A stretch of 64,000 bases of DNA from Modicisalibacter xianhensis (lineage in GTDB: Bacteria > Pseudomonadota > Gammaproteobacteria > Pseudomonadales > Halomonadaceae), in the NCBI RefSeq assembly GCF_900113605.1, contig NZ_FOPY01000011.1:1-64000 (forward strand), read 5' to 3'. A program made the position numbers and the translations under genes. A model generated the notes under the pieces. That model saw only the letters and a program-made list of their open reading frames with translations. It had not been told where the DNA came from and made no database searches. The stretch's first letter is position 1. Each line of letters starts with the position of its first letter. Shown here one piece after another: positions 1 to 64,000 of the stretch.

Positions 1-231
1 GCAGAAGGCCTTGGTGGCGCGGTTGCCTTCCAGGCAGAAGCGCGCCTTGAGGCTGCCCGGGGTGTAATAGACGCCGGCGTGGATCACGCCGCTGTTGTGG
101 CCGGTCTGGTGGCGGGCCGGGCCGTCCTCCTTCTCGACCAGCAGCATCTTCCTGTCGGGGTAGGCCCGGATGAGCTGCATGGCGGTGGACAGGCCCAGGA
201 TGCCGCCGCCGATGATGATGAAGTCGTACAC
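1..231 (-). CDS. lhgO: L-2-hydroxyglutarate oxidase, N-terminal part (cut by window edge)
   Basis: The first 77 residues are present, starting from a GTG codon, and the gene runs off the left edge of the window. The protein opens with an FAD-binding Rossmann motif (FIIIGGGILGLSTAMQL), followed by HQTGHNSGVIHAGVYY, which is characteristic of LhgO (YgaF). In that family the enzyme oxidises L-2-hydroxyglutarate to 2-oxoglutarate and passes electrons to the membrane quinone pool. It is divergent from the molybdopterin oxidoreductase gene. The 182-base gap (232-413) between them must hold both promoters, but I see no clear regulator site in it. Only the FAD-binding end can be judged, so other DAO-family oxidases remain possible, though the GHNSGVIHAG stretch argues for LhgO. 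Confidence 0.85.
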   Translation of the reverse strand, partial: MYDFIIIGGGILGLSTAMQLIRAYPDRKMLLVEKEDGPARHQTGHNSGVIHAGVYYTPGSLKARFCLEGNRATKAFC

Positions 232-413
232 GTGCGTCCCTCGCAGCATTATTTTTTCTACAATGACGCCGGCCATGGCTGGACGCGACGCCGCTCGACT
301 TAGCCCTTGATGTCATGCCAGCTTACCCTAATCAAGGACATCCGGCTTTTTCGCCCTCCCTTGATGTTGGGTATCATGGCACCCCATCGCATTTCGCCGT
401 TCTGGAGTTCGCC

Positions 414-2807
414 ATGTCCTCGCGCGACCCCTCTGCCGACACGTCCGACGCTGCTGGCGTCGATGTGCCCCTCGCCGACCCCGAGCGCACCCGTGCGCCG
501 AGCGTGGCCCCCTACGCCGGTCCGGCCGGTGGCTGGGGCGCGCTGCATAGCGTCGGCCGGCATGTCGCGCACAGCCGCGCACCGCTCAAGGGGGTACGCT
601 CGCTGCTCGCCACCAACCAGCCGCACGGCTTCGACTGCCCGGGCTGCGCGTGGGGCGATGCCAGTGCCGACTCATCGTTCGCGTTCTGCGAGAACGGCGC
701 CAAGGCGGTGGCCTGGGAAGTCACCGCCAAGCGCGTCACCCGTGACTTCTTCGCCCGGCATAGCGTCAGCGAACTGCTTACCTGGGACGATTATCGCCTC
801 GAGGACCAGGGTCGGCTTACCGAGCCGATGCGTTACGATGCCACCCGCGACCGCTACGTACCGATCGGCTGGGATGACGCCTTTGCCTTGATTGCCGAGC
901 ACCTGGCGGCGCTCGACGACCCTAACCGGGCGCTGTTCTACACCTCCGGGCGAGCCAGCAACGAGGCGGCCTACCTCTATCAGTTGTTCGTACGCCTGTA
1001 CGGCACCAACAATTTTCCCGACTGCTCGAACATGTGCCACGAGGCCAGCGGCGTGGGCATGCAGGTTAGCCTGGGAGTCAGCAAGGGCACGGTACGCCTG
1101 GAGGACTTCGAGCAGGCCGATGCGATCTTCGTGTTCGGCCAGAATCCCGGCACCAACCACCCACGCATGCTCGGCGACCTGGCGCACGCCGCCAAGCGGG
1201 GAGCTGCGATCGTCACCTTCAACCCGCTGAAGGAACGTGGCCTGGAGCGCTTCGCCGATCCGCAGGACAAGCGCGAGATGCTCACCGGTGCCAGCCAGCC
1301 GATCTCCTCGCGCTATTTTCAACCAAAGATGGGCGGTGACATGGCGGCGGTACGTGGCATCTCCAAGGCACTGTTCGCGCTGGAAACGGCCGGCCGCTTC
1401 ACGCCGGATCGGGAATTCATCGCTGCCTATACCCAGGGCCTCGAGGCCTGGCGCACGGCCATTGACGCGACATCCTGGGAAAGCCTCGAGGCGCAGTCGG
1501 GCCTGACCCGTGCCGACATGGAAGCCGCCGCCGAGGTCTACGCCGGCGCCGAGCGAGTGATCGCCACCTGGGCGATGGGTATCACCCAGCACCTGCATGC
1601 CGTGGGCAGCGTTCGCGAGATCGTCAACTTGCTGCTGTTGGGTGGCCATATCGGACGGCCGGGCGCCGGAGCCTGCCCGGTCCGTGGCCACTCCAACGTG
1701 CAGGGCGATCGCACCATGGGCATCGACGAGAGGGCCCCGGCCTGGTTGATCGACGCGCTGGAATCGCGCTACGGCGTACCCATGCCGCGCCAGCCCGGCC
1801 ACAATACGGTCAACGCCTTGCATGCTCTGGAAGCCGGCCAGGCCGAGGTATTCATCGCCCTGGGCGGCAATTTTACCCGTGCCACGCCGGACAGCCTGCG
1901 CACCGAAGCCGCCATGCGCCGCACCCGGCTCAACGTGCAGATCAGTACCAAGCTCAATCGCAGCCATCTGGTGATCGGCGAGGACGCGCTGATCCTGCCC
2001 TGCCTTGGGCGCAGCGAGATCGACCGCCAGGGGCCGCAGGCTCTGCCCCAGGCGATCAGCGTCGAGGACTCGATGTCGATGGTGCACGGCAGTGCCGGAC
2101 GCGTTGAGCCGGCCTCTGCCCACCTGCGCTCCGAGCCGGCAATCGTTGCCGGCATCGCCGAGGCCACCCTGGCCCGCGTATTGCCAAGCCGCGGTATCGA
2201 CCCCGGCGTGGTCGACTGGCAGGCCATGATCGCTGATTACGACCGCATCCGCGACGAGATCGCGGCGGTCATCCCCGGCTTCGACGACTTCAATGCCCGC
2301 CTGCACCGCCCGCGCGGTTTCTGGCTGGCCAATGCCGCCAGTGAGCGTCGCTTCGCGACACTCTCCGGCAGGGCCGAATTCGCCGCCGAGCCGCTGCCCG
2401 AGGCAGTGCTTCACCAGCAGTTGGCAGCGCGTCGCGACGACGGCTGGCTGACCCTGCAAAGCCTGCGCAGCCACGACCAGTACAACACCACCGTCTACGG
2501 CTATGACGACCGCTATCGCGGAGTGAAGGGCCAGCGCCGGGTGCTGTTCGTCAACCCGCAGGACCTGGCACGGCTGGGACTGGCCGATGGCGAGTGGGTC
2601 GATCTCGTCGGGCTGGATCATCAGGGCACGCCGCGTCGCGCCCCGGCCTTCCGCCTGGTCAGTTATGACATCCCCGCCGGCTGTTGTGCGGCCTACTACC
2701 CCGAGACCAACGCCCTGGTACCGCTGGAGAGCGCCGGGGCGGATACCGGCACCCCGTCGAGCAAGGCCGTGGCCGTCAGGCTGGAGCGGTCGACTCGCAT
2801 CGTCTAG
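414..2807 (+). CDS. FdhF/YdeP family molybdopterin oxidoreductase
   Basis: This 797-residue protein has the layout of the formate-dehydrogenase-like YdeP family: a short N-terminal segment with a CxxC pair (C75, C78 in FDCPGCAWGD), then molybdopterin-binding domains and a C-terminal dinucleotide-binding domain. A Cys-His pair (C208-H209, SNMCHEASG) lies where FdhF has its Sec-His metal ligand, so a cysteine-ligated molybdenum or tungsten is likely (inference). The frame is open upstream to 315, but I chose the ATG at 414 (MSSRDPS) because the upstream residues look non-coding and the family usually starts near here. No fdhD-type maturation gene or electron-transfer subunit is adjacent. YdeP has been linked to acid resistance in E. 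coli. The substrate is not established. Confidence 0.88.
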   Translation: MSSRDPSADTSDAAGVDVPLADPERTRAPSVAPYAGPAGGWGALHSVGRHVAHSRAPLKGVRSLLATNQPHGFDCPGCAWGDASADSSFAFCENGAKAVAWEVTAKRVTRDFFARHSVSELLTWDDYRLEDQGRLTEPMRYDATRDRYVPIGWDDAFALIAEHLAALDDPNRALFYTSGRASNEAAYLYQLFVRLYGTNNFPDCSNMCHEASGVGMQVSLGVSKGTVRLEDFEQADAIFVFGQNPGTNHPRMLGDLAHAAKRGAAIVTFNPLKERGLERFADPQDKREMLTGASQPISSRYFQPKMGGDMAAVRGISKALFALETAGRFTPDREFIAAYTQGLEAWRTAIDATSWESLEAQSGLTRADMEAAAEVYAGAERVIATWAMGITQHLHAVGSVREIVNLLLLGGHIGRPGAGACPVRGHSNVQGDRTMGIDERAPAWLIDALESRYGVPMPRQPGHNTVNALHALEAGQAEVFIALGGNFTRATPDSLRTEAAMRRTRLNVQISTKLNRSHLVIGEDALILPCLGRSEIDRQGPQALPQAISVEDSMSMVHGSAGRVEPASAHLRSEPAIVAGIAEATLARVLPSRGIDPGVVDWQAMIADYDRIRDEIAAVIPGFDDFNARLHRPRGFWLANAASERRFATLSGRAEFAAEPLPEAVLHQQLAARRDDGWLTLQSLRSHDQYNTTVYGYDDRYRGVKGQRRVLFVNPQDLARLGLADGEWVDLVGLDHQGTPRRAPAFRLVSYDIPAGCCAAYYPETNALVPLESAGADTGTPSSKAVAVRLERSTRIV

Positions 2808-2994
2808 GCCAAGTTCAGCCATTCGCCTGGAAGGGCCTGCGTCCACCCGCTGCGCCCCTTGGCCGAGGCACACTCGGAGGCGATGACCGTTGCCACTATC
2901 ACAACGAAGCTATCGTCACCGGGTTCCAGACCAATGCATTGACAGTGAGGCCAATGACCTAGCTCGTGCGATTTCGAAGTTGCAGTTCTAAACC

Positions 2995-3014
2995 ATGTCT
3001 GTAATTCTGGACAT
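2995..3014 (+). promoter_or_regulatory. Putative ArsR operator overlapping the arsR start
   Basis: An inverted repeat ATGTC (2995-2999) / GACAT (3010-3014) with a 10-base spacer lies directly against the arsR ATG at 3015. ArsR-family repressors usually bind imperfect dyads in their own promoter, so autoregulation is a reasonable inference. A weak -35/-10 pair (TTGCAG at 2980, TAATTC at 3002) would place the transcript start close to the ATG. The rest of the 207-base gap after the oxidoreductase gene shows nothing else recognisable. Confidence 0.4.
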
Positions 3015-3371
3015 ATGGACAATACTACTGCAATCGAAGCGTTCGCTGCACTCTCGCAGGCGACTCGCCTGGAGACCTTCCGGCTGCTTGTGCGCCATGA
3101 GCCGGCGGGCCTGCCAGCAGGGGAGATCGCACGCCTTCTGGACGTGCCTCACAACACCATGTCGACGCACCTGGGTGTCCTGGCACGTGCGGGGCTGGTC
3201 GTCTCTCAACGGCATAGCCGCTCGGTGATCTATCGCGCCAACCTGGAACGTGTCCGGGAAACGGTGAACTTCCTGGTACGCGATTGTTGCGCGGGGCATC
3301 CCGACCTGTGCGAGCCCCTCCTGCAGGATTTACGCCCATGCAACCCATCCACAGAGGACGCCCCTTCATGA
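3015..3371 (+). CDS. arsR: ArsR-family metalloregulator of the ars operon
   Basis: A 118-residue winged-helix protein with the ArsR fold: helices around ALSQATRLETFRLL, then the recognition region VPHNTMSTHLGVLARAGLV. A C-terminal cysteine cluster (RDCCAGHPDLC, about residues 90-102) probably binds As(III) or Sb(III) and releases DNA; this is typical of ArsR forms whose ligand cysteines are near the C-terminus. It is the first gene of a four-gene ars operon and overlaps arsC by 4 bases. There is no convincing Shine-Dalgarno sequence before the ATG. Context with arsC, arsH and arsB makes arsenic sensing the obvious role. Confidence 0.93.
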   Translation: MDNTTAIEAFAALSQATRLETFRLLVRHEPAGLPAGEIARLLDVPHNTMSTHLGVLARAGLVVSQRHSRSVIYRANLERVRETVNFLVRDCCAGHPDLCEPLLQDLRPCNPSTEDAPS

Positions 3372-3781
3372 TCAGCGTGATCTATCACAACCCCGATTGC
3401 GGCACGTCGCGCAATACCCTGGCGATGATGCGCCAGTCCGGCGAGGAGCCGCATGTCATCGAGTACCTGAAAACGCCACCCTCACGCGAGAAACTGATCG
3501 AGATGCTATTTGCCATGGCCATGCCGCCCCGAGAGCTGTTGCGCCGCAAGGGGACGCCCTACGATGAGCTGGGCCTGGACAACCCAGCGCTCAGCGACGA
3601 TCAACTGATCGATGCCATGCTGGCCCACCCTATCCTGATCAACCGCCCCATCGTGATCACCGAGAAAGGCACGCGTCTATGCCGGCCCTCCGAGACGGTG
3701 CTGTCCCTGCTGCCAAAACCAATAGCCGAATTCACCAAGGAAAATGGCGAGGTCGTCCGTCTTGGAGACACCGACTCGTGA
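3368..3781 (+). CDS. arsC: Arsenate reductase, glutaredoxin-coupled type
   Basis: A 137-residue protein of the E. coli plasmid R773 ArsC family, which reduces arsenate to arsenite using glutathione and glutaredoxin. The N-terminus carries the catalytic cysteine C11 in [11 protein letters not shown]. Conserved basic residues follow in [15 protein letters not shown] and GTRLCRPSE, matching the family's oxyanion-binding arginines. The start at 3368 ([12 protein letters not shown]) fits the family N-terminus and overlaps the arsR stop as ATGA. It overlaps arsH by 4 bases. It sits between the regulator and the arsenical pump, so reduction is coupled to export. Confidence 0.95.
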
Positions 3782-4494
3782 CTCTGGACCAGTTGCCCAA
3801 CATCGACCCTGAATGCCTGCACCCCATTGATGTCGACGCCTTGGTCGGCCCCGACCAATCCCGGCATCCGCCACGTATCCTGGTGCTGTATGGCTCACTG
3901 CGGGAGCGCTCCTACTCGCGCCTCGTATCGGAAGAAGCCGGCCGTCTACTTCGCTGGTACGGTTGCGACGTCTGCACGTTCAACCCCTCCGGACTGCCGT
4001 TGCCAGACGATGCCGAAGCCAGCCACCCGAAGGTGCAGGAGCTGCGCGAACTGGCCGAATGGAGCGAGGGCATGGTGTGGGTCAGTCCCGAACGACACGG
4101 CGCCATGACAGGCATCATGAAGACCCAAATCGACTGGATTCCCTTAGCCCTTGGCGGCATGCGTCCGACCCAGGGCAAGACGCTGGCCATAATGCAGGTG
4201 TCCGGTGGCAGCCAGAGCTTCAATGCCGTCAACCAGCTGCGCATTCTCGGGCGCTGGATGCGCATGCTGACCATCCCCAACCAGTCCTCGGTGCCAAAAG
4301 CCTTCAATGAATTCGATGAAGCCGGGCGAATGCGGCTATCTCCGCTCTATCTGCGTATCGTCGATGTCTGCGAAGAGCTGGTGAAGTTCACTTGGCTGAC
4401 CCGGGGCCGGGCCGCCTACCTCACCGACCGCTACTCGGAGCGTGTCGAAAGCGCCGAAGCCGTCTCCAGGCGAGTCAACCAGAAAACGCACTGA
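3778..4494 (+). CDS. arsH: NADPH-dependent FMN reductase ArsH (organoarsenical resistance)
   Basis: A 238-residue flavodoxin-fold protein. The phosphate-binding loop [10 protein letters not shown] (residues 39-48) binds FMN, and [19 protein letters not shown] is the conserved ArsH core. ArsH oxidises trivalent methylated or aromatic arsenicals to less toxic pentavalent forms in characterised homologs. The best start is GTG at 3778, which overlaps the arsC stop as GTGA; an in-frame start upstream would lie deep inside arsC. The arsC-arsH-arsB order indicates a single transcript. Confidence 0.93.
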
Positions 4495-4508
4495 TAGGGA
4501 ATGTAGAC

Positions 4509-5819
4509 ATGCTGGCCTTTGCGATCTTTCTGGTCACGTTGATACTGGTCATTTGGCAGCCCAAGGGGCTCGGGATCGGCTGGAGCGCCCTGGGCGGCGC
4601 TGCAGTGGCTTTGTTGACGGGTGTCGTCAATTGGCATGACGTGGATGTGGTCTGGGATATCGTCTGGGATGCCACCTTCACCTTCGTGGCATTGATCATC
4701 ATTTCCCTGATCCTGGACGAGGCGGGCTTCTTTGCCTGGGCCGCCCTGCATATCGCCCGGTGGGGCAACGGACGGGGGCGGTTGCTGTTTCCGCTGATCG
4801 TCATATTGGGCGCACTTATTGCCGCGGTGTTCGCCAACGATGGCGCGGCACTTCTGCTGACCCCCATCGTGGTAGCCATCCTGGCGCGGCTGGAGTTCAG
4901 CCCCGGCGCGTCACTGGCCTTCATCATCGCGACGGGGTTCGTGGCCGACTCGACCAGCCTGCCGTTGGTGATCTCGAACCTGGTCAACATCGTCAGCGCC
5001 AACTACTTCGAGATTGGCTTCGGTCGTTACGCCCAGGTGATGGTGCCGGTCGACCTGGTGTCGCTGGCCGCCACCCTGCTGGTTCTGGGCGTGTACTTTC
5101 GCAAGCAGATTCCACTCTCCTATCAGGTCGAACGGCTAGAGGCGCCGGCAACGGCCATTCGCGATCACCAGGTCTTCCGAGCAGCCTTTCCGCTGTTGAC
5201 CGTGCTGTTGATTGCCCTGTTCGCGACCGGCCAGTGGGATATTCCTTTCGCCTTCATCATGGGCACCGCGGCGTTCATCCTGATGGCCATCGCCGGACGG
5301 TGGTGTTCACCTGGGCACGTGCATGTCGTCTCGCTCACGAAGGTGCTGAAGAACGCCCCGTGGCAGATCGTGCTCTTTTCCGTGGGCATGTACTTGGTGG
5401 TATACGGGCTGGGCAATGCCTGGCTCACGGCCTGGGCGGCAGATTTCCTGATATGGCTGAGCCAGCAGGGAGACTTCGTCGCCACCCTCGGCACGGGCTT
5501 TGCCTCTGCCATTCTGGCCTCGCTGATGAACAACATGCCGTCGACCCTGGTAGGCGCGCTGGCCATCGACCAGGCGCAGGTATCGAATCAGACCCAGCAA
5601 CTCATGGTCTATGCCAACGTCATCGGTAACGATCTGGGCCCCAAGTTCACACCCATCGGCAGCCTCGCCACGTTACTCTGGCTGCATGTACTGGCTGGCA
5701 AGGGCTACCGGATCAGTTGGGGGCAGTACATGAAGGTCGGGCTGGTGATTACGCCACCGGTGCTGCTGGCCACGCTAGTCGCTCTCGCGCTCTGGCTACC
5801 GGCAATAACGCCGCAATGA
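4509..5819 (+). CDS. arsB: Arsenical pump membrane protein ArsB
   Basis: A 436-residue integral membrane protein (family length about 429) with around 12 hydrophobic segments, belonging to the ArsB arsenite/H+ antiporter family. Recognisable stretches include VFANDGAALLLTPIVVAIL in the first half and LASLMNNMPSTLVGALA in the second. It exports As(III) and Sb(III) from the cytoplasm. No arsA ATPase gene is nearby, so it probably works as a proton-driven pump. The start at 4509 (MLAFAIFLVTLILV) gives a normal first membrane helix. It is the last ars gene and its stop is 6 bases from the convergent trhP gene. Confidence 0.94.
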   Translation: MLAFAIFLVTLILVIWQPKGLGIGWSALGGAAVALLTGVVNWHDVDVVWDIVWDATFTFVALIIISLILDEAGFFAWAALHIARWGNGRGRLLFPLIVILGALIAAVFANDGAALLLTPIVVAILARLEFSPGASLAFIIATGFVADSTSLPLVISNLVNIVSANYFEIGFGRYAQVMVPVDLVSLAATLLVLGVYFRKQIPLSYQVERLEAPATAIRDHQVFRAAFPLLTVLLIALFATGQWDIPFAFIMGTAAFILMAIAGRWCSPGHVHVVSLTKVLKNAPWQIVLFSVGMYLVVYGLGNAWLTAWAADFLIWLSQQGDFVATLGTGFASAILASLMNNMPSTLVGALAIDQAQVSNQTQQLMVYANVIGNDLGPKFTPIGSLATLLWLHVLAGKGYRISWGQYMKVGLVITPPVLLATLVALALWLPAITPQ

Positions 5820-5825
5820 TACTGC

Positions 5826-7148
5826 CTAAACCAGATTGCGCATCAACAGGGCGAATTCCACCTGCGCCCGTTCGATGGGTTCGCCCGGCACCGGCAGACG
5901 CACGACGTGCCCTGAGCCCAGCGCAGCGCTAACGGCCTCGCCGCGCCGGGTTTCCAGAGTCTCGAGCGTAAAGCGCCGGTTGCCGCCGGGTAACATCAGT
6001 TCCAGCGTGTCGCCTACGACGAAGCGGTTCTTGACGGCGACTTCCAGCCAGCCGCGTTCGGCATCATAGCTGACCGCCTCGCCGACGAACTGCTGGTGCA
6101 CGCCAATCGAGTGGCCTCGCTCGTAGTTCTGATACTCATCATGCACATGGCGGCGATAGAAGCCTTCCGTGTAGCCGCGGTTGGCGAGGTTCTCGAGTTC
6201 GTCCATCAGGCGCATGTCGAACGGTCGCCCGGCCACGGCATCGTCGATGGCGCGCCGATAGACCTGGGCGGTGCGCGCCACGTAGTAGGCGGACTTGGTG
6301 CGCCCCTCGATCTTCAGCGAGGTCACGCCCATCGCCGCCAGGCGCTCCACGTGCTGCACGGCACGCAGGTCCTTGGAGTTCATGATGTAGGTGCCATGCT
6401 CATCCTCGTGGATCGGCATCAGCTCGCCGGGGCGCGAGGCGTCCTCGATCAGCGCAGCCCTATCGCCCTGCCCTGCCGTGGCATCCACTGCGATCAGGTC
6501 ACCGCAGTCATCGCTGGCTGCCGCCAGGGTGTTGTACTGCCAGCGGCAGGCGTTGGTGCAGGTACCCTGGTTGGGATCGCGGCGGTTGAAGTAGCCCGAC
6601 AGCAGGCAGCGTCCCGAGTAGGCGATGCAAAGCGCGCCATGCACGAAGGTCTCGATCTCGAGGTCGGGGCAGGCGGCGCGGATCTCGCCGATTTCCTCCA
6701 GCGACAGTTCGCGCGAGAGGATAATGCGGCGAATGCCCTGCTGCTGCCAGAAGCGCGCAGCGGCATGGTTGACCACGTTGGCCTGCACGGAAAGGTGAAT
6801 CACCTGCTCCGGCCAGCGCTCGCGCACCATCAGGATCAGGCCGGGGTCCGACATGATCAGCGCATCCGGCCCCGCCTCGATGACCGGCGCCATGTCGCGC
6901 AGGTAGGTCTTGAGCTTGGCATTGTGCGGGGCAATGTTGGAGGCCACGTAGAAGGCCTTGCCGCGCGAGTGCGCATAGTCGATGCCGCGGTGCAGATGGT
7001 CGAGGTCGAAGTCGTTGTTGCGTACGCGTAGCGAATAGCGTGGCTGGCCGGCATAGACGGCGTCGGCGCCATAGGCGAAGGCATAGCGCATGTGCCGGTA
7101 GGTACCGGCGGGCGAGAGCAGTTCGGGAGCGTTGATGGGGCGAGTCAT
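5826..7148 (-). CDS. trhP: Peptidase U32 family protein, tRNA 5-hydroxyuridine synthesis TrhP (YegQ)
   Basis: A 440-residue U32-family protein matching TrhP/YegQ. In E. coli this works with prephenate-derived chemistry to hydroxylate U34 of several tRNAs, a step before cmo5U/mcmo5U. Despite the family name it is not expected to act as a protease. Four conserved cysteines (C174, C181, C197, C201, in ALCIAYSGRC and GTCTNACRW) are consistent with an iron-sulfur site. The N-terminal ELLSPAGTYRHMRYAFAYGA is typical of the family. It is a single gene convergent with arsB; upstream on the same strand is the dehydrogenase at 7258, separated by a strong hairpin. Confidence 0.9.
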   Translation of the reverse strand: MTRPINAPELLSPAGTYRHMRYAFAYGADAVYAGQPRYSLRVRNNDFDLDHLHRGIDYAHSRGKAFYVASNIAPHNAKLKTYLRDMAPVIEAGPDALIMSDPGLILMVRERWPEQVIHLSVQANVVNHAAARFWQQQGIRRIILSRELSLEEIGEIRAACPDLEIETFVHGALCIAYSGRCLLSGYFNRRDPNQGTCTNACRWQYNTLAAASDDCGDLIAVDATAGQGDRAALIEDASRPGELMPIHEDEHGTYIMNSKDLRAVQHVERLAAMGVTSLKIEGRTKSAYYVARTAQVYRRAIDDAVAGRPFDMRLMDELENLANRGYTEGFYRRHVHDEYQNYERGHSIGVHQQFVGEAVSYDAERGWLEVAVKNRFVVGDTLELMLPGGNRRFTLETLETRRGEAVSAALGSGHVVRLPVPGEPIERAQVEFALLMRNLV

Positions 7149-7184
7149 TCCGGGTCGGGCTTGCGTTCTGGAAAGCGCTCCATG

Positions 7185-7209
7185 ATACCGGCGGCCAGGC
7201 CGCCGGTAT
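7185..7209 (-). terminator. Strong hairpin after the dehydrogenase gene
   Basis: A perfect 12-base inverted repeat (ATACCGGCGGCC / GGCCGCCGGTAT, one central base) lies between the dehydrogenase stop at 7258 and the trhP start at 7148, both on the minus strand. There is no T-run after it, so it may stop transcription with help or act as an mRNA-stabilising or processing hairpin. Confidence 0.5.
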
Positions 7210-7257
7210 GCCTCAACCTTCTGACCCGAATCAATGAATCACGGATTTCCTGGCCGC

Positions 7258-8184
7258 TCAGCGGCTGACCTGGACGACGACCTTGCCGCGGACGTGGCCA
7301 CTCTGGTTGCGCTGGAAGGCCTCCGCCGCGCGCTCCAGCGGAAAGGTCTCGGCCACGTTGACGGTAAGTTCGCCCCGCTCGGCCATCTCGCCCAGCTTCT
7401 GCAGGTCGCCCCCACTGGGACGCACCCAGGCCCACAGGCCGCCGGCCTCGGTCACTGACGGGTCGACGATGGAGCCATGACGGCCGCCGTCGCGCAGCAC
7501 CGCGCGCGTCACGTCGAGCACGCCACCCACGAAGTCCACGACCAGGTCGATGCCCTCGGGCGCCAGCTCGCGAACGCGGTCGACCAGGCCATCGCCGTAG
7601 GTCACCGGCTCGGCGCCCAGTTCGCGCAGGTAGTCATGGTTGCCTTCGGAGGCCGTACCGATGACCCGGGCTCCCTGGCTGCGAGCGATCTGCACCGCGA
7701 AGCTGCCGACCCCGCCCGCGGCGGCGTGCACCAGCACGGTGTCGTTGGCAGAAAGGTGCAGTCGGTTGAGAAGCTGGTAGGCGGTGAGCCCTGCCAGCGG
7801 CAACCCGGCAGCCTGGTCCCAGTCGAGCGCGGCCGGCCTGGGGGCCACGGCGCGAGCAGGGACGGAGGTGAACTCGGCGAACGTGCCACCGTGCACGAAA
7901 TCCTTGCGCGCGTAGGCGAAGACCTCGTCGCCGGGCTGGAACTCCGGCGTGTCGAAGCCCACCGATTCGACGACCCCGGCCACGTCCCAGCCGGGAATGA
8001 CGGGAAAGAAGGTTGGCATGGCCTGGTCGAGGTGGCCACCCATGATCTTCCAGTCGACGGGGTTGACCGACACGCTGCGTACACGGATACACACCTCGCC
8101 CGGCGGCACCTTGGGCATGGGCTGATCTGTCACATCGAGAATATCGCCTGGCTCGCCGTAGCGGTCATAGGTAATGGCTTTCAT
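7258..8184 (-). CDS. Zinc-free NADPH:quinone reductase-like dehydrogenase (MDR superfamily)
   Basis: A 308-residue medium-chain dehydrogenase/reductase. It has an N-terminal GroES-like domain (MKAITYDRYG through NPVDWKIMGG) and a Rossmann domain with the nucleotide motif HAAAGGVGSFAVQIA (AAGGVG at 155-160). The structural and catalytic zinc cysteines of true alcohol dehydrogenases are absent, which places it with the quinone oxidoreductases (QOR/zeta-crystallin group). I chose the ATG at 8184 because it is preceded by a strong Shine-Dalgarno (AAGGAGG) and begins with the family's MKAI sequence; the frame runs on upstream without a better start. It appears monocistronic. The substrate cannot be told from sequence; reactive carbonyls or quinones are likely. 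Confidence 0.85.
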   Translation of the reverse strand: MKAITYDRYGEPGDILDVTDQPMPKVPPGEVCIRVRSVSVNPVDWKIMGGHLDQAMPTFFPVIPGWDVAGVVESVGFDTPEFQPGDEVFAYARKDFVHGGTFAEFTSVPARAVAPRPAALDWDQAAGLPLAGLTAYQLLNRLHLSANDTVLVHAAAGGVGSFAVQIARSQGARVIGTASEGNHDYLRELGAEPVTYGDGLVDRVRELAPEGIDLVVDFVGGVLDVTRAVLRDGGRHGSIVDPSVTEAGGLWAWVRPSGGDLQKLGEMAERGELTVNVAETFPLERAAEAFQRNQSGHVRGKVVVQVSR

Positions 8185-8316
8185 GACACCTCCTTGCATT
8201 CCTTGCATGGTTACACTGGTTCGCCGGACATGATGTCCGGCTCTCGAGGCCAGTGTAGTCGGCCGAGGCAGTATGCCCCGGTGGCTCATGTATCGGGGCC
8301 AACGGATACAGGTCGG

Positions 8317-8508
8317 TCAGGCCGGGGACAGGGTCAGGTGCGGGCGGCGCTGGAGGCGGTTGCGCAGCAGGACTTCGTCGCTGGCTTCGAGAAAGGTGGC
8401 GTAGGCACCCGCCGCTTCGCCGGTGCGCTGATTGTAGACTTCGTAGTACTGGCCTTCGGGTGCGGCAGGATGCCGAACCATCCGGACCCGGTAGGTCGAC
8501 TTGGGCAT
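8317..8508 (-). CDS. Small hypothetical protein (63 aa)
   Basis: A short reading frame coding for 63 residues, beginning MPKSTYRVRM and containing YYEVYNQRTGEAAGAYATF. It is predicted to be soluble, with no signal peptide or membrane segment. I do not recognise its family. It lies just downstream of another small minus-strand gene (8566-8766), and both occupy a space between two confident genes. The pattern of charged and aromatic residues looks protein-like. Function unknown. Confidence 0.5.
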   Translation of the reverse strand: MPKSTYRVRMVRHPAAPEGQYYEVYNQRTGEAAGAYATFLEASDEVLLRNRLQRRPHLTLSPA

Positions 8509-8565
8509 GAGCAGACTCCCTTGGCATCTGACTGCATTATCGGCGTCACTGGCGCGATACTTGAG

Positions 8566-8766
8566 TCAGTCCTCTTCCTTGCTGGTGTTTTCGCCTTCGT
8601 TGAGCTTTTCGGCTTCCGCTTCGGCCTCTTCGGCAAAGCTGTGCCGCGTCACGATCCACTCGTCGCTGGGATCGTCATCATAGCGTTCGTCCACCACAAA
8701 CCACTCGGGCAGCGGTGCATCGGCTTCATAATTCGCCTGGCAGTGGCGTACGACATACTGGGGCAT
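8566..8766 (-). CDS. Small acidic hypothetical protein (66 aa)
   Basis: This 66-residue protein is strongly acidic. It starts MPQYVVRHCQANYEADAPLPEW, followed by FVVDERYDDDPSDEW and ends in a Glu-rich helix (about residues 44-66, EEAEAEAEKLNEGE). High acidity is common in proteins of moderately halophilic bacteria. No motif for function is seen. It lies 57 bases upstream of the 63-residue gene on the same strand, so the two may share a transcript. The 137 bases up to the LysR gene contain no further feature I can name. Confidence 0.5.
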   Translation of the reverse strand: MPQYVVRHCQANYEADAPLPEWFVVDERYDDDPSDEWIVTRHSFAEEAEAEAEKLNEGENTSKEED

Positions 8767-8903
8767 GATTCATCCTTGACTCGCTGTTGCGCCTTCCTGG
8801 CCTGAGCCGTTGACACGTCGGAATGCACATCGATGTGAGTGCGGCCACACAAAGATTAGCGCGTTCATGAAGTGTTCGTGTCGGGATTTTGTGTAAAAAA
8901 ACG

Positions 8904-9884
8904 TCACAGTACAACCTCCCGTGTCGATTCATTCCGCCACGCCAGGCAGTCTCGACGCGCTTCTTCATGCAGGTAGCCGATCAGCTCACGAGCCGCGGGT
9001 GCCAGGGTGTCTCCGCGTCGGCTGACGATGCCGTAGTAGTCGAGCGGTTTACCGATCACTCGGTCCAGGATCACGAACTGCCCCCCTTCCAGCGGACGGC
9101 GCAACACCGACCGCGGCAGCACCGCCAGCGAGTCCGAAGTTTGAAGCAGTTGCAGGGTTGCCTGGATGGATGTCGTCTCGACGACATTGGTCGGCGTGGA
9201 GACGCTCTCTTCAGCCAGTGCCGCCTCGAACACACCCCGCATGGGACTGCTCAAGGGGTGCAATACCCAGGGCCAACGGCTGAGCTCGGCCAGCCCCGGC
9301 ACCGTCTCCCCCAACGCCAAGGGGTGGTCCCGCCGCACCACGACCCGCAGGGGCTCATCCAGCAGCGGCTCGAAGTCGAACAGGTTGTGCTGGCTGACAT
9401 GAGTCAGACGCCCAATGACCAGGTCGAGGCGCTTGTATTCCAGATCGAGCAGCAGCCGGTCGCTGGTCTGCTCCTGCAGGCTGACCGCCAGGCGAGGCCG
9501 GCGCTGTTTCAACCGAGCAATGGCGGCCGGCAGAATTTCCGGTGCCGCCGCGGCGATCGCTCCCACCAGCAGGTGCCCATACCCGCCCTCACGCAGGTCG
9601 TTGATGTCGTCGACCAGCCGCTCGGTGTCGTTGAGCAGGATCCGGGCATGGCGCACGACCTGCTCGCCCAATTCCGTCGGCTGCATGGCCCGTGGCAAGC
9701 GCTCGAACAGGGCAAAGCCGAAATAGTCCTCGAGATCCCTGAGCATCTTGCTGGCCGCCGGCTGGCTGAGATGCATGGCCCGTGCCGCAACATGCATGTT
9801 GCGGCTTTCGGCCAGATGCGTGAGCAACAGCAGGTGCTTGAACCGCAACCAGTTGCACAGATGCAACGATGAAAGCTTGTCCAT
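8904..9884 (-). CDS. LysR-family transcriptional regulator
   Basis: A 326-residue LysR protein with an N-terminal winged helix-turn-helix (FKHLLLLTHLAESRNMHVAARAM, then HLSQPAASKMLRDLEDYFG at about residues 39-57) and a C-terminal type-2 periplasmic-binding-like effector domain (from about 95). It is divergent from the iron-dependent alcohol dehydrogenase gene across a 178-base gap, so control of that gene, and perhaps of the neighbouring tct operon, is likely by the usual LysR arrangement. The effector is unknown; the closest functional groups are LysR regulators of aromatic and sugar acid catabolism, but this cannot be decided here. Confidence 0.88.
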   Translation of the reverse strand: MDKLSSLHLCNWLRFKHLLLLTHLAESRNMHVAARAMHLSQPAASKMLRDLEDYFGFALFERLPRAMQPTELGEQVVRHARILLNDTERLVDDINDLREGGYGHLLVGAIAAAAPEILPAAIARLKQRRPRLAVSLQEQTSDRLLLDLEYKRLDLVIGRLTHVSQHNLFDFEPLLDEPLRVVVRRDHPLALGETVPGLAELSRWPWVLHPLSSPMRGVFEAALAEESVSTPTNVVETTSIQATLQLLQTSDSLAVLPRSVLRRPLEGGQFVILDRVIGKPLDYYGIVSRRGDTLAPAARELIGYLHEEARRDCLAWRNESTREVVL

Positions 9885-10062
9885 GAGGGATTCCGAAACG
9901 CCCGTCGGCTAACGATAACCAAGAAGAATCACAATGCCACAAACTTCGATTGGATTGTAATTGCAGTCCCGCCATAGCCTTGATCCAAGCAGGCTTACTC
10001 AGCACTTGCCGAGAAGCCGCAGAACAAAAACACAACGCCCTGACCGGGCGACGGAGTCATGC

Positions 10063-11205
10063 ATGCCAGCCGTTATCAATTACCTGACCAAGATCGTGTT
10101 CGGCGAAGGCGCTCTCGACAGCCTTGACGATGAGCTCACCCAGCTGGGCGTCAGCGCCCCTCTGCTCGTGACCGACAAGGGGCTGGTCCAGAGCGGCCTC
10201 ATTGAACGCGTCAGGCAAGCCATTTCCCGTCCGAGTCCGTTACCCGTCTATGACGAGACCCCACCCAACCCGACCGAGGACGCCGTGGAGGCGGCCCTGG
10301 CACTGTTCCACCAGCATGGTTGCGATGGCATCGTGGCAGTGGGCGGCGGATCGAGCATCGACCTGGCCAAGGGAGTATCGCTGCTGGCCTCCCATGCCGC
10401 CCCCCTGCGCCAATATGCGCTGATCGAAGGCGGCGCGTCCCGCATCACGGCCGATACGCTACCTCTTGTCGCCATCCCTACCACGGCGGGCACCGGCAGC
10501 GAGGTAGGCCGAGGTGCACTGATTTCCATGCGCGACCAGCGCAAGCTCGGCTTCATTTCGCCGCACCTGATTCCCTCGGTCGCCATCTGTGATCCTGGCA
10601 TGACGCTATCGCTGCCTCCCTGGTTGACCGCAGCGACAGGCATGGATGCGATTGCGCATTGCGTCGAGACCTACCTTAGCCCGCGCATCAATCCCCCTGC
10701 CGAGGCCATCGCTCTGGACGGGCTGCGGCGTGCCATGGGCAATCTACACACCGCTTTCCGCCACGGAGATGACCTCCAGGCACGCAGCGAGATGATGATG
10801 GCAGCCGTCGAAGGGGCTCTCGCCTTCCAGAAGGGCCTGGGGGCCGTGCATTCCCTGTCGCATGCCCTTGGCGGCTTTCACTCGCTCAAGCTGCACCACG
10901 GCACGCTCAATTCGTTGCTGCTGCCAGCCGTACTGCGCTACAACGCGCCCGTCTGTGAGGAGAAATACGTCCAGCTTCGCGCCGCCATGGGACTTGCCCC
11001 GGATGCGGATGTCGCCGCTGCCTTCGAAGCCCTTCACCAGGAACTGGAGCTACCGGGCAGCCTGGCCGAATTGGGCGTGACCCGGGAACAGCTCGATCAA
11101 GCCGCACAATGGGCCGTCGAGGATCACTCCACTGCGACCAACCCGCGACCTGCAACTCGGGACGATTTCCTGTCCATGCTGCAGGAAGCCTACGAAGCCA
11201 GATAG
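10063..11205 (+). CDS. Iron-containing alcohol dehydrogenase (group III)
   Basis: A 380-residue Fe-ADH family enzyme. The N-terminal dinucleotide-binding domain contains GGGSSIDLAKG (94-104), and the C-terminal helical domain carries the expected metal ligands D195 and H199 in GMDAIAH, H267 in HSLSHALGG and one of H278/H279 in KLHHGT. Such enzymes reversibly oxidise primary alcohols, lactaldehyde, 4-hydroxybutyrate or similar substrates with NAD(P). I chose the ATG at 10063 (MPAVINYLTK); the upstream residues are not family-like. It is divergent from a LysR gene and precedes the tct transporter by 226 bases, so a role in the same catabolic route is plausible but not shown. Confidence 0.9.
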   Translation: MPAVINYLTKIVFGEGALDSLDDELTQLGVSAPLLVTDKGLVQSGLIERVRQAISRPSPLPVYDETPPNPTEDAVEAALALFHQHGCDGIVAVGGGSSIDLAKGVSLLASHAAPLRQYALIEGGASRITADTLPLVAIPTTAGTGSEVGRGALISMRDQRKLGFISPHLIPSVAICDPGMTLSLPPWLTAATGMDAIAHCVETYLSPRINPPAEAIALDGLRRAMGNLHTAFRHGDDLQARSEMMMAAVEGALAFQKGLGAVHSLSHALGGFHSLKLHHGTLNSLLLPAVLRYNAPVCEEKYVQLRAAMGLAPDADVAAAFEALHQELELPGSLAELGVTREQLDQAAQWAVEDHSTATNPRPATRDDFLSMLQEAYEAR

Positions 11206-11329
11206 CCCCATTTAGGCATTCTTCACGCAAGACGGCCCGGACAGGACGTAGCGGGCCGAATAACTGCGGCAGGGACGCTGCACCCTTCGTCATTCGGGTG
11301 CAGCAAGTCATGTCCCGTGCTGCCTGGCT

Positions 11330-11345
11330 GTAGACCAATGTCTAC
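11330..11345 (+). promoter_or_regulatory. Inverted repeat upstream of tctC
   Basis: A perfect dyad GTAGAC-N4-GTCTAC lies four bases before a second, longer palindrome in the tct promoter region. Both repeats sit in an otherwise featureless 226-base gap (11206-11431). The two arms differ in sequence from the neighbouring palindrome, so two different regulators could bind here. The assignment as an operator is inference. Confidence 0.45.
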
Positions 11346-11349
11346 CAAT

Positions 11350-11375
11350 AATGAATATTGCGCGCAATATTCATT
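11350..11375 (+). promoter_or_regulatory. Perfect 26-bp palindrome, likely operator of the tct operon
   Basis: The arms AATGAATATTGCG (11350-11362) and CGCAATATTCATT (11363-11375) are exact reverse complements with no spacer. The site is 56 bases before the tctC ATG, a usual place for an operator. Its centre TTGC-GC-GCAA recurs as TTGC-GT-GCAA at 18998-19007, in the uxaA/fucD promoter region. The GntR protein coded at 16402-17382 is the natural candidate to bind both. Confidence 0.6.
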
Positions 11376-11431
11376 TTAAACTACGGTGAAAACGCTCACC
11401 GCTTCATTTCTACAACAATGAGGAAGCTTCC

Positions 11432-12412
11432 ATGACCGCCAGCAACAAAAAGACCGCACTCAAGGGCACGGCCGCCGCTCTACTTCTGGCACTATCCGGC
11501 GCCGCCTTTGCCGAGTACCCCGAAAAACCAATCACCATCATTGTGCCCTGGGCTGCAGGCGGAGGTACCGATGCCACGGCACGCACCATTGCCAGCGCGC
11601 TCGAGGAGGAACTCGGCCAGACGATCAACGTCGTCAACCGCACCGGCGGCAGTGGCGTGGTCGGCCACACCGCGATCTCCACGGCCAAGCCCGACGGCTA
11701 CACCCTCGGCCTGATCACCGGCGAGACCAACATGATGCACTGGCTGGGCCTGACCGACCTGACCTACAAGGATTTCACACCGATCGGCCAGATCAATTTC
11801 GACTATTCCGGCGTTCAGGTCGCCGAAGATGCCCCCTTCGATTCGCTGGATCAGTTGCTCAGCTCGATCAAGGAACAGCCGGCCGGCACCTATAACGCTT
11901 CCGGTACCGGTCTCGGCGGCGTCTGGCACCTGGCCTTCGCCGGTTTCCTGCTCGATCAAGGCATCGAGCCCAACAAGGTGACATGGATTCCCAGTCAGGG
12001 CGCAGCCCCGGCCATGACCGAACTCGTCTCCGGCGGTATCGACATCGTGCCCAGTTCGGTCCCCGAGGCCCGTTCAATGATCGAGGCCGGCAAGGCGCAA
12101 AGCCTGGGCATCATGGCGCCTGAACGACTGGATAGCTTCCCCGACGTGCCCACCGTCAAGGAAGCCATCGGCAGCGACTACACCATCGGTGAGTGGCGCG
12201 GCATCGCCGGACCCAAGGGGATGGACCAGGCAATCGTCGACAAGCTCGAGAGCGCGCTGGAAGCGGCCTACAACAGCGAGACCTATCAGGGCTTCATGGC
12301 CAAGCAGGGCTTCGGCACGGAGTGGCGCAACGCCGAGGACTTCGAAACGATGATGGGCGAGATGGACCAGGAATACGGCAACATCATCGAAAGCATCGGT
12401 CTGAAAAAATAA
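11432..12412 (+). CDS. tctC: Tripartite tricarboxylate transporter, periplasmic binding protein
   Basis: A 326-residue protein with a clear signal peptide (cleavage near AFA-EYPEKP, residue 27) and the TctC/Bug fold: EYPEKPITIIVPWAAGGGTD at the N-terminus, then NRTGGSGVVG. Family members bind di- and tricarboxylates or other organic acids in the periplasm and deliver them to the TctAB membrane part. A Shine-Dalgarno (GAGGAAG) precedes the ATG. It is the first gene of an operon tctC-tctB-tctA-dehydrogenase-dehydrogenase. Ligand specificity in this family cannot be read from sequence; the neighbouring enzymes suggest a sugar acid or 2-hydroxy acid. Confidence 0.92.
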   Translation: MTASNKKTALKGTAAALLLALSGAAFAEYPEKPITIIVPWAAGGGTDATARTIASALEEELGQTINVVNRTGGSGVVGHTAISTAKPDGYTLGLITGETNMMHWLGLTDLTYKDFTPIGQINFDYSGVQVAEDAPFDSLDQLLSSIKEQPAGTYNASGTGLGGVWHLAFAGFLLDQGIEPNKVTWIPSQGAAPAMTELVSGGIDIVPSSVPEARSMIEAGKAQSLGIMAPERLDSFPDVPTVKEAIGSDYTIGEWRGIAGPKGMDQAIVDKLESALEAAYNSETYQGFMAKQGFGTEWRNAEDFETMMGEMDQEYGNIIESIGLKK

Positions 12413-12424
12413 TAGGGCTTCCCC

Positions 12425-12889
12425 ATGAAAGACATGATCCTGGGGCTGTGTTTCATGGTGGCAGGCATCGTCACGATCTATGTCGCCCGACAGTATCCCA
12501 CTATGCCCAGCCTGCAATTCGGCCCGTCTCTGTTTCCCTCCCTCATCGGGGGAGGGTTTTTTCTGGGTGGCCTGGTACTGGCTGCGACGCAATTCCCGAC
12601 ACTGCGCCAGCGCGCCAGTGAAGGCCGCGTCGCCTGGCGTATCGACTATCAGGCCCTTCTGATTGCCCTGCTCCCCTGTGCCCTGATCGTTTTCTACATC
12701 CTGGCCAGTGACTATCTGGGCACGGCCATTTGCCTGACCGCGATGATGTTCGTGCTGATGCTGGTGCGAAAAACCCCATGGCTTCTGGCGCTGGGCGTCT
12801 CCGTGGCCGCCTCGCTGGTCATCTATTTCGTCTTTTCACGCTACCTGCTGATACCCCTTCCCGAAGGGCTGCTGAGCGTTGGGGGTTAA
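12425..12889 (+). CDS. tctB: Tripartite tricarboxylate transporter, small membrane subunit
   Basis: A 154-residue protein with four hydrophobic segments, the size and topology of TctB. It starts MKDMILGLCFMVAGIVTIYV. TctB is poorly conserved in sequence and is recognised here mainly by its position between tctC (12 bases upstream) and tctA (3 bases downstream). It forms the membrane complex with TctA and is thought to aid assembly or coupling to the ion gradient. Confidence 0.88.
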   Translation: MKDMILGLCFMVAGIVTIYVARQYPTMPSLQFGPSLFPSLIGGGFFLGGLVLAATQFPTLRQRASEGRVAWRIDYQALLIALLPCALIVFYILASDYLGTAICLTAMMFVLMLVRKTPWLLALGVSVAASLVIYFVFSRYLLIPLPEGLLSVGG

Positions 12890-12892
12890 CTC

Positions 12893-14407
12893 ATGGATGC
12901 ATTGCTCCAAGGGCTTCAGCTCGTCTTCAACGGCCAGACGCTGCTGGTCATCCTCGCCGCGGCGGCGTTCGGCATCTTCGTCGGAGCCGTTCCCGGGCTG
13001 ACGGCAACCATGGCCGTGGCGCTGCTGGTACCGATCACGTTCTACATGGACCCGACGCCGGCGATCGCAGCCATCGTCACCACCTCGGCCATGGCCATCT
13101 TCGCCGGTGACATTCCCGGCACCTATCTGAATATCCCCGGCACTCCGGCATCGGCCGCGTACGTCGGTGAATCCTCGCTGCTGGCCAAGAAAGGTCGCGC
13201 CCGGGAAACGCTGGGCACCAACCTGGTCTGCTCGGTCTTCGGCGGCCTGTTCGGCACCATCATCCTGGTCTTCGTCTCGCCGTCACTGGCCGAAGTCGCG
13301 CTGAAGTTCAGTTCCTATGAGTACTTCTGGCTGGCGCTGCTGGGGTTGAGCAGCTCGATCTTCATCTCCATCGGCTCGAAGACCAAGGCCTTTCTCTCGC
13401 TGATGATCGGCCTGCTGCTGTCCACGGTGGGCCTGGACATGATGAGCGGGGCGCCACGCTTCACCTTCGGGATTCCCGACCTGATGGCGGGCATCAACTT
13501 CATCCCGGTAATGATCGGCATGTTCGCGCTCAACGAGATCATGAGCTTCTACGGCTCTCGCGTCGAAGCCAGGACCCCGCCTGCGCTCAGCAAGGACAAG
13601 GTGTTCGGGCAGGTGCCCAGCCATGTGAAGCGCTACTGGCGCAATATGCTGCGCGGCAGTTCCCTGGGCACGTTGATCGGCGCGCTGCCCGGTGCCGGTG
13701 CGGACATCGCCGCCTGGATCGCCTACGCCGCCGGCAAGAGCCGCTCGAAGGACAAGGCGGCCTACGGCACGGGACACATCGAAGGTATCGTGGATGCCAG
13801 CTCCGCCAACAATTCGGGCATCAGCGGCGCCTGGGTACCGGCTCTGGTATTTGGCATTCCCGGCGACTCGATCACCGCCATCGTGATCGGCGTACTGTAC
13901 ATGAAAGGCATGAACCCCGGGCCGACGATCTTCATGGAAGGCAGCGGCCTGGTGTACTCGCTATTCGTGGTGTTCTTCGTCGCCAACCTGATCATGCTCC
14001 CCATCGGCTACCTGGCCATCAAGTCATCCAAGGTCTTTATCCTGACACCGCGCAAGATCCTGATGCCGATCATCCTGTGCTTCTGCATCGTCGGCGCCTT
14101 CTCGATCAACAACTCGATCACCGATGTCTGGATCATGCTGCTCGTCGGCATCGTGGCCTTCATCCTGGCGCGCTGCGACTTTCCCATGGCGCCGGCGATT
14201 CTCGGGCTGGTGCTGGGCACCACCCTGGAAAACAGCTTCATGAGCTCGATGCTCAAGTCTAATGGCGACCTGCTGAGCTTCTTCTCTCGCCCGATCAGTG
14301 CCTCACTGGGCGCCCTGGTCATCCTGATCTGGTGCTCACCACTGCTGGTGCGCCTCTATCAGCGCTACAGGGCGCCTCACACCAACCACACGCCGAGGTC
14401 ATCATGA
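12893..14407 (+). CDS. tctA: Tripartite tricarboxylate transporter, large membrane subunit
   Basis: A 504-residue polytopic membrane protein with the typical TctA sequence GAVPGLTATMAVALLVPITF near the N-terminus, FAGDIPGTYLNIPGTPASA, and the mirrored repeat GALPGAGADIAAWIAYAAGK in the second half. This gives the two-fold internal repeat of the family. It is the channel-forming subunit that moves the organic acid with Na+ or H+. Its stop overlaps the next gene's start as ATGA, indicating translational coupling with the dehydrogenase. Confidence 0.94.
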   Translation: MDALLQGLQLVFNGQTLLVILAAAAFGIFVGAVPGLTATMAVALLVPITFYMDPTPAIAAIVTTSAMAIFAGDIPGTYLNIPGTPASAAYVGESSLLAKKGRARETLGTNLVCSVFGGLFGTIILVFVSPSLAEVALKFSSYEYFWLALLGLSSSIFISIGSKTKAFLSLMIGLLLSTVGLDMMSGAPRFTFGIPDLMAGINFIPVMIGMFALNEIMSFYGSRVEARTPPALSKDKVFGQVPSHVKRYWRNMLRGSSLGTLIGALPGAGADIAAWIAYAAGKSRSKDKAAYGTGHIEGIVDASSANNSGISGAWVPALVFGIPGDSITAIVIGVLYMKGMNPGPTIFMEGSGLVYSLFVVFFVANLIMLPIGYLAIKSSKVFILTPRKILMPIILCFCIVGAFSINNSITDVWIMLLVGIVAFILARCDFPMAPAILGLVLGTTLENSFMSSMLKSNGDLLSFFSRPISASLGALVILIWCSPLLVRLYQRYRAPHTNHTPRSS

Positions 14408-15459
14408 CACGCTACCCCGCCGACCAACTCACTGCGTGGCTGGTCACGCTGTTCGAGGAGAATGGCGCCGCCCGCGACGTGGCCGAGACGACGGCACGCA
14501 TCCTGGTTGAAGGCGACTTGCTCGGTCACCATACGCATGGCGTGAAGCTGGCCAATGGCTACCTGAGCGACCTCAAGGCCGGCCATGCCAGCGGCGATCC
14601 GCAGCGCCTGGTCATCGAACAAGGCAGCCCGGTGGCCGCCCTGTTCGACGGCAACTATGTGCTCGGCCCCTATCTGGTCCAGCGTGCCCTCGATCAGTGC
14701 CGCAAAGCAGCCAAGGACTACGGTATAGGGATCGTCAGTCTCAAGCGCTCGCACCACATCGCCTGCCTGGCGTCCTACCTGGCTCCCTTGGTCGAGGACA
14801 ACCTGGTCCCGATCATCATGACTTCGGACCCGGCCGTGGCCTCGGTCGCCCCGTTCGGCGGCACCGAGCGGGTCTATACGCCCAACCCGCTGGCCATCGG
14901 CATCCCTGGACGCGAGCAGCCGATCCTGATCGATGTCAGCATGTCGACCGTCACCAATGGCAGCGTCAACAAGGCGCGTGCAGCAGGACAGAAGCTCGAT
15001 CATCCTGCGCTGCTCACCGCACAAGGCACGCCCAGCAACGATCCGGAAGCCTTCTTCGCTGCGCCGGGGGGCAGTATCCTTCCCTTGGGAGGCCTTGAGT
15101 TCGGCCACAAGGGGTTCGCGCTCGGGCTGATGGTCGAGGCGCTGACCTCCGCGCTCAGCGGCTTCGGTCGCAAGGATGCCCCCAGCGGTTGGGGGGCATC
15201 GGTCATGATCATGGTCATCGACCCTGCGCGCTTCGGCGGCACCGAGGCCTTTCTCGACGAAACCGACCATCTCGTGCGCCGCTGCCTGAATGCCGGCCAG
15301 ATCGACCCGCAGCAGCCGGTTCGCCTGCCTGGCCAGTCGGGCCTGCGCAGACGCGCCACGTACCTGAAGGAAGGCATTCCTCTGCCTGAGGACGTGGTCG
15401 CGGAACTGCACAAAGCCATTGGTGATTCGTCCCTGCGAGATAGCGTCTCGCTGGGCTGA
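14404..15459 (+). CDS. Ldh_2-family malate/L-lactate-type dehydrogenase
   Basis: A 351-residue NAD(P)-dependent 2-hydroxy-acid dehydrogenase of the type-2 malate/L-lactate dehydrogenase family (YiaK, AllD, ComC group). Features include a catalytic-histidine segment SLKRSHHIACLASYL and the nucleotide-binding region TPNPLAIGIPGREQPILIDVS. The family oxidises hydroxy acids such as ureidoglycolate, 2,3-diketogulonate, sulfolactate or lactate. The ATG at 14404 overlaps the tctA stop, so the enzyme probably acts on the acid imported by TctABC. An (R)-sulfolactate dehydrogenase role is conceivable, since related halophiles pair such an enzyme with a tct transporter and a UxaA-type lyase; a sugar acid is equally possible. 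Confidence 0.85.
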   Translation: MTRYPADQLTAWLVTLFEENGAARDVAETTARILVEGDLLGHHTHGVKLANGYLSDLKAGHASGDPQRLVIEQGSPVAALFDGNYVLGPYLVQRALDQCRKAAKDYGIGIVSLKRSHHIACLASYLAPLVEDNLVPIIMTSDPAVASVAPFGGTERVYTPNPLAIGIPGREQPILIDVSMSTVTNGSVNKARAAGQKLDHPALLTAQGTPSNDPEAFFAAPGGSILPLGGLEFGHKGFALGLMVEALTSALSGFGRKDAPSGWGASVMIMVIDPARFGGTEAFLDETDHLVRRCLNAGQIDPQQPVRLPGQSGLRRRATYLKEGIPLPEDVVAELHKAIGDSSLRDSVSLG

Positions 15460-15485
15460 CGGCGCGACTAATCAGGAGACCGCCC

Positions 15486-16373
15486 ATGACATCCACGCTC
15501 ACCCTCGGCCTGCTCGGCACCGGCATCATGGGCGCGCCCATGGCCGTCCGGCTCGCCCGTGCCGGCTATTTCGTAAAAGTCTGGAATCGTAGCCGCGACA
15601 AGGCGGCCCCGCTCGAGGCTGAAGGCATCACGGTATGCGACAGTCCCGCCCAAGCCGGGCAGGAAGCCGATGCAGTCATCGTCATGCTGAGCTCGGGCCA
15701 GGTCTGCGATGACATCCTGCTCGGCGAGGGGGCGCTGCTCGATACCATGCACGAGCAGAGCACGCTGGTCGTGATGAGTTCGATTCCGGTGGAAACGGCG
15801 CGCCGCCAGGCCGAAGAGGCAAAGAAGCGCAATGTTCGCTATCTGGACGCGCCGGTCTCGGGGGGCGAGAAAGGCGCCATCGACGGCACACTGGCTATCA
15901 TGGCCGGGGGCGAGCCGGCCACCTTCGAGGCATTGCGTCCCGTGCTGGCTCACCTGGGCAATCCGGTGCACGTGGGCCCGGCAGGTAGCGGCGAATTGGC
16001 CAAGCTCGCCAATCAGATGATCGTCGGTAACACCATCGCCACGGTGGCGGAAGCGCTTCTGCTGGCCGAACGCGGTGGGGCCGACCCTGCCAAGGTCCGC
16101 GAGGCCTTGATGGGAGGATTCGCCGACTCGACGATTCTGCGCCTGCATGGCCAACGCATGCTGGACAACGACTTCCGTCCCGGCGGCCCCGCCAAATGGC
16201 AATACAAGGACTCTTCCACGGCGGTGGCCCTGCTAGACTCCCTGCAGCTCGACCTACCGGTAACCCGCCTGGTCGATGCGCTGTTCCAGTCCATGGTCGA
16301 GCATGGCGATGGCGATCTCGATCACAGTGCTCTTATTCGCGAGCTGCGCCGACGCAACGCCTTGCCAGTGTAA
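15486..16373 (+). CDS. 3-hydroxyisobutyrate dehydrogenase-family / tartronate semialdehyde reductase-like protein
   Basis: A 295-residue beta-hydroxyacid dehydrogenase. It has the N-terminal nucleotide motif GLLGTGIMGAPMA (8-20), the substrate-binding signature DAPVSGGEKGA (121-131), and the catalytic lysine K173 with N176 in ELAKLANQM. NRS at 34-36 after the second beta strand favours NADP(H). Characterised relatives include GarR (tartronate semialdehyde to glycerate), HIBADH and GLYR1. Placed last in the tct operon, 26 bases after the Ldh_2 gene, it fits reduction of a semialdehyde in hydroxy- or sugar-acid breakdown. The gene ends convergently 28 bases from gntR. Confidence 0.86.
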   Translation: MTSTLTLGLLGTGIMGAPMAVRLARAGYFVKVWNRSRDKAAPLEAEGITVCDSPAQAGQEADAVIVMLSSGQVCDDILLGEGALLDTMHEQSTLVVMSSIPVETARRQAEEAKKRNVRYLDAPVSGGEKGAIDGTLAIMAGGEPATFEALRPVLAHLGNPVHVGPAGSGELAKLANQMIVGNTIATVAEALLLAERGGADPAKVREALMGGFADSTILRLHGQRMLDNDFRPGGPAKWQYKDSSTAVALLDSLQLDLPVTRLVDALFQSMVEHGDGDLDHSALIRELRRRNALPV

Positions 16374-16401
16374 GGCCCGGCATGGCAGGGCGGGACAGCC
16401 G

Positions 16402-17382
16402 TCAATCCTTGTCGTCCCAGCGCAGGTAGGCAGGAAGGTCGACCTGGGCTGTCTCGCGAAACGCTGCCAGCCGCGCCTGGACCTTGCCTTCCGAGCGCAC
16501 CAGGTGGGCATGCAGTGACCGGGCAGCCTGTTCGGGCCGTCGGGCAAGCAGCTTCTCGAAGACGTCGCGATGCTCGTCGAAGAAGGGGTCCTCCGCGGGC
16601 ATGTCGAACAGTGCGCCAAGTAGGTGCTTGCTTACCAGCAGGATGGGGCGCGTACGGCTCAGCATACCCAGGATTTCGGGATTGCCACCTCGAGCGATCG
16701 CCTCGATATGCAGGTCGTTCTCGAGCGCATCCAGGGTGGTCCCCGGAACGTCGGGATAGTGTCGCGCCGCGTCATCGAGGCGCTCGATGAAACGCGCGAT
16801 TTCCGGCTCGGTCATGGCCTGGCAGGCCTGGGAAATCATGAACGGTTCGAGCTGCAGGCGCGCTTCGTAGAGATGATGAAGACGCGACTCATCGAGGGGA
16901 ACCACATTCCAACTGGTGTACTTGGTCTTCTCCACGACGCCCAGCGATTGCAGATGCAGCAGAATGCGGTGCGTCACGCTGCGGCTGACTCCGAGTGTCT
17001 TGGCCAATTGCAGCTCGTTGAGTTCTAGCCGCCCCTTCATCGAGCACAGCACGATATCCCGCTCTACCGTTTCCGCCATCTGACGCCAGGCATCCTGTCG
17101 CTCGATGGCGGCCCGGCCTCCTACCTTGCGGAAATCCCCCGCTGTCAGCGTGCGCCGCACGATATCCGCAGGGTGTCGCCCGACCAGATAGCCCCGCCCC
17201 TCGAAACGACTGATCGTGCCTTCCTCGTACAGACGCCAAAGAGTCTGGCGCACCGGCGAACGGCTCATGCCGAACACCTTGGCGATGTTACCCTCGAGCA
17301 ATACCAGGCCGGGCTCCAGATGCCCCTGCTCGATGCTGTGCATCATTGCCTGGTAGAGCTGTTCCTGCAAGGTCTTGCCCAT
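16402..17382 (-). CDS. GntR/FadR-type regulator with two winged-helix domains
   Basis: A 326-residue protein with an unusual build. Residues 5-70 form a GntR winged helix (GNIAKVFGMSRSPVRQTLWRL). Residues 98-165 form a second one (NELQLAKTLGVSRSVTHRIL then LQSLGVVE). An FCD effector domain follows (about 168-305) with likely metal ligands in ENDLH, DEHRDVF and HAHL. Standard FadR-family proteins have one helix-turn-helix and about 220-250 residues, so the length agrees with a duplication. It lies 40 bases downstream of the UxaA-type gene on the same strand and probably shares its promoter, giving autoregulation. The palindromes at 11350 and 18998 are candidate operators. Confidence 0.85.
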   Translation of the reverse strand: MGKTLQEQLYQAMMHSIEQGHLEPGLVLLEGNIAKVFGMSRSPVRQTLWRLYEEGTISRFEGRGYLVGRHPADIVRRTLTAGDFRKVGGRAAIERQDAWRQMAETVERDIVLCSMKGRLELNELQLAKTLGVSRSVTHRILLHLQSLGVVEKTKYTSWNVVPLDESRLHHLYEARLQLEPFMISQACQAMTEPEIARFIERLDDAARHYPDVPGTTLDALENDLHIEAIARGGNPEILGMLSRTRPILLVSKHLLGALFDMPAEDPFFDEHRDVFEKLLARRPEQAARSLHAHLVRSEGKVQARLAAFRETAQVDLPAYLRWDDKD

Positions 17383-17422
17383 GAAACTCCCGTTCGGCTG
17401 CTGCTCGGGCTGGAAGGCGTGC

Positions 17423-18952
17423 TCAGGTCACCGCCCCTACCATCCACGGCACGTACTCGTTGCTGCCGTATCCCAGCGCCTCGCTGGCACTCCTGTCGCC
17501 GGATGCCACGGCCAGGATCCGCTCGAAGATGTCGACGCCCATCTGCTCGACGCTGGCCTGGCCGTCGGCGATGAGGCCGCAATTGATATCCATGTCTTCC
17601 TGCATCGTCTCGTACATGCGCGTGTTGGTGGCAAGCTTGAGACAAGGTGCTGGCTTGAAGCCGGATACCGAGCCCCGACCGGTGGTGAAGCAGACGACAT
17701 TGGCGCCCGAGGCGATCTGCCCGGTCACCGACACCGGATCATAGCCCGGGCTGTCCATGAAGTTGAAGCCAGCGACCCGGCGCGGTTCGGCATATTCCAG
17801 CACGTCATTGAGGCTGCTGGTTCCCCCCTTGGCCACCGCCCCCAGGGATTTCTCGAGAATCGTGGTCAGCCCACCCGCCTTGTTACCGGGCGAAGGATTG
17901 TTGTTCAGTTCGGCGCCATTGATCTCGGTGTAGTGTTTCCACCAAGCAATGCGCTCTAGCAGCTTGGCAGCCACCCGCTCGTCGATGGCCCGGTCGAGCA
18001 ATAGATGCTCGGCCCCGTAGATTTCGGGGGTCTCGCTGAGAATGACGCTGCCACCATGCCTTACGATCAGGTCGGCCGCATGGCCCAGCGCCGGATTCGC
18101 CGTGATGCCCGAATAACCGTCGGACCCACCGCACTGCAGGGCCACACTTAGATGACTCAGGGGGGCCGGCTTGCGCTTCGTGCCGCCATGCTCACGCGCC
18201 ATGGCCAGTATCCTGTCGCAGGCCAGGCTGACGCTGGCCCGGGTTCCTCCCGCCTCCTGAATGTTGAAATAATAGATCCGCGAGCTGCCAGCGAGGCCTG
18301 ACTTCTCCACCAGTTGCTTGACCTGATTGGTCTCGCAGCCGAGACCGATGATCAGCACGAAGGCAAAGTTGGGGTGCCGGGCATAGCCGGCGATGACCCG
18401 CTCCAGAAAGGCGAAACCCTCTGATTCGGTGTTCATGGCGCACCCCGAGCCATGCGTGGCCGGCACCACGCCATCAAAGCCCAGCCGCTGCAGTTCATCG
18501 GAGCCATTGAGCGATTCGGCAGCCATTTTCGCCACGGTAGCGGAACAGTTCACGGTGGAGAGGATGCCGATATAGTTGCGCGTGCCTACCTGGCCATCGG
18601 CGCGATGGTAGCCCTCGAAAGTGCTGCCCTTCTCGATCACCGGTGTCGGCGACGCGGGCCGAAAGCCCGCCAGTGAAGTCTCTCGCTCCTGCATCGCCAC
18701 GTTGTGCGTATGGACGTGCTCGCCGCAGGCGATATCGTGGCTGGCCCGGCCGATGACCTGGCCATACTTGACGATCGTATCGCCGCCGGCAATGTTGACC
18801 AGGGCGACCTTGTGGCCGGCATCGATGTTACGTCGGCACACATTGCCTCGATCGTCGATCGGCGTCGCTTCGGCCAAAGCCCGTGTGGCAACCCCTACAT
18901 TGTCATTGTCATGCAGGCGAAGAACGGCAGGTGTGTGGTGAATGAGCTCCAT
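17423..18952 (-). CDS. UxaA-family dehydratase (altronate/galactarate dehydratase type)
   Basis: A 509-residue enzyme. It has an N-terminal SAF domain (about 1-95, with CGEHVHTHN) and a large C-terminal domain with the family sequences GQVGTRNYIG, IIGLGCETNQ, LQCGGSDGYSGITANPALG and NPSPGNKAGG. Altronate (UxaA) and galactarate (GarD) dehydratases have this single-chain form, while sulfolactate sulfo-lyase SuyAB is split in two chains. The enzymes use iron (or Mn) to remove water from sugar acids. The start at 18952 (MELIHHTPAVLR) has a good Shine-Dalgarno (GAGGT); further upstream in-frame residues look non-coding. It leads the uxaA-like/gntR operon and is divergent from fucD. The exact substrate is not decided. 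Confidence 0.85.
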   Translation of the reverse strand: MELIHHTPAVLRLHDNDNVGVATRALAEATPIDDRGNVCRRNIDAGHKVALVNIAGGDTIVKYGQVIGRASHDIACGEHVHTHNVAMQERETSLAGFRPASPTPVIEKGSTFEGYHRADGQVGTRNYIGILSTVNCSATVAKMAAESLNGSDELQRLGFDGVVPATHGSGCAMNTESEGFAFLERVIAGYARHPNFAFVLIIGLGCETNQVKQLVEKSGLAGSSRIYYFNIQEAGGTRASVSLACDRILAMAREHGGTKRKPAPLSHLSVALQCGGSDGYSGITANPALGHAADLIVRHGGSVILSETPEIYGAEHLLLDRAIDERVAAKLLERIAWWKHYTEINGAELNNNPSPGNKAGGLTTILEKSLGAVAKGGTSSLNDVLEYAEPRRVAGFNFMDSPGYDPVSVTGQIASGANVVCFTTGRGSVSGFKPAPCLKLATNTRMYETMQEDMDINCGLIADGQASVEQMGVDIFERILAVASGDRSASEALGYGSNEYVPWMVGAVT

Positions 18953-19148
18953 GGTTACCTCGTCACGGTCAGAGTGCACAGAGCCATATAATGACTTTTG
19001 CGTGCAAAGTTCAATAGAGCTCATAACAATAGGCTTTTTAAAATTGATAACCAATTCAAATCGAGACAACAAAATATGGATTGGCAGGTTATCAAAAGGC
19101 TCGGCTAGGCTTTCTCTGTTCCTATCATTACGACAAGAGCCATCGGAT
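18953..19148 (+). promoter_or_regulatory. Divergent promoter region with two kinds of inverted repeat
   Basis: This AT-rich 196-base stretch separates the UxaA-type gene (minus) from fucD (plus). It holds TTGC-GT-GCAA at 18998-19007, the same core as the 26-bp palindrome before tctC. It also holds two inverted copies of a 9-mer, TTGATAACC at 19044-19052 and GGTTATCAA at 19087-19095, whose centres are 43 bases apart (about four helical turns). The first may bind the GntR protein; the second pair could be sites for another dimer or for looping. All are predictions from sequence. Confidence 0.5.
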
Positions 19149-20447
19149 ATGCCCATCATCACTCACCTGGAGGCGCGCGACACGCGCTTTCCCACGTCGC
19201 GTCACCTGGACGGCTCGGATGCCATGAATGCCGCGCCGGACTACTCGGCGACCTACGTGATCCTCTCCACCGATGCCGGCGACAGCCTTGCCGGCCACGG
19301 CCTGACCTTTACCATCGGGCGCGGCAACGAGGTGTGCGTGGCTGCCGTGGAAGCGCTGGCGTCACGCATCGTGGGGCAGGAACTGGATACCATCACCGCG
19401 AATATGGGGCGTTTCTGGCGAGACCTGACCAGCGGCGACAGTCAGTTGCGCTGGCTGGGCCCCGAAAAGGGGGTCATCCACCTGGCGGCGGCAGCGATTA
19501 TCAATGCGGTCTGGGACCTGTGGGCCAAGCGCGAAGGCAAGCCGGTCTGGAAACTGCTTGCCGACATGTCGCCGGAGGAGTTGGTCAACTGCCTCGATTT
19601 CCGCTTCGTCACGGACGTACTTACACCGGAGGAGGCCATCGCCCTGCTGCGGCGACACGCCGATACCCGTGACGAGCGCGAACGGGAGATGCGCGAGGTC
19701 GGCTACCCGGGCTATACCACCTCGGCGGGCTGGCTCGGCTACAGCGAAGAGAAGATGCGCCAGTTGGCCCGTGACGCGCTGGCGGAAGGCTGGGAACACT
19801 TCAAGCAGAAGGTCGGTGGCGACCTGGAGGAAGACCGGCGCCGCGCCCGGATCCTGCGCGAGGAGATTGGCTGGCAGCGCTCGTTGATGATCGACGCCAA
19901 TCAGGTCTGGGATGTCGACGAGGCGATTGCCAACGTACGCAACATGGCCGAGTTCGCCCCATTGTGGATCGAGGAGCCCACCAGCCCCGACGATATCCTG
20001 GGTCATGCCGAGATTCGTCGTCGCGTCGCGCCGGTCGGGGTGGCCACCGGCGAACACTGCCACAACCGGGTCATGTTCAAGCAGTTGTTCCAGGCCGGGG
20101 CCATCGATTACTGCCAACTCGACGCCGCCCGCCTGGGTGGATTGAACGAGGTCCTGCTGGTGGTGCTGATGGCAGCCAAGTTCGGCGTTCCGATCTGCCC
20201 ACACGGTGGCGGGGTCGGGCTCTGCGAATACACGCAGCATATCTCGCTGTTCGACTATATCTGCGTATCGGCCTCGCTGGAGGGCCGCCTGCTCGAGTAC
20301 GTCGACCACCTGCACGAGCATTTCGTCGACCCGGTACGTATTCATCGCGGACGCTATCAAGTGCCCGAAGCGCCCGGCTACAGCATCACCATGCACGCCG
20401 ATTCACTGGAGGCTCATCAGTACCCCCACGGCGACGCTTGGCGCTGA
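19149..20447 (+). CDS. L-fuconate dehydratase (enolase superfamily)
   Basis: A 432-residue mandelate racemase/enolase-superfamily enzyme of the fuconate dehydratase (FucD/ENOSF1) subgroup. The expected active site is complete: K219 and K221 in FKQKVGG, metal ligands D249 (IDANQVWD), E275 (IEEPTSP) and E302 (ATGEHCH), and the general acid/base H352 in CPHGGGVGLCE. These numbers are offset by only about one from the characterised Xanthomonas enzyme. The reaction is L-fuconate to 2-keto-3-deoxy-L-fuconate plus water. The ATG at 19149 starts the family N-terminus. The nearby SDR at 20512 could catalyse the next oxidation; L-galactonate, D-arabinonate or L-rhamnonate remain possible substrates. 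Confidence 0.9.
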   Translation: MPIITHLEARDTRFPTSRHLDGSDAMNAAPDYSATYVILSTDAGDSLAGHGLTFTIGRGNEVCVAAVEALASRIVGQELDTITANMGRFWRDLTSGDSQLRWLGPEKGVIHLAAAAIINAVWDLWAKREGKPVWKLLADMSPEELVNCLDFRFVTDVLTPEEAIALLRRHADTRDEREREMREVGYPGYTTSAGWLGYSEEKMRQLARDALAEGWEHFKQKVGGDLEEDRRRARILREEIGWQRSLMIDANQVWDVDEAIANVRNMAEFAPLWIEEPTSPDDILGHAEIRRRVAPVGVATGEHCHNRVMFKQLFQAGAIDYCQLDAARLGGLNEVLLVVLMAAKFGVPICPHGGGVGLCEYTQHISLFDYICVSASLEGRLLEYVDHLHEHFVDPVRIHRGRYQVPEAPGYSITMHADSLEAHQYPHGDAWR

Positions 20448-20458
20448 TACTGCAAAGT

Positions 20459-20479
20459 GCGGCGCCTCGACGGCGCCGC
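20459..20479. terminator. Hairpin between convergent fucD and SDR genes
   Basis: An 8-base GC-rich stem (GCGGCGCC / GGCGCCGC) with a 5-base loop lies 11 bases after the fucD stop and 32 bases from the SDR stop. No T-run follows on either strand. It may serve as a weak bidirectional terminator. Confidence 0.45.
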
Positions 20480-20511
20480 TATCGCTTCGCTACACCAATC
20501 CTGGCACGCCC

Positions 20512-21300
20512 CTAGAACGTGCCGGGGTAGCTGCCCCCATCCAGCAGGATGTTCTGTCCGGTCATGTACCCGGCATGCACGCTGCATAGGAATGCACAGA
20601 ATGCGCCGAACTCGTCGGCACTCCCGAAGCGCTGCGCCGGAATGCCCTGGCGGCGTTGATCACGAATCGCCTCGACATCCTGACCGGAGGCCTGCGCAGC
20701 ACCTTCCAGCGTCTTGTGCAGGCGTTCGGTATCGAATGGCCCCGGCAACAGATTGTTGATCGTCACGTTGTTGCCGGCCAGTCGCGGCTGGCGGGCCAGC
20801 CCGGCAATGAAGCCCGTCAGCCCGCTGCGTGCGCCATTGGACAGTCCCAGCACGTCGATGGGCGCTTTCACCGCACCGGAGGTGATGTTGATGACCCGGC
20901 CATAGCCGCGCGAAGCCATGTCATCAACCGTCGCCTTGATCAGCTCGATCGGCGTGATCATATTGGCGTCTACCGCGCTCACCCAGTCGTCGCGCGTCCA
21001 GTCCCTGAAATCGCCCGGCGGCGGCCCACCATTGTTGTTGACCAGGATATCGACCTGCGGACAGGCAGCCAGAATATCGGCACGCACCTCAGGCGTACCG
21101 ATGTCTCCCGCCACGGTGTGAACCACGATACGAGGATTCTCTGCACGCAACTGGTCAGCCGTCGCTTCCAGCGCCTCGACGCCCCGGGCATTGAGCACCA
21201 GATTGACGCCCTCCTTTGCCAAGGCACTGGCGCAGCCCTTGCCCAACCCACGGCTAGCCGCCCCGATCACGGCCCAGCGGCCGGCGATACCTAAATCCAT
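20512..21300 (-). CDS. SDR-family oxidoreductase lacking the classical Tyr and Lys
   Basis: A 262-residue Rossmann-fold protein of the classical SDR length. The cofactor loop is GAASRGLGKG (13-22) and the structural motif is NNNGG (88-92) rather than NNAG. The active-site serine S141 is present (NITSGAVKA), but the positions of the catalytic Tyr and Lys hold S154 and R158 (LGLSNGARSG). Such a change is known in some divergent SDR groups annotated as FabG-like. Position next to fucD suggests a 2-keto-3-deoxy-fuconate dehydrogenase, but with altered residues this is only a guess. The gene is convergent to fucD and stands alone on its strand. Confidence 0.82.
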   Translation of the reverse strand: MDLGIAGRWAVIGAASRGLGKGCASALAKEGVNLVLNARGVEALEATADQLRAENPRIVVHTVAGDIGTPEVRADILAACPQVDILVNNNGGPPPGDFRDWTRDDWVSAVDANMITPIELIKATVDDMASRGYGRVINITSGAVKAPIDVLGLSNGARSGLTGFIAGLARQPRLAGNNVTINNLLPGPFDTERLHKTLEGAAQASGQDVEAIRDQRRQGIPAQRFGSADEFGAFCAFLCSVHAGYMTGQNILLDGGSYPGTF

Positions 21301-21402
21301 GGAACGCTCCTGACTGTGGTTATCGATGGATCAAGTACAGACCCTACCCCGAAACCGTGCTCTGGTCATGGGCGATGGCTCCCCGGATCGCTTCCAGACG
21401 CT

Positions 21403-21426
21403 GACGGGGCCCCGAAAGGCCCCGTC
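21403..21426 (-). terminator. Hairpin after the amino-acid binding protein gene
   Basis: A 9-base stem GACGGGGCC / GGCCCCGTC with a 6-base loop lies 17 bases beyond the stop of the minus-strand solute-binding protein gene. There is no T-tract, but position and stability suggest the operon end. The remaining bases up to the SDR start (21301-21402) contain GGTTATC at 21318-21324, similar to the 9-mer repeats at 19044 and 19087. Confidence 0.5.
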
Positions 21427-21443
21427 GGCAACACCGGCTCGTT

Positions 21444-22193
21444 TCACTCGCCGAAGTATTCTTCGTGCAGCGTGTCGTAGGTCCCGTTCGCCTTGACCTT
21501 GGCCATCGCTGCATTGAACTCTTCAACCAGCGCCGTATCGCGCTGGCGGAAGGCAGCACCGATACCGGGGCCATAGATCGACTCGGGACCTGTCACGAGC
21601 TCGCCGACGCGGGAGACGTTCGGGTCACCGAGTAGCGTTTCCTGGGCCAGCGGAAATGCAGTGAACACCAGATCCAGGCGCTGCGCTTTCATGTCGTTGA
21701 CCACGGCGCCGGAGTCACCGTAACGGCGAATATCCGCCTGGGGATAGAACTGCGTGACGTACTCGTCCTGGATGGTGCCCTGCTGGACGCCGATTGCCGC
21801 GCCAGCCAGGTCGCCTTCGACAGGGTCCCACGACGCTCCTCCCTGACCGACCCATACCGACGGCACCTGAAAATAGGGAGCAGAGAACAGCACCTGCCGG
21901 GCCCGGTCTTGGGTAATGTTCATCGAGGACGCAATCAGATCGTACTTGCGCGCCAGCAGGCCGGGGATGATGCCGTCCCAGGCCTGCTCGACCCACTCGC
22001 ACGGGCGCTGCATCTGCTCGCAGGCCGCACCGACCAGCTCGACCTCGAAACCGGTGATGGTGCCATCAGGCAGTTTGTACTGGTAAGGCGCGTAGGGAAT
22101 GTCCACGCCGATACGCAAGGGCTCGGCAGCTTGAGCGGTATTACCCAGCAGGGCGGCCAGGGACAGGGTGGTGGTGACCAGTATCTTTCGCAT
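21444..22193 (-). CDS. Amino-acid-type periplasmic solute-binding protein
   Basis: A 249-residue family-3 extracellular binding protein (ArgT/HisJ/OccT-like). It has a signal peptide (cleavage about AQA-AEPLR, residue 22), followed by IGVDIPYAPYQYKLPDG and the ligand-binding segment YDLIASSMNITQDRA. It should bind a basic amino acid, opine or related amine in the periplasm. No ABC permease or ATPase genes are next to it, so it must use a transporter coded elsewhere. It is the last gene after the three dehydrogenase subunit genes (63-base gap), which links its ligand to their substrate. Confidence 0.87.
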   Translation of the reverse strand: MRKILVTTTLSLAALLGNTAQAAEPLRIGVDIPYAPYQYKLPDGTITGFEVELVGAACEQMQRPCEWVEQAWDGIIPGLLARKYDLIASSMNITQDRARQVLFSAPYFQVPSVWVGQGGASWDPVEGDLAGAAIGVQQGTIQDEYVTQFYPQADIRRYGDSGAVVNDMKAQRLDLVFTAFPLAQETLLGDPNVSRVGELVTGPESIYGPGIGAAFRQRDTALVEEFNAAMAKVKANGTYDTLHEEYFGE

Positions 22194-22256
22194 TGTCGTT
22201 TCCTCACATCTTGTTGTGGTTCGTGAGCGTGTCGCGGCATCCGTGCGTGGTTCTGG

Positions 22257-23648
22257 TTATGTCTCCTGCTGTGCCGCCAGTTCGCCGAGGGTGACCGAGT
22301 GAACGGGCGGGCGGATATGGTAGTAGCCGATGGCGTCCATAGACTGGGCCGTGCGATGCGCCAGCAGGCGGGCCACGCTCTCTCCGCACTGGCGGCCCTG
22401 GCAGGGCCCCATGCCGCAACGCGTGAACGCCTTCAACTGGTTGGGTCCGGCCGCGCCTTGGGTAATGGCACGTTCGACCTCGCCGCGCGAAACGCTTTCG
22501 CAGCGGCACACCAGCGTGTCTTCGGGCTGGACCTCGAGCCAGTCACCGGGCAGACGGAACAGGGTTTCCAGCAGGCGACGCGCCTCCAGGTCGCGGCGGC
22601 GCGCACGCTGAAGCGCGGCGCGCTCCCGAGCCAATCCGTCCTGTGCCTTGCCAGCCAGCGACTGCAGCACTTCCAGTGCCGCCAGGCGTCCCTCGCGCTC
22701 GGCATTGATCGCACCGCCAATACCGCCGCCGTCGCCGGCGACCCACAACCGCTCCTCGACGGCCAGCACCTCACTGCGCTCGGGCAGAAAGGCTTGCTGT
22801 CCGGTTTCCCAGCGATGAGGGATGGCCAGGCTGCGGGCCAGTTGCGGCTCGGGGACCACACCGAAGTGAGTCAATAGCAGTGCGGCCGGTAACGTTTTCC
22901 AGTGCCCACGATGGCGATAGCGAACACGCTCCACCGCCTCGCGGCCTTCGGCCTGGATTCCGTCGACCCCCAGCAACACGGGGACACCGGCACGCCGGAG
23001 CGCGGCAATCATGCGCACTCCCTTGAGCAGATAGTTGCGTCCGTGCCAGGCCCGCCGCGGTTGACGCAGCAAAGCGCGATAACGTGACGCCGACGCCAGG
23101 TCGAGCACCAGTGCAGGCGGCTGACCTGCCTGCAGGTACTGCCAGGCCAGCAGGTAGAGCAGCGGGCCGCTGCCGGCCAGTACCGGTGACACGCCGGGCA
23201 GGAGTGCTCCCTGCTTGAGCAGAATCTGCGCCGCGCCGGCGGTCATCACGCCGGGCAACTGCCAACCGGGAAACGGCCAGCCACGCTCCATCGCGCCACT
23301 GGCCAGGATCAGTCGCTCGGCATGCCAGGATTGCGCCCGATGCTGCACCACGCCCAGGTCGTAACCGGTGCCCTTCCGCCCGATCCACCAGACACGGCTC
23401 AGCGGCCGGTAGTCGATATCGGCGCGAGCGAAGGCCTCAACCAGGGAGCGACCGTGCTGGTACTCCTCACCCATCACCCCGGCGCCGACCTGGGGGTTAC
23501 CAAGCTGTCGGTAAATCTGGCCGCCCGGTGTGGCATTGAGATCGAACAGCACGGGATGCACGCCAGCTTCCGCCAGACGCACGGCGGCAGCCATACCCGC
23601 CGGGCCGGCGCCGATAATGGCGATGTCGGCATGGCGTGACTCAATCAT
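22257..23648 (-). CDS. FAD/[2Fe-2S] dehydrogenase subunit (HcnB / opine oxidase A / hydroxyproline dehydrogenase alpha type)
   Basis: A 463-residue flavoprotein with an N-terminal FAD motif IIGAGPAGMAAAVRLAEAG and a second nucleotide-binding region in the middle. The C-terminus has Bfd-like cysteines C381-x-C383 ... C411-x4-C416 (LVCRCESVSRG, TRCGMGPCQG) for a [2Fe-2S] cluster. Equivalent subunits occur in cyanide synthase HcnABC, opine oxidases and the heterotrimeric D-hydroxyproline dehydrogenase of Pseudomonas aeruginosa. The gene overlaps the small ferredoxin-like gene by 8 bases. The complex oxidises an amino or imino acid at the membrane; the substrate is unknown. Confidence 0.86.
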   Translation of the reverse strand: MIESRHADIAIIGAGPAGMAAAVRLAEAGVHPVLFDLNATPGGQIYRQLGNPQVGAGVMGEEYQHGRSLVEAFARADIDYRPLSRVWWIGRKGTGYDLGVVQHRAQSWHAERLILASGAMERGWPFPGWQLPGVMTAGAAQILLKQGALLPGVSPVLAGSGPLLYLLAWQYLQAGQPPALVLDLASASRYRALLRQPRRAWHGRNYLLKGVRMIAALRRAGVPVLLGVDGIQAEGREAVERVRYRHRGHWKTLPAALLLTHFGVVPEPQLARSLAIPHRWETGQQAFLPERSEVLAVEERLWVAGDGGGIGGAINAEREGRLAALEVLQSLAGKAQDGLARERAALQRARRRDLEARRLLETLFRLPGDWLEVQPEDTLVCRCESVSRGEVERAITQGAAGPNQLKAFTRCGMGPCQGRQCGESVARLLAHRTAQSMDAIGYYHIRPPVHSVTLGELAAQQET

Positions 23649-23937
23649 GACGCCCGCCTCCCTGGCGCTCGACCTGCATGCCTTCAGCCACCGGCACCAG
23701 GCAGCCCTGTCGGTTGGGTTGGCCGTCGACGGTGATCAGACAATCGTGACAGCTCCCCATCAGGCACAACGGGGCACGTGGGCTGCCGTCATGGTGACGC
23801 CGATATCCCTGCCAGCCGTGAACCTGAAGCACGGCGGCCGCCACGCTCAGCGTGTCGGGCACCGATACGGCTATGCCATCCACCCGGATTTGTACCTGGC
23901 TTGCCGTCTGACAGGCATGTGGGCTACGCCGGAACAT
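23641..23937 (-). CDS. Small (2Fe-2S)-binding dehydrogenase subunit (HcnA-like)
   Basis: A 98-residue ferredoxin-like protein. Four cysteines C58, C63, C66 and C79 (PLCLMGSCHDCLITVDGQ, then GCLVP) have the C-x4-C-x2-C-x12-C spacing of plant-type [2Fe-2S] clusters. It carries electrons between the two flavin subunits. It overlaps both neighbours (8 and 14 bases), which implies tight co-translation of a stoichiometric complex. Same family as HcnA and the gamma subunit of hydroxyproline dehydrogenase. Confidence 0.88.
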   Translation of the reverse strand: MFRRSPHACQTASQVQIRVDGIAVSVPDTLSVAAAVLQVHGWQGYRRHHDGSPRAPLCLMGSCHDCLITVDGQPNRQGCLVPVAEGMQVERQGGGRHD

Positions 23938-25036
23938 GGAAACGCTCCCCTGAGAATTGCGGGAAATCCTGGCTCAGGCAGTCATCGAGAATCGCGCGGG
24001 CTAGATCGCCGGCATGGAAGGCAGCCAGGGTAATTCCGCTGTGGCAGTTGATGTTGTAGGCCCCCGGGCAGGCCTTGGAGGCCTCGTAGAGCGGATTGCC
24101 ATCTGGGGTCATGACGCGTAGCGCCCCCCAGGCACGAACCAGGCGCGCCTGGGACAGGCGCGGAAAGATGCGTACCGCCTTGGCCGCCAGGGCATTCACC
24201 ATGTTCAAAGTGACGCCCTTGTCGAAGCCGGCATCCTCGTGGGTATCACCGATCAGATAGCCGCCGCTGGCCGTCTGGCGAATCTGCGGGGTAGGTAGCT
24301 GGTCGATCAATGGCAGACGTTCGGTGACGATGATCTGGCCGCGTAGCGGGCGAACCGCGCCCGATAGCCCCAGCATGGGCGCCAGCGTTTGTGCGCCAAG
24401 GCCGGCCGCAATGACGATGCGCTCCGCCTCGATGTCACCCCGCGGCGTCGTCGCCACGAAGCGGCCTGCACGACGCGCCACGCTCTGGACCGGCGTTGCC
24501 GGGTGGAGCGTGACGCCCAGGTCCAGGCTCGCGGCGTAAAGTGCGCGCAGCAGGTAGAGCGGATTGCAATGGCCGTCGTGGGGCGACCAGGTGCCGCCAT
24601 GGACGCGCTCGCCAAGCCCCGGCAGGTGCTCGAGCAGTTCGTCGCGGTGCAGGTACTGCCACTCGAACTCCCGAGCCAGACGTGGCGAGACGGTTTGCAG
24701 CGTTCGGTATTCGGCCTGGCGGGTTTCCGCCTCGTCCGCATCGAGACAAAGATCGACACCGCCACGCCGCTCGTATTGCAGATCGACGCCGGTCCGCGCC
24801 TGCAGCTCTTCGGCAAAGGCGGGCCAGGCCTGAACGGCATCCAGGCTCAGTTCGGCGTAGCGCGGCATGCCAATCCCCTTGCCCTGAACCCAGGTCAGGC
24901 CGGCATTGCCACGCGAGGCACGCAGCGCGTCATCGCGTTCGTCGAGTACGGTGACACGTTGCCCGGCCCGCGCCAGCCCGTAGGCCACCGCCATGCCGAC
25001 CACCCCGCCACCTACGATGAGAAAATCCTGCCGCAT
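23924..25036 (-). CDS. DadA-family FAD oxidoreductase, catalytic subunit (HcnC / opine oxidase B type)
   Basis: A 370-residue D-amino-acid-dehydrogenase-like flavoprotein with the FAD motif DFLIVGGGVVGMAVAYGLARAG at the N-terminus and the C-terminal NCHSGITLAAFHAGDLARAI. This subunit carries the substrate site in HcnABC-type complexes. I chose the ATG at 25036 (MRQDFLIVGGG); a GTG at 25063 is also in frame but would add nine atypical residues. It is the first gene of the operon and is divergent from a LysR gene. Substrates known for relatives are glycine, octopine/nopaline-type opines and D-hydroxyproline; no hydroxyproline epimerase gene is seen here. Confidence 0.87.
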   Translation of the reverse strand: MRQDFLIVGGGVVGMAVAYGLARAGQRVTVLDERDDALRASRGNAGLTWVQGKGIGMPRYAELSLDAVQAWPAFAEELQARTGVDLQYERRGGVDLCLDADEAETRQAEYRTLQTVSPRLAREFEWQYLHRDELLEHLPGLGERVHGGTWSPHDGHCNPLYLLRALYAASLDLGVTLHPATPVQSVARRAGRFVATTPRGDIEAERIVIAAGLGAQTLAPMLGLSGAVRPLRGQIIVTERLPLIDQLPTPQIRQTASGGYLIGDTHEDAGFDKGVTLNMVNALAAKAVRIFPRLSQARLVRAWGALRVMTPDGNPLYEASKACPGAYNINCHSGITLAAFHAGDLARAILDDCLSQDFPQFSGERFHVPA

Positions 25037-25130
25037 GCCAAGCCCTGTTCCGTGAAACGTCACTCGACGATACCCAGCCCAGGGCTATAAGCTCCAATAC
25101 CATTGTTTCGCCACTCGATGCCTTGATGTT

Positions 25131-26054
25131 ATGACTACATCACGACTTAGCGACCGTCAGGTCCAGGCCTTCAAGCACGTCATGGAAAGCGGCACCGTTA
25201 CTGGCGCCGCCCAGCGGATGCTCACTGCACAGCCCGGCGTCACCCGCTTGCTCAAGCAACTCGAGCACGATGTCGGTTTCGTTCTGTTCGAGCGGGTACG
25301 CGGACGTCTGGTGCCCACGCCCGAGGCGCGCATTTTCTACCGCGAGGTGGCCCGGGTGTGGACCGGCATCGATCACCTGCGGGAGACAGCGCGTCGCATC
25401 CGCGAACGTGAGATGGGTGGGCTGCGCATCAGTGCCATGCCGCTGCTGGGCATGACCTTTCTTCCCGACCTGCTGGCCGAGTTCGGCGCCGAGCACCCCG
25501 ATGCCAGTCTGGAGCTGAGCACCTACCGTTCCGCCCAGGTGATCGACGAGGTGATTACCCAGCGCTGCGACGTGGGTTTTGCCATTGGCGTCGAGGGCGA
25601 TGAGCGGGTTGCGCAGGAGACCTTCCGCCTCGAAAGCCTATGCGTCATGCCGTCCTGGCATCCCATGGCCAGCAAGCCGGTCATCGACTTGCAGGACTTT
25701 CATGACCAGACGCTGATTCGCTTCGAGAGGCACGATCCGCTGCGAGCGAGGCTCGACCACATGCTGGAACGTGAAGGCGTGCAGGCCCGACAACGCCTCG
25801 AGGTGTCGCTGGCCCTGCAGGCGACGCGCCTGGTGAGACATGGGCTGGGCATCGCCGTGCTCGATCCGATCAATGCCCGCGCCTTTGGCAGCGAGGGACT
25901 CGTACTGCGACCGCTGGCTTTCGCGCTCGGCGAGGACGTGGCCTTGCTGACGCCTCGCGATCAGCCGTGCTCGCAACTGACCCAGGATTTCATTGCCCTG
26001 TTTCGCCAACGCCTGGGCGAGCACGGCCAGACATCCCATAACATTCCGGCATGA
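25131..26054 (+). CDS. LysR-family regulator, opine-catabolism type
   Basis: A 307-residue LysR protein. The helix-turn-helix is in VMESGTVTGAAQRMLTAQPGVTRLLKQLEH (about 17-46, here cut into two pieces for reading: GTVTGAAQRML and QPGVTRLLKQLE). The effector domain begins near residue 95. Its style resembles OccR/NocR-like regulators. It is divergent from the three-subunit dehydrogenase operon across 94 bases that contain CAAT-N3-ATTG (25095-25105), a possible LysR contact. Activation of that operon by its substrate is the natural inference. Confidence 0.85.
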   Translation: MTTSRLSDRQVQAFKHVMESGTVTGAAQRMLTAQPGVTRLLKQLEHDVGFVLFERVRGRLVPTPEARIFYREVARVWTGIDHLRETARRIREREMGGLRISAMPLLGMTFLPDLLAEFGAEHPDASLELSTYRSAQVIDEVITQRCDVGFAIGVEGDERVAQETFRLESLCVMPSWHPMASKPVIDLQDFHDQTLIRFERHDPLRARLDHMLEREGVQARQRLEVSLALQATRLVRHGLGIAVLDPINARAFGSEGLVLRPLAFALGEDVALLTPRDQPCSQLTQDFIALFRQRLGEHGQTSHNIPA

Positions 26055-26131
26055 CCCGGGCCTGAACCGGCATTATTCCCGTTGGGCAACGCCTGCTAGC
26101 GTACGCCTTCCACCATGACGAGGCGTTTCCC

Positions 26132-26485
26132 ATGACCCGACGCTACCTCAAGACCCCCATCATGCACCGTGCCGTCGAAGCCAATGGCCTGGTGTTCTTC
26201 GGCGGTATCGCGGCCGACGACATGTCACTGGACATGGCCGGCCAGACGCGCCAGGTGCTGGACAAGCTCGACACCTACTTGGAAGAAGTTGGTCTCGACC
26301 GTACCCGGGTCGTCTCGGCGACCGTCTACGTGTCTGACCTGGGCCTCAAGAAGGCGATGAACGACGTATGGACGGCCTGGCTCGGTCCCGAGCACCTGCC
26401 TGCGCGCGCTACCGTGGGCGTGGCCGACCTGGGCGAAGGCACCCTGCTGGAAGTCGTCGTCACGGCTGCTAACGTCGTTTCCTGA
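26132..26485 (+). CDS. RidA/YjgF-family protein
   Basis: A 117-residue protein of the YjgF/YER057c/UK114 family. It has the usual trimer-forming fold sequence (ANGLVFFGGIAADD) and, near the end, R92 and E107 in ARATVGVADLGEGTLLEVVV, matching the arginine and glutamate of imine-hydrolysing RidA proteins. RidA deaminates reactive enamine/imine products of amino acid oxidation. Its place beside an amino/imino acid dehydrogenase operon fits removal of the imine made by that enzyme. It follows the LysR gene by 77 bases and may have its own promoter. Confidence 0.88.
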   Translation: MTRRYLKTPIMHRAVEANGLVFFGGIAADDMSLDMAGQTRQVLDKLDTYLEEVGLDRTRVVSATVYVSDLGLKKAMNDVWTAWLGPEHLPARATVGVADLGEGTLLEVVVTAANVVS

Positions 26486-26592
26486 AGCGCCACGCTACGC
26501 GCTGTTTTTCTTCTGCAAGAGCGTCATCGTCCGATAAGATAGGCTGCTATCGAAGATAACACGGCGGCCCCGCCGCCTTGCGGAGGAGTACC

Positions 26593-28101
26593 ATGATGCA
26601 TCGGGCAGAACAGCGCTGCCGGCTCCCGGGCTGGCGTGATCGGATCATGTCGGCGGACGAGGCCGCGGCGCTGATCCAGGATGGCATGACCGTGGGCATG
26701 AGCGGTTTCACCCGTGCCGGCGAGGCCAAGGACGTACCGCTGGCGCTGGCACGACGCGCCGAGAGCGACCCGCTCAAGATCAACCTGATGACCGGGGCTT
26801 CGCTGGGCAACGATATCGACAAGCGCCTGACGGAGACGCACGTGCTGGCCCGGCGCATGCCGTTCCAGGTCGATGCCACGCTGCGCCGCGCTATCAATGC
26901 CGGCGAAGTCATGTTCATCGACCAGCACCTGTCCGAGACGGTGGAACTGCTGCGCAACAAGCAACTCGGCAAGCTGGACGTGGCGATCATCGAGGCCAGT
27001 GCCATCACCGAGGATGGTGGCATCGTGCCGACCTCGTCGGTAGGCAACTCGGCGAGCTTCGCCATCCTCGCCGACAAGGTGATCATCGAGCTTAACCTGG
27101 CCACGCCCGAGGCGATGATCGGACTGCACGACATCTATATTCCCCAGATGCGTCCGCGCCGTCAGCCAATCCCGGTGACAGCGCCCGATACGCGTATCGG
27201 CACTCACTACATTCCCATCGCCCCGGAAAAGATCGCGGCGATCGTGCTCACCGAGGGCAAGGACAGCCCATCCACCGTTCAGCCGCCCAGCGCGGACACG
27301 CAGCGCATTGCCAACCATCTCATCCGCTTCTTCGAGGGCGAGGTCGAGGCCGGGCGTTTGACGTCGTCACTGCTGCCCTTGCAAGCCGGTATCGGTACCG
27401 TAGCCAATGCGGTCATGAACGGCCTGATCGAGGGGCCTTTCGAGGACCTGACCATGTACTCGGAAGTGCTGCAGGACAGCACCTTCGACCTGCTCGACAG
27501 CGGCAAGATGACCTTCGCTTCGGGCAGCTCGATCACCTTGTCCGAGGCGTGTGGCCAGCGGGTCTGGAACGATCTCGAGCGCTACAAGGAGCGCATCGTG
27601 CTGCGTCCGCAGGAAATGTCGAATCACCCGGGCATCGTCCGCCGCCTGGGCATCATCGCCATCAATACCGCGCTCGAAGCCGATATCTATGGCAACGTCA
27701 ACTCCACCCACGTCAATGGCACGCACATGATGAATGGCATCGGCGGCTCGGGAGACTTCGCCCGCAACGGTCAGCTGTCGATCTTCGTCACCTCATCGAC
27801 GGCCAAGCGGGGCGATCTGTCGAGCTTCGTGCCCTTTGTCAGTCACGTCGACCATAACGAGCACGACGTCGATATTCTGGTTTCCGAGCACGGCCTGGCG
27901 GATCTGCGCGGCCTGGCGCCCCGCGAGCGCGCCGTGGAAATCATCGAGAACTGCGCCGATCCCTACTATCGCCCCGCACTGCGCACCTATTTCGAGGACG
28001 CCTGCCGACGCGGCGGACATACCCCTCATTGTCTGGAGAAGGCACTGTCATGGCATCAGGCGGCCATCGAGCATGGTTCGATGCGCTCTGTCGCTCTCTG
28101 A
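26593..28101 (+). CDS. Acetyl-CoA hydrolase / succinyl-CoA:acetate CoA-transferase family
   Basis: A 502-residue class I CoA-transferase of the Ach1/AarC/ScpC family. The catalytic glutamate is E291 in MYSEVLQDST; the CoA/oxyanion loop is AGIGTVANAV (265-274), and GIGGSGDFARN follows near residue 385. These enzymes move CoA between succinyl-CoA (or propionyl-CoA) and acetate through a glutamyl-CoA thioester. A strong Shine-Dalgarno (GGAGG) precedes ATG 26593; a second ATG follows directly. It is monocistronic and ends in a canonical terminator. A housekeeping role in acetate handling is likely. Confidence 0.92.
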   Translation: MMHRAEQRCRLPGWRDRIMSADEAAALIQDGMTVGMSGFTRAGEAKDVPLALARRAESDPLKINLMTGASLGNDIDKRLTETHVLARRMPFQVDATLRRAINAGEVMFIDQHLSETVELLRNKQLGKLDVAIIEASAITEDGGIVPTSSVGNSASFAILADKVIIELNLATPEAMIGLHDIYIPQMRPRRQPIPVTAPDTRIGTHYIPIAPEKIAAIVLTEGKDSPSTVQPPSADTQRIANHLIRFFEGEVEAGRLTSSLLPLQAGIGTVANAVMNGLIEGPFEDLTMYSEVLQDSTFDLLDSGKMTFASGSSITLSEACGQRVWNDLERYKERIVLRPQEMSNHPGIVRRLGIIAINTALEADIYGNVNSTHVNGTHMMNGIGGSGDFARNGQLSIFVTSSTAKRGDLSSFVPFVSHVDHNEHDVDILVSEHGLADLRGLAPRERAVEIIENCADPYYRPALRTYFEDACRRGGHTPHCLEKALSWHQAAIEHGSMRSVAL

Positions 28102-28131
28102 TATCCCAGTTCCGAGGACGGTAATACCTTC

Positions 28132-28160
28132 ACCCGCTCCGCCGACAGGAGCGGGTTTTT
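28132..28160 (+). terminator. Rho-independent terminator of the CoA-transferase gene
   Basis: A 9-base stem ACCCGCTCC / GGAGCGGGT with a 7-base loop is followed by a T-run (TTTT). It lies 31 bases after the stop codon. This is a textbook intrinsic terminator. Confidence 0.9.
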
Positions 28161-28243
28161 CATCAATAAATGCAGGCTAACAGCAAATTAGACTGAGACT
28201 ATTTGCACTAATGGCGGTTTCAGCCAATAATTCCTCCACATTG

Positions 28244-28268
28244 TTAGCAAGCTAAAATTTAGCAAGCT
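28244..28268 (+). repeat. Direct repeat and palindrome before the small exported protein gene
   Basis: TTAGCAAGCT occurs twice (28244-28253 and 28259-28268) with a 15-base period, and the join forms the palindrome GCTAAA-A-TTTAGC (28251-28263). It ends 17 bases before the ATG at 28286, just ahead of the ribosome binding site. It could be a regulator site or part of the promoter (TAAAAT at 28253 resembles a -10 box). Confidence 0.45.
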
Positions 28269-28285
28269 TCAAAGGAGAACGATTG

Positions 28286-28633
28286 ATGAAACAGCGACTC
28301 GCACTCAATGCATTTGCAACCGCCACTCTGGCCATCGCTTTGCCGCTGACTGCAAACGCCAACAGCGAGGCTCAGGAACAGGCCTTCGAACGCCTCAACC
28401 AGCCGACGACTTCTCAGTCGGCGCAAGCAACCAACGCCGAGACTCTGCAGACTACCGCCAATGTCGGAGGCGGACACAGTGCTGCCATGAGCGATGCACT
28501 GAAACGCACCAACGCTACCGATACGTCCGATAGATCCCAGCGCGAGACTGCATCAGCCAATCTGGACTGGTCCGGCGACAGCGAGGCAGCAACCGATGCA
28601 CTGCGTCGCGTCAACCAGTCGGACGCTTCCTGA
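28286..28633 (+). CDS. Small exported protein with three short repeats
   Basis: A 115-residue protein with a clear Sec signal peptide (MKQRLALNAFATATLAIALP, cleavage near ANA-NSEA, residue 26). The mature part is hydrophilic and Ala/Ser/Thr/Asn-rich. Three 13-residue copies of a pattern S-x-A-x3-A-[FL]-x-R-x-N-x lie at 27-39 (SEAQEQAFERLNQ), 65-77 (SAAMSDALKRTNA) and 99-111 (SEAATDALRRVNQ). It has a strong Shine-Dalgarno (AAAGGAG) and is flanked by two intrinsic terminators, so it is a well-defined single-gene transcript. I do not recognise the family; a periplasmic role is inferred only from the signal peptide. Confidence 0.75.
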   Translation: MKQRLALNAFATATLAIALPLTANANSEAQEQAFERLNQPTTSQSAQATNAETLQTTANVGGGHSAAMSDALKRTNATDTSDRSQRETASANLDWSGDSEAATDALRRVNQSDAS

Positions 28634-28677
28634 GGTAGCCTGACCTGAACGAAGGTCATCGCACGTCCGTAAGCATG

Positions 28678-28703
28678 ACCCACCCGAGCCGGGTGGGTTT
28701 TTT
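28678..28703 (+). terminator. Rho-independent terminator of the small exported protein gene
   Basis: A 9-base stem ACCCACCCG / CGGGTGGGT with a 3-base loop is followed by six T residues. It lies 45 bases after the stop codon at 28633. Confidence 0.9.
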
Positions 28704-28731
28704 CGCTTCCCGCCCGGTCGACGCTTCGCGC

Positions 28732-30027
28732 TCACACCTGAAAGACCGGTGCGAAGCCGCCACCCGGTGTGCGAAAGTTGGTGGCCTGGCCCTGGTAGAC
28801 GCGTGCCGCAACCAGCAGTACCTCGTCGGCGTAGGTATACAGGCGAACGTCTACCTTGCGCTCGACGGGTGTGCCGTCGACGTTGATCAGGCGCTCGCTG
28901 GGAGGCACATAGGCCTGGGCGATGTATCCCCCCTGTACGATCTGGGAGAACGTGCCCCGGGTCAGCTTGCTGCCTCGGTAGACGCCCTTGCTACCATGCC
29001 CCGTGGCCGGCTTGAAGAACAGTTCGCGACGCGCCTGCCACAGACTCTCCGCATTCGCCTCGGTGACGTCCCGAGTCAGCGGCACGGCATGCTCCAATGC
29101 CTGGATATCAGGCTCTTCCAGCCCCCAGTCGCGTAGTCGTGCCGCATCGGACAGCAGCGTCAGGTTGCGTTTATCGGCGAACAGGGCATGCACGTGCGGA
29201 TTGGGCGACACTACTACGGCCCCATCACGATAGGCTTCGCGCAGTGCGGCATGCGCCGGCGCCTCCAGCGCAAAGTCGACCAGCCGGTTATAGACCAGAT
29301 CGACCGGCGCGCCATTAGAGTACAGTCGCACCTGCGTGTACGTCAGCTCACCGGGGTCGGCAATCAGCGTCTCGATGCCATGGGATTCCAGCAGCGCCTG
29401 GGCCAGAAGGAATTCGGGATACAGGTACTGCGACTCGGGGCGATCGTCGACAATGGCCAGGCGTACAGGCCGTCCCCTGCCCCGCTGGTGCTGCCATTCG
29501 CGCTCGAACATGCGCACCACGTTGGCATCGAACACTTCGAGCTGTGCCGTGGTGTGCTCTCGCTGGGCCGCCGGCCCGCAGCAAGTTCGCTGGGCGCGTC
29601 CCAGCCTGGCGTTGAGGAAAGCGCCTCCGGCGTTGGTGTTGACCTCGATCAGTTGCGGTCCCGCCTCTCCGAGATGGAAGTCGTACCCCATGAATGCCCC
29701 CACCGGTCCCGGGTCGATCCCGGCGATCTCCGGGGCCCAGTTCAGGGCAGCGCGACGATAACCCGACAATAGCGCAGCACGATTGATAGCCCGGACCACG
29801 CGCTGCATCGCCAGAATGTCTTCACGTGGCACGAATACCGGTGTATCCGAGAACAGGTGAGAGTGCGTGTCGCTTAACAGGCTGGCGGCCTCGGGGATGG
29901 CTGAGGCATCGTCGTGCAGTTGCCGGGTGAGGCTGCGCTCGAGCTCATGGCGGTCCAGGGTAAGGCAGAAACATTGCCGATTTAGCCGCTTTGCCGCCTG
30001 GCGAGATTGGTCATTGAATGCCGGCAT
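28732..30027 (-). CDS. ATP-grasp-like protein with permuted motif order, function unknown
   Basis: A 431-residue soluble protein. ATP-grasp hallmarks are visible but out of the usual order. The Mg-binding E-x-N type motif (QLIEVNTNAGG, E128 and N130) comes early, while the lysine and glycine-rich loop (FFKPATGHGSKGVY, K339, loop 343-349) and the D-x-R strand (KVDVRLYTY, D393, R395) come at the C-terminus. The protein ends at GGGFAPVFQV where a normal ATP-grasp would continue to its E-x-N. The start at 30027 has a good Shine-Dalgarno (AAGGAG). ATP-grasp enzymes join carboxylates to amines or thiols; the substrate here is unknown. The gene stands alone and is divergent from the B12 uptake operon. 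Confidence 0.75.
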   Translation of the reverse strand: MPAFNDQSRQAAKRLNRQCFCLTLDRHELERSLTRQLHDDASAIPEAASLLSDTHSHLFSDTPVFVPREDILAMQRVVRAINRAALLSGYRRAALNWAPEIAGIDPGPVGAFMGYDFHLGEAGPQLIEVNTNAGGAFLNARLGRAQRTCCGPAAQREHTTAQLEVFDANVVRMFEREWQHQRGRGRPVRLAIVDDRPESQYLYPEFLLAQALLESHGIETLIADPGELTYTQVRLYSNGAPVDLVYNRLVDFALEAPAHAALREAYRDGAVVVSPNPHVHALFADKRNLTLLSDAARLRDWGLEEPDIQALEHAVPLTRDVTEANAESLWQARRELFFKPATGHGSKGVYRGSKLTRGTFSQIVQGGYIAQAYVPPSERLINVDGTPVERKVDVRLYTYADEVLLVAARVYQGQATNFRTPGGGFAPVFQV

Positions 30028-30144
30028 TTCGCATCTCCTTCCTTGGTAGACGTTGCTTGCCAGTGTAGCGTCCTCCGCCTGGGCACAAATCACGCGACAC
30101 CCAGCCGCATTGACGCCCCCATGCCGCATTGCTAGCTTATGCCC

Positions 30145-30345
30145 CCCTCAGGTGCCCTGCGTGTCGGCGGGGTTAAACGGGAAGTCGGTGCCACTCCGAC
30201 GCTGCTCCCGCAACGGTGATCGAGTCAAGGCAGCCATGACGCCACTGTGTCGACGAGACATGGGAAGGCGGCCTGCCCGGAACGCTCCTTGGGTTCGCTC
30301 CGCTCGTCAGCCCGGATACCGGCCTGGGATAGCACGCCGGTGTTG
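30145..30345 (+). promoter_or_regulatory. Cobalamin riboswitch upstream of btuB
   Basis: The conserved core is present: GGGAAGTCGGTGCCACTCC from 30179 onward, CTGCTCCCGCAACGGTGA (30202-30219), GCCACTG (30241-30247) and the B12-box-like GTCAGCCCGGATACCGGCC (30306-30324). Adenosylcobalamin binding should block expression of the btuBFCD uptake operon. The expression platform probably lies between 30325 and the btuB start at 30469, where the sequence is GC-rich; I cannot fold it reliably by eye. End points are approximate. Confidence 0.92.
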
Positions 30346-30468
30346 CGGAGAGCGCCCGGGCAGGGCCGGATCGCTATTGTTCCTTTCCCTCCCCGCTCAT
30401 GGTGTCCCTCCTTTCACGGCCCCACCCATCCTCGCCGTGCGGGAGCGCTCGGCAGGCAGGAACACACC

Positions 30469-32310
30469 ATGAAAAGCAAGAACACCACCACGCAGGGGCT
30501 GGTCGCCCTGAGTCTTTGCTGGCTACCGCTGGGCGCCAATGCGCAGGACACCTCGACCGAGACCGAAGAATCACTGACCCTCAACCCGCTTACTGTCACT
30601 GCCACGCTGACGCCACGCACCGCCAATGAGACCCTCTCTTCGGTAACCGTGATCGAAAAGGAGGAGCTCGAGCGCCAGGCACCGACCAGCCTGACCGAGG
30701 TCCTGCGTGGCCAGCCGGGTGTCGATGTCACCACGAACGGTGCCTATGGCAAGGCCAGCAGCGTTTATATCCGGGGCCTGAGCAACGATGCCACCCTGTT
30801 GATGATCGATGGCATTCGCCTGCGCTCGGCCACGGCCGGTGGCGCTTCCTGGCAGTACCTTGATCCCAATCTGTTCGAGCGCGCCGAAATCGTGCGCGGC
30901 CCGACAAGCAGCCTGTACGGTGCCGACGCCATGGGCGGCGTGGTGCAACTGTTCACGCCCGAAGGCGACACGGGCGGTCCCCAGCCGAGCTTTTCGGTGG
31001 GCACCGGTTCCTTTGACACCCAACGCTACTCCGCCAGTCTCTCCGGCAGCCAGGACGGCACCCGCTATAGCGTTGCCGGCAGCCGCTTCACTACCGATGG
31101 CACCGCGATCAAGGAAGGCGGCGAAGACAAAGGCTTCGACAACACCACTAGCTTCGCCCGCCTGTCGCATACCTTCGACAATGGAGTCGAGATCGGCGCG
31201 CTGGGACTGCGAGCCCGGGGCAACACCGAGTATAGCGGTGGCGACATGGACTTTATCCAGCAGGTCGCCGGCGTGTATGGCGAGATTCCGGTGGCCGGCA
31301 ACTGGCGCAGCCGGTTGACGCTGAGCGAATCCCGGGATGAACTGGACGACTTTTCCTCGTATGGCGCCACTGCCTTCAACACTCGCACACAGGCTGCACG
31401 CTGGCAGAACACTGTCGCTTTGGGCGAGCACGAACTGATCGCCGGTGTCGAACACAGCGAGGACAAGGTCAGTGGCACGACGGACTACGCCGAGGACAGC
31501 CGAGACAACACCGCGGTATTCACCCAGGCACTGCTCGATTTCGCACCCTTCGCCATCCAGGCCGGCCTGCGTTACGACGACAACGAAGCCTTCGGCGAAG
31601 AGCTGACCGGCAACCTGGCACTGGGCTACGCCCTGGACGATGCCCATACGCTGCGCGCCAGCTACGCCACCGCGTTCAAGGCACCGACGTTCAACGACTT
31701 GTATTACCCGCAGGATAGCTGGGGGTATGTCGGCAATCCCGATCTCGAGGCCGAGACGTCCGAGACGCTGGAGATCGGTATCCGCGGGCAGTATTCACGT
31801 TACTATTGGGATCTGGCGGCCTACCAGACTGACGTCGATAATCTTATCGCCTGGGCGCCCTCACCGTCAGATACCTCATTGACCATGCCGCAGAACATCG
31901 AAAAAGCACGTATCCGTGGCGTCGAACTCGCTTCGGGTACCGAAGTCGGTGACTGGTCCTTGGAACTGGCCCTGACCTATACCGACCCGGAAAGCCGTGG
32001 TGGTGACTACGAAGGCAACACCTTGCCACGCCGCGCCACCCAGAGTCTGCGCTTCGACGTCGACCGCGAACTGGGCGACTGGGTGCTGGGCGGCTCGTGG
32101 ATTGCGCAGAACCATCGTTATGACGATGCGGAAAACGAAGAGCGCCTGGCAGGTTACGGCCAGCTCAACCTGCGCGCCGGCTGGGAGTTCGCCCCGCTGT
32201 GGACCGCCCGCCTGACCGTGGACAACGTGTTCGACAAGCAGTACGAGACGGCGGCAAGCTACATCAATGCCGGACGTGCCGCTTTCGTCAGTATCAACTT
32301 CAATCAATGA
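30469..32310 (+). CDS. btuB: TonB-dependent vitamin B12 outer-membrane receptor
   Basis: A 613-residue outer-membrane receptor. It has a signal peptide (to about ANA-QDTST, residue 25), a TonB-box-like segment (LNPLTVTAT), a plug domain (SVTVIEKEELERQAPTSLTE, YIRGLSNDATLLMIDGIRL, RGPTSSLYGADAMGGVVQLF) and a C-terminal beta barrel ending in aromatic-terminated strands (FVSINFNQ). The size is that of BtuB rather than of larger siderophore receptors. The riboswitch directly upstream and the btuFCD genes downstream support cobalamin as ligand. It overlaps btuF by 4 bases. The ATG at 30469 is the first that gives a normal signal peptide. Confidence 0.93.
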   Translation: MKSKNTTTQGLVALSLCWLPLGANAQDTSTETEESLTLNPLTVTATLTPRTANETLSSVTVIEKEELERQAPTSLTEVLRGQPGVDVTTNGAYGKASSVYIRGLSNDATLLMIDGIRLRSATAGGASWQYLDPNLFERAEIVRGPTSSLYGADAMGGVVQLFTPEGDTGGPQPSFSVGTGSFDTQRYSASLSGSQDGTRYSVAGSRFTTDGTAIKEGGEDKGFDNTTSFARLSHTFDNGVEIGALGLRARGNTEYSGGDMDFIQQVAGVYGEIPVAGNWRSRLTLSESRDELDDFSSYGATAFNTRTQAARWQNTVALGEHELIAGVEHSEDKVSGTTDYAEDSRDNTAVFTQALLDFAPFAIQAGLRYDDNEAFGEELTGNLALGYALDDAHTLRASYATAFKAPTFNDLYYPQDSWGYVGNPDLEAETSETLEIGIRGQYSRYYWDLAAYQTDVDNLIAWAPSPSDTSLTMPQNIEKARIRGVELASGTEVGDWSLELALTYTDPESRGGDYEGNTLPRRATQSLRFDVDRELGDWVLGGSWIAQNHRYDDAENEERLAGYGQLNLRAGWEFAPLWTARLTVDNVFDKQYETAASYINAGRAAFVSINFNQ

Positions 32311-33224
32311 ACGACATGCAACGCGACGCCTTAGTCACCGCCAGGGCCTGCCTGGCGGTACTCGGCCTGGTGCTGCCGATGCTAATGTCGGCGCCGGCCC
32401 GGGCCGATGTTTGTGCCGCCGATGACAGCGGCCAAAAAGTCTGCCTGGACAAACCCGCCAGGCGCATCGCCGCACTCTCGCCCGGCGCCACCGAGCTGGT
32501 CTATGCGGCAGGTGCCGGGGACCAGGTGGTCGCGGTAGTTTCCTACAGCGACTACCCGCCCGAAGCCAGGCAGGTGCCTTCGGTGGGCAGCCATACCCGC
32601 CTCGACCTGGAGCGCCTGGTCTCGCTCGCGCCCGACCTGGCCATCGGCTGGTCCACCGGCAATCCTGGCGAACAGCTTACCAAGCTCGACGCGCTGGGCA
32701 TCCCCGTGTTCATGATCGAACCGCGCAGCGTCGAAGGCGTCTCCAGCGCCATCGAGCGCCTGGCCACCCTGGCCGGTAGCGAGGCCGAGGGTCATGCCGC
32801 GGCCCAAGGTTTCCGCGACGGCATGGCCGAGCTGGCCGCACAGTATGCCGATGCCGACCCTATGCCAGTGTTCTATCAGGTATGGGACGAGCCGCTGATG
32901 ACGGTCAACGATGACCACCTGATCGGCGAAGTCATTGCCCTGTGCGGCGGCAGGAACGTGTTCGGTAAACTGGAGCGACTGGTCCCGCGCATCGGCACCG
33001 AGGCCGTGCTGGCCGCCGATCCCGAGGCCATCGTCGCCGGCGGCATGGGCGAGGAGAACCGCGACTGGCTGGACGCCTGGAAGCGCTACCCTGAGCTGCA
33101 GGCCGTCGAACGCGACAACCTGTTCTTCGTCCCGCCGTCATTGATCCAGCGCCCCACGCCGCGCTTGCTCGAGGGCAGCCGGATCTTCTGCGAAAAGCTT
33201 GACGAGGCACGCTCCCGGCGCTGA
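32307..33224 (+). CDS. btuF: Cobalamin ABC transporter, periplasmic binding protein
   Basis: A 305-residue class III binding protein with a signal peptide (to about ARA-DVCAAD, residue 29) and the BtuF/TroA-like sequences PARRIAALSPGATELVYAAGAG and YPPEARQVPSVGSHTRLDLE. It captures B12 delivered by BtuB and hands it to BtuCD. The ATG at 32307 overlaps the btuB stop (ATGA). Two cysteines near the mature N-terminus (VCAADDSGQKVC) may form a disulfide. Other cobalt-chelate or haem binding is unlikely given the operon. Confidence 0.9.
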   Translation: MNDMQRDALVTARACLAVLGLVLPMLMSAPARADVCAADDSGQKVCLDKPARRIAALSPGATELVYAAGAGDQVVAVVSYSDYPPEARQVPSVGSHTRLDLERLVSLAPDLAIGWSTGNPGEQLTKLDALGIPVFMIEPRSVEGVSSAIERLATLAGSEAEGHAAAQGFRDGMAELAAQYADADPMPVFYQVWDEPLMTVNDDHLIGEVIALCGGRNVFGKLERLVPRIGTEAVLAADPEAIVAGGMGEENRDWLDAWKRYPELQAVERDNLFFVPPSLIQRPTPRLLEGSRIFCEKLDEARSRR

Positions 33225-33257
33225 TTTTCCGCTTGTCCCGCTAACCCGAGGCCACCA

Positions 33258-34226
33258 ATGCGCTCACTCGCCCTGCCCCTGACTGTTCTCGCCTTGCTTG
33301 GAGCGCTCGCCCTGGGATTGGCGGTTGCCCTCGGCAGTGCCCCGGTCGGCCCATCGCAGCTCGGAGCGGTACTGGTCGGCCAAGGCGATGACCTGGCGCG
33401 CACGCTGGTACTCGAACTGCGCTTGCCGCGCGCCCTGGCGGCCTTCGCCACCGGCGGCCTGCTGGCCGTGGCCGGCGCATTGATGCAGGTACTGCTGCGC
33501 AATCCGCTGGCCGACCCCTACGTGCTGGGCCTGTCCGGCGGCGCGGCGGTGGGCGCCCTGCTGGCCATGCTCGCCGGGCTGGGCAGCGTACTGGTCTCGG
33601 GCTCGGCGTTTGCCGGGGCGCTGCTGTCGACCCTGCTGGTGTCCGGGCTGGCGCATGGCACCGGTAGCTGGACGCCCTCGCGCCTGTTGCTCACCGGGGT
33701 GGTCGTCGCTGCCGGCTGGGGCGCGGTGGTCACGTTGATGCTGGCGATCAGCCCGGCCCGGGCCCTGCCCGGCATGCTTTACTGGCTGATGGGCGATCTC
33801 GCCTACGCGCGCAGCCCGCTACCCTCCCTGGTCGTGCTGTCGGCCGCCTGCCTGCTGGCGATTCCGCTGGGCAGAAGCCTCAACGTACTGGCGCGCGGGT
33901 CGCTGCAGGCCGCCGCCCTCGGCGTGGCGGTGCGCCCCTTGGAATGGGGCATCTACATTGCCGCCAGCCTGCTTACCGCCATCGCCGTGACCATGGCCGG
34001 CAGCATCGGCTTCGTCGGCCTGGTGATCCCGCATATGCTGCGCCTGGTGCTGGGAAACGACCAGCGCCTGATCCTGCCGGCCAGTGCGCTGGCCGGCGGC
34101 ACGCTGCTGACACTGGCCGACACCTTGGCGCGCACCGTGATCGCCCCCGAGCAACTGCCGGTGGGTGTGATCACTGCGCTGCTCGGCGTGCCCACCTTTC
34201 TCTACCTGCTGCACCGGAGCCGCTGA
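33258..34226 (+). CDS. btuC: Cobalamin ABC transporter permease (FecCD family)
   Basis: A 322-residue membrane protein with about ten membrane segments. The FecCD signature LRLPRALAAFATGGLLAVAG is near residue 55, and the coupling region GSIGFVGLVIPHMLRLVLG lies near 250. It forms the inner-membrane channel for B12 with BtuD. It starts 33 bases after btuF and its stop overlaps the btuD start (TGATG). The family also serves siderophores, so the name rests on the riboswitch and neighbours. Confidence 0.9.
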   Translation: MRSLALPLTVLALLGALALGLAVALGSAPVGPSQLGAVLVGQGDDLARTLVLELRLPRALAAFATGGLLAVAGALMQVLLRNPLADPYVLGLSGGAAVGALLAMLAGLGSVLVSGSAFAGALLSTLLVSGLAHGTGSWTPSRLLLTGVVVAAGWGAVVTLMLAISPARALPGMLYWLMGDLAYARSPLPSLVVLSAACLLAIPLGRSLNVLARGSLQAAALGVAVRPLEWGIYIAASLLTAIAVTMAGSIGFVGLVIPHMLRLVLGNDQRLILPASALAGGTLLTLADTLARTVIAPEQLPVGVITALLGVPTFLYLLHRSR

Positions 34227-34993
34227 TGGGCCGCCTGGCATTGAATGACCTGATCGTCGACGTGCCGGGACGGGGCAGCGGACGACCGCTGGCGCTTGCC
34301 ATCGAGCCCGGCCAGATCTGGGGCGTGCTCGGGCCCAACGGCGCCGGCAAGACCACACTGCTGCACACGCTGGCCGGCCTGCGCGCACCGCGTGCCGGCC
34401 AGGTGCAACTGGCAGGTCGTCCACTGGGCGACCTGGGCCGACGCGAGGTGGCCCGGCGCCTGGGGCTGGTCTTTCAGGAGCGCAGCGACGGCTTTCCCGC
34501 CACGGTGCTGGAAACCGCACTGATCGGGCGTCACCCGCATCTCTCGCCCTGGCAGATGGAGCGCGACGATGACATTGCGTTGGCCCGCGACGCCCTGGCC
34601 CGGCTCGATGTCGCCCATCTCGAGCAGCGCCTGGTCGGCACGCTATCCGGCGGCGAGCGCCAGCGCGTGGCGATTGCCACGGTGCTCACCCAGGCCCCGC
34701 AGCTGTGGCTGGCCGACGAGCCGACCAACCACCTCGACCTGCATCACCAGACGTCGGTCATGGCCCTGCTTGCCGAGCAGGCATGCAGCGGGCGGGCCGT
34801 GGTGCTGTGCCTGCATGACCTCAACCTGGCGGCCCAGTGGTGCAGCCACCTGCTACTGCTCTATCCAGGCGGCGAGGCCTGCTGGGGCCCTGCCCGGCAG
34901 ATGCTGGTGCCAGCGGCACTGGAGCGCCTCTATGGTCAACCACTTTCCACTGCCATGATCGACGGCATCCCCGTTTTCGTGCCGACGAGGTAA
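34226..34993 (+). CDS. btuD: Cobalamin ABC transporter ATP-binding protein
   Basis: A 255-residue ABC ATPase with Walker A GPNGAGKTT (36-44), signature LSGGERQRVAIA and Walker B LWLADEPTNHLD, followed by the H-loop in CLHDLNLAAQWC. It powers BtuC for uptake of B12. The start at 34226 overlaps the btuC stop. It is the last gene of the operon and is followed by a hairpin at 35002. Confidence 0.92.
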   Translation: MGRLALNDLIVDVPGRGSGRPLALAIEPGQIWGVLGPNGAGKTTLLHTLAGLRAPRAGQVQLAGRPLGDLGRREVARRLGLVFQERSDGFPATVLETALIGRHPHLSPWQMERDDDIALARDALARLDVAHLEQRLVGTLSGGERQRVAIATVLTQAPQLWLADEPTNHLDLHHQTSVMALLAEQACSGRAVVLCLHDLNLAAQWCSHLLLLYPGGEACWGPARQMLVPAALERLYGQPLSTAMIDGIPVFVPTR

Positions 34994-35001
34994 CGAGACG
35001 C

Positions 35002-35029
35002 AGCGCAATCGACGCTCATCGATTGCGCT
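35002..35029 (+). terminator. Hairpin after btuD
   Basis: An 11-base perfect stem AGCGCAATCGA / TCGATTGCGCT with a 6-base loop lies 9 bases after the btuD stop and before the second riboswitch. It lacks a T-run, but its position between two separately controlled operons suggests it ends the btu transcript. Confidence 0.6.
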
Positions 35030-35064
35030 CATTGCAGCGCTTGCCTTAGGATGACCCACTTACG

Positions 35065-35260
35065 GACAGGTGCCCCTGTATTGCAGCCAGGGGATAATCG
35101 GGAAGTATGGTAAGGCCTCGGCCAATCCCATCGCTGCCCCCGCAACGGTAAAGAAAGAGTCGCCTGCGACAGCCACTGGCATCCGCCGGGAAGGTGCAGG
35201 CAATGGCGCAGTTTCTGTGAAATGCGCCCTCTTCGAGCCCGGAGACCGGCCTGTCATGTC
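35065..35260 (+). promoter_or_regulatory. Cobalamin riboswitch upstream of cbtB
   Basis: A second cobalamin aptamer is visible: ACAGGTGCCCCTG at its start, GGGAAGTATGGT (35100 on), GCTGCCCCCGCAACGGTAA (35133-35151), GCCACTG (35172-35178) and the closing GAGCCCGGAGACCGGCCTG (35235-35253). It should repress the cobalt-uptake and cobalamin-synthesis operon that starts with cbtB 44 bases further on. Limits are approximate and the expression platform is not resolved. Confidence 0.93.
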
Positions 35261-35303
35261 ATGCCATCCCTCAATGGTGCGGTGGGCACCGAAAGGATCC
35301 AAC

Positions 35304-35495
35304 ATGTCTACGACTCCTGTCTCTTCCTCCCGGCGAGCGGCTCGCTCCGCCTCTCGTGTTTCATCGGCCTGGCAACAGGTCGCCGTGGTGCTCTTCGGCG
35401 CACTGGTTCTCTATGCCGTCGGCTTTCTGCCGATGAGCGCAGCGCATAACACGGCTCACGATACCCGACACTCCTTCGTGTTTCCCTGCCACTGA
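35304..35495 (+). CDS. cbtB: Cobalt transporter subunit CbtB
   Basis: A 63-residue protein with one membrane segment (about 24-44) and a His-rich C-terminal tail (HNTAHDTRHSFVFPCH, 48-63), the defining form of CbtB. Together with CbtA it is a predicted cobalt transporter found under B12 riboswitch control in many bacteria. The tail probably binds Co2+. It starts 44 bases downstream of the riboswitch and precedes cbtA by 21 bases. Confidence 0.92.
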   Translation: MSTTPVSSSRRAARSASRVSSAWQQVAVVLFGALVLYAVGFLPMSAAHNTAHDTRHSFVFPCH

Positions 35496-35516
35496 AACAC
35501 CCGAAGGAGACAAGCG

Positions 35517-36281
35517 ATGTTTCGCAAGCTGGTGCTGAGCGCCTGCCTGATAGGCGTTGTCCTGGGCATGGCCATGACGGCCATGCAATCCGCGGGGGTC
35601 ACTCCGCTTCTACTTGCCGCCGAACGCCATGAGGTCAGCGCTACTCCTCATGCCGCTGCGGTCCCCCATCACGGCCATTCACACGCTGGCCAGGCCGGCC
35701 ATCACCATGACGATTCGGCCTGGGCTCCAGCCGATGGTGCCGAGCGCCTGGGCTACACTGCCGTCTCCAATACGCTAGCCGGTATCGGTTTCACTGCCCT
35801 CCTGCTGGTCGTCATGAACCAGTTGCGCGAGCGCGGCCGGCTGAAGATGACGGCAGGACATGGCCTGATGATGGGCGGGCTCTGCTATCTTGCCGTGTTC
35901 GTGGCACCGTCCCTCGGCCTGCCGCCCGAGATCCCCGGAGCAGCAGCGGCGGCCCTCGAGTCACGGCAACTGTGGTGGCTCGCCACTGTCGTCCTGGCCG
36001 CGGCCGGCCTGGGGCTGCTTGTCTTGACGCGGGGCTGGAAACGCGGACTCGGTTTGCCCCTGCTCCTGGTACCCCATGCCTGGGTGCCTGCCCACCAAGG
36101 GCCGCGCTTCTCGCACCCCGACCCTCAGGCCGTAGCGGCACTGACCGAACTACAGCATGAGTTCATCCTGGCGTCAGGGCTCACCAACCTGGCGTTCTGG
36201 CTGTTGGCCGGGCTGCTTTCCATCCTCGCCTTGCGGCGCCTTACCGATACAGCGCATGGCCATGACGACGTTCCCGGCTGA
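35517..36281 (+). CDS. cbtA: Cobalt transporter subunit CbtA
   Basis: A 254-residue membrane protein with about five to six membrane segments. A His-rich loop (HHGHSHAGQAGHHHDD, 51-66) follows the first segment and is typical of CbtA. It supplies cobalt for the CobN chelatase step coded downstream. A Shine-Dalgarno (GAAGGAG) precedes the ATG. The C-terminus overlaps the chelatase gene by 26 bases. Confidence 0.92.
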   Translation: MFRKLVLSACLIGVVLGMAMTAMQSAGVTPLLLAAERHEVSATPHAAAVPHHGHSHAGQAGHHHDDSAWAPADGAERLGYTAVSNTLAGIGFTALLLVVMNQLRERGRLKMTAGHGLMMGGLCYLAVFVAPSLGLPPEIPGAAAAALESRQLWWLATVVLAAAGLGLLVLTRGWKRGLGLPLLLVPHAWVPAHQGPRFSHPDPQAVAALTELQHEFILASGLTNLAFWLLAGLLSILALRRLTDTAHGHDDVPG

Positions 36282-37977
36282 GTTCCCCTTCGTCGCCGTC
36301 GTCGGCCAGGAGGCGCTCAAGACCGCCCTGCTGCTCAATGCCATCAATCCGCGTATCGGTGGCGTTCTGATCAGCGGTCCCAAGGGCAGCGCCAAGTCCA
36401 CCCTGGCGCGGGCCTTGGCGGCGATCCTGCCCGATGATGCCGAGGGCCGGCGGCCACCGTTCGTCACCCTGCCGCTGGGCGCCAGCGAGGAGCGTCTGAC
36501 CGGCAGCCTGGATCTGCAGCGGGTGCTGACCGAGCGCGAGGCGAGTTTCCAAGAAGGCCTGCTGGCCAAGGCCCATGGTGGCGTGCTGTATGTCGACGAG
36601 GTCAACCTGCTGCCGGACCCGCTGGTGGATCTGCTGCTCGATGTCGCGGCCAGCGGCGTCAATGCCGTCGAGCGTGACGGCATCAGCCATTCGCATCCCG
36701 CGCGCTTCAGCCTGATCGGCACTATGAACCCGGACGAGGGGGAACTGCGCCCGCAGTTGCTCGATCGTTTCGGGTTGTGTCTCGAACAGGAGGCAGCGTC
36801 GAGTGTGCGCGAGCGGGTGGCCATCGTGCAGCAACGCGAGGCCTTCGATCGTGACCCTGGCGGCTTCGTCGCCCGATACCACGCCGATCAGGAGACGCTG
36901 ACCCGACGCCTTCGCCAGGCGCAGCAACGGCTTCCCGATACCCTCGCCGAGCCCTGGGTCTACGAGCACATTGCGACGCGCTGCGCGGCTGCGGGCGTAG
37001 AGGGACTGCGTGCCGATGTGACCTGGCATCGCGCAGCACTGGCACATGCCGCCTGGCGAGGAGAAACGACGGTGGGCCGGCAGGACCTGGATACCGTCGA
37101 GCCCTGGGTGCTGGCGCATCGCCGCACGACGCCCCCTTCGACCCGCGGCACGCCGCCTCCCCCACCCTCGGGGCCAGGCGAGACCGGTAGCGGCCAGAGC
37201 ACGCCGCTGGGCGATGCCGAGCCGTCGCCGCCCCAGGGCCAATGGGGCGCCATGCCGCCGGTATCACAGCCGAGCGTTAGCGTGCCGGTACCCGATTTCC
37301 CGACGATCGAACCCGGCACTCGCGCAACAGTCACCGCATCGGCATCATCCACGCGGGTCCGCCGCGGGCAGCAACCTGGCCCGCGCCGTGCGCACGGCGA
37401 AGGCCATCGTCCTGACTGGTTCGCCACGCTGGCCGACAGCCGGGGGCAGTGGCCCTGGCGCCGGCTGCGCTACCGTCGGGCGCGTACCGGCCAGCCGGTG
37501 CTACATCTCATCCTGCTGGACACCTCGGCCTCGACCCTGGGCCAGCACCTGCTGGGCTGGGCCAAGGGCCTGGTTGACGGCCTGGTGCGCCAGGCCTACG
37601 CCGCTCGGGAACAGATTGCGGTCCTGGGCTTTGGCAATGATGACATCACCGTGATCCTGCCACGGCGACGTGCGCCCAAGGAGGCACTCGAGCGGCTCGA
37701 TGCCACGGGCGCAGGCGGCGGCACCCCGATCCGTGCAGCCATCCTGCGCGCAGCGCAGCTGATTCGCCGCTGGCAGCGCCAGGACGCCGCCCTGCACATC
37801 CGCACCTACCTCATCACCGACGGCCGTACCCGGCAATCCCTGGCGGGCCTGCCGCCCCTCGGCGATTGCGTCGTGGTCGATACCGAGCAGGCCGCCGTCA
37901 GGCGTGGCCGGGGGCGCCAGCTCGCCGAACAGCTCGGAGCAGTCTACCGCCCGTTGTCCCGCCTGGAGACCACATGA
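36256..37977 (+). CDS. Fused ChlI-ChlD type chelatase subunit (AAA+ ATPase and VWA), partner of CobN
   Basis: A 573-residue protein. Residues 1-300 form an AAA+ domain (P-loop GPKGSAKST at 41-49; Walker B LYVDEVN at 111-117). Then comes a Pro/Gly-rich linker (about 295-400) and a C-terminal von Willebrand A domain with a complete metal site D422-x-S424-x-S426 (LLDTSAST). This joins the roles of BchI/ChlI and BchD/ChlD in one chain. With cobN downstream and no cobS or cobT chelatase genes seen, it probably drives cobalt insertion into hydrogenobyrinic acid a,c-diamide. Two close ATGs (36256, 36262) are possible starts. It overlaps cobB as ATGA. Confidence 0.88.
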   Translation: MAMTTFPAEFPFVAVVGQEALKTALLLNAINPRIGGVLISGPKGSAKSTLARALAAILPDDAEGRRPPFVTLPLGASEERLTGSLDLQRVLTEREASFQEGLLAKAHGGVLYVDEVNLLPDPLVDLLLDVAASGVNAVERDGISHSHPARFSLIGTMNPDEGELRPQLLDRFGLCLEQEAASSVRERVAIVQQREAFDRDPGGFVARYHADQETLTRRLRQAQQRLPDTLAEPWVYEHIATRCAAAGVEGLRADVTWHRAALAHAAWRGETTVGRQDLDTVEPWVLAHRRTTPPSTRGTPPPPPSGPGETGSGQSTPLGDAEPSPPQGQWGAMPPVSQPSVSVPVPDFPTIEPGTRATVTASASSTRVRRGQQPGPRRAHGEGHRPDWFATLADSRGQWPWRRLRYRRARTGQPVLHLILLDTSASTLGQHLLGWAKGLVDGLVRQAYAAREQIAVLGFGNDDITVILPRRRAPKEALERLDATGAGGGTPIRAAILRAAQLIRRWQRQDAALHIRTYLITDGRTRQSLAGLPPLGDCVVVDTEQAAVRRGRGRQLAEQLGAVYRPLSRLETT

Positions 37978-39389
37978 ACGAGCCCGCCGCCATTCACGCC
38001 CCTCACCGCACCAACCTTCCCGGGGATGGTGAATCGGCGAATGCAGTTTGCCCCGCCGTGTTCATCGCCGCGCCGGCCTCCGGCCAGGGCAAGACCACGG
38101 TGACCGCGGCGCTGGCCAGGATGTTGCGCAATCAGGGCAAGGTAGTGCGGGTCTTCAAGACTGGTCCGGACTATCTGGATCCTCAGGTACTGGCCCAGGC
38201 CTCGGGCCAGCCGGTCGATCAGCTCGACCTGTGGATGGCCGGCGAGACCTATTGCCGCCAGCGCCTTTACGAGGCGGCACGACAGGCGGATCTCATCCTG
38301 GTGGAAGGTGCCATGGGCCTGTTCGATGGCGAACCGTCCAGTGCCGACCTGGCTGCCTTGTTCGATCTGCCGCTGGTCATCGTCATGGACGTGAAAGGCA
38401 TGGCGCAGACCGCCGCGGCGCTGATGACGGGCCTGGCGGGCTTTCGCGATGACATCCGCATCGCCGGGATGATCGCCAATGCCTGCGGCTCGGCACGCCA
38501 TCGCGAACTGATCGACGCCGCACTGCCGAAGACCCTTCCGCTGCTGGCGACCATGGCGCGCAATCCCGACCTGGCCCTGCCCGAGCGTCACCTGGGGCTG
38601 GTCCAGGCCGAGGAAATTCGCGAGGATCTGGAATGCCGCTTCGAGGCCGGCGCCAAGGTGTTGCTGGCCGAGGAATTGGCGGAGGCCCTGCTGCAACTGC
38701 CGCCGGTCACGTTTGTACCACCCCAGCCAGTAGTGGCCGCCCCGTTACCGTCGCTGCAAGACCGCGCTATCGGTGTGGCGCGGGATGCCGCATTCAGCTT
38801 CATCTATCAGGCCAACCTGGACCTGCTGGAACGCATGGGGGCGACGCTGCGTTTCTTCTCGCCGCTGACCGACACCCGCCTGCCCGACTGTGACGCGCTA
38901 TGGCTTCCCGGGGGCTACCCCGAACTGCACGCCGCGCGGCTGGCGGCGAACACCACCATACGGGACGACATTCGCAGTTTCTTTGTCGCCGACAGGCCCA
39001 TCCTCGCCGAATGCGGCGGCATGCTCTATGCCCTGGAGTCCCTCACGGACCATGCCGGGCAGACCCATGCCATGCTGGGCCTGCTGCCAGGGCATGGCGC
39101 CATGCGCGGACGTCGGGGTTGCCAGGGAATGCAGACCGCCGAGCTTCCCGAAGGCGAGGTGCGCGGCCACGCTCATCATCGTTCCCAGGCCAGCGGTACG
39201 CCCGAGCCTATCGCCCACGGGCGGCGTCAGCGTCATCCCGCGCCGGGCGAGGCCATCTATCGCCAGCAGCAATTGACCGCCACCTACCTGCACCTGTTTT
39301 TCCCCGACAACCCGACTGCCGTGGCCCGCCTGTTCGGACAGGGCGTGGCGCAGACCATCGAGACAAAGGAATCCCAAGGATGCAACTGA
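37974..39389 (+). CDS. cobB: Hydrogenobyrinic/cobyrinic acid a,c-diamide synthase
   Basis: A 471-residue amidotransferase. The N-terminal ATPase domain has FIAAPASGQGKTTVTAAL (about 28-45) and TGPDYLDP; the C-terminal class I glutamine amidotransferase-like domain has its cysteine in LAECGGMLYALE and a late HLFF histidine. It amidates the a and c side chains with glutamine and ATP. In the aerobic route this precedes cobalt insertion, which fits its place between the chelatase gene and cobW/cobN. It starts within the ATGA overlap and ends overlapping cobW by 10 bases. Confidence 0.94.
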   Translation: MNEPAAIHAPHRTNLPGDGESANAVCPAVFIAAPASGQGKTTVTAALARMLRNQGKVVRVFKTGPDYLDPQVLAQASGQPVDQLDLWMAGETYCRQRLYEAARQADLILVEGAMGLFDGEPSSADLAALFDLPLVIVMDVKGMAQTAAALMTGLAGFRDDIRIAGMIANACGSARHRELIDAALPKTLPLLATMARNPDLALPERHLGLVQAEEIREDLECRFEAGAKVLLAEELAEALLQLPPVTFVPPQPVVAAPLPSLQDRAIGVARDAAFSFIYQANLDLLERMGATLRFFSPLTDTRLPDCDALWLPGGYPELHAARLAANTTIRDDIRSFFVADRPILAECGGMLYALESLTDHAGQTHAMLGLLPGHGAMRGRRGCQGMQTAELPEGEVRGHAHHRSQASGTPEPIAHGRRQRHPAPGEAIYRQQQLTATYLHLFFPDNPTAVARLFGQGVAQTIETKESQGCN

Positions 39390-40489
39390 ACAAGATCCCC
39401 GCCACGGTCGTCACCGGCTTTCTGGGCAGCGGAAAAACCACGCTATTGGCCAGCATCCTGCGCCAGGTCACCGGCAAGCGTATCGCCGTCATCGTCAACG
39501 AGTTCGGCGAGCAGGACATCGACTCCAGCCTGCTGCGCGGCTGCGCCGTGGGGTGCGAGGAGGACGGCGGGAACGCCCGTCCGCTGGGAGACGAGGACAG
39601 CGGCATCTACGAACTGGCGAATGGCTGCATCTGCTGCACGGTGGAAGAGGAGTTCCTGCCGGTGATGAAAACGCTGGTGGCCCGCCGCGACGACATCGAC
39701 CACATCCTGATCGAGACCAGCGGCCTGGCCCTGCCCAAGCCCCTGGTCCAGGCTTTCAACTGGCCGGAGGTGCGCCAGCATTGCACCGTCGATGCCATCA
39801 TCACCGTGGTCGACGGGCCCGCCGTCGCTGCAGGCCGCTACGCCAGCGACGTCGACAAGGTCGAGGCCCAGCGCCGGGCCGATGACAGCCTGGACCACGA
39901 CCCCAGCCTGCGCGAATTGCTGGACGACCAGTTGAGCGCGGCCGACCTGGTGCTGGTCAGCAAGACCGACCTGCTCGCACCGGCCGACAAGGCACGGGTC
40001 GAGGCCATGATCCAGGCGCGCGTTCCCGAATCGGTCAAGACCCTGTTCATCGACCAGACCCTGGCCACCGAGACGGCCCAACTGGAGGCCCTCATGGGCA
40101 TCGGGGCGGCGAGCGAGGAAGGCATCGAGGGCATCGCAAACCACCACGACCGCCACCATGCCGAAGGCGTGCACCACGACCACGCGCACGACCACTTCGA
40201 TTCCTGCGTGATCCGGTTGGGCGACGTCGATGGCGAGATCCTGGCGGACCGGCTCCAGCACCTGCTGAAAACCCAGGAGATCTATCGGGCCAAGGGCTTC
40301 GCGGCCATCCCGGGCAAGCCCATGCGCCGCGTCGTGCAGGCCGTGGGCGAGCGCCTGGATGGCTATTACGACCGGCTATGGGGACAGGACGAGCCGCGCC
40401 ACACCCAACTCGTCATCATCGGCAAGTCACTGGATAGCGAGGCGTTGCACCAGGCCCTGGCGAGCGCCGAGATCGCGACGACCGCCTGA
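39380..40489 (+). CDS. cobW: CobW-type GTPase, cobalt metallochaperone
   Basis: A 369-residue G3E-family GTPase. Walker A is GFLGSGKTT (13-21), and the metal-binding CxCC motif is C83-x-C85-C86 (NGCICCTV). A His-rich segment (around 253-271, NHHDRHHAEGVHHDHAHDH) separates the GTPase from the C-terminal CobW domain. CobW is thought to load Co2+ for CobN. It overlaps cobB by 10 bases and joins cobN through TGATG. Confidence 0.94.
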   Translation: MQLNKIPATVVTGFLGSGKTTLLASILRQVTGKRIAVIVNEFGEQDIDSSLLRGCAVGCEEDGGNARPLGDEDSGIYELANGCICCTVEEEFLPVMKTLVARRDDIDHILIETSGLALPKPLVQAFNWPEVRQHCTVDAIITVVDGPAVAAGRYASDVDKVEAQRRADDSLDHDPSLRELLDDQLSAADLVLVSKTDLLAPADKARVEAMIQARVPESVKTLFIDQTLATETAQLEALMGIGAASEEGIEGIANHHDRHHAEGVHHDHAHDHFDSCVIRLGDVDGEILADRLQHLLKTQEIYRAKGFAAIPGKPMRRVVQAVGERLDGYYDRLWGQDEPRHTQLVIIGKSLDSEALHQALASAEIATTA

Positions 40490-43400
40490 TGCATCTTTTC
40501 GCCGCCAAGCCCGGGGGCTTCGTCGACGATGAAGGCATCGTCGACCTGCAGCAGAGCCCTGCCGAGATCGTCATCCTGTCCGCCGCCGACAGCAGCCTGT
40601 CGGCACTGGCGCAGGCCGTCGAGCGACTGGCCTCGACGACCGGCAATGCGTACCCGTCGGTACGGCTCGCCAACTGGATGAACCTGGTCAAGCCCGCCGC
40701 CTACGATCTCTACGAGGATCGTGTTCTCGAGCGGGCACGCCTGGTGATCGTCTCGCTGCTGGGCGGCAGCGCCTACTGGCGTTATGGTCACGAGCGGTTG
40801 CTCGCCTGGGCCACTGCCGGCCAGGGGCGTCATCTGGTGCTGGCGCCGGGCTGCGACGAGCCGGACGACGCCTTGCTGAACGAGTCCAGTGTGCCCTTCG
40901 CGTCGGCCCAACGGGTCTGGCGCTATCTCCGCGAGGGCGGCGTGGCCAATGCCGAGCAACTGCTGCGCTTCGTCGCCGCCGATTGTCTGGGAGTGGGCCT
41001 CGACTGGCAGGAGCCCAGGGCGGTGCCGGCGGCGCTGCTCCATTCGCCACAGTCAGCGGCGCGTGACGAGGCGGCGCTGAGCGAATGGCAGGCCAGCAGG
41101 ATCCCCGACCGTCCGGTATGCCTGCTGCTGTTCTATCGCAGCCACCTGCAAGGCGCCAATACCACCGTCGTGGACGGCCTGATCGAGGCGCTGAAGACCC
41201 AGGGGCTCGAGCCGCTGGCAGTGGCCGTGACATCGCTCAAGGAGGCCTCATGCATCGACTTCGTCAATCACCTGATCGAGCAGACGGGTGCCATGCTGGT
41301 GATCAACACCACCGGCTTTTCCATCAACCGCAACCCGGACGATCTGGGTGCCCTGAGCGACGAGATTCCCGACTGCCTCTTCGTCGGGCGTCCGGTGGTG
41401 CTTCAAGCCATTCTGGCGAGCAGCACTGAGGAAGACTGGCAGTCCATGGCCGCAGGGCTGCATAGCCGCGACATGGCCATGCAAGTGGTGCTGCCCGAGA
41501 TGGACGGCCGCATCATCACGCGGGCGGTGGGTTTCAAGTCGCAGGCCCACTACAACGAACGCTGCCAACTGGCGGTGACCCGGCATACCCTGCATGCGGA
41601 ACGCGCCGCCTTCGTCGCCCGGCTGGCGTGGCGATTCTGCCGGTTGCGCCAGTTGCCCAACACCGCCAAGCGCCTGGCCCTGGTGCTGGCCAATTATCCC
41701 AACCGCGACGGTCGCATCGGCAATGGTGTCGGCCTGGATACCCCGGCATCGACGGTGCGGCTCCTCCAGGCCCTGGCCGCGGCGGGCTACCCGGTAAGCG
41801 ACGTCCCGGACGACGGCGATGCATTGATCCGACAACTGCAGGGTGCCATCACCAACGATCGCCATGGGCTGCACCAACGCCTGTGCTGGCAGAGCATCAG
41901 CCTCGACGAGTACATGGCGGGGTTCCGGCGCCTGCCGGTCTCGCTGCAGGAAGCGGTATGGACGCGCTGGGGTGCCCCGTCGGACGACCCCAAGTGCCGC
42001 CAGGGCCGATTGATGATCGCCGGCATCCGCCTGGGGGAGACTTTCGTCGGGATTCAGCCCGAGCGTGACTTCAGCGATGGCCTGACGCAGAGCTACCACG
42101 ATACCGAGCTGGTGCCGCCCCACAGCTACCTGGCGTTCTATCTCTGGCTGCGCGATCACTACCGCGTGGATGCGGTGGTTCACGTCGGCAAGCACGGCAA
42201 TCTCGAGTGGCTGCCGGGCAAGAGCACGGCCCTGAGCGCCGACTGCTGGCCGGACGTCGTCCTGGGGCCGCTGCCGCACTTCTATCCGTTCATCGTCAAC
42301 GACCCGGGCGAAGGCGCCCAGGCCAAGCGCCGCAGCCAGGCCGTGATCATCGATCATCTGATGCCCCCGCTGGCCCGGGCCGAACTCTACGGTGACATGG
42401 CGGAACTCGAAGCCCTGACCGATGAGTATTACCAGGCCCTGGGCATGGACCCGCGGCGTGAAGCGTTGTTGCGCGAGCGAATCCTGGCGCACCTGCACCG
42501 TACCGGCATTGACCGGGAGCTCTCCCAGGCAGCGGGTGGCGAGGATGACGAACGCCTGCTCAACGAGCTGGATGCCTACCTGTGCGATATCAAGGAAGCC
42601 CAGATTCGCCATGGCCTGCACGTGCTGGGCAACCTGCCGCCCCAGGACAAGCTGGCGGGAACCCTGGTCGCCATCCTCAGGCTGCCCCGCGGCGAAGGCC
42701 CGGCGCAGCGTGGCTTGCTGCACAACCTGGCGCATGACCTGGGCCTGCAGGTGGGGAGCGAGGGCTTCGACCCATTGACGGCGGGCACCGAGCCATGGAC
42801 CGGCCCGAGACCGCCGGCCCTGGCCGGGCTGGCGACGTCTACCTGGCGTACCGCCGCCGATACCCGTGAGCGCCTGGAGCAGCTTGCCCATCGACTGATC
42901 ACCGATTACGTCCTGGCACGGGGATGCTTAAACGAGCTGGCCCGTGACTATCCGGCGACCGCAGAGCAATGCCGCTATGCCCGCGAGCGGCTCTGGGCCG
43001 CCATGCAGCGTGGCGCCGAGATGGAGATCCAGTCGCTGCTGGACGGGCTCGGCGGCCACTTCGTGCCCCCGGGACCAAGTGGCGCCCCCAGCCGCGGGCG
43101 GCTGGACACGCTGCCCACCGGACGCAATTTCTTCAGTGTCGATAACCGCTCGATTCCGTCACCCGCTGCCTGGGCCCTGGGCGAGAAGTCGGCACAGGCA
43201 TTCGTCGAGCGCTACCTGCAGGACAACGGGGATTACCCGCGCCGGCTGGGGCTGTCGGTCTGGGGCACCGCGACCATGCGCACCGGAGGCGACGACATCG
43301 CCCAGGCGTTCGCGCTGATGGGGGTGCGCCCGGTCTGGTCGCTCGGCTCGCAGCGAGTGATCGACATCGAGGTGATTCCCGCCATGCTGCTGCAACGGCC

Positions 43401-44328
43401 GCGCGTGGACGTCACCCTGCGCGTGTCCGGCTTCTTCCGCGATGCCTTTCCCAATGTCATGCGCCTGTTCGATGCCGCGGTACAGGCGATCGTCGATTAT
43501 GAAGAGCCAGGCAACGGCAACACCATCCGCGCGGCGGTCCTCGAGCGCCGCCAGGCCCTCGAACGCCAGGGCCTCTTGCCCGACGCGGCCGCCCGGGAGG
43601 CTCGCTATCGCGTGTTCGGCAGCCAGCCCGGCCACTATGGCACCGGCCTGAATCGGCTCATCGACAGCCGCGCCTGGAAAAGCGCGGACGATCTGGCGGA
43701 GGCCTACCTGGTTGCCGGCGCCTATGCCTACGGGCAGTTTGCCGAGTCCGGCATCGCCGCGCACCGGGCCTTCGAACGCCAGCTCGAGGGCCTGGAGGCG
43801 GTGATGCAGAACCAGGACAACCGCGAGCACGACATTCTCGACTCGAACAGCTACTACGCCTTTCAGGGCGGCATGGCCAACGCCAGCCGCGCCCTGGGCG
43901 GTCAGGCACCGGCCATCTACCACGCCGATCACGCCAACCCGGCACAGCCGCGGATTCGTTCCCTCCAGGAGGAGCTGGCCCGCGTGATTCGCTCCCGGGT
44001 ACTCAACCCCAAATGGATCGAGGCCATGCGCGAGCACGGCTACAAGGGCGCCTTCGAGATGGCCGCCACGGTGGACACCCTGTTTGCCTACGACGCCACC
44101 ACCGATCTGGTGGCCGATTACCAGTATGCCCAGGTGACCGACGCGCTGGTGCTGGACGAGGCCAACCAGCAGTTTTTACGCGCGCATAACCCCGCTGCAT
44201 TGGAAGAGATGGCCGAACGGCTGCTGGAAGCCGCCCAGCGGGGCATGTGGCAGAGCCCGGCCGAGCAGGGCGCGGCCCTGCAGGACCTGCTGCTGGAGAT
44301 CGACGAGTCACGGGAGGCCGGAGGATGA
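40489..44328 (+). CDS. cobN: Cobaltochelatase large subunit CobN
   Basis: A 1279-residue protein, the normal size of CobN/BchH-type chelatase large subunits. It binds hydrogenobyrinic acid a,c-diamide and cobalt, and the AAA+/VWA partner supplies ATP hydrolysis. Conserved stretches include VHVGKHGNLEWLPGKSTALS (around 565), PTGRNFFSVDNRSIPSP (near 880) and YGTGLNRLIDSRAW. The gene overlaps cobW by one base and cobG by 4. No frameshift is seen along its length. Confidence 0.95.
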   Translation: MHLFAAKPGGFVDDEGIVDLQQSPAEIVILSAADSSLSALAQAVERLASTTGNAYPSVRLANWMNLVKPAAYDLYEDRVLERARLVIVSLLGGSAYWRYGHERLLAWATAGQGRHLVLAPGCDEPDDALLNESSVPFASAQRVWRYLREGGVANAEQLLRFVAADCLGVGLDWQEPRAVPAALLHSPQSAARDEAALSEWQASRIPDRPVCLLLFYRSHLQGANTTVVDGLIEALKTQGLEPLAVAVTSLKEASCIDFVNHLIEQTGAMLVINTTGFSINRNPDDLGALSDEIPDCLFVGRPVVLQAILASSTEEDWQSMAAGLHSRDMAMQVVLPEMDGRIITRAVGFKSQAHYNERCQLAVTRHTLHAERAAFVARLAWRFCRLRQLPNTAKRLALVLANYPNRDGRIGNGVGLDTPASTVRLLQALAAAGYPVSDVPDDGDALIRQLQGAITNDRHGLHQRLCWQSISLDEYMAGFRRLPVSLQEAVWTRWGAPSDDPKCRQGRLMIAGIRLGETFVGIQPERDFSDGLTQSYHDTELVPPHSYLAFYLWLRDHYRVDAVVHVGKHGNLEWLPGKSTALSADCWPDVVLGPLPHFYPFIVNDPGEGAQAKRRSQAVIIDHLMPPLARAELYGDMAELEALTDEYYQALGMDPRREALLRERILAHLHRTGIDRELSQAAGGEDDERLLNELDAYLCDIKEAQIRHGLHVLGNLPPQDKLAGTLVAILRLPRGEGPAQRGLLHNLAHDLGLQVGSEGFDPLTAGTEPWTGPRPPALAGLATSTWRTAADTRERLEQLAHRLITDYVLARGCLNELARDYPATAEQCRYARERLWAAMQRGAEMEIQSLLDGLGGHFVPPGPSGAPSRGRLDTLPTGRNFFSVDNRSIPSPAAWALGEKSAQAFVERYLQDNGDYPRRLGLSVWGTATMRTGGDDIAQAFALMGVRPVWSLGSQRVIDIEVIPAMLLQRPRVDVTLRVSGFFRDAFPNVMRLFDAAVQAIVDYEEPGNGNTIRAAVLERRQALERQGLLPDAAAREARYRVFGSQPGHYGTGLNRLIDSRAWKSADDLAEAYLVAGAYAYGQFAESGIAAHRAFERQLEGLEAVMQNQDNREHDILDSNSYYAFQGGMANASRALGGQAPAIYHADHANPAQPRIRSLQEELARVIRSRVLNPKWIEAMREHGYKGAFEMAATVDTLFAYDATTDLVADYQYAQVTDALVLDEANQQFLRAHNPAALEEMAERLLEAAQRGMWQSPAEQGAALQDLLLEIDESREAGG

Positions 44329-45485
44329 CGCATGAGGTGCGCATCAAGGGCTGGTGCCCCGGTGCATGGCATCCCATGGCGACCGGCGATGGCCTGCTGG
44401 TTCGGGTGCGCCCGCGCCTGGGGCGACTCTCGCGGGCCCAGGTGCTGGCGCTGTGCGACGCGGCCGAGACCTTCGGTAGCGGCCTGCTCGAACTCACCAG
44501 CCGTGCCAATCTGCAGTTGCGTGGCGTGTCCGAGGCTGGCTGGCTCAAGCTGATGGCGTTTCTTGTCGAGCATCGGCTGGTTGCCGCAGAGCCGCACGAC
44601 GAGCGTCACCCGCCATTGCTGCTGGCACCCGAGTGGCAGGCGGGCGACGCGACCCAGCAGGCGGCCCACCGACTGCAGGCCCGCCTCGCCGAAATGCCGC
44701 CGTTGCCTGCCAAGATGGGCTTTGCCCTCGATGCCGGCGACGCACCGGTGCTGGGCGAGGCCTCGGCAGACTTTCGCCTCGAGCGAGCGGCATCGGGCGG
44801 CCTGCTCGTCCGGGCCGACGGGCGAGCGCGGGGTACCCCGGTGGCGTCGGTGGATGTCGCCGTTGCCCTTCTGGTTCGCCTGACGCACTGGTTCGTCGAC
44901 AGCGGAGGCCGAGACGCCGGACGCATGGCTCGTCATGCCGTCGCGTTGCCGGACTGGGCTCCGGCCACGGTGCGCCCTGCCGCACCCGGCGCCTGGCTGG
45001 CGTTGGGACAGCATCCGCGGGGTCGGGTGTTCGGCCTGCCATTCGGACGCGTCCCGGCAAGGGTGCTACGTGACGCCATTGCCCCTGCTGGCGTCACTGC
45101 GGTGCGGGTAACGCCCTGGCGCCGCCTGCTGGTGGAAGGCGCGGAAAAAGGCGACACGCCCCCGGCCGATGATCTGCCGGACGACGAGCGGGACACGCGC
45201 CTGCGCATGGATGCGTGTCCTGGCGCGCCCCATTGCGCTCAGGCCAGCGTGCCGACCCTGGCGCTCGCCGACCGCTTGAGCGGCCTGATCGAGGGCACCG
45301 TACATGTGTCCGGCTGCGCCAAGGGCTGCGCCCGACAGCAGCCGGCCACACTCTGCCTCACGGGACGCGCCGGCCGCTATGACCTGATACTGGGCGGACG
45401 CGCCGACGACACGCCGGCCGCGACCGGCCTTGGCGAATCCGACCTGTTAGCTTACCTGGAGACCCTGGATGCCTCACGTCTATGA
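44325..45485 (+). CDS. cobG: Precorrin-3B synthase (CobG), oxygen-dependent
   Basis: A 386-residue protein of the nitrite/sulfite reductase-like CobG family. It hydroxylates precorrin-3A at C20 with O2 to make precorrin-3B, the step that defines the aerobic pathway. The four cluster cysteines are C298-x5-C304 (DACPGAPHC) and C331-x3-C335 (SGCAKGC), as in [4Fe-4S] sirohaem-type enzymes. The N-terminus IKGWCPGAWHPM is family-like. It starts inside the cobN stop (ATGA) and overlaps cobH by 17 bases. Confidence 0.9.
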   Translation: MTHEVRIKGWCPGAWHPMATGDGLLVRVRPRLGRLSRAQVLALCDAAETFGSGLLELTSRANLQLRGVSEAGWLKLMAFLVEHRLVAAEPHDERHPPLLLAPEWQAGDATQQAAHRLQARLAEMPPLPAKMGFALDAGDAPVLGEASADFRLERAASGGLLVRADGRARGTPVASVDVAVALLVRLTHWFVDSGGRDAGRMARHAVALPDWAPATVRPAAPGAWLALGQHPRGRVFGLPFGRVPARVLRDAIAPAGVTAVRVTPWRRLLVEGAEKGDTPPADDLPDDERDTRLRMDACPGAPHCAQASVPTLALADRLSGLIEGTVHVSGCAKGCARQQPATLCLTGRAGRYDLILGGRADDTPAATGLGESDLLAYLETLDASRL

Positions 45486-46098
45486 AACGGAAGGACCGGC
45501 TATCTACCGCGAGTCCTTTGCCATCATCCGGCGCGAGGCCGAGCTGGAGCGCTTCTCGGAAGAGGAAGAGCCGGTGGCGGTGCGCATGATCCATGCTGCA
45601 GGGTTGGTGGAACTTGCCGCGCACATTCATTTCCGTGGCGACGCCGTGAACCGGGCACGAGAGGCGCTGCAGCAGGGCGCGCCGATCCTGTGCGATGCAC
45701 GCATGGTTTCCGAGGGCATCACCCGCAAGCGCCTGCCGGCAGGCAACGCCATTATCTGTACCCTGCACGATGACCGGGTGCCCGACCTGGCCCGGGACAT
45801 GGCCAACACGCGCTCGGCGGCGGCCGTGGAACTCTGGCGGCCCTACCTGGACGGCGCGGTGGTGGCGATCGGCAATGCCCCCACGGCGCTGTTTCACCTG
45901 CTTAACATGCTGGAGGAGCCCGGCTGCCCCCGGCCGGCGGCTATCGTCGGCTGCCCGGTAGGCTTCGTCGGCGCCGCCGAATCCAAGCAGGCCTTGTGGG
46001 AGAGCGCTTCGGTGCCCTCTTGTATCGTGCGTGGCCGACTCGGCGGTAGCGCGGTGACAGTCGCGGCCATCAATGCCATGGCGGACCGCACGGAATGA
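45469..46098 (+). CDS. cobH: Precorrin-8X methylmutase
   Basis: A 209-residue CobH/CbiC protein that moves a methyl group from C11 to C12 to give hydrogenobyrinic acid. The likely catalytic histidine is H42 in VRMIHAAGLVEL. Other family landmarks are ILCDARMVSEGI and VGFVGAAESKQAL. It overlaps cobG upstream and cobI downstream (ATGA). Confidence 0.94.
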   Translation: MPHVYETEGPAIYRESFAIIRREAELERFSEEEEPVAVRMIHAAGLVELAAHIHFRGDAVNRAREALQQGAPILCDARMVSEGITRKRLPAGNAIICTLHDDRVPDLARDMANTRSAAAVELWRPYLDGAVVAIGNAPTALFHLLNMLEEPGCPRPAAIVGCPVGFVGAAESKQALWESASVPSCIVRGRLGGSAVTVAAINAMADRTE

Positions 46099-46829
46099 GT
46101 ACCATGCAACCGAGAACCATCCATGGGGTCGGCCTCGGGCCCGGCAGCCAGGACCTGATGAGCGTGCGTGCGGATCGACTGATTCGCCAGGCATCGCACG
46201 TCGCGTATTTCCGCAAGAAGGGCCGGACCGGGCATGCCCGCAGCATCGTGGACGGCATGCTGGCGCCCGATGTCATCGAACTGCCCATGGAATACCCGGT
46301 CACTACCGAGATCCCGTTCCACGATCCCCGCTACAACGCCTTGCTGGCGGATTTCTATGCCACGAGCGTCGCACGGCTGGCCGAGATCGCCGAGACGGGA
46401 GGCGATGTGGTGGTGCTGTGCGAGGGCGACCCGTTCTTCTACGGCTCCTTCATGCACCTGTACGCACGCCTGCAAGGGCGAGTGCCGGTCGCGGTGGTGC
46501 CCGGCATCACCGGCATGTCGGCGGCCTGGACCGCCACCGGCCAGCCGGTGACCTGGGGCGACGATATCATGACCGTGCTGATGGGCACGCTGCCGGAAGC
46601 CACCCTGGCCGAGCACATGACCAAGACCGATGCCCTGGTGGTGATGAAGATCGGCCGCAACCTGGACAAGGTCGGGCGGGCGCTGGCCCGGGCCGGCCGG
46701 GTGGACGAGGCCTGGCTGATCGAGTACGCCGCCATGCCGCAGGAGCGTGTGCTGCCGTTCCGCGATGCCGGCGATAGTGCGCCGTACTTTTCCATTTTGC
46801 TGGTACATGGCCAGGGGAGGCGCCCATGA
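46095..46829 (+). CDS. cobI: Precorrin-2 C20-methyltransferase
   Basis: A 244-residue SAM-dependent methyltransferase. The N-terminal loop GVGLGPGSQDLMSV and the region CEGDPFFYGSFMHLYARL match CobI, and VPGITGMSAAWTATGQPV is the third family motif. It converts precorrin-2 to precorrin-3A, the first committed step after the CysG/CobA branch. It overlaps cobH and cobJ by 4 bases each. Confidence 0.94.
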   Translation: MSTMQPRTIHGVGLGPGSQDLMSVRADRLIRQASHVAYFRKKGRTGHARSIVDGMLAPDVIELPMEYPVTTEIPFHDPRYNALLADFYATSVARLAEIAETGGDVVVLCEGDPFFYGSFMHLYARLQGRVPVAVVPGITGMSAAWTATGQPVTWGDDIMTVLMGTLPEATLAEHMTKTDALVVMKIGRNLDKVGRALARAGRVDEAWLIEYAAMPQERVLPFRDAGDSAPYFSILLVHGQGRRP

Positions 46830-47608
46830 GGGATCACGGCAAGGACACGCGCGGCTGGCTGAACGTCGTTGGCCTCGGCCCCGGCGCGGAAGCGATGATC
46901 ACCCCGGAAGTCTCCGCCGTCCTGGCCGAAGCCACCGATGTGGTGGGGTACGTCCCCTATGTCGAGCGCATACCGCCGCGGCCTGGCTTGACGCGCCACG
47001 GCTCGGACAACCGCGAGGAAATCCGGCGGGCTGAACAGGCGCTGCGGATGGCCGCCGACGGTCGCCGGGTGGTGATCGTCTCCTCGGGCGATCCCGGGGT
47101 GTTCGCCATGGGCGCGGCCGTCTTCGAGGCCGTGGAGTCAGGAGAGCCGGCATGGCGTGAGCTGGACATTCGAGTCATGCCCGGCATTTCCGCCATGCTG
47201 GCCGCCAGTGCACGCCTGGGAGCGCCGCTGGGCCATGATTTCTGCTGTATCAACCTGTCGGACAACCTCAAGACCCGGGCCCTGATCGAGAAACGCCTGC
47301 GCCTGGCCGCCGAGGCCGACTTCGCCATGGCCTTCTACAACCCCCGCTCCAGGGCTCGGCCGGACGGCTTCGCGCGCGCCCTGGACGTGCTGCGAGAGAC
47401 CTGCGGACCGCAGCGCCTGATCATGTTCGCGCGCGCCGTCTCCACCCCGGAGGAGTCCCTTCGGGTCACGACCCTGGCCGACGCCACGCCGGACATGGCC
47501 GACATGCGCACCCTGGTGATAGTGGGCTCCAGCCTGACACGGCGTATCGCGCGCAATGGAGCGCCGTGGGTCTATACGCCGCGCTCGACGCCAGGGGCAG
47601 CGCCATGA
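46826..47608 (+). CDS. cobJ: Precorrin-3B C17-methyltransferase
   Basis: A 260-residue corrin methyltransferase with NVVGLGPGAEAMITPEV near the N-terminus, SSGDPGVFAMGAAVFE and MPGISAMLAASARLGAPLG. It methylates C17 and drives ring contraction to precorrin-4. The long N-terminal YVPYVERIPPRPGLTRHGSD insert is normal for CobJ. Its last 37 bases overlap the end of the oppositely oriented cobK gene. Confidence 0.94.
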   Translation: MRDHGKDTRGWLNVVGLGPGAEAMITPEVSAVLAEATDVVGYVPYVERIPPRPGLTRHGSDNREEIRRAEQALRMAADGRRVVIVSSGDPGVFAMGAAVFEAVESGEPAWRELDIRVMPGISAMLAASARLGAPLGHDFCCINLSDNLKTRALIEKRLRLAAEADFAMAFYNPRSRARPDGFARALDVLRETCGPQRLIMFARAVSTPEESLRVTTLADATPDMADMRTLVIVGSSLTRRIARNGAPWVYTPRSTPGAAP

Positions 47609-48330
47609 GCCAGCCACGCCAGCACCGCCTCGACGGAGTGCACCTCTCGACGCCGCGGCAGGGCCGGACGCTCGATCATCACCACCGGCAGGCCCAGTTG
47701 GCGCGCGGCAGTGAGCTTGGATACCGCCCCCTGGCCACCGGCGTTCTTGGCCACGATGCGCTCGATGCCATGCGCCCGGAGCAGGGCCAGGTCGCCCTCC
47801 AGCGTGAAAGGGCCCCGATCGATGGTCAGGCTGTGCTGCGGCAGGGGCGGTGGCGCCTCGGGGCGGTCGACCAGCCGCAGTACGTAATGATGCTGAGGAC
47901 GTGCCGCGAAGGCGGCCAGGTGCATGCGCCCAATCGCCAGCAGTATCCGCTGCGAGGGGCCGGACAGGGCCGCTACCGCCGCCTCGATACCGGAGACCCG
48001 CTGCCAGCGGTCACCGGGTGCCGGGGCCCAGGGCGGCCGGCTCAGGGCAATAATCGCCACACCGCAGCGTTCGGCCGCTGCCAGGGCGTGGCGACTCATC
48101 TGCTCGGCAAAGGGGTGTGTGGCATCGACCAGGTGAGTAATGCGCTGTTCCATCAGAAAGGCGGCCAACCCCGCCACGCCACCGAAGCCGCCGACGCGCG
48201 TGGGCAGCGGTTGCGGCTTGGGCGCGGCCACCCGTCCGGCATAGCTGAACACGGCCGGCATGTCGTGCTCGGCCAAGGCCTTGGCCAGGGCGCTGGCTTC
48301 GCTGGTACCGCCCAGAATCAGGACTTTCAT
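47572..48330 (-). CDS. cobK: Precorrin-6A reductase
   Basis: A 252-residue Rossmann-like protein. It begins MKVLILGGTSEASALAKAL, the typical CobK nucleotide loop, and continues with VDATHPFAEQMSRHAL and VAKNAGGQGAVSKLTAAR. It reduces precorrin-6A to precorrin-6B with NADPH. It is the only gene of the plus-strand cob block on the opposite strand. It ends inside cobJ and its ATG (48328-48330) overlaps the cobL ATG (48329-48331). Its promoter must therefore lie inside cobL. Confidence 0.93.
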   Translation of the reverse strand: MKVLILGGTSEASALAKALAEHDMPAVFSYAGRVAAPKPQPLPTRVGGFGGVAGLAAFLMEQRITHLVDATHPFAEQMSRHALAAAERCGVAIIALSRPPWAPAPGDRWQRVSGIEAAVAALSGPSQRILLAIGRMHLAAFAARPQHHYVLRLVDRPEAPPPLPQHSLTIDRGPFTLEGDLALLRAHGIERIVAKNAGGQGAVSKLTAARQLGLPVVMIERPALPRRREVHSVEAVLAWLAHGAAPGVERGV

Positions 48331-49540
48331 GATGACCGACGTTGACGACGCTCCCTGGCTGACGTTGCTGGGCTGGGGCGAGAGTGGCACAGCAGGGCTG
48401 ACAGCGGCAAGCCGCGACGCGCTGGAGAATGCCGAGGTGGTCTTCGGCGCGCGCCGCCACCTGCGCCTGTTGCCTCGCTTGCCCGCCGAAGTTCGGGAAT
48501 GGCCGGTCCCCTTCGCGGACGGCCTGCCACTGCTGTTGGCCGAGCGCGGCCGCCGGGTCGTCATGCTGGTCTCGGGCGACCCTTTCTGGTTCGGGGCCGG
48601 TACCACCCTGACGAGCCAGCTGAACGCCGGGGAGTGGCGGGCCGTGCCGAGCCCCTCCACTTTCAGCCTGGCAGCGTCGCGGCTGGGCTGGTCGCTGGAA
48701 GGCTGTGTGTGCCTGGGGCTGCATGCCAAGCCACTGACGCGCATGCGTCCCTACCTGCATCAGGGAAGACGCCTGCTGGTGCTGCTGCGCGATGGTGATG
48801 CAGTGACCGAACTGGCCGCTCTGCTGGTGCGCTTCGGCTTCGGGGCGACACGGTTGCATGTGCTGGAAGCCTTGGGCGGAGACGACGAGCGGTGTCGTGC
48901 CCTGCCGGTCGACGCCGCCCTGCCGGACGATATCGCCCATCCGGTCGCGGTAGGGCTGGAAATCGCCGGAGACGGGCCGGCCCTGCCGCGGGCCCCTGGC
49001 CTGCCGGATACGTGGTTCGAGCATGATGGCCAGATCACCAAGCAGGTGGTTCGCGCCATGACCCTCGCGGCCCTGGCGCCGATGCCGGGCGAGCGCTTGT
49101 GGGATATCGGCACCGGCTCGGGCTCGATCGCCATCGAGTGGCTGCTGGCCTACCCGGACACCCAGGCCCTGGCCTTCGAGCCCCACCGCGAGCGTGCCGC
49201 GCGCGCACGTCGCAATGCTCACCGGCTGGGCGTCGACTGGCTGGAGGTAATCGAGGGAAGCGCCCCCGCTGTGCTCGACGATGCGCCACTGCCCGACGCG
49301 GTGTTCATCGGCGGCGGCCTGTCGCAGGCCTTGCTGGAAACGCTGTGGCAGCGTCTGCCGGCAGGCGTGCGCCTCGTGGCCAATGCAGTCACCCTGGAAT
49401 CCGAAGCGCTGCTGGCACACTGGCAACAACAGATGGGCGGGGAACTGCTGCGTCTCGAGCTGGCGAGTGCCGTTCCCCTCGGTACGCGGCGGGGCTGGCA
49501 GGCCAGTTATCCCATCGTGCAGTGGCGGGTCAGGCGGTAA
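48329..49540 (+). CDS. cobL: Precorrin-6Y C5,15-methyltransferase (decarboxylating)
   Basis: A 403-residue two-domain enzyme. The N-terminal CbiE-type domain (about 1-200, LTLLGWGESGTAGLT, SGDPFWFGAGTTL) methylates C5. The C-terminal CbiT-type domain (about 215-403, with the SAM motif LWDIGTGSGSIAIEW) methylates C15 and decarboxylates the C12 acetate. Two ATGs (48329 and 48332) are possible; AGGA upstream inside cobK serves as a ribosome site. It overlaps cobE through TAATG. Confidence 0.94.
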   Translation: MMTDVDDAPWLTLLGWGESGTAGLTAASRDALENAEVVFGARRHLRLLPRLPAEVREWPVPFADGLPLLLAERGRRVVMLVSGDPFWFGAGTTLTSQLNAGEWRAVPSPSTFSLAASRLGWSLEGCVCLGLHAKPLTRMRPYLHQGRRLLVLLRDGDAVTELAALLVRFGFGATRLHVLEALGGDDERCRALPVDAALPDDIAHPVAVGLEIAGDGPALPRAPGLPDTWFEHDGQITKQVVRAMTLAALAPMPGERLWDIGTGSGSIAIEWLLAYPDTQALAFEPHRERAARARRNAHRLGVDWLEVIEGSAPAVLDDAPLPDAVFIGGGLSQALLETLWQRLPAGVRLVANAVTLESEALLAHWQQQMGGELLRLELASAVPLGTRRGWQASYPIVQWRVRR

Positions 49541-49929
49541 TGGCAGGTAACGCATTGACCGTGGCCGGATTCGGCTTTCGCCGGGGCGCACGGCTGGCTT
49601 CGCTGGAGGACGCGCTGGCAATGCTCGAGGCATGTCACGGCTCCATCGATCGGCTGGCCGCGACACAATCGATGTGGCCACTGGTTCGTGAGCTGGGATG
49701 GGCGCGACGTATCGCGGTGATTACCGTGCCCGACGCCACCCTGCCATCGGCCACCACACTCACCCGTTCCGCACACAGCTTGCGGGCACGAGGCACGGGC
49801 AGCGTCGCCGAGGCCGTTGCGCTGCTGGCGGCGGGCCCCGGGGCGACCCTGCTTGGTCCGCGCCTGGTGTCGGCGGACCGTCGGGCGACCGCTGCGCTGG
49901 CACGACGCAGGCTAGGAGGCTGCACATGA
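49540..49929 (+). CDS. cobE: Cobalamin biosynthesis protein CobE (CbiG C-terminal family)
   Basis: A 129-residue protein with the CobE/CbiG_C sequences [20 protein letters not shown] and [13 protein letters not shown]. CobE is needed in the aerobic pathway and binds late intermediates, although its exact chemical role is not settled. It starts inside the cobL stop (TAATG) and overlaps cobM by 4 bases. Confidence 0.88.
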
Positions 49930-50732
49930 CGATACACTTCATTGGTGCCGGTCCCGGAGCACCGGACCTTTTGACCTTACGCGGGCGCGACCTCATCGCT
50001 GCCTGCCCGGTCTGCCTGTACGCAGGGTCGCTGGTGCCTGAGCAAGTCCTCGAGCATTGCCCGGAAGGCGCCCGTATCGTCAACACCGCGCCGCTGTCCC
50101 TGGACGACATCATCGACGAGATGCGCCGCGCCCACGCCTCGGGCCTGGATGTGGCCCGCCTGCATTCCGGCGACCTGTCGGTATGGTCCGCCATGGGGGA
50201 GCAGTTGCGCCGGCTGCGTGAGCTGGACATTTCCTATGCCATCACCCCCGGCGTGCCCGCTTTCGCCGCCGCCGCGGCGACCCTGGGCCAGGAGCTGACC
50301 TTGCCCGGGGTTGCCCAGTCCGTGGTGCTGACGCGGACACCGGGCCGCGCCAGCGCCATGCCGCCCGGCGAAACCCTGGCCAACTTCGCCAGCAGCGGCG
50401 CCACCCTGGCAATCCATCTTTCCATCCATAACCTGGCCCAGGTGGTTGACGATCTGATGCCGTTCTACGGTGCCGACTGCCCGGTCGCCATCGTCTGGCG
50501 GGCCACTTGGCCCGATGAGCGAGTGGTTCGCGGGCGTCTGGCAACGATCCTCTCCCGAGCGGACGGCGGCATGCAGCGCACGGCCCTGATCCTGGTGGGC
50601 CCGGCGCTAGACAACACGGATTTCCAGGAAAGCTGCCTGTACTCGCTCGGCTACGACCGCCGCTTCCGCCCCCAGTCGGCGGACTCGCCTTTTGCCGGCA
50701 GCGTGCCCGGTAACGGGAGCAGCGACGCATGA
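49926..50732 (+). CDS. cobM: Precorrin-4 C11-methyltransferase
   Basis: A 268-residue corrin methyltransferase with [36 protein letters not shown] and [19 protein letters not shown]. It methylates C11 of precorrin-4 to give precorrin-5. The start overlaps the cobE stop and its stop overlaps the cobF start (ATGA on both sides), so translation is coupled. Confidence 0.95.
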
Positions 50733-51547
50733 TCACGCTATCGCTGATCGGTATCGGCACGGGCAATCCCGACCATGTCACCCTGGCTGCGGTGCGGGCG
50801 CTCAACGAGGCAGATCTCATCCTGCTACCACGCAAGGGCGACGCCAAGTCGGACCTCATCGACCTGCGCCGGTTGTTGTGTCGCAACCTTCTAGACGATC
50901 CAGACCGGACCCGGGTCGTGGAATTCGACCTGCCCCGTCGCGACGCCCAGGCCGATTACCTGAGTGCAGTGGAGGCCTGGCATGCAGCGATTGCCGATGC
51001 CTGGGCGGCACTTATCGAGACCCACCTGCCCCGGGGCGGGCAGGTGGGCATGTTGATCTGGGGCGATCCCTCGCTGTATGACAGCAGCTTGCGCATCGCC
51101 AGTCGTCTCGAAACTTGCATGAAAGGCTGCACGAAAGGCACCGCCGGGTACCCGGTCGAGGTGAAGGTGATACCGGGCATCACCAGCTTGCAGGTGCTTA
51201 CCGCCGAGCACCGGATACCCCTCAATGCCCTCGCCGAGCCGGTCCAGATCACCACGGGGCGGCGCCTGCGCGAACACGGCTGGCCCGACGGGGCAGCCAC
51301 TATCGCCGTGATGCTCGACAGCGGGGGCGCCTTCGAGTCACTCGTCCCCGAAGGCCTCTATATCTGGTGGGGGGCCTACCTGGGCATGGACAAGCAGTGC
51401 CTGCTCGACGGCTGGCTGGCCGACGTGGCGCCGTCGATCCTCGAGCGCCGCGCCGCCCTGCGCGAGCGGCATGGCTGGATCATGGACATCTACCTGCTGG
51501 CCCGCTCACCGCTGGGTGTCGGCGTCCGGCACCGCGACGATCAATGA
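50729..51547 (+). CDS. cobF: Precorrin-6A synthase (deacetylating)
   Basis: A 272-residue protein with [35 protein letters not shown] and [18 protein letters not shown]. CobF methylates C1 and removes the C20-derived acetyl group, a step found only in the aerobic route. It overlaps cobM and is followed by bluB. Confidence 0.94.
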
Positions 51548-51567
51548 AGTCTTCAGGAGAAAGCCCC

Positions 51568-52293
51568 ATGGCAGAACCGAGCGGGCGTCCCGACCACGCC
51601 TTTTCCGACGCGCAGCGGCACGGCGTCTACCGGGCCATCCACGAACGCCGCGATGTGCGTGCCCAGTTCCTGCCGGACCCCATTGCGCCCGAGATACTGG
51701 CACGCCTGCTGGACGCCGCCCATCACGCCCCGTCGGTGGGCTTCATGCAGCCCTGGGACTTCCTGCTGATCGACAGCCGGGACGTGCGCGAGCGGGTACA
51801 CTGGCTCTTCCTGAACGCGAATGCCAAGGCGGCCGAGTGCCATGCCGGCGAGCGCGGGCTGCTCTACCGGCGTCTCAAGCTCGAGGGCATCCTGGAGAGC
51901 CCGCTCAACCTGTGCATCACCTGCGACCGGAGCCGAGGCGGCGAGCATGTCCTGGGGCGCCACAGCATCGTCGAGACGGACCTGTTCAGTACCTGCCTGG
52001 CGGTGCAGAACCTGTGGCTGGCGGCCCGTGCCGAGGGTATCGGCGTCGGCTGGGTCAGCATCCTCGACCCGACCGAACTGGCCGGCATATTGGGACTGCC
52101 GGCATCGGTGTATCCCCTGGCCTATCTGTGCCTGGGCTATGTCAGCGATTTCCCCGACCGGCCGGAGCTCGCACGCGCCGGTTGGCGACAGCGCCTGCCA
52201 CTGGCCGAGCGGATACATGACAATGGCTGGGGCCAGCTTATGGACTCGCCTGCCCTGATGACGGCACTCGACGCCCTGGAGCCACGCCGATGA
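51568..52293 (+). CDS. bluB: 5,6-dimethylbenzimidazole synthase BluB
   Basis: A 241-residue nitroreductase-fold flavoenzyme. It has [35 protein letters not shown] and [10 protein letters not shown], matching BluB, which breaks down reduced FMN with O2 to give the B12 lower ligand. I prefer the ATG at 51568, which has AGGAGA at a proper distance; an in-frame ATG at 51544 overlapping the cobF stop would add eight residues. It overlaps cobQ as ATGA. Its presence shows the cell can make its own DMB. Confidence 0.92.
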
Positions 52294-53768
52294 ACACGCT
52301 GATGGTCCAGGGCACCACCTCGGATGCCGGCAAGAGCACCGTGGTCGCCGGCCTGTGCCGCTGGCTGGCCCGCCAGGGTGTGTCGGTGGCCCCGTTCAAG
52401 CCGCAGAACATGGCGCTCAACAGTGCCGTCACCGTGGACGGCGGCGAGATCGGTCGATCCACCGCGCTGCAGGCCCTGGCCTGCGGCCTCGCCCCGCATA
52501 GCGACATGAATCCGGTGCTGCTCAAGCCGCAGAGTGATCGCGGTGCCCAGGTCATCCTGCGCGGCCGGGTGCATGGCAACATGGACGCACTGGACTATCA
52601 CGCTTACAAGAGCGAAGCCAGGGCGCACGTGCTGGCCGCCTGGCAGGACCTGAGCCGGCGTCACGACGTGATCATCGCCGAGGGCGCCGGCAGCCCGGCG
52701 GAAATCAACCTGCGCGCCAACGACATCGCCAACATGGGCTTTGCCGAAGCCATCGACTGTCCGGTGCTGCTGGTCGGCGACATCGACCGCGGCGGGGTGT
52801 TCGCCCAGTTGGTGGGCACGCTGGCCCTGCTCGGCGAGTCCGAGCGGGCACGTACCCGCGGCCTGCTCATCAACCGTTTCCGTGGCGATCGCGCCCTGCT
52901 GGCCCCCGGGCTCGACTGGCTCACGGCCCATACCGGCAAGCCGGTGGTCGGCGTGCTGCCCTACCTGCCCGGGCTGCTGCTGGATGCCGAGGACAGCCTG
53001 GGCCTGAACGGCGGCCACGAGGCGGGGGCCCTCAAGGTGATCGTCCCCGCCCTGCCACGCATCAGCAACCACAACGACTTCGACCCGTTGCGCCTGCATC
53101 CCGACGTGGAGCTGCAGTTCATCGGCCCCGGCCAGGCCATCCCCGCGGCGGACGTGATCATCCTGCCCGGCAGCAAGAGCACGCGACACGACCTGGCCTG
53201 GCTGAACCGGCAGGGCTGGCCTGCGGCAATCCGCCGACACCTGCGCTATGGCGGCAAGCTGCTGGGCATCTGCGGCGGCTTCCAGATGCTCGGCGACACC
53301 GTGCACGACCCGGATGGCCTGGAGGGCGAGGCCGGCAGCACGCCTGGCCTCGGCCTGCTGCGCATGGAGACGACCATGGTCACCGGCAAGCAGCTGCGCA
53401 ACGTCAGCGGCCAGCTGATCGTTCAGGGCGGAACGCCCGCTTCACTCGACGGTTACGAGATCCACAACGGCGTGAGCCGCGGTCCCGCCCTGGTACGCCC
53501 GCTCATCGACCTGCAGGGCCGCCCCGATGGCGCGGTCAGCGACGATGGCCAGGTCATGGGCACCTACATTCATGGCCTGTTCGATCGCGCCGAGGCCTGC
53601 GAGGCACTGCTGGGCCTGTTCGGTCACGCCAGTCGTCGCCCCGTCGCGGATTATCACCAGCACCGCCTGGCCCAGCTCGACCGGCTGGCCGATACCCTCG
53701 AGGCCCACCTTGACGGGGCCTGGCTGCATGAGCTGCTACAAACCGATACCCGCGGAGACGACCGATGA
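52290..53768 (+). CDS. cobQ: Cobyric acid synthase
   Basis: A 492-residue glutamine amidotransferase. The N-terminal ATPase domain begins [20 protein letters not shown] and includes [14 protein letters not shown]; the C-terminal amidotransferase domain has [12 protein letters not shown] with the nucleophile cysteine. It amidates side chains b, d, e and g of adenosylcobyrinic acid diamide. It overlaps bluB and cobO by 4 bases each. Confidence 0.96.
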
Positions 53769-54370
53769 GCGACGCTACCTCCCAAGACGCCTATCGCCAG
53801 CAGATGGCGCGCAAGAAGCGCCTGATCGATGCCCGGGTGAACAAGGCCGACCGCGACCAGGGCGTGCTGCTGGTCAATACCGGCAACGGCAAGGGCAAGA
53901 GTTCGGCCGGGTTCGGGGTGATCGCCCGCGCCCTGGGCCACGACATGCCAGTGGGTGTGGTGCAATTCATCAAGGGCGCATTCAGTACCGGCGAGGAGAC
54001 CTTCTTCCGGCGCCTTCCCGGCGTGGACTATCACGTGATGGGCGAGGGCTTCACCTGGGAGACCCAGGATCGTGAACGCGATATCGCTGCCGCCCGCCGC
54101 GCCTGGGACCAGGCTACACGCATGCTGGGCGACACACGTTATGGGGTCGTGCTGCTCGACGAACTCAACATCGTGCTCGACAAGGCGCTGCTGCCTCTCG
54201 ACGAGGTACTCGATGCCTTGCGTCGGCGCCCGCGCATGCAGCATGTCATCGTGACTGGCCGGCGTGCGCCGCAGGTGCTCATCGACCTGGCCGATACGGT
54301 GACCTGGATGAAGATGGAGAAGCATGCCTTCAAGGCCGGCATACGGGCGCAGAAAGGCATGGAGTTATGA
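53765..54370 (+). CDS. cobO: Cob(I)yrinic acid a,c-diamide adenosyltransferase
   Basis: A 201-residue CobA/CobO/BtuR-family enzyme with P-loop GNGKGKSS (40-47), [16 protein letters not shown] and [12 protein letters not shown]. It adds the 5'-deoxyadenosyl ligand to cobalt. Last gene of the plus-strand block, followed by a hairpin. It has the N-terminal helix needed in the CobA type (about 1-35). Confidence 0.94.
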
Positions 54371-54387
54371 GGAAGTAGCCGGAGGGT

Positions 54388-54417
54388 TGGCCGGTGCGTG
54401 AATGCCACGACCGGCCA
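54388..54417. terminator. Hairpin between cobO and the minus-strand small gene
   Basis: TGGCCGGT (54388-54395) pairs with ACCGGCCA (54410-54417), and CGTG/CACG extends the stem inward after a one-base bulge. It lies in the 62-base gap between convergent genes. No T-run is present, so it is a probable but not certain bidirectional terminator. Confidence 0.55.
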
Positions 54418-54432
54418 GGCGCCGCCTGCCAA

Positions 54433-54726
54433 TCAGGCGGACGTGGAGCGTGATGCCAGGGCCTGGTGTCGTTCCGGGGCATTGAGCCACTCGCCGCACT
54501 GCGTGCCGGCACCGGCCCAGTCCTGGCTGACCCGGCTGACGAACAGGGCATCGCCGCCACTGATCAGGGGCATGAGGCGGTCGCGAAGCGCACCGGCTTC
54601 CTCGTTAGCCTGGACCAACCACAGGGAATCCATGACATGGACATGCGGAAAGGCTTCGAGGCACTCGTAGAATGCCTGGTACTCCTGAGGCTGGAACAGA
54701 TCATAGGCGATGGAGTAGATGGCCAT
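54433..54726 (-). CDS. Small SinR/Cas2-like protein (97 aa), orphan
   Basis: A 97-residue protein starting MAIYSIAYDLFQPQEYQAF, then VHVMDSLWLVQANEEAGALRDRL and GGDALFVSRVSQDW. This pattern (xYxIxYDL near the start, DSxWLV in the middle, D-x-LFV later) is that of small ferredoxin-fold SinR-family proteins, distantly like Cas2. No cas1 or repeat array is near. It has its own AT-rich promoter region with palindromes (54752-54828). Nothing ties it to cobalamin other than its location. Function unknown. Confidence 0.65.
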   Translation of the reverse strand: MAIYSIAYDLFQPQEYQAFYECLEAFPHVHVMDSLWLVQANEEAGALRDRLMPLISGGDALFVSRVSQDWAGAGTQCGEWLNAPERHQALASRSTSA

Positions 54727-54751
54727 GGCGTCATTCCTTGCGTACGTGAAT

Positions 54752-54828
54752 TATAAGCTTCTTATAGAAATGTAAATTATAGTTAGCGAAGCGTGTCATT
54801 AAAGATGAGAGTTCTCATGCTAAATGAC
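54752..54828 (-). promoter_or_regulatory. Promoter region with two palindromes before the SinR-like gene
   Basis: Read on the minus strand, TATAAT (54776-54781) can be a -10 box with a weak -35 (TTTAAT, 54798-54803) 16 bases away. Downstream of the -10 is TATAAG-N3-CTTATA (54752-54766). Over the -35 is a nested dyad of 34 bases: GTCATT (54795-54800), ATGAGA (54805-54810), TCTCAT (54813-54818), AATGAC (54823-54828), symmetrical throughout. Both look like operator sites. The region is much more AT-rich than its surroundings. Confidence 0.5.
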
Positions 54829-54865
54829 CGCAATTCTATCGTTTATGTCACTGACCAACGCCAGG

Positions 54866-55300
54866 TCAACGCAAGTCTTTCACCAGGCCATGCCACACAT
54901 AGCTGACCCACTCGGCCCGCTCGGAGGCATCCTGGGCCAACCAACCGGCCAGGTCGCGCAGGCGCCGATCAATGGCAGCGATAGGCACGATGCCGCGCCC
55001 CATTTCCAGCAGGATCAGCACGACCCGCAGGTCACGCTCCCGTTCGGCGCTGATCAGGGCATCCAGCGTTTCGGTGAAACGTTGACGCAGCCGATCGTCA
55101 TCCCCGTTGTCGGCGAGCGCCGTTGCCAGCCATTGCTCCCAGCCTTCCAGTACCAGTGTCGTGCCCGGCAACGCCCGTTTCTTCCAGTCTTCCAGCTCGG
55201 CGCCGGCATAGGCCGAATGCCAGGCGAGAGCATCGTAGCGCGCCCTGACGGCGTCTCGCTTGCCGGCGTAGGCGCCTCCGATCACGCAATGCATTGCCAT
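54866..55300 (-). CDS. CobU-like P-loop protein with altered Walker A
   Basis: A 144-residue protein starting MAMHCVIGGAYAGKRDAVRARY. The loop GGAYAGKR (8-15) resembles GGARSGKS of CobU/CobP, but the Ser/Thr after lysine is replaced by Arg15. Similar GGAxxGKR proteins exist in bacilli annotated as adenosylcobinamide kinases. A later segment VVLILLEMGRGIVPIAAIDRRLRD recalls the CobU sequence before its C-terminus. It is the last gene of the minus-strand block and overlaps cobC by 19 bases. A canonical cobU lies at 56579, so this is a divergent paralog that may be non-catalytic or have another role. Confidence 0.7.
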   Translation of the reverse strand: MAMHCVIGGAYAGKRDAVRARYDALAWHSAYAGAELEDWKKRALPGTTLVLEGWEQWLATALADNGDDDRLRQRFTETLDALISAERERDLRVVLILLEMGRGIVPIAAIDRRLRDLAGWLAQDASERAEWVSYVWHGLVKDLR

Positions 55301-55881
55301 GTCCTCTGGTGGATGAAGTGCAGTGTATGGGCCTGGCCCGGTGCGAGGTTGCCCGCCCAGAAATCCAGCCCTTCATGACGCTGGCGCAGCGAACGCACCA
55401 CGCCGCCGTGCGTGACTACCAGCACACGGCGATGCCCTCCGGCTTCGGCCTGTGCCAGCAAGTCATCCATGGCTGCCGCCACCCGAGAGTGAAAGGCCGC
55501 CGCCGATTCGCCCCCCGGTGGTGGCTGCTCGCCCTGGCTGTCGATCCAGGCCCGGTAGCCGGCATCATGCTCGAGATCTGCATAGCACAGGCCTTCGTAG
55601 GCGCCGAAATCGAGCTCGCGCCAGCGGGCATCGACCCGCAACTCGCCGGCTCCCTCGGCGATGCCCAGCCTGGCCAGGGTCTGCCGGCAGCGGCGCAGGT
55701 CGCTGCAGTGCACGGCGTCGAAGCGCATATCCGCCAGGGTCGCGCGCAGCGTCGCCAGGCCATTCTCGGTGTCGTCGGGCAGCAGTTCGATATCGCGGTG
55801 GCCCAGGTAGCGCCGCTCGCGATTCCAGGCGGTCAGCCCGTGGCGAACGAGTACCACAGCCAGACGTTTAGCAGCAGCCAT
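55282..55881 (-). CDS. cobC: Alpha-ribazole phosphatase (histidine phosphatase family)
   Basis: A 199-residue phosphoglycerate-mutase-like enzyme. The phosphohistidine motif LVRHGLTAWN has RHG at 13-15; a second active-site His is in VVTHGGVVRSL. It removes the phosphate from alpha-ribazole-5'-phosphate or from adenosylcobalamin-phosphate. The ATG at 55881 has a strong Shine-Dalgarno (GGGAGGAG) located inside cobS, with which it overlaps by 49 bases. The name follows Salmonella usage. Other histidine phosphatases look similar, so the role relies on context. Confidence 0.88.
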   Translation of the reverse strand: MAAAKRLAVVLVRHGLTAWNRERRYLGHRDIELLPDDTENGLATLRATLADMRFDAVHCSDLRRCRQTLARLGIAEGAGELRVDARWRELDFGAYEGLCYADLEHDAGYRAWIDSQGEQPPPGGESAAAFHSRVAAAMDDLLAQAEAGGHRRVLVVTHGGVVRSLRQRHEGLDFWAGNLAPGQAHTLHFIHQRTWQCIA

Positions 55882-56591
55882 AGCTCTCCTCCCTCGATGG
55901 CGGCACCCACGATATCGCCGTTGATGCCGTTGAAGGCGCGTCGCGCCCATAGCCCGTAGCCGATCAGGAACGGAGCCAGGGCGACGAGCAGCCACGGCCA
56001 GCCCGGCCATAGCAGGAAGCCGATCAACAGCGGCACCAGTGACCACAACAGGTCACGCTGCCCAAGGTACTGCTTCCAGGCCCAGGCCAGCCCCTCGGAC
56101 CGGGCCGCCGGCGCCAGCACGAGCAGCGCCACCGCCCCCAGGCGTGCCAGGGCGACGACCAGCGGCAGCCATGCCAGCCCGATACCGGCGTCGAGCAGCG
56201 CCAGCAACAGCGCCCCTTTCCATAACAGCAGGAACACCAGCGCCAGAATGCCGAAGCTGCCCACGTGCGGGTCCTTCATGATCGCCCAACGCTTCTCGAG
56301 CGGCGCATTGCTGCCCACGGCGTCGGCCACGTCCATCCAGCCGTCCAGGTGCAACCCGCCACTCAATACCACCCACACACTGAGCAGCAGCAGGGCCATC
56401 ATTGGCGTGGGTAGCGTCTCCTGCAGCAGCACCCCGGCCAGGGCCACGATGCCACCCAGCAGCAGCCCCACCAGCGGGTAGCAACGCACTGCCCAACGGC
56501 TGGTGTCGGCGTTCCATGGGCATTCGACCGGCACCGGCAGTCGCGACAGGAACTGCAGCGCCAGCAAAAAGCCGTGCATCACGGCGTGCAT
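55833..56591 (-). CDS. cobS: Adenosylcobinamide-GDP ribazoletransferase (cobalamin synthase)
   Basis: A 252-residue membrane protein with about six membrane segments. The conserved acidic motif HLDGWMDVADAVG (with its Asp pairs) lies near residue 75, preceded by FLSRLPVP at the N-terminus. It joins adenosylcobinamide-GDP and alpha-ribazole (phosphate) in the inner membrane. It is the CobV of Pseudomonas naming. The gene overlaps cobU by 13 bases and cobC by 49. Confidence 0.93.
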   Translation of the reverse strand: MHAVMHGFLLALQFLSRLPVPVECPWNADTSRWAVRCYPLVGLLLGGIVALAGVLLQETLPTPMMALLLLSVWVVLSGGLHLDGWMDVADAVGSNAPLEKRWAIMKDPHVGSFGILALVFLLLWKGALLLALLDAGIGLAWLPLVVALARLGAVALLVLAPAARSEGLAWAWKQYLGQRDLLWSLVPLLIGFLLWPGWPWLLVALAPFLIGYGLWARRAFNGINGDIVGAAIEGGELWLLLNVWLWYSFATG

Positions 56592-57136
56592 GGCCGTTCT
56601 CCTTTCCAATAGACGGGCACGCCGGCGATCACCTGAACGACCAGCTCGGCCTCGGTCACCACCAGACGATGCAGACGCTGCAGGAAGGCCACGTAGCGCT
56701 GGACCTCGGCATCGTGGTTCGGCAGGCCCTCGTTGACGTCGTTGGATACCACCACCAGACGAAGTTGCCTGGCACGCGCCTCGTGCATGACATGACGCAG
56801 CATTGCCACGGCAGCGCCCTCGTCGAGGGGGCTGGCGTACAATACCTGACTGGCCCACAGCGTCAGGCAGTCGAGCAGTACGGTGCCCCGGTCCGCCACC
56901 TGCGCCAGGGCGGTATCGATCGCAACGGGTTCCTCCAGGGTCATCCAGTCGTCGCCTCGCTCGCGTCGGTGCCGAGCGATACGCCGGGTCATTTCTGCAT
57001 CAGCGGTCATGCTCGGGGCCCTGGCGGTCGCCAGGTAATAGAGGCCACCGCCACGCTCGGCCTGCCAGGACCGGGCCAGCGCCTCGGCATGGCGACTCTT
57101 GCCCGACCGCGCCCCGCCGCTGACGAAAGCGATCAT
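56579..57136 (-). CDS. cobU: Adenosylcobinamide kinase / adenosylcobinamide-phosphate guanylyltransferase
   Basis: A 185-residue protein with a canonical Walker A GGARSGKS (7-14), YYLATARA and the guanylation region MTRRIARHRRERGDDW, which includes the histidine that takes GMP. LLDCLTLWASQVL and VSNDVNEGLPN complete the CobU/CobP pattern. It phosphorylates adenosylcobinamide and transfers GMP. It overlaps cobD and cobS. Confidence 0.95.
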   Translation of the reverse strand: MIAFVSGGARSGKSRHAEALARSWQAERGGGLYYLATARAPSMTADAEMTRRIARHRRERGDDWMTLEEPVAIDTALAQVADRGTVLLDCLTLWASQVLYASPLDEGAAVAMLRHVMHEARARQLRLVVVSNDVNEGLPNHDAEVQRYVAFLQRLHRLVVTEAELVVQVIAGVPVYWKGERPCTP

Positions 57137-58248
57137 GGCATACCCGCCCCGTGTTCCTGCCGCCAGGCCGCAAGGGCGGCCAGCAGGCGGTCGTTGTCGT
57201 CGACCGAGCGCACCGCCAGACGCAACCAGCGGCCATCCAGCCCAGGGAAATTATGGGTATGCCGGGCGAGGATGCCGGCGCTGGCCAGAAAGCGCAGCAA
57301 CGCGTCGGTGGCCTGCGGCTGGTAGCGATCGCGCAACAGATAGAAGTTGACCCGGGTCGGTGACACGTCGAATCCCAGGTGTGTCAACGTCGGCGTCAGG
57401 CGCTCGAGCTCCTGGCGCAACCAGGCATGGGTGCGAGTCACGAAGTCGCCATCCGCCAGCAAGGGCGCGACCAGCGCGGCGGCCGGCGCATTGACGCTCC
57501 AGGGCATCTGCCGCTCGGCAGCGCGAGCGATGGTCTCGGGCGACCCCAGCAGGTAACCGAGCCGCAACCCGGGAATGGCATAGAGCTTGGTCAGCGAGCG
57601 TAGTACCACCAGGTGAGGATGCTCGGCGAGCAGCGACACCAGTGACTCGGCGGGCTCGTCGACGAAATCGATGAATGCCTCGTCGACGACTAGACAGGTG
57701 CCGTGTGCCCGCCCCGCCTCGAGCAGACGCGCGACCTGTGTACGCGGCACCAGCGTACCGCTGGGATTGTTGGGGCGGCACAGGAACATGACATTAGCCT
57801 CGCGCATGGCCTCGCCAGCGCGCCTCTCATCGAGCGAAAAGTCGGAGGCCAGGAACAGCTCGTTGATGGCAAGCCCGTAATGCCGGCAGGCGCGGGCATA
57901 TTCGGCGAAGGTCGGCTGGACGATGACAGCACGCCGACCGGCATGCAGGGCAGCGGCCAGGAAGATTGCCTCCGCCCCGCCGTTGGTCAGCAGCACCTGG
58001 CCGATATCGAGCCCCTCGGCCTCGGCAATGGCCTGGCGCGCCGCGCGATAACTGGGGTCGGGATAACGATCGATGCCTTGCCAAAGCGTGGGCAGCCGTG
58101 CGTCCAGCCACGCCGGCGGCCCCAGTGGATTGAGATTGGCACTGAAGTCGCGGATCGGCTGACCGGTGGGCAGTCCGAGCCGTGCCAGCATGTCTCCCGG
58201 CTGCCCGCCATGACGCGGCCAGTCGTTCGGCGACGTGTCGCGACTCAA
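57133..58248 (-). CDS. cobD: L-threonine-O-3-phosphate decarboxylase (PLP enzyme)
   Basis: A 371-residue class I/II aminotransferase-fold protein. HGGQPGD, DFSANLNPLGPP, RPNNPSG (158-164) and the PLP lysine K221 in LRSLTKLYAIPGLRLGY match CobD of Salmonella (CobC in Pseudomonas naming). It makes (R)-1-amino-2-propanol phosphate. No ATG lies before the conserved HGG motif, so I assign a TTG start at 58248, which has GGAGG seven bases upstream and overlaps the cbiB stop as TTGA. An ATG at 58191 would remove the HGG segment. Confidence 0.88.
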   Translation of the reverse strand: MSRDTSPNDWPRHGGQPGDMLARLGLPTGQPIRDFSANLNPLGPPAWLDARLPTLWQGIDRYPDPSYRAARQAIAEAEGLDIGQVLLTNGGAEAIFLAAALHAGRRAVIVQPTFAEYARACRHYGLAINELFLASDFSLDERRAGEAMREANVMFLCRPNNPSGTLVPRTQVARLLEAGRAHGTCLVVDEAFIDFVDEPAESLVSLLAEHPHLVVLRSLTKLYAIPGLRLGYLLGSPETIARAAERQMPWSVNAPAAALVAPLLADGDFVTRTHAWLRQELERLTPTLTHLGFDVSPTRVNFYLLRDRYQPQATDALLRFLASAGILARHTHNFPGLDGRWLRLAVRSVDDNDRLLAALAAWRQEHGAGMP

Positions 58249-59225
58249 GGCAAGGCCTCCCCCAGCAGGGCGGCGAGCGCCAGCAGCATCACGAAGGCCA
58301 GCCAGCCGGCGTGCATATGGCGAATGGCCCGGCACACGTGCGCAACCGTCAGGGCCTCGAGCGGGTCGCCCAGCGTGGCACGCTGCGAGGCCCGCCCCTG
58401 GTAGTAATTGGTACCGCCGAGCTGCACGCCAAGCAGCCGGGCCATCATGGCCTCCGGCCAACCGGCATTGGGGCTGGGATGGCGCGGCGCCTCGCGCCAG
58501 GTCGCCGCCAGCGCACCGCGCATTCTCGCGCCGGGTACGGCCCAGGCAGCCAGCCACAGGCAAAATGCCGTCAGCCGGGCGGGAATCCAGTTGACGAGGT
58601 CGTCGAGTTTCGCCGAGGCGTAACCGAAGTCGGCATGGCGCGGGCTCAGGTAGCCGACCATGGAATCCAGCGTATTGACCGCCTTGTAGGCCAGGGCCAG
58701 CGGAGCGCCGCCGATGAAGGCCCAGAACAGCGGCGCGGTGATGCCGTCGACGGTATTTTCGGCCACCGTCTCCACCGTGGCTCGGGTCATCTCGCCCTCG
58801 TCGAGTGTTTGCGTGTCACGACCGACGATCATGGCCAGCCTGGCGCGGGCCGTAGCCAGATCGCCACTCGCCAGCGGCCGGGCCACGTCGAGTGCGGCAT
58901 CGCGCAACCCGCGGATGGCCAGCGAGGTGGCCAGTAGCGCGACCTCGCCAATCACGGCCAGCCAGGGATGCCACCAGGCCAGCATGGCCAGTACCAGCCA
59001 GGCCAAGGCATACGTGCCCAGCACGATCACTGCCGTGAGAAGGTATCCCCGAAGCCGCCGCGCCCTGGCCGTACCGTGGTTCCAGGCATGATCAAGACGA
59101 GCAATCACGCGGCCGATGAGGACTACCGGATGCGGCAGCCAGCGCGGGTCGCCGATCATCAGGTCGAGGGCGATCGCTAACAACAGCAATCCCAGCCCGG
59201 CCAGGCCGAATGGCTCGCTAACCAT
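58245..59225 (-). CDS. cbiB: Adenosylcobinamide-phosphate synthase
   Basis: A 326-residue membrane protein with several hydrophobic segments. It begins near LDLMIGDPRWLPHPVVLIGR, the CbiB/CobD signature, and has RDTQTLDEGEMTRATVETVA, ENTVDGITAPLFWA and YKAVNTLDSMVGY. It attaches aminopropanol phosphate to adenosylcobyric acid. I use the ATG at 59225, four bases after the cobT stop; the frame remains open further upstream within cobT. Confidence 0.93.
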   Translation of the reverse strand: MVSEPFGLAGLGLLLLAIALDLMIGDPRWLPHPVVLIGRVIARLDHAWNHGTARARRLRGYLLTAVIVLGTYALAWLVLAMLAWWHPWLAVIGEVALLATSLAIRGLRDAALDVARPLASGDLATARARLAMIVGRDTQTLDEGEMTRATVETVAENTVDGITAPLFWAFIGGAPLALAYKAVNTLDSMVGYLSPRHADFGYASAKLDDLVNWIPARLTAFCLWLAAWAVPGARMRGALAATWREAPRHPSPNAGWPEAMMARLLGVQLGGTNYYQGRASQRATLGDPLEALTVAHVCRAIRHMHAGWLAFVMLLALAALLGEALP

Positions 59226-59229
59226 GTGT

Positions 59230-60291
59230 TCAGCGCACCTCGCCACCGGCGATGCCTGCCGAGGCAAAGGTTGCCATGTCGGCAAGCATCCGCGTGGCCG
59301 AGACCAGCAGCGGGTAGGCTAGCGCCGCCCCGGAGCCTTCCCCCAGGCGCAGGTCCAGGTCGAGCAGTGGACTCGCGTCGAGCGTGTCCAGCGCCACGCC
59401 ATGGCCCGGCTCCTGGGAGCGATGGCCGAAGATCAGGTAGTCGCGCACCGACGGGCAGAGCCGGCACGCAATCATTGCCGCCACGGTGGCGATGAAACCA
59501 TCGACGATGACCGGCATCCTCTGAGCCGCCGCACCCAGGTAGGCCCCGCTCATCGCTGCGATCTCCAGCCCACCGAGCTTGCACAACACGTCCAGCGCAT
59601 CGTCGGCCTTTGCCTGGCGCGCCGCCAGGGCCCGCTCGATCACAGCCGCCTTGTGGGCCAGCCGCGCCTCGGCGATGCCAGTGCCCCGGCCAATCAGGCC
59701 GCGCACCTCCTGGCCGGTCAGGGCCGCCAGCACGGCGCTGCTGGCGGTGGTGTTGGCGATGCCCATCTCGCCGACGACCAGGCAGCGACAGCCGGCTACG
59801 ATCATGCGCTGGGAGGCCCGGATACCGACGTCGATGGCCTGCATGCCCTCGTCGCGGGTCATGGCGTCAGCCTCGACGATATTGCCCGTGCCAGGGCGCA
59901 CCTTGGCGTGAACAATACCCTCACCACTCAGTTCGCTCGCCACGCCGACGTCCACCACCTCCAGGCGGGCCCCGATCTGGCTGGCAAAGACATTGATCGC
60001 CGCGCCCTGATTGACGAAATTGGCCACCATCTGCGCGGTGACTTCCTGGGGAAACGCCGATACACCTTCCGCCGCCACGCCATGATCGGCGGCAAACACC
60101 AGCACGCCGGGCGGCGTTATGTCGGGGAAGGCCTCGCCGCGGATTTCTGCCAGCTCGATGGCCAGCGCTTCCAGGCGTCCCAGACTGCCGGGCGGCTTGG
60201 TGAGGGTATCGAGGTGGGTACGGACCCGGTCGCCGATATGGCGATCCCGGCCGCGGATACGGGCAAGCGTATGCTCTAGCGTGGACGACAT
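59230..60291 (-). CDS. cobT: Nicotinate-nucleotide-dimethylbenzimidazole phosphoribosyltransferase
   Basis: A 353-residue enzyme with LTKPPGSLGRLEALAIELA near residue 30, VFAADHGVAAEGVSAFPQEV, and GEMGIANTTASSAVLAALTG. It makes alpha-ribazole phosphate from DMB (supplied by BluB) and NaMN. It is the first gene of the minus-strand cob block. The 81-base gap upstream (60292-60372) separates it from the vanX-like gene and shows no riboswitch. It is CobU in Pseudomonas naming and unrelated to the chelatase subunit also called CobT. Confidence 0.95.
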   Translation of the reverse strand: MSSTLEHTLARIRGRDRHIGDRVRTHLDTLTKPPGSLGRLEALAIELAEIRGEAFPDITPPGVLVFAADHGVAAEGVSAFPQEVTAQMVANFVNQGAAINVFASQIGARLEVVDVGVASELSGEGIVHAKVRPGTGNIVEADAMTRDEGMQAIDVGIRASQRMIVAGCRCLVVGEMGIANTTASSAVLAALTGQEVRGLIGRGTGIAEARLAHKAAVIERALAARQAKADDALDVLCKLGGLEIAAMSGAYLGAAAQRMPVIVDGFIATVAAMIACRLCPSVRDYLIFGHRSQEPGHGVALDTLDASPLLDLDLRLGEGSGAALAYPLLVSATRMLADMATFASAGIAGGEVR

Positions 60292-60372
60292 GCGCGGCGG
60301 CTTCTCGCTGACGAATCAGCGCGCAAGCTTAACATGCCGTTGCCAGGAGCGCCGTTGCGCTGCCTCACGTTG

Positions 60373-61146
60373 TCATAGCTGGCGCCGCCAGCGACTCTCG
60401 ATGGTATCGAGCTCGGCTGGCCCATAGAGCGCCTGCCCGTGGCCCCCGTAGTGAGCCCATAGCTGATCGCCAAAGTCGTAATGCCACCATTCGCTGGGCA
60501 GGTTGGTGAAGCCCTGCTCGCGCATGGCATTAAAGAGCAGGCGACGGTTGTCACGCGCCCGGGCCAGGCGTGCATCGTGGGTACCCTGCCCTTCCAGGGC
60601 GGCGGTATGCGAGGCCGGCACCGCCTCGTCGAACAGCGTGCCCATGTCCAGCTGCAAGCCGTCCGCATCGCACAGCGTCACGTCGACGGCGCCACCGGTA
60701 AGGTGCGGACTCGGCGCCAGGGGATCGCGACTGGGAACGGAGACGAACTCCCGGGTCCGCGTCAGCAGTTCCGTCTCGTCGGCCTCGCCATGGTGGGCAC
60801 GGATCGCTTCATACAGCGTATCGAACAGGTACTGCTGTACCCGCCACGGGCGCCAGCCGTCCAGCACCACCAGTTGCAGCCCCGCCGGCAGCGAGCGCGC
60901 CACGGCCAGCAGCCTGCGATACACGCCTTCGCGCACGTAGCACTCCGGCACGGCACCGGGGATGCCCTGCTTGGCGTAGGCCGGAAACACCTTGATCGGC
61001 GGCGGCGCCAGGCTCATGGGCACCAGAGGTTCATCGCTGCCCTGGATAGGCAGGCGCGTGACGCTGGCCCAGGGCGGTTCTTCCAGGCTCGGAATGGACG
61101 GCAGCCGGTCGGTCAAAGACGAGTTTCTAGAAGGAGTCGACATCAT
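60373..61146 (-). CDS. D-alanyl-D-alanine dipeptidase, VanX/DdpX family (M15D)
   Basis: A 257-residue zinc peptidase. The metal ligands are H148 and D155 in SPHLTGGAVDV and H222 in SEWWHYDFG, with catalytic base E219 and the conserved arginine R99 in GWRP. This set matches VanX and E. coli DdpX, which split D-Ala-D-Ala. I see no signal peptide, so it is probably cytoplasmic. It starts three bases after the TRAP permease stop, so it is co-translated with a TRAP transporter. No vanH or vanA is present, so this suggests use of a peptide as food or recycling rather than vancomycin resistance. Confidence 0.9.
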   Translation of the reverse strand: MMSTPSRNSSLTDRLPSIPSLEEPPWASVTRLPIQGSDEPLVPMSLAPPPIKVFPAYAKQGIPGAVPECYVREGVYRRLLAVARSLPAGLQLVVLDGWRPWRVQQYLFDTLYEAIRAHHGEADETELLTRTREFVSVPSRDPLAPSPHLTGGAVDVTLCDADGLQLDMGTLFDEAVPASHTAALEGQGTHDARLARARDNRRLLFNAMREQGFTNLPSEWWHYDFGDQLWAHYGGHGQALYGPAELDTIESRWRRQL

Positions 61147-61149
61147 TGT

Positions 61150-62427
61150 TCATCCAAGCAGGGTCGGCAGCCAGAGAGTCAAGGGGGGATAGAGAATCAG
61201 CAGCACCAGCACCAATATGGCGGTAAGCACGAAGGGCCAGATCGTCTTGAACAGCTCGACGATCTCCAGGCGGCTCACGGCGGCAGCCACGAAGACGCAG
61301 GCCCCCATGGGCGGGGTAATCAGCGCGATGGTGATATTCAGGGTAATGATGATCCCCAGATGCACTGGATCAACCCCAGCCATCATGGCGACAGGCGAGA
61401 AGATCGGCGTGAGCAACATCAAGGCCGAGACTTCTTCCATGAACATGCCGGTCACGAAGGTGATGGCGCTGATCATCAACAGAATAATGACAGGATTCTG
61501 CATGTAAGGGGCCAGCATCTCCACGAACTGCGCCGGGACCTGGGCATAGGAAAGCAACCAACTGATGGTGGCCGACGCTGCCATGATCAGGAAGATTGCG
61601 GACGTCAGGCGCACCGTATCGATAATGGCTCGCCACACATCGGCAAGCCCCAGGTTGCCCAGCAGGAAACCGCACAACGCGACGTAGAGCGCCGTCAGTG
61701 CGCCGGACTCGGTCGGCGTCACGAACCCCATCACGATGCCGGCCACAATGATGAACGGCGCGACCAGGGCCGGCATGGCCGCCAGGGCAGCCACACCCAG
61801 TTCGCGAGCCGCAGGCCAACTGCCCCGCTTGGCCAAGCCCTTGTGCCAGGCATAGCCAGCGTTCATGACCATGAACGCGAGCCCAAGGACCAGCCCCGGC
61901 ACGACACCGGCCAGAAACAAATCGCCCACCGAGGTGTTGGTCAGCGAAGCGTAGAGGATCATGAAAATGCTGGGCGGAATAATCGGACCGATCAGCGAAC
62001 TGCCCGCGGTCAAGCCGGCAGCAAACGCGGTGGAATACCCTTCCTTGCGCATCGAGGGCACCAGTAACGACCCCAGCGCGGAGGTATCCGCCACCGCCGA
62101 GCCGTTGACGCCGGCGAAGAACACGCTCGATACCACGTTGACATGCCCCATGCCGCCACGCAGATGACCGACCAGAAGGCGCGCCAGCCCCATCAGGCGG
62201 TCCGTCAAACTGCTTACGTTCATCAAGTTACCGGCAAGGATGAACAGGGGAATCGCCATCAGGGAGAACGCGTTGATACCGCCGAAGAACTGCTGCGGCA
62301 TCATTCGCGGAATCATCGAGACATCGACGAACAGAAACCCGACCAGCGCTGTCGTCAGCAGGGCCAGGAACAGGGGCAGCCCCAGCAGCACATGAGCCAG
62401 AAAAACCCCCAGCATGGCAAGAATCAT
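61150..62427 (-). CDS. dctM: TRAP transporter large permease (DctM family)
   Basis: A 425-residue membrane protein, the standard DctM length, with about 12 membrane segments. Family landmarks are VFFAGVNGSAVADTSALGS, GSSLIGPIIPPSIFMILYA and TPTESGALTALYVALCG. It is the ion-coupled channel of a TRAP uptake system. The start overlaps dctQ (ATGA). An upstream extension of the frame lies within dctQ and is not used. Confidence 0.94.
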   Translation of the reverse strand: MILAMLGVFLAHVLLGLPLFLALLTTALVGFLFVDVSMIPRMMPQQFFGGINAFSLMAIPLFILAGNLMNVSSLTDRLMGLARLLVGHLRGGMGHVNVVSSVFFAGVNGSAVADTSALGSLLVPSMRKEGYSTAFAAGLTAGSSLIGPIIPPSIFMILYASLTNTSVGDLFLAGVVPGLVLGLAFMVMNAGYAWHKGLAKRGSWPAARELGVAALAAMPALVAPFIIVAGIVMGFVTPTESGALTALYVALCGFLLGNLGLADVWRAIIDTVRLTSAIFLIMAASATISWLLSYAQVPAQFVEMLAPYMQNPVIILLMISAITFVTGMFMEEVSALMLLTPIFSPVAMMAGVDPVHLGIIITLNITIALITPPMGACVFVAAAVSRLEIVELFKTIWPFVLTAILVLVLLILYPPLTLWLPTLLG

Positions 62428-62915
62428 GCGGTATCCTCCACCAAGGTGCGCAGCGGCGCCGGGCCATACCAGAGCGCGTGCCAGGACAGCAGAGCGAAGC
62501 CTACCGGCAACGACATCATGGGAATGGTCCGGCTGATCCCCAGCCCCGAGCTGGTAAACATGGATACCGATAGGGCGTACTTGTAGCTGATCACCGTACC
62601 GGCGATGGCCAGTCCCAGCGTCAGCAACCACTGATAGACATTGAGCAGGCGGCACAGGGCGGGAGGCAACAGCCTCTCGATCAACGCGACTCGCATATGA
62701 CCACCCTCGACCCATACGGCGCCCGCCGCCAGCAGGACACTACCGATGATTAGGTAGCGAGCCAGCTCGTCGGTCCAGATAGGCGCCCCTCCTGCCAGGT
62801 AACGCATGAAGACGCCATAGAGGATGACGGCCAGGTCGATGAACAGCATGCTGCCGGCAATGGTCAACGACACCCACCGGCTGATGGACAGCACTCTTGA
62901 ACGAAGTGATGACAT
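62424..62915 (-). CDS. dctQ: TRAP transporter small permease (DctQ family)
   Basis: A 163-residue protein with four membrane segments. It has the DctQ-like FMRYLAGGAPIWTDELARYLII near residue 35. It pairs with DctM. A 64-base gap containing a perfect hairpin (62942-62963) separates it from the binding protein gene. Confidence 0.9.
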   Translation of the reverse strand: MSSLRSRVLSISRWVSLTIAGSMLFIDLAVILYGVFMRYLAGGAPIWTDELARYLIIGSVLLAAGAVWVEGGHMRVALIERLLPPALCRLLNVYQWLLTLGLAIAGTVISYKYALSVSMFTSSGLGISRTIPMMSLPVGFALLSWHALWYGPAPLRTLVEDTA

Positions 62916-62941
62916 GGAAAGTTCTATTGGCAGATGACAGG

Positions 62942-62963
62942 GGCAGGGAGACGTCTCCCTGCC
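62942..62963 (-). terminator. Perfect 22-bp palindrome between dctP and dctQ
   Basis: GGCAGGGAGAC (62942-62952) is followed directly by its reverse complement GTCTCCCTGCC. The hairpin lies 17 bases after the dctP stop. Such hairpins in transporter operons often stop part of the transcripts or protect the 3' end, so that more binding protein than permease is made. Confidence 0.6.
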
Positions 62964-62979
62964 GTGACAGGAGAGGTCG

Positions 62980-64000
62980 TTACTGCGCCAGCTGCGACAT
63001 GCCGGCGTCCTCGAGCGCCATATCGATCCAGCGCTGCTCGATCCCTTCGTCCTTCAGCCACTCCAGATAAGCAGGCTGGCCCTGCTTGCGGAAGGCCTCG
63101 AGGTCTTCCTGCGCAGGACGAATGATCTCCATCCCCTGCTCCTCGAGATAGGCAATACGCTCGTCCACCTTGGCTTCGTTATACTCACGCGCCTTTTCGT
63201 TGGCTTCGGCCACTGCTTCCATGAAGGCCTGGCGGGTATCCTCATCCCAACTGTCCAGCATTTCGCCATTGCCGACCAGGAATTGGTCAGAGTACTGAAT
63301 GTTGGCCAGGGTCAGATAATCCTGCACTTCGTAGAGGCTGCCCAGGATGATGTACATTGGCGGGTTCATCTGGCCGTCGGCGACACCCGTACGCAGGGCC
63401 ATGTAGACTTCCGTCCAAGGAATCGGCGTCCCCGAGGCACCGAACGCCTCATAAAGCGCTACCTGGCTGGGATCCATGGCGCGAAAGCGCAGCCCTTCGA
63501 AATCCTTTGGCGCTTGGATGGGGCGCTCGTCGTTGGTAAATGCCAGGAACCCGCCCTCCTCGACGACGGCCAGCAGCTCGGCACCGGTGCGTTCACGCAG
63601 GGCGTTCTCGACTTCCTTCCAGTACTGCCCTTCGTCGAAGAAGGTGCGTGCCGCCTCGAAATCCTCGAACAGGAAGGGGATCGCGCTGACATAGATTTCA
63701 GGAACGACAGGCGACATTCCGGCGAAAGAGGCAATATTCAGGCTGGGCGTGTTCATCACCTGCTCCATACGCGCCTGCTCTTCGCCAAGCATGCTGTTGG
63801 GATACAGTTTCAACTGAATCTCGCCATTGGTCTTCTCGGCAACAAGATCCTTCAGGTTGGTGGCAAATACATGGACGGCATTCTTGTCGGGATCAGGAGC
63901 CCCGTTATAACTCAGATTGACAGTCGTTTCGGCATGCACGGAACCCGTGAGCATGGCGAGGCTCAGCGAAACGGCCGAAGCCAGAGCTTTCAATGGAAGC
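62980..64000 (-). CDS. dctP: TRAP transporter periplasmic binding protein (DctP family), start at or beyond window edge
   Basis: About 337 residues are visible, with a signal-peptide hydrophobic core (SLSLAMLTGSVHA, cleavage before ET) and the DctP pattern: NLKDLVAEKTNGEIQLKLYP, MLGEEQARMEQV and, in the ligand site, RFRAMDPSQVALYEAFG with an arginine for carboxylate binding, then MALRTGVADGQMNPP. The first in-frame start in view is a TTG at 63993 with no ribosome site, so the true start is probably just past 64000. Ligands of this family carry a carboxylate; a D-Ala-containing peptide is suggested only by the vanX-like gene in the operon. Confidence 0.9.
   Translation of the reverse strand, partial: LPLKALASAVSLSLAMLTGSVHAETTVNLSYNGAPDPDKNAVHVFATNLKDLVAEKTNGEIQLKLYPNSMLGEEQARMEQVMNTPSLNIASFAGMSPVVPEIYVSAIPFLFEDFEAARTFFDEGQYWKEVENALRERTGAELLAVVEEGGFLAFTNDERPIQAPKDFEGLRFRAMDPSQVALYEAFGASGTPIPWTEVYMALRTGVADGQMNPPMYIILGSLYEVQDYLTLANIQYSDQFLVGNGEMLDSWDEDTRQAFMEAVAEANEKAREYNEAKVDERIAYLEEQGMEIIRPAQEDLEAFRKQGQPAYLEWLKDEGIEQRWIDMALEDAGMSQLAQ

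Follow-up and report, generated by a model that had tools for sequence, protein, structure and literature searches.

In Escherichia coli, the ddpXABCDF genes encode a D-Ala-D-Ala dipeptidase together with a peptide ABC transporter. On the side of the TRAP transporters, the closest described proteins are the binding proteins Csal_0660 of Chromohalobacter salexigens (structure 4n8g) and Dde_1548 of Desulfovibrio alaskensis (structure 4ngu), both released in 2013, which we take to have been determined by the Enzyme Function Initiative with D-Ala-D-Ala bound. That presumed ligand already makes the premise of the original prediction, namely that TRAP systems are not known to import D-Ala-D-Ala, probably wrong. 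Pointing in the same direction, the review PMC5812351 places cell-wall constituents among the TRAP ligands of the Vetting et al. 2015 survey. The open-licence literature yielded no report of D-Ala-D-Ala transport, or of growth on this dipeptide, by such a TRAP system: the passages considered from PMC5812351, PMC11668362, PMC8276074 and PMC4646407 mention neither "D-Ala" nor "dipeptide", and those from PMC11762602 and PMC2405808 contain both TRAP and D-Ala with no link between them.

The window, i.e. the whole stretch of 64,000 nucleotides of Modicisalibacter xianhensis that was analysed, ends with the gene order dctP-dctQ-dctM-vanX, which occupies its last 3.6 kb on the minus strand. The periplasmic binding protein gene dctP (62980-64000 and onward past the window end; 345 aa, PF03480 DctP, E 1.5e-77) has its start 17 bases beyond the window, at contig position 64017, and is followed by the small permease subunit dctQ (62424-62915; 163 aa, PF04290 DctQ, E 3.2e-21), to which no NCBIfam model matched. 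The large permease subunit dctM (61150-62427; PF06808 DctM, E 9e-102, TIGR00786 above its cut-off) was called as an open reading frame of 521 aa, whose 5' extension runs across dctQ; taking the start at 62427 gives a protein of 425 aa. With all three Pfam domains above their cut-offs in one operon, the transporter is a TRAP system. The last gene encodes a vanX-like M15 dipeptidase (60373-61146; 257 aa, PF01427 Peptidase_M15, E 2.7e-19). The claim that a VanX-like enzyme begins three bases after dctM in a TRAP operon is confirmed, as the vanX ATG lies 3 bases (ACA) past the dctM stop and the catalytic residues are intact. Given the 4-base overlap between dctQ and dctM and the closeness of vanX to dctM, a single transcript is likely.

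Just upstream of dctP, outside the window and on the same strand, lies a LysR regulator gene (contig 64123-65097; Pfam HTH_1 and LysR_substrate), beyond which trehalose phosphatase and synthase genes are found on the opposite strand. Downstream, cobT (59230-60291, minus strand; Pfam DBI_PRT) is separated from vanX by 81 bases and is read in the same direction, hence the operon could read into the cobalamin genes. A gap of ca. 1.4 kb separates vanX and cobT in the two closest relatives.

In sequence searches the binding protein matches 4n8g with an E value of 1.4e-160 and 4ngu with 2.2e-120, the next best being 5.7e-35, and the predicted DctP model (mean pLDDT 80.4) superimposes on the same two structures with Z 43.0 and 41.3, followed by 33.0 at 24% identity. 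Sharing 72% identity with 4n8g and 56% with 4ngu, which are its sole close solved relatives, DctP belongs by sequence and fold to the 4n8g/4ngu group, well apart from other TRAP binding proteins. A gene of genome G287 that is 99% identical to 4n8g over 316 aa has a vanX 1.9 kb away on the same contig and strand.

Conserved dctPQM-vanX synteny, which the original prediction had proposed to look for, was found. In a sample of 201 genomes of the family (thresholds E <= 1e-40 for vanX and E <= 1e-90 for DctP), vanX is present in 113 genomes, as 114 copies, and DctP in 88; downstream of every one of these 88 DctP genes, at a distance of 1795-2233 bp and in the same orientation, lies vanX. The genus sample shows vanX in all 14 genomes, as a fragment only in G013, and DctP in 12, the two genomes lacking it being G009, where vanX is kept, and G013. 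Beyond the family, a wide genome scan retained 80 of 104 vanX relatives, and a locus was considered linked when P, Q and M occur in order with dctM ending within 300 bases of vanX. This arrangement is found in 42 of the 80 loci, 36 of which are also preceded, in the same orientation, by a LysR match; among the remaining 38, some lie on short contigs. A chance neighbourhood was rejected given the linkage in 88/88 family genomes with DctP and the recurrence of the order in 42/80 loci.

The linked loci are distributed over seven gammaproteobacterial families, the Halomonadaceae, Marinobacteraceae, Oceanospirillaceae, Aeromonadaceae, Pseudomonadaceae, Vibrionaceae and Thiotrichaceae, with one metagenome-assembled genome (MAG) each of Spirochaetota, Synergistota and Bacillota outside the Pseudomonadota. 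The DctPs of these three outside loci likewise match 4ngu and 4n8g first, with a wide gap to the rest. Across the class the pairing is rare nonetheless: in an even sample of 274 genomes vanX occurs in 3 and DctP in 2 (the window's own genome and G162), both with vanX 1.8-1.9 kb away, the vanX of G162 having one stop inside the match. As the genomes compared are related, none of these counts stands for independent events. In a plasmid collection, vanX relatives are present in 58 records and DctP (E <= 1e-60) in one, that of Halomonas sp. PA16-9, where vanX again lies ca. 2 kb downstream on the same strand. Among the 42 linked loci, the identity of each VanX to its counterpart in the window correlates with that of its partner DctP (r 0.89), which is expected from shared ancestry alone. 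On the VanX tree 10 changes of the TRAP label are required, 5 of them forced by well supported branches; therefore, the TRAP-vanX pairing was gained or lost several times.

The dipeptidase is the only match to the M15 family model in the window genome. In an alignment of 23 rows, one for the window and the others from 22 of the 80 loci of the scan, in which identity falls to 36%, R99, H148, D155, E219 and H222 are invariant; by analogy with VanX, from which we take their roles, these would be the zinc ligands and the catalytic Glu and Arg. Together with the PF01427 domain, the five residues identify an M15 enzyme of the VanX/DdpX type. The predicted model (mean pLDDT 91.7) is closest to VanX 1r44 (179 residues aligned, Z 18.6), with VanY as the runner-up (Z 10.6). 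Comparison with two orthologues yields dN 0.084/dS 0.854 and dN 0.096/dS 0.930, i.e. a dN/dS of about 0.1, so vanX is under purifying selection and the coding constraint is clear. The protein scores 38.1 bits against the cut-off of 320 for the VanX resistance equivalog (NF033115) and 79.8 bits against 176 for that of DdpX (NF007557). As neither cut-off is passed, we name it only an M15 dipeptidase, and since it lies well below both, its exact substrate is uncertain. Inspection by eye revealed no obvious signal peptide in the dipeptidase, which fits a cytoplasmic enzyme.

Relatives of this enzyme are also found beside importers of other kinds. Within the window's family, locus L121 (4244-6759, genome G295) lacks TRAP genes, and a sodium:solute symporter gene immediately precedes vanX there in the same orientation. 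At L099 (5898-9120, genome G468), again with no TRAP genes, vanX is succeeded in the same direction by genes for an amino-acid-type ABC transporter (SBP_bac_3, permease and ATPase). More distantly, a Ureibacillus MAG (L071, 6643-13495) clusters a VanX relative with an S58 peptidase, an M55 D-aminopeptidase, an enolase-superfamily protein and peptide ABC genes, an ensemble that, judged from its gene content, looks like a cell-wall peptide salvage cluster. In Salinisphaera shabanensis (L065, 6598-8741) the relative comes directly after an amino-acid permease gene, and in a Tissierellales MAG (L087, 2503-9880) it lies downstream of peptide ABC ATPase genes, from which it is separated by two small open reading frames on the opposite strand; directly after it, on the same strand, is a DUF819 membrane protein gene. 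The neighbour scan at loci without TRAP genes covered 35 hand-picked open reading frames, a subset of all neighbours. In that subset the other lone vanX genes showed no transporter, and the remaining neighbours were unrelated (tRNA synthetase, EAL/GGDEF, patatin, PhoD, MoeA, DsbD etc.) or belonged to no family. These varied neighbours fit a wall-peptide salvage enzyme that may be able to pair with different importers.

Such diversity, together with scores under both the VanX and DdpX cut-offs, raises the alternative that the M15 enzyme is a broader dipeptidase and that the TRAP system accepts D-amino-acid dipeptides more broadly (for instance D,D or mixed ones derived from peptidoglycan or D-amino-acid turnover), D-Ala-D-Ala being one of several. 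The Ureibacillus cluster, in which the relative adjoins different peptidases and a different transporter, is an example in its favour. On the other hand, the one-to-one linkage and the likeness of DctP to 4n8g and 4ngu, with their presumed D-Ala-D-Ala ligand, argue for one main substrate, and we consider such a broad specificity rather unlikely, if worth keeping in mind. With similarly limited confidence, we suggest a family of scavenging modules in which a single M15 dipeptidase lineage would be served by interchangeable importers (TRAP, peptide ABC, amino-acid permease, sodium:solute symporter); its TRAP-LysR form would sense and salvage peptidoglycan from dying neighbours in saline habitats, possibly with several D-amino-acid dipeptides as substrates.

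The enzyme also persists without the TRAP transporter, as 26 of the 114 family copies of vanX have no adjoining DctP, and tblastn of all 26 flanks found none. At four of these loci, all in the window's family (L105, L110, L114 and L115), vanX stands beside decayed TRAP genes: three retain a dctM fragment of 34-48 aa, and L110 has matches to dctM (425 aa) and dctQ (118 aa) and no dctP. From such fragments and the missing dctP, it follows that the transporter decayed and the enzyme stayed. At L105, a gene for an FAD-dependent (DAO-type) oxidoreductase is located just upstream of vanX on the same strand. More unusual than the operon itself are the association of the dipeptidase with different transporters at other loci and its survival where the TRAP genes have gone.

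This survival of vanX in 26 of 114 cases, with TRAP remnants at four of the 26, is what would be expected if the dipeptidase mainly trimmed the internal D-Ala-D-Ala pool, as housekeeping or under stress, its position in the TRAP operon being secondary. Yet vanX is kept in place in all 88 genomes with DctP and the pairing is found in four phyla, which makes internal trimming as the main role improbable. Finally, a vanX cluster for glycopeptide resistance can practically be dismissed: the fold is that of VanX, but the protein is far under the VanX cut-off. Resistance was rejected since the cut-offs are not reached and the scanned neighbours are TRAP genes, cobT, LysR and trehalose genes, not vanH or vanA.

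We therefore regard TRAP uptake of D-Ala-D-Ala, followed by cytoplasmic cleavage to D-alanine, as a highly probable function of the operon, which would then be a TRAP-based analogue of Ddp in E. coli. It is the best reading because the linkage is conserved, the dipeptidase is intact and DctP is by far closest to 4n8g and 4ngu. Counting against it are the dipeptidase scores below both curated cut-offs, the 26 of 114 vanX copies without DctP and the presence of DctP in 2 of 274 genomes class-wide. In the proposed mechanism, DctP would capture in the periplasm D-Ala-D-Ala released from the peptidoglycan of the cell itself or of its neighbours, and DctQM would carry it inwards, presumably driven by an ion gradient. 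The zinc dipeptidase, which we infer to be cytoplasmic, would then split it into two D-alanines, to be reused in wall synthesis or oxidised by a D-amino acid dehydrogenase, with the upstream LysR probably controlling the operon. The window genome does contain a match to such a dehydrogenase, a candidate for using the D-alanine (421.9 bits against a curated cut-off of 383, with one stop, at codon 435 of 437).

The mechanism put forward in the original prediction is thus supported by the linkage, the intact enzyme and the similarity of DctP to the two structures. Its suggestion of a new route does not hold as such, because the binding-protein group has already been sampled structurally, and the operon is orthologous to a system sampled before. 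No new class of system is opened. If the reading is correct, halophilic and marine bacteria would have in this operon a secondary transporter for D-Ala-D-Ala that is amenable to study, a downstream enzyme and a regulator would be connected to a TRAP subgroup of known structure, and the recycling or scavenging of cell-wall dipeptides by such bacteria could be tested directly.

Concerning the known systems, the operon shares the three-part TRAP architecture with SiaPQM and TeaABC, but its DctP shares no more than 24-26% identity with the structures of SiaP and TeaA among the matches listed. With VanX of the vancomycin-resistance clusters (1r44) the dipeptidase has in common the M15 fold and the catalytic residues, and it differs in lying far below the cut-off of the VanX model and in having no resistance genes among the scanned neighbours. 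As in E. coli Ddp, the dipeptidase is encoded together with an uptake system, which is a TRAP transporter here and an ABC transporter there, and the enzyme is below the DdpX (PRK10178) cut-off. Much closer are Dde_1548 (4ngu; DctP 56% identical, Z 41.3) and Csal_0660 (4n8g; 72% identical), from both of which the window protein differs by sequence divergence; in the case of Csal_0660, the near-identical G287 gene adjoins vanX in the same arrangement as the one described here.
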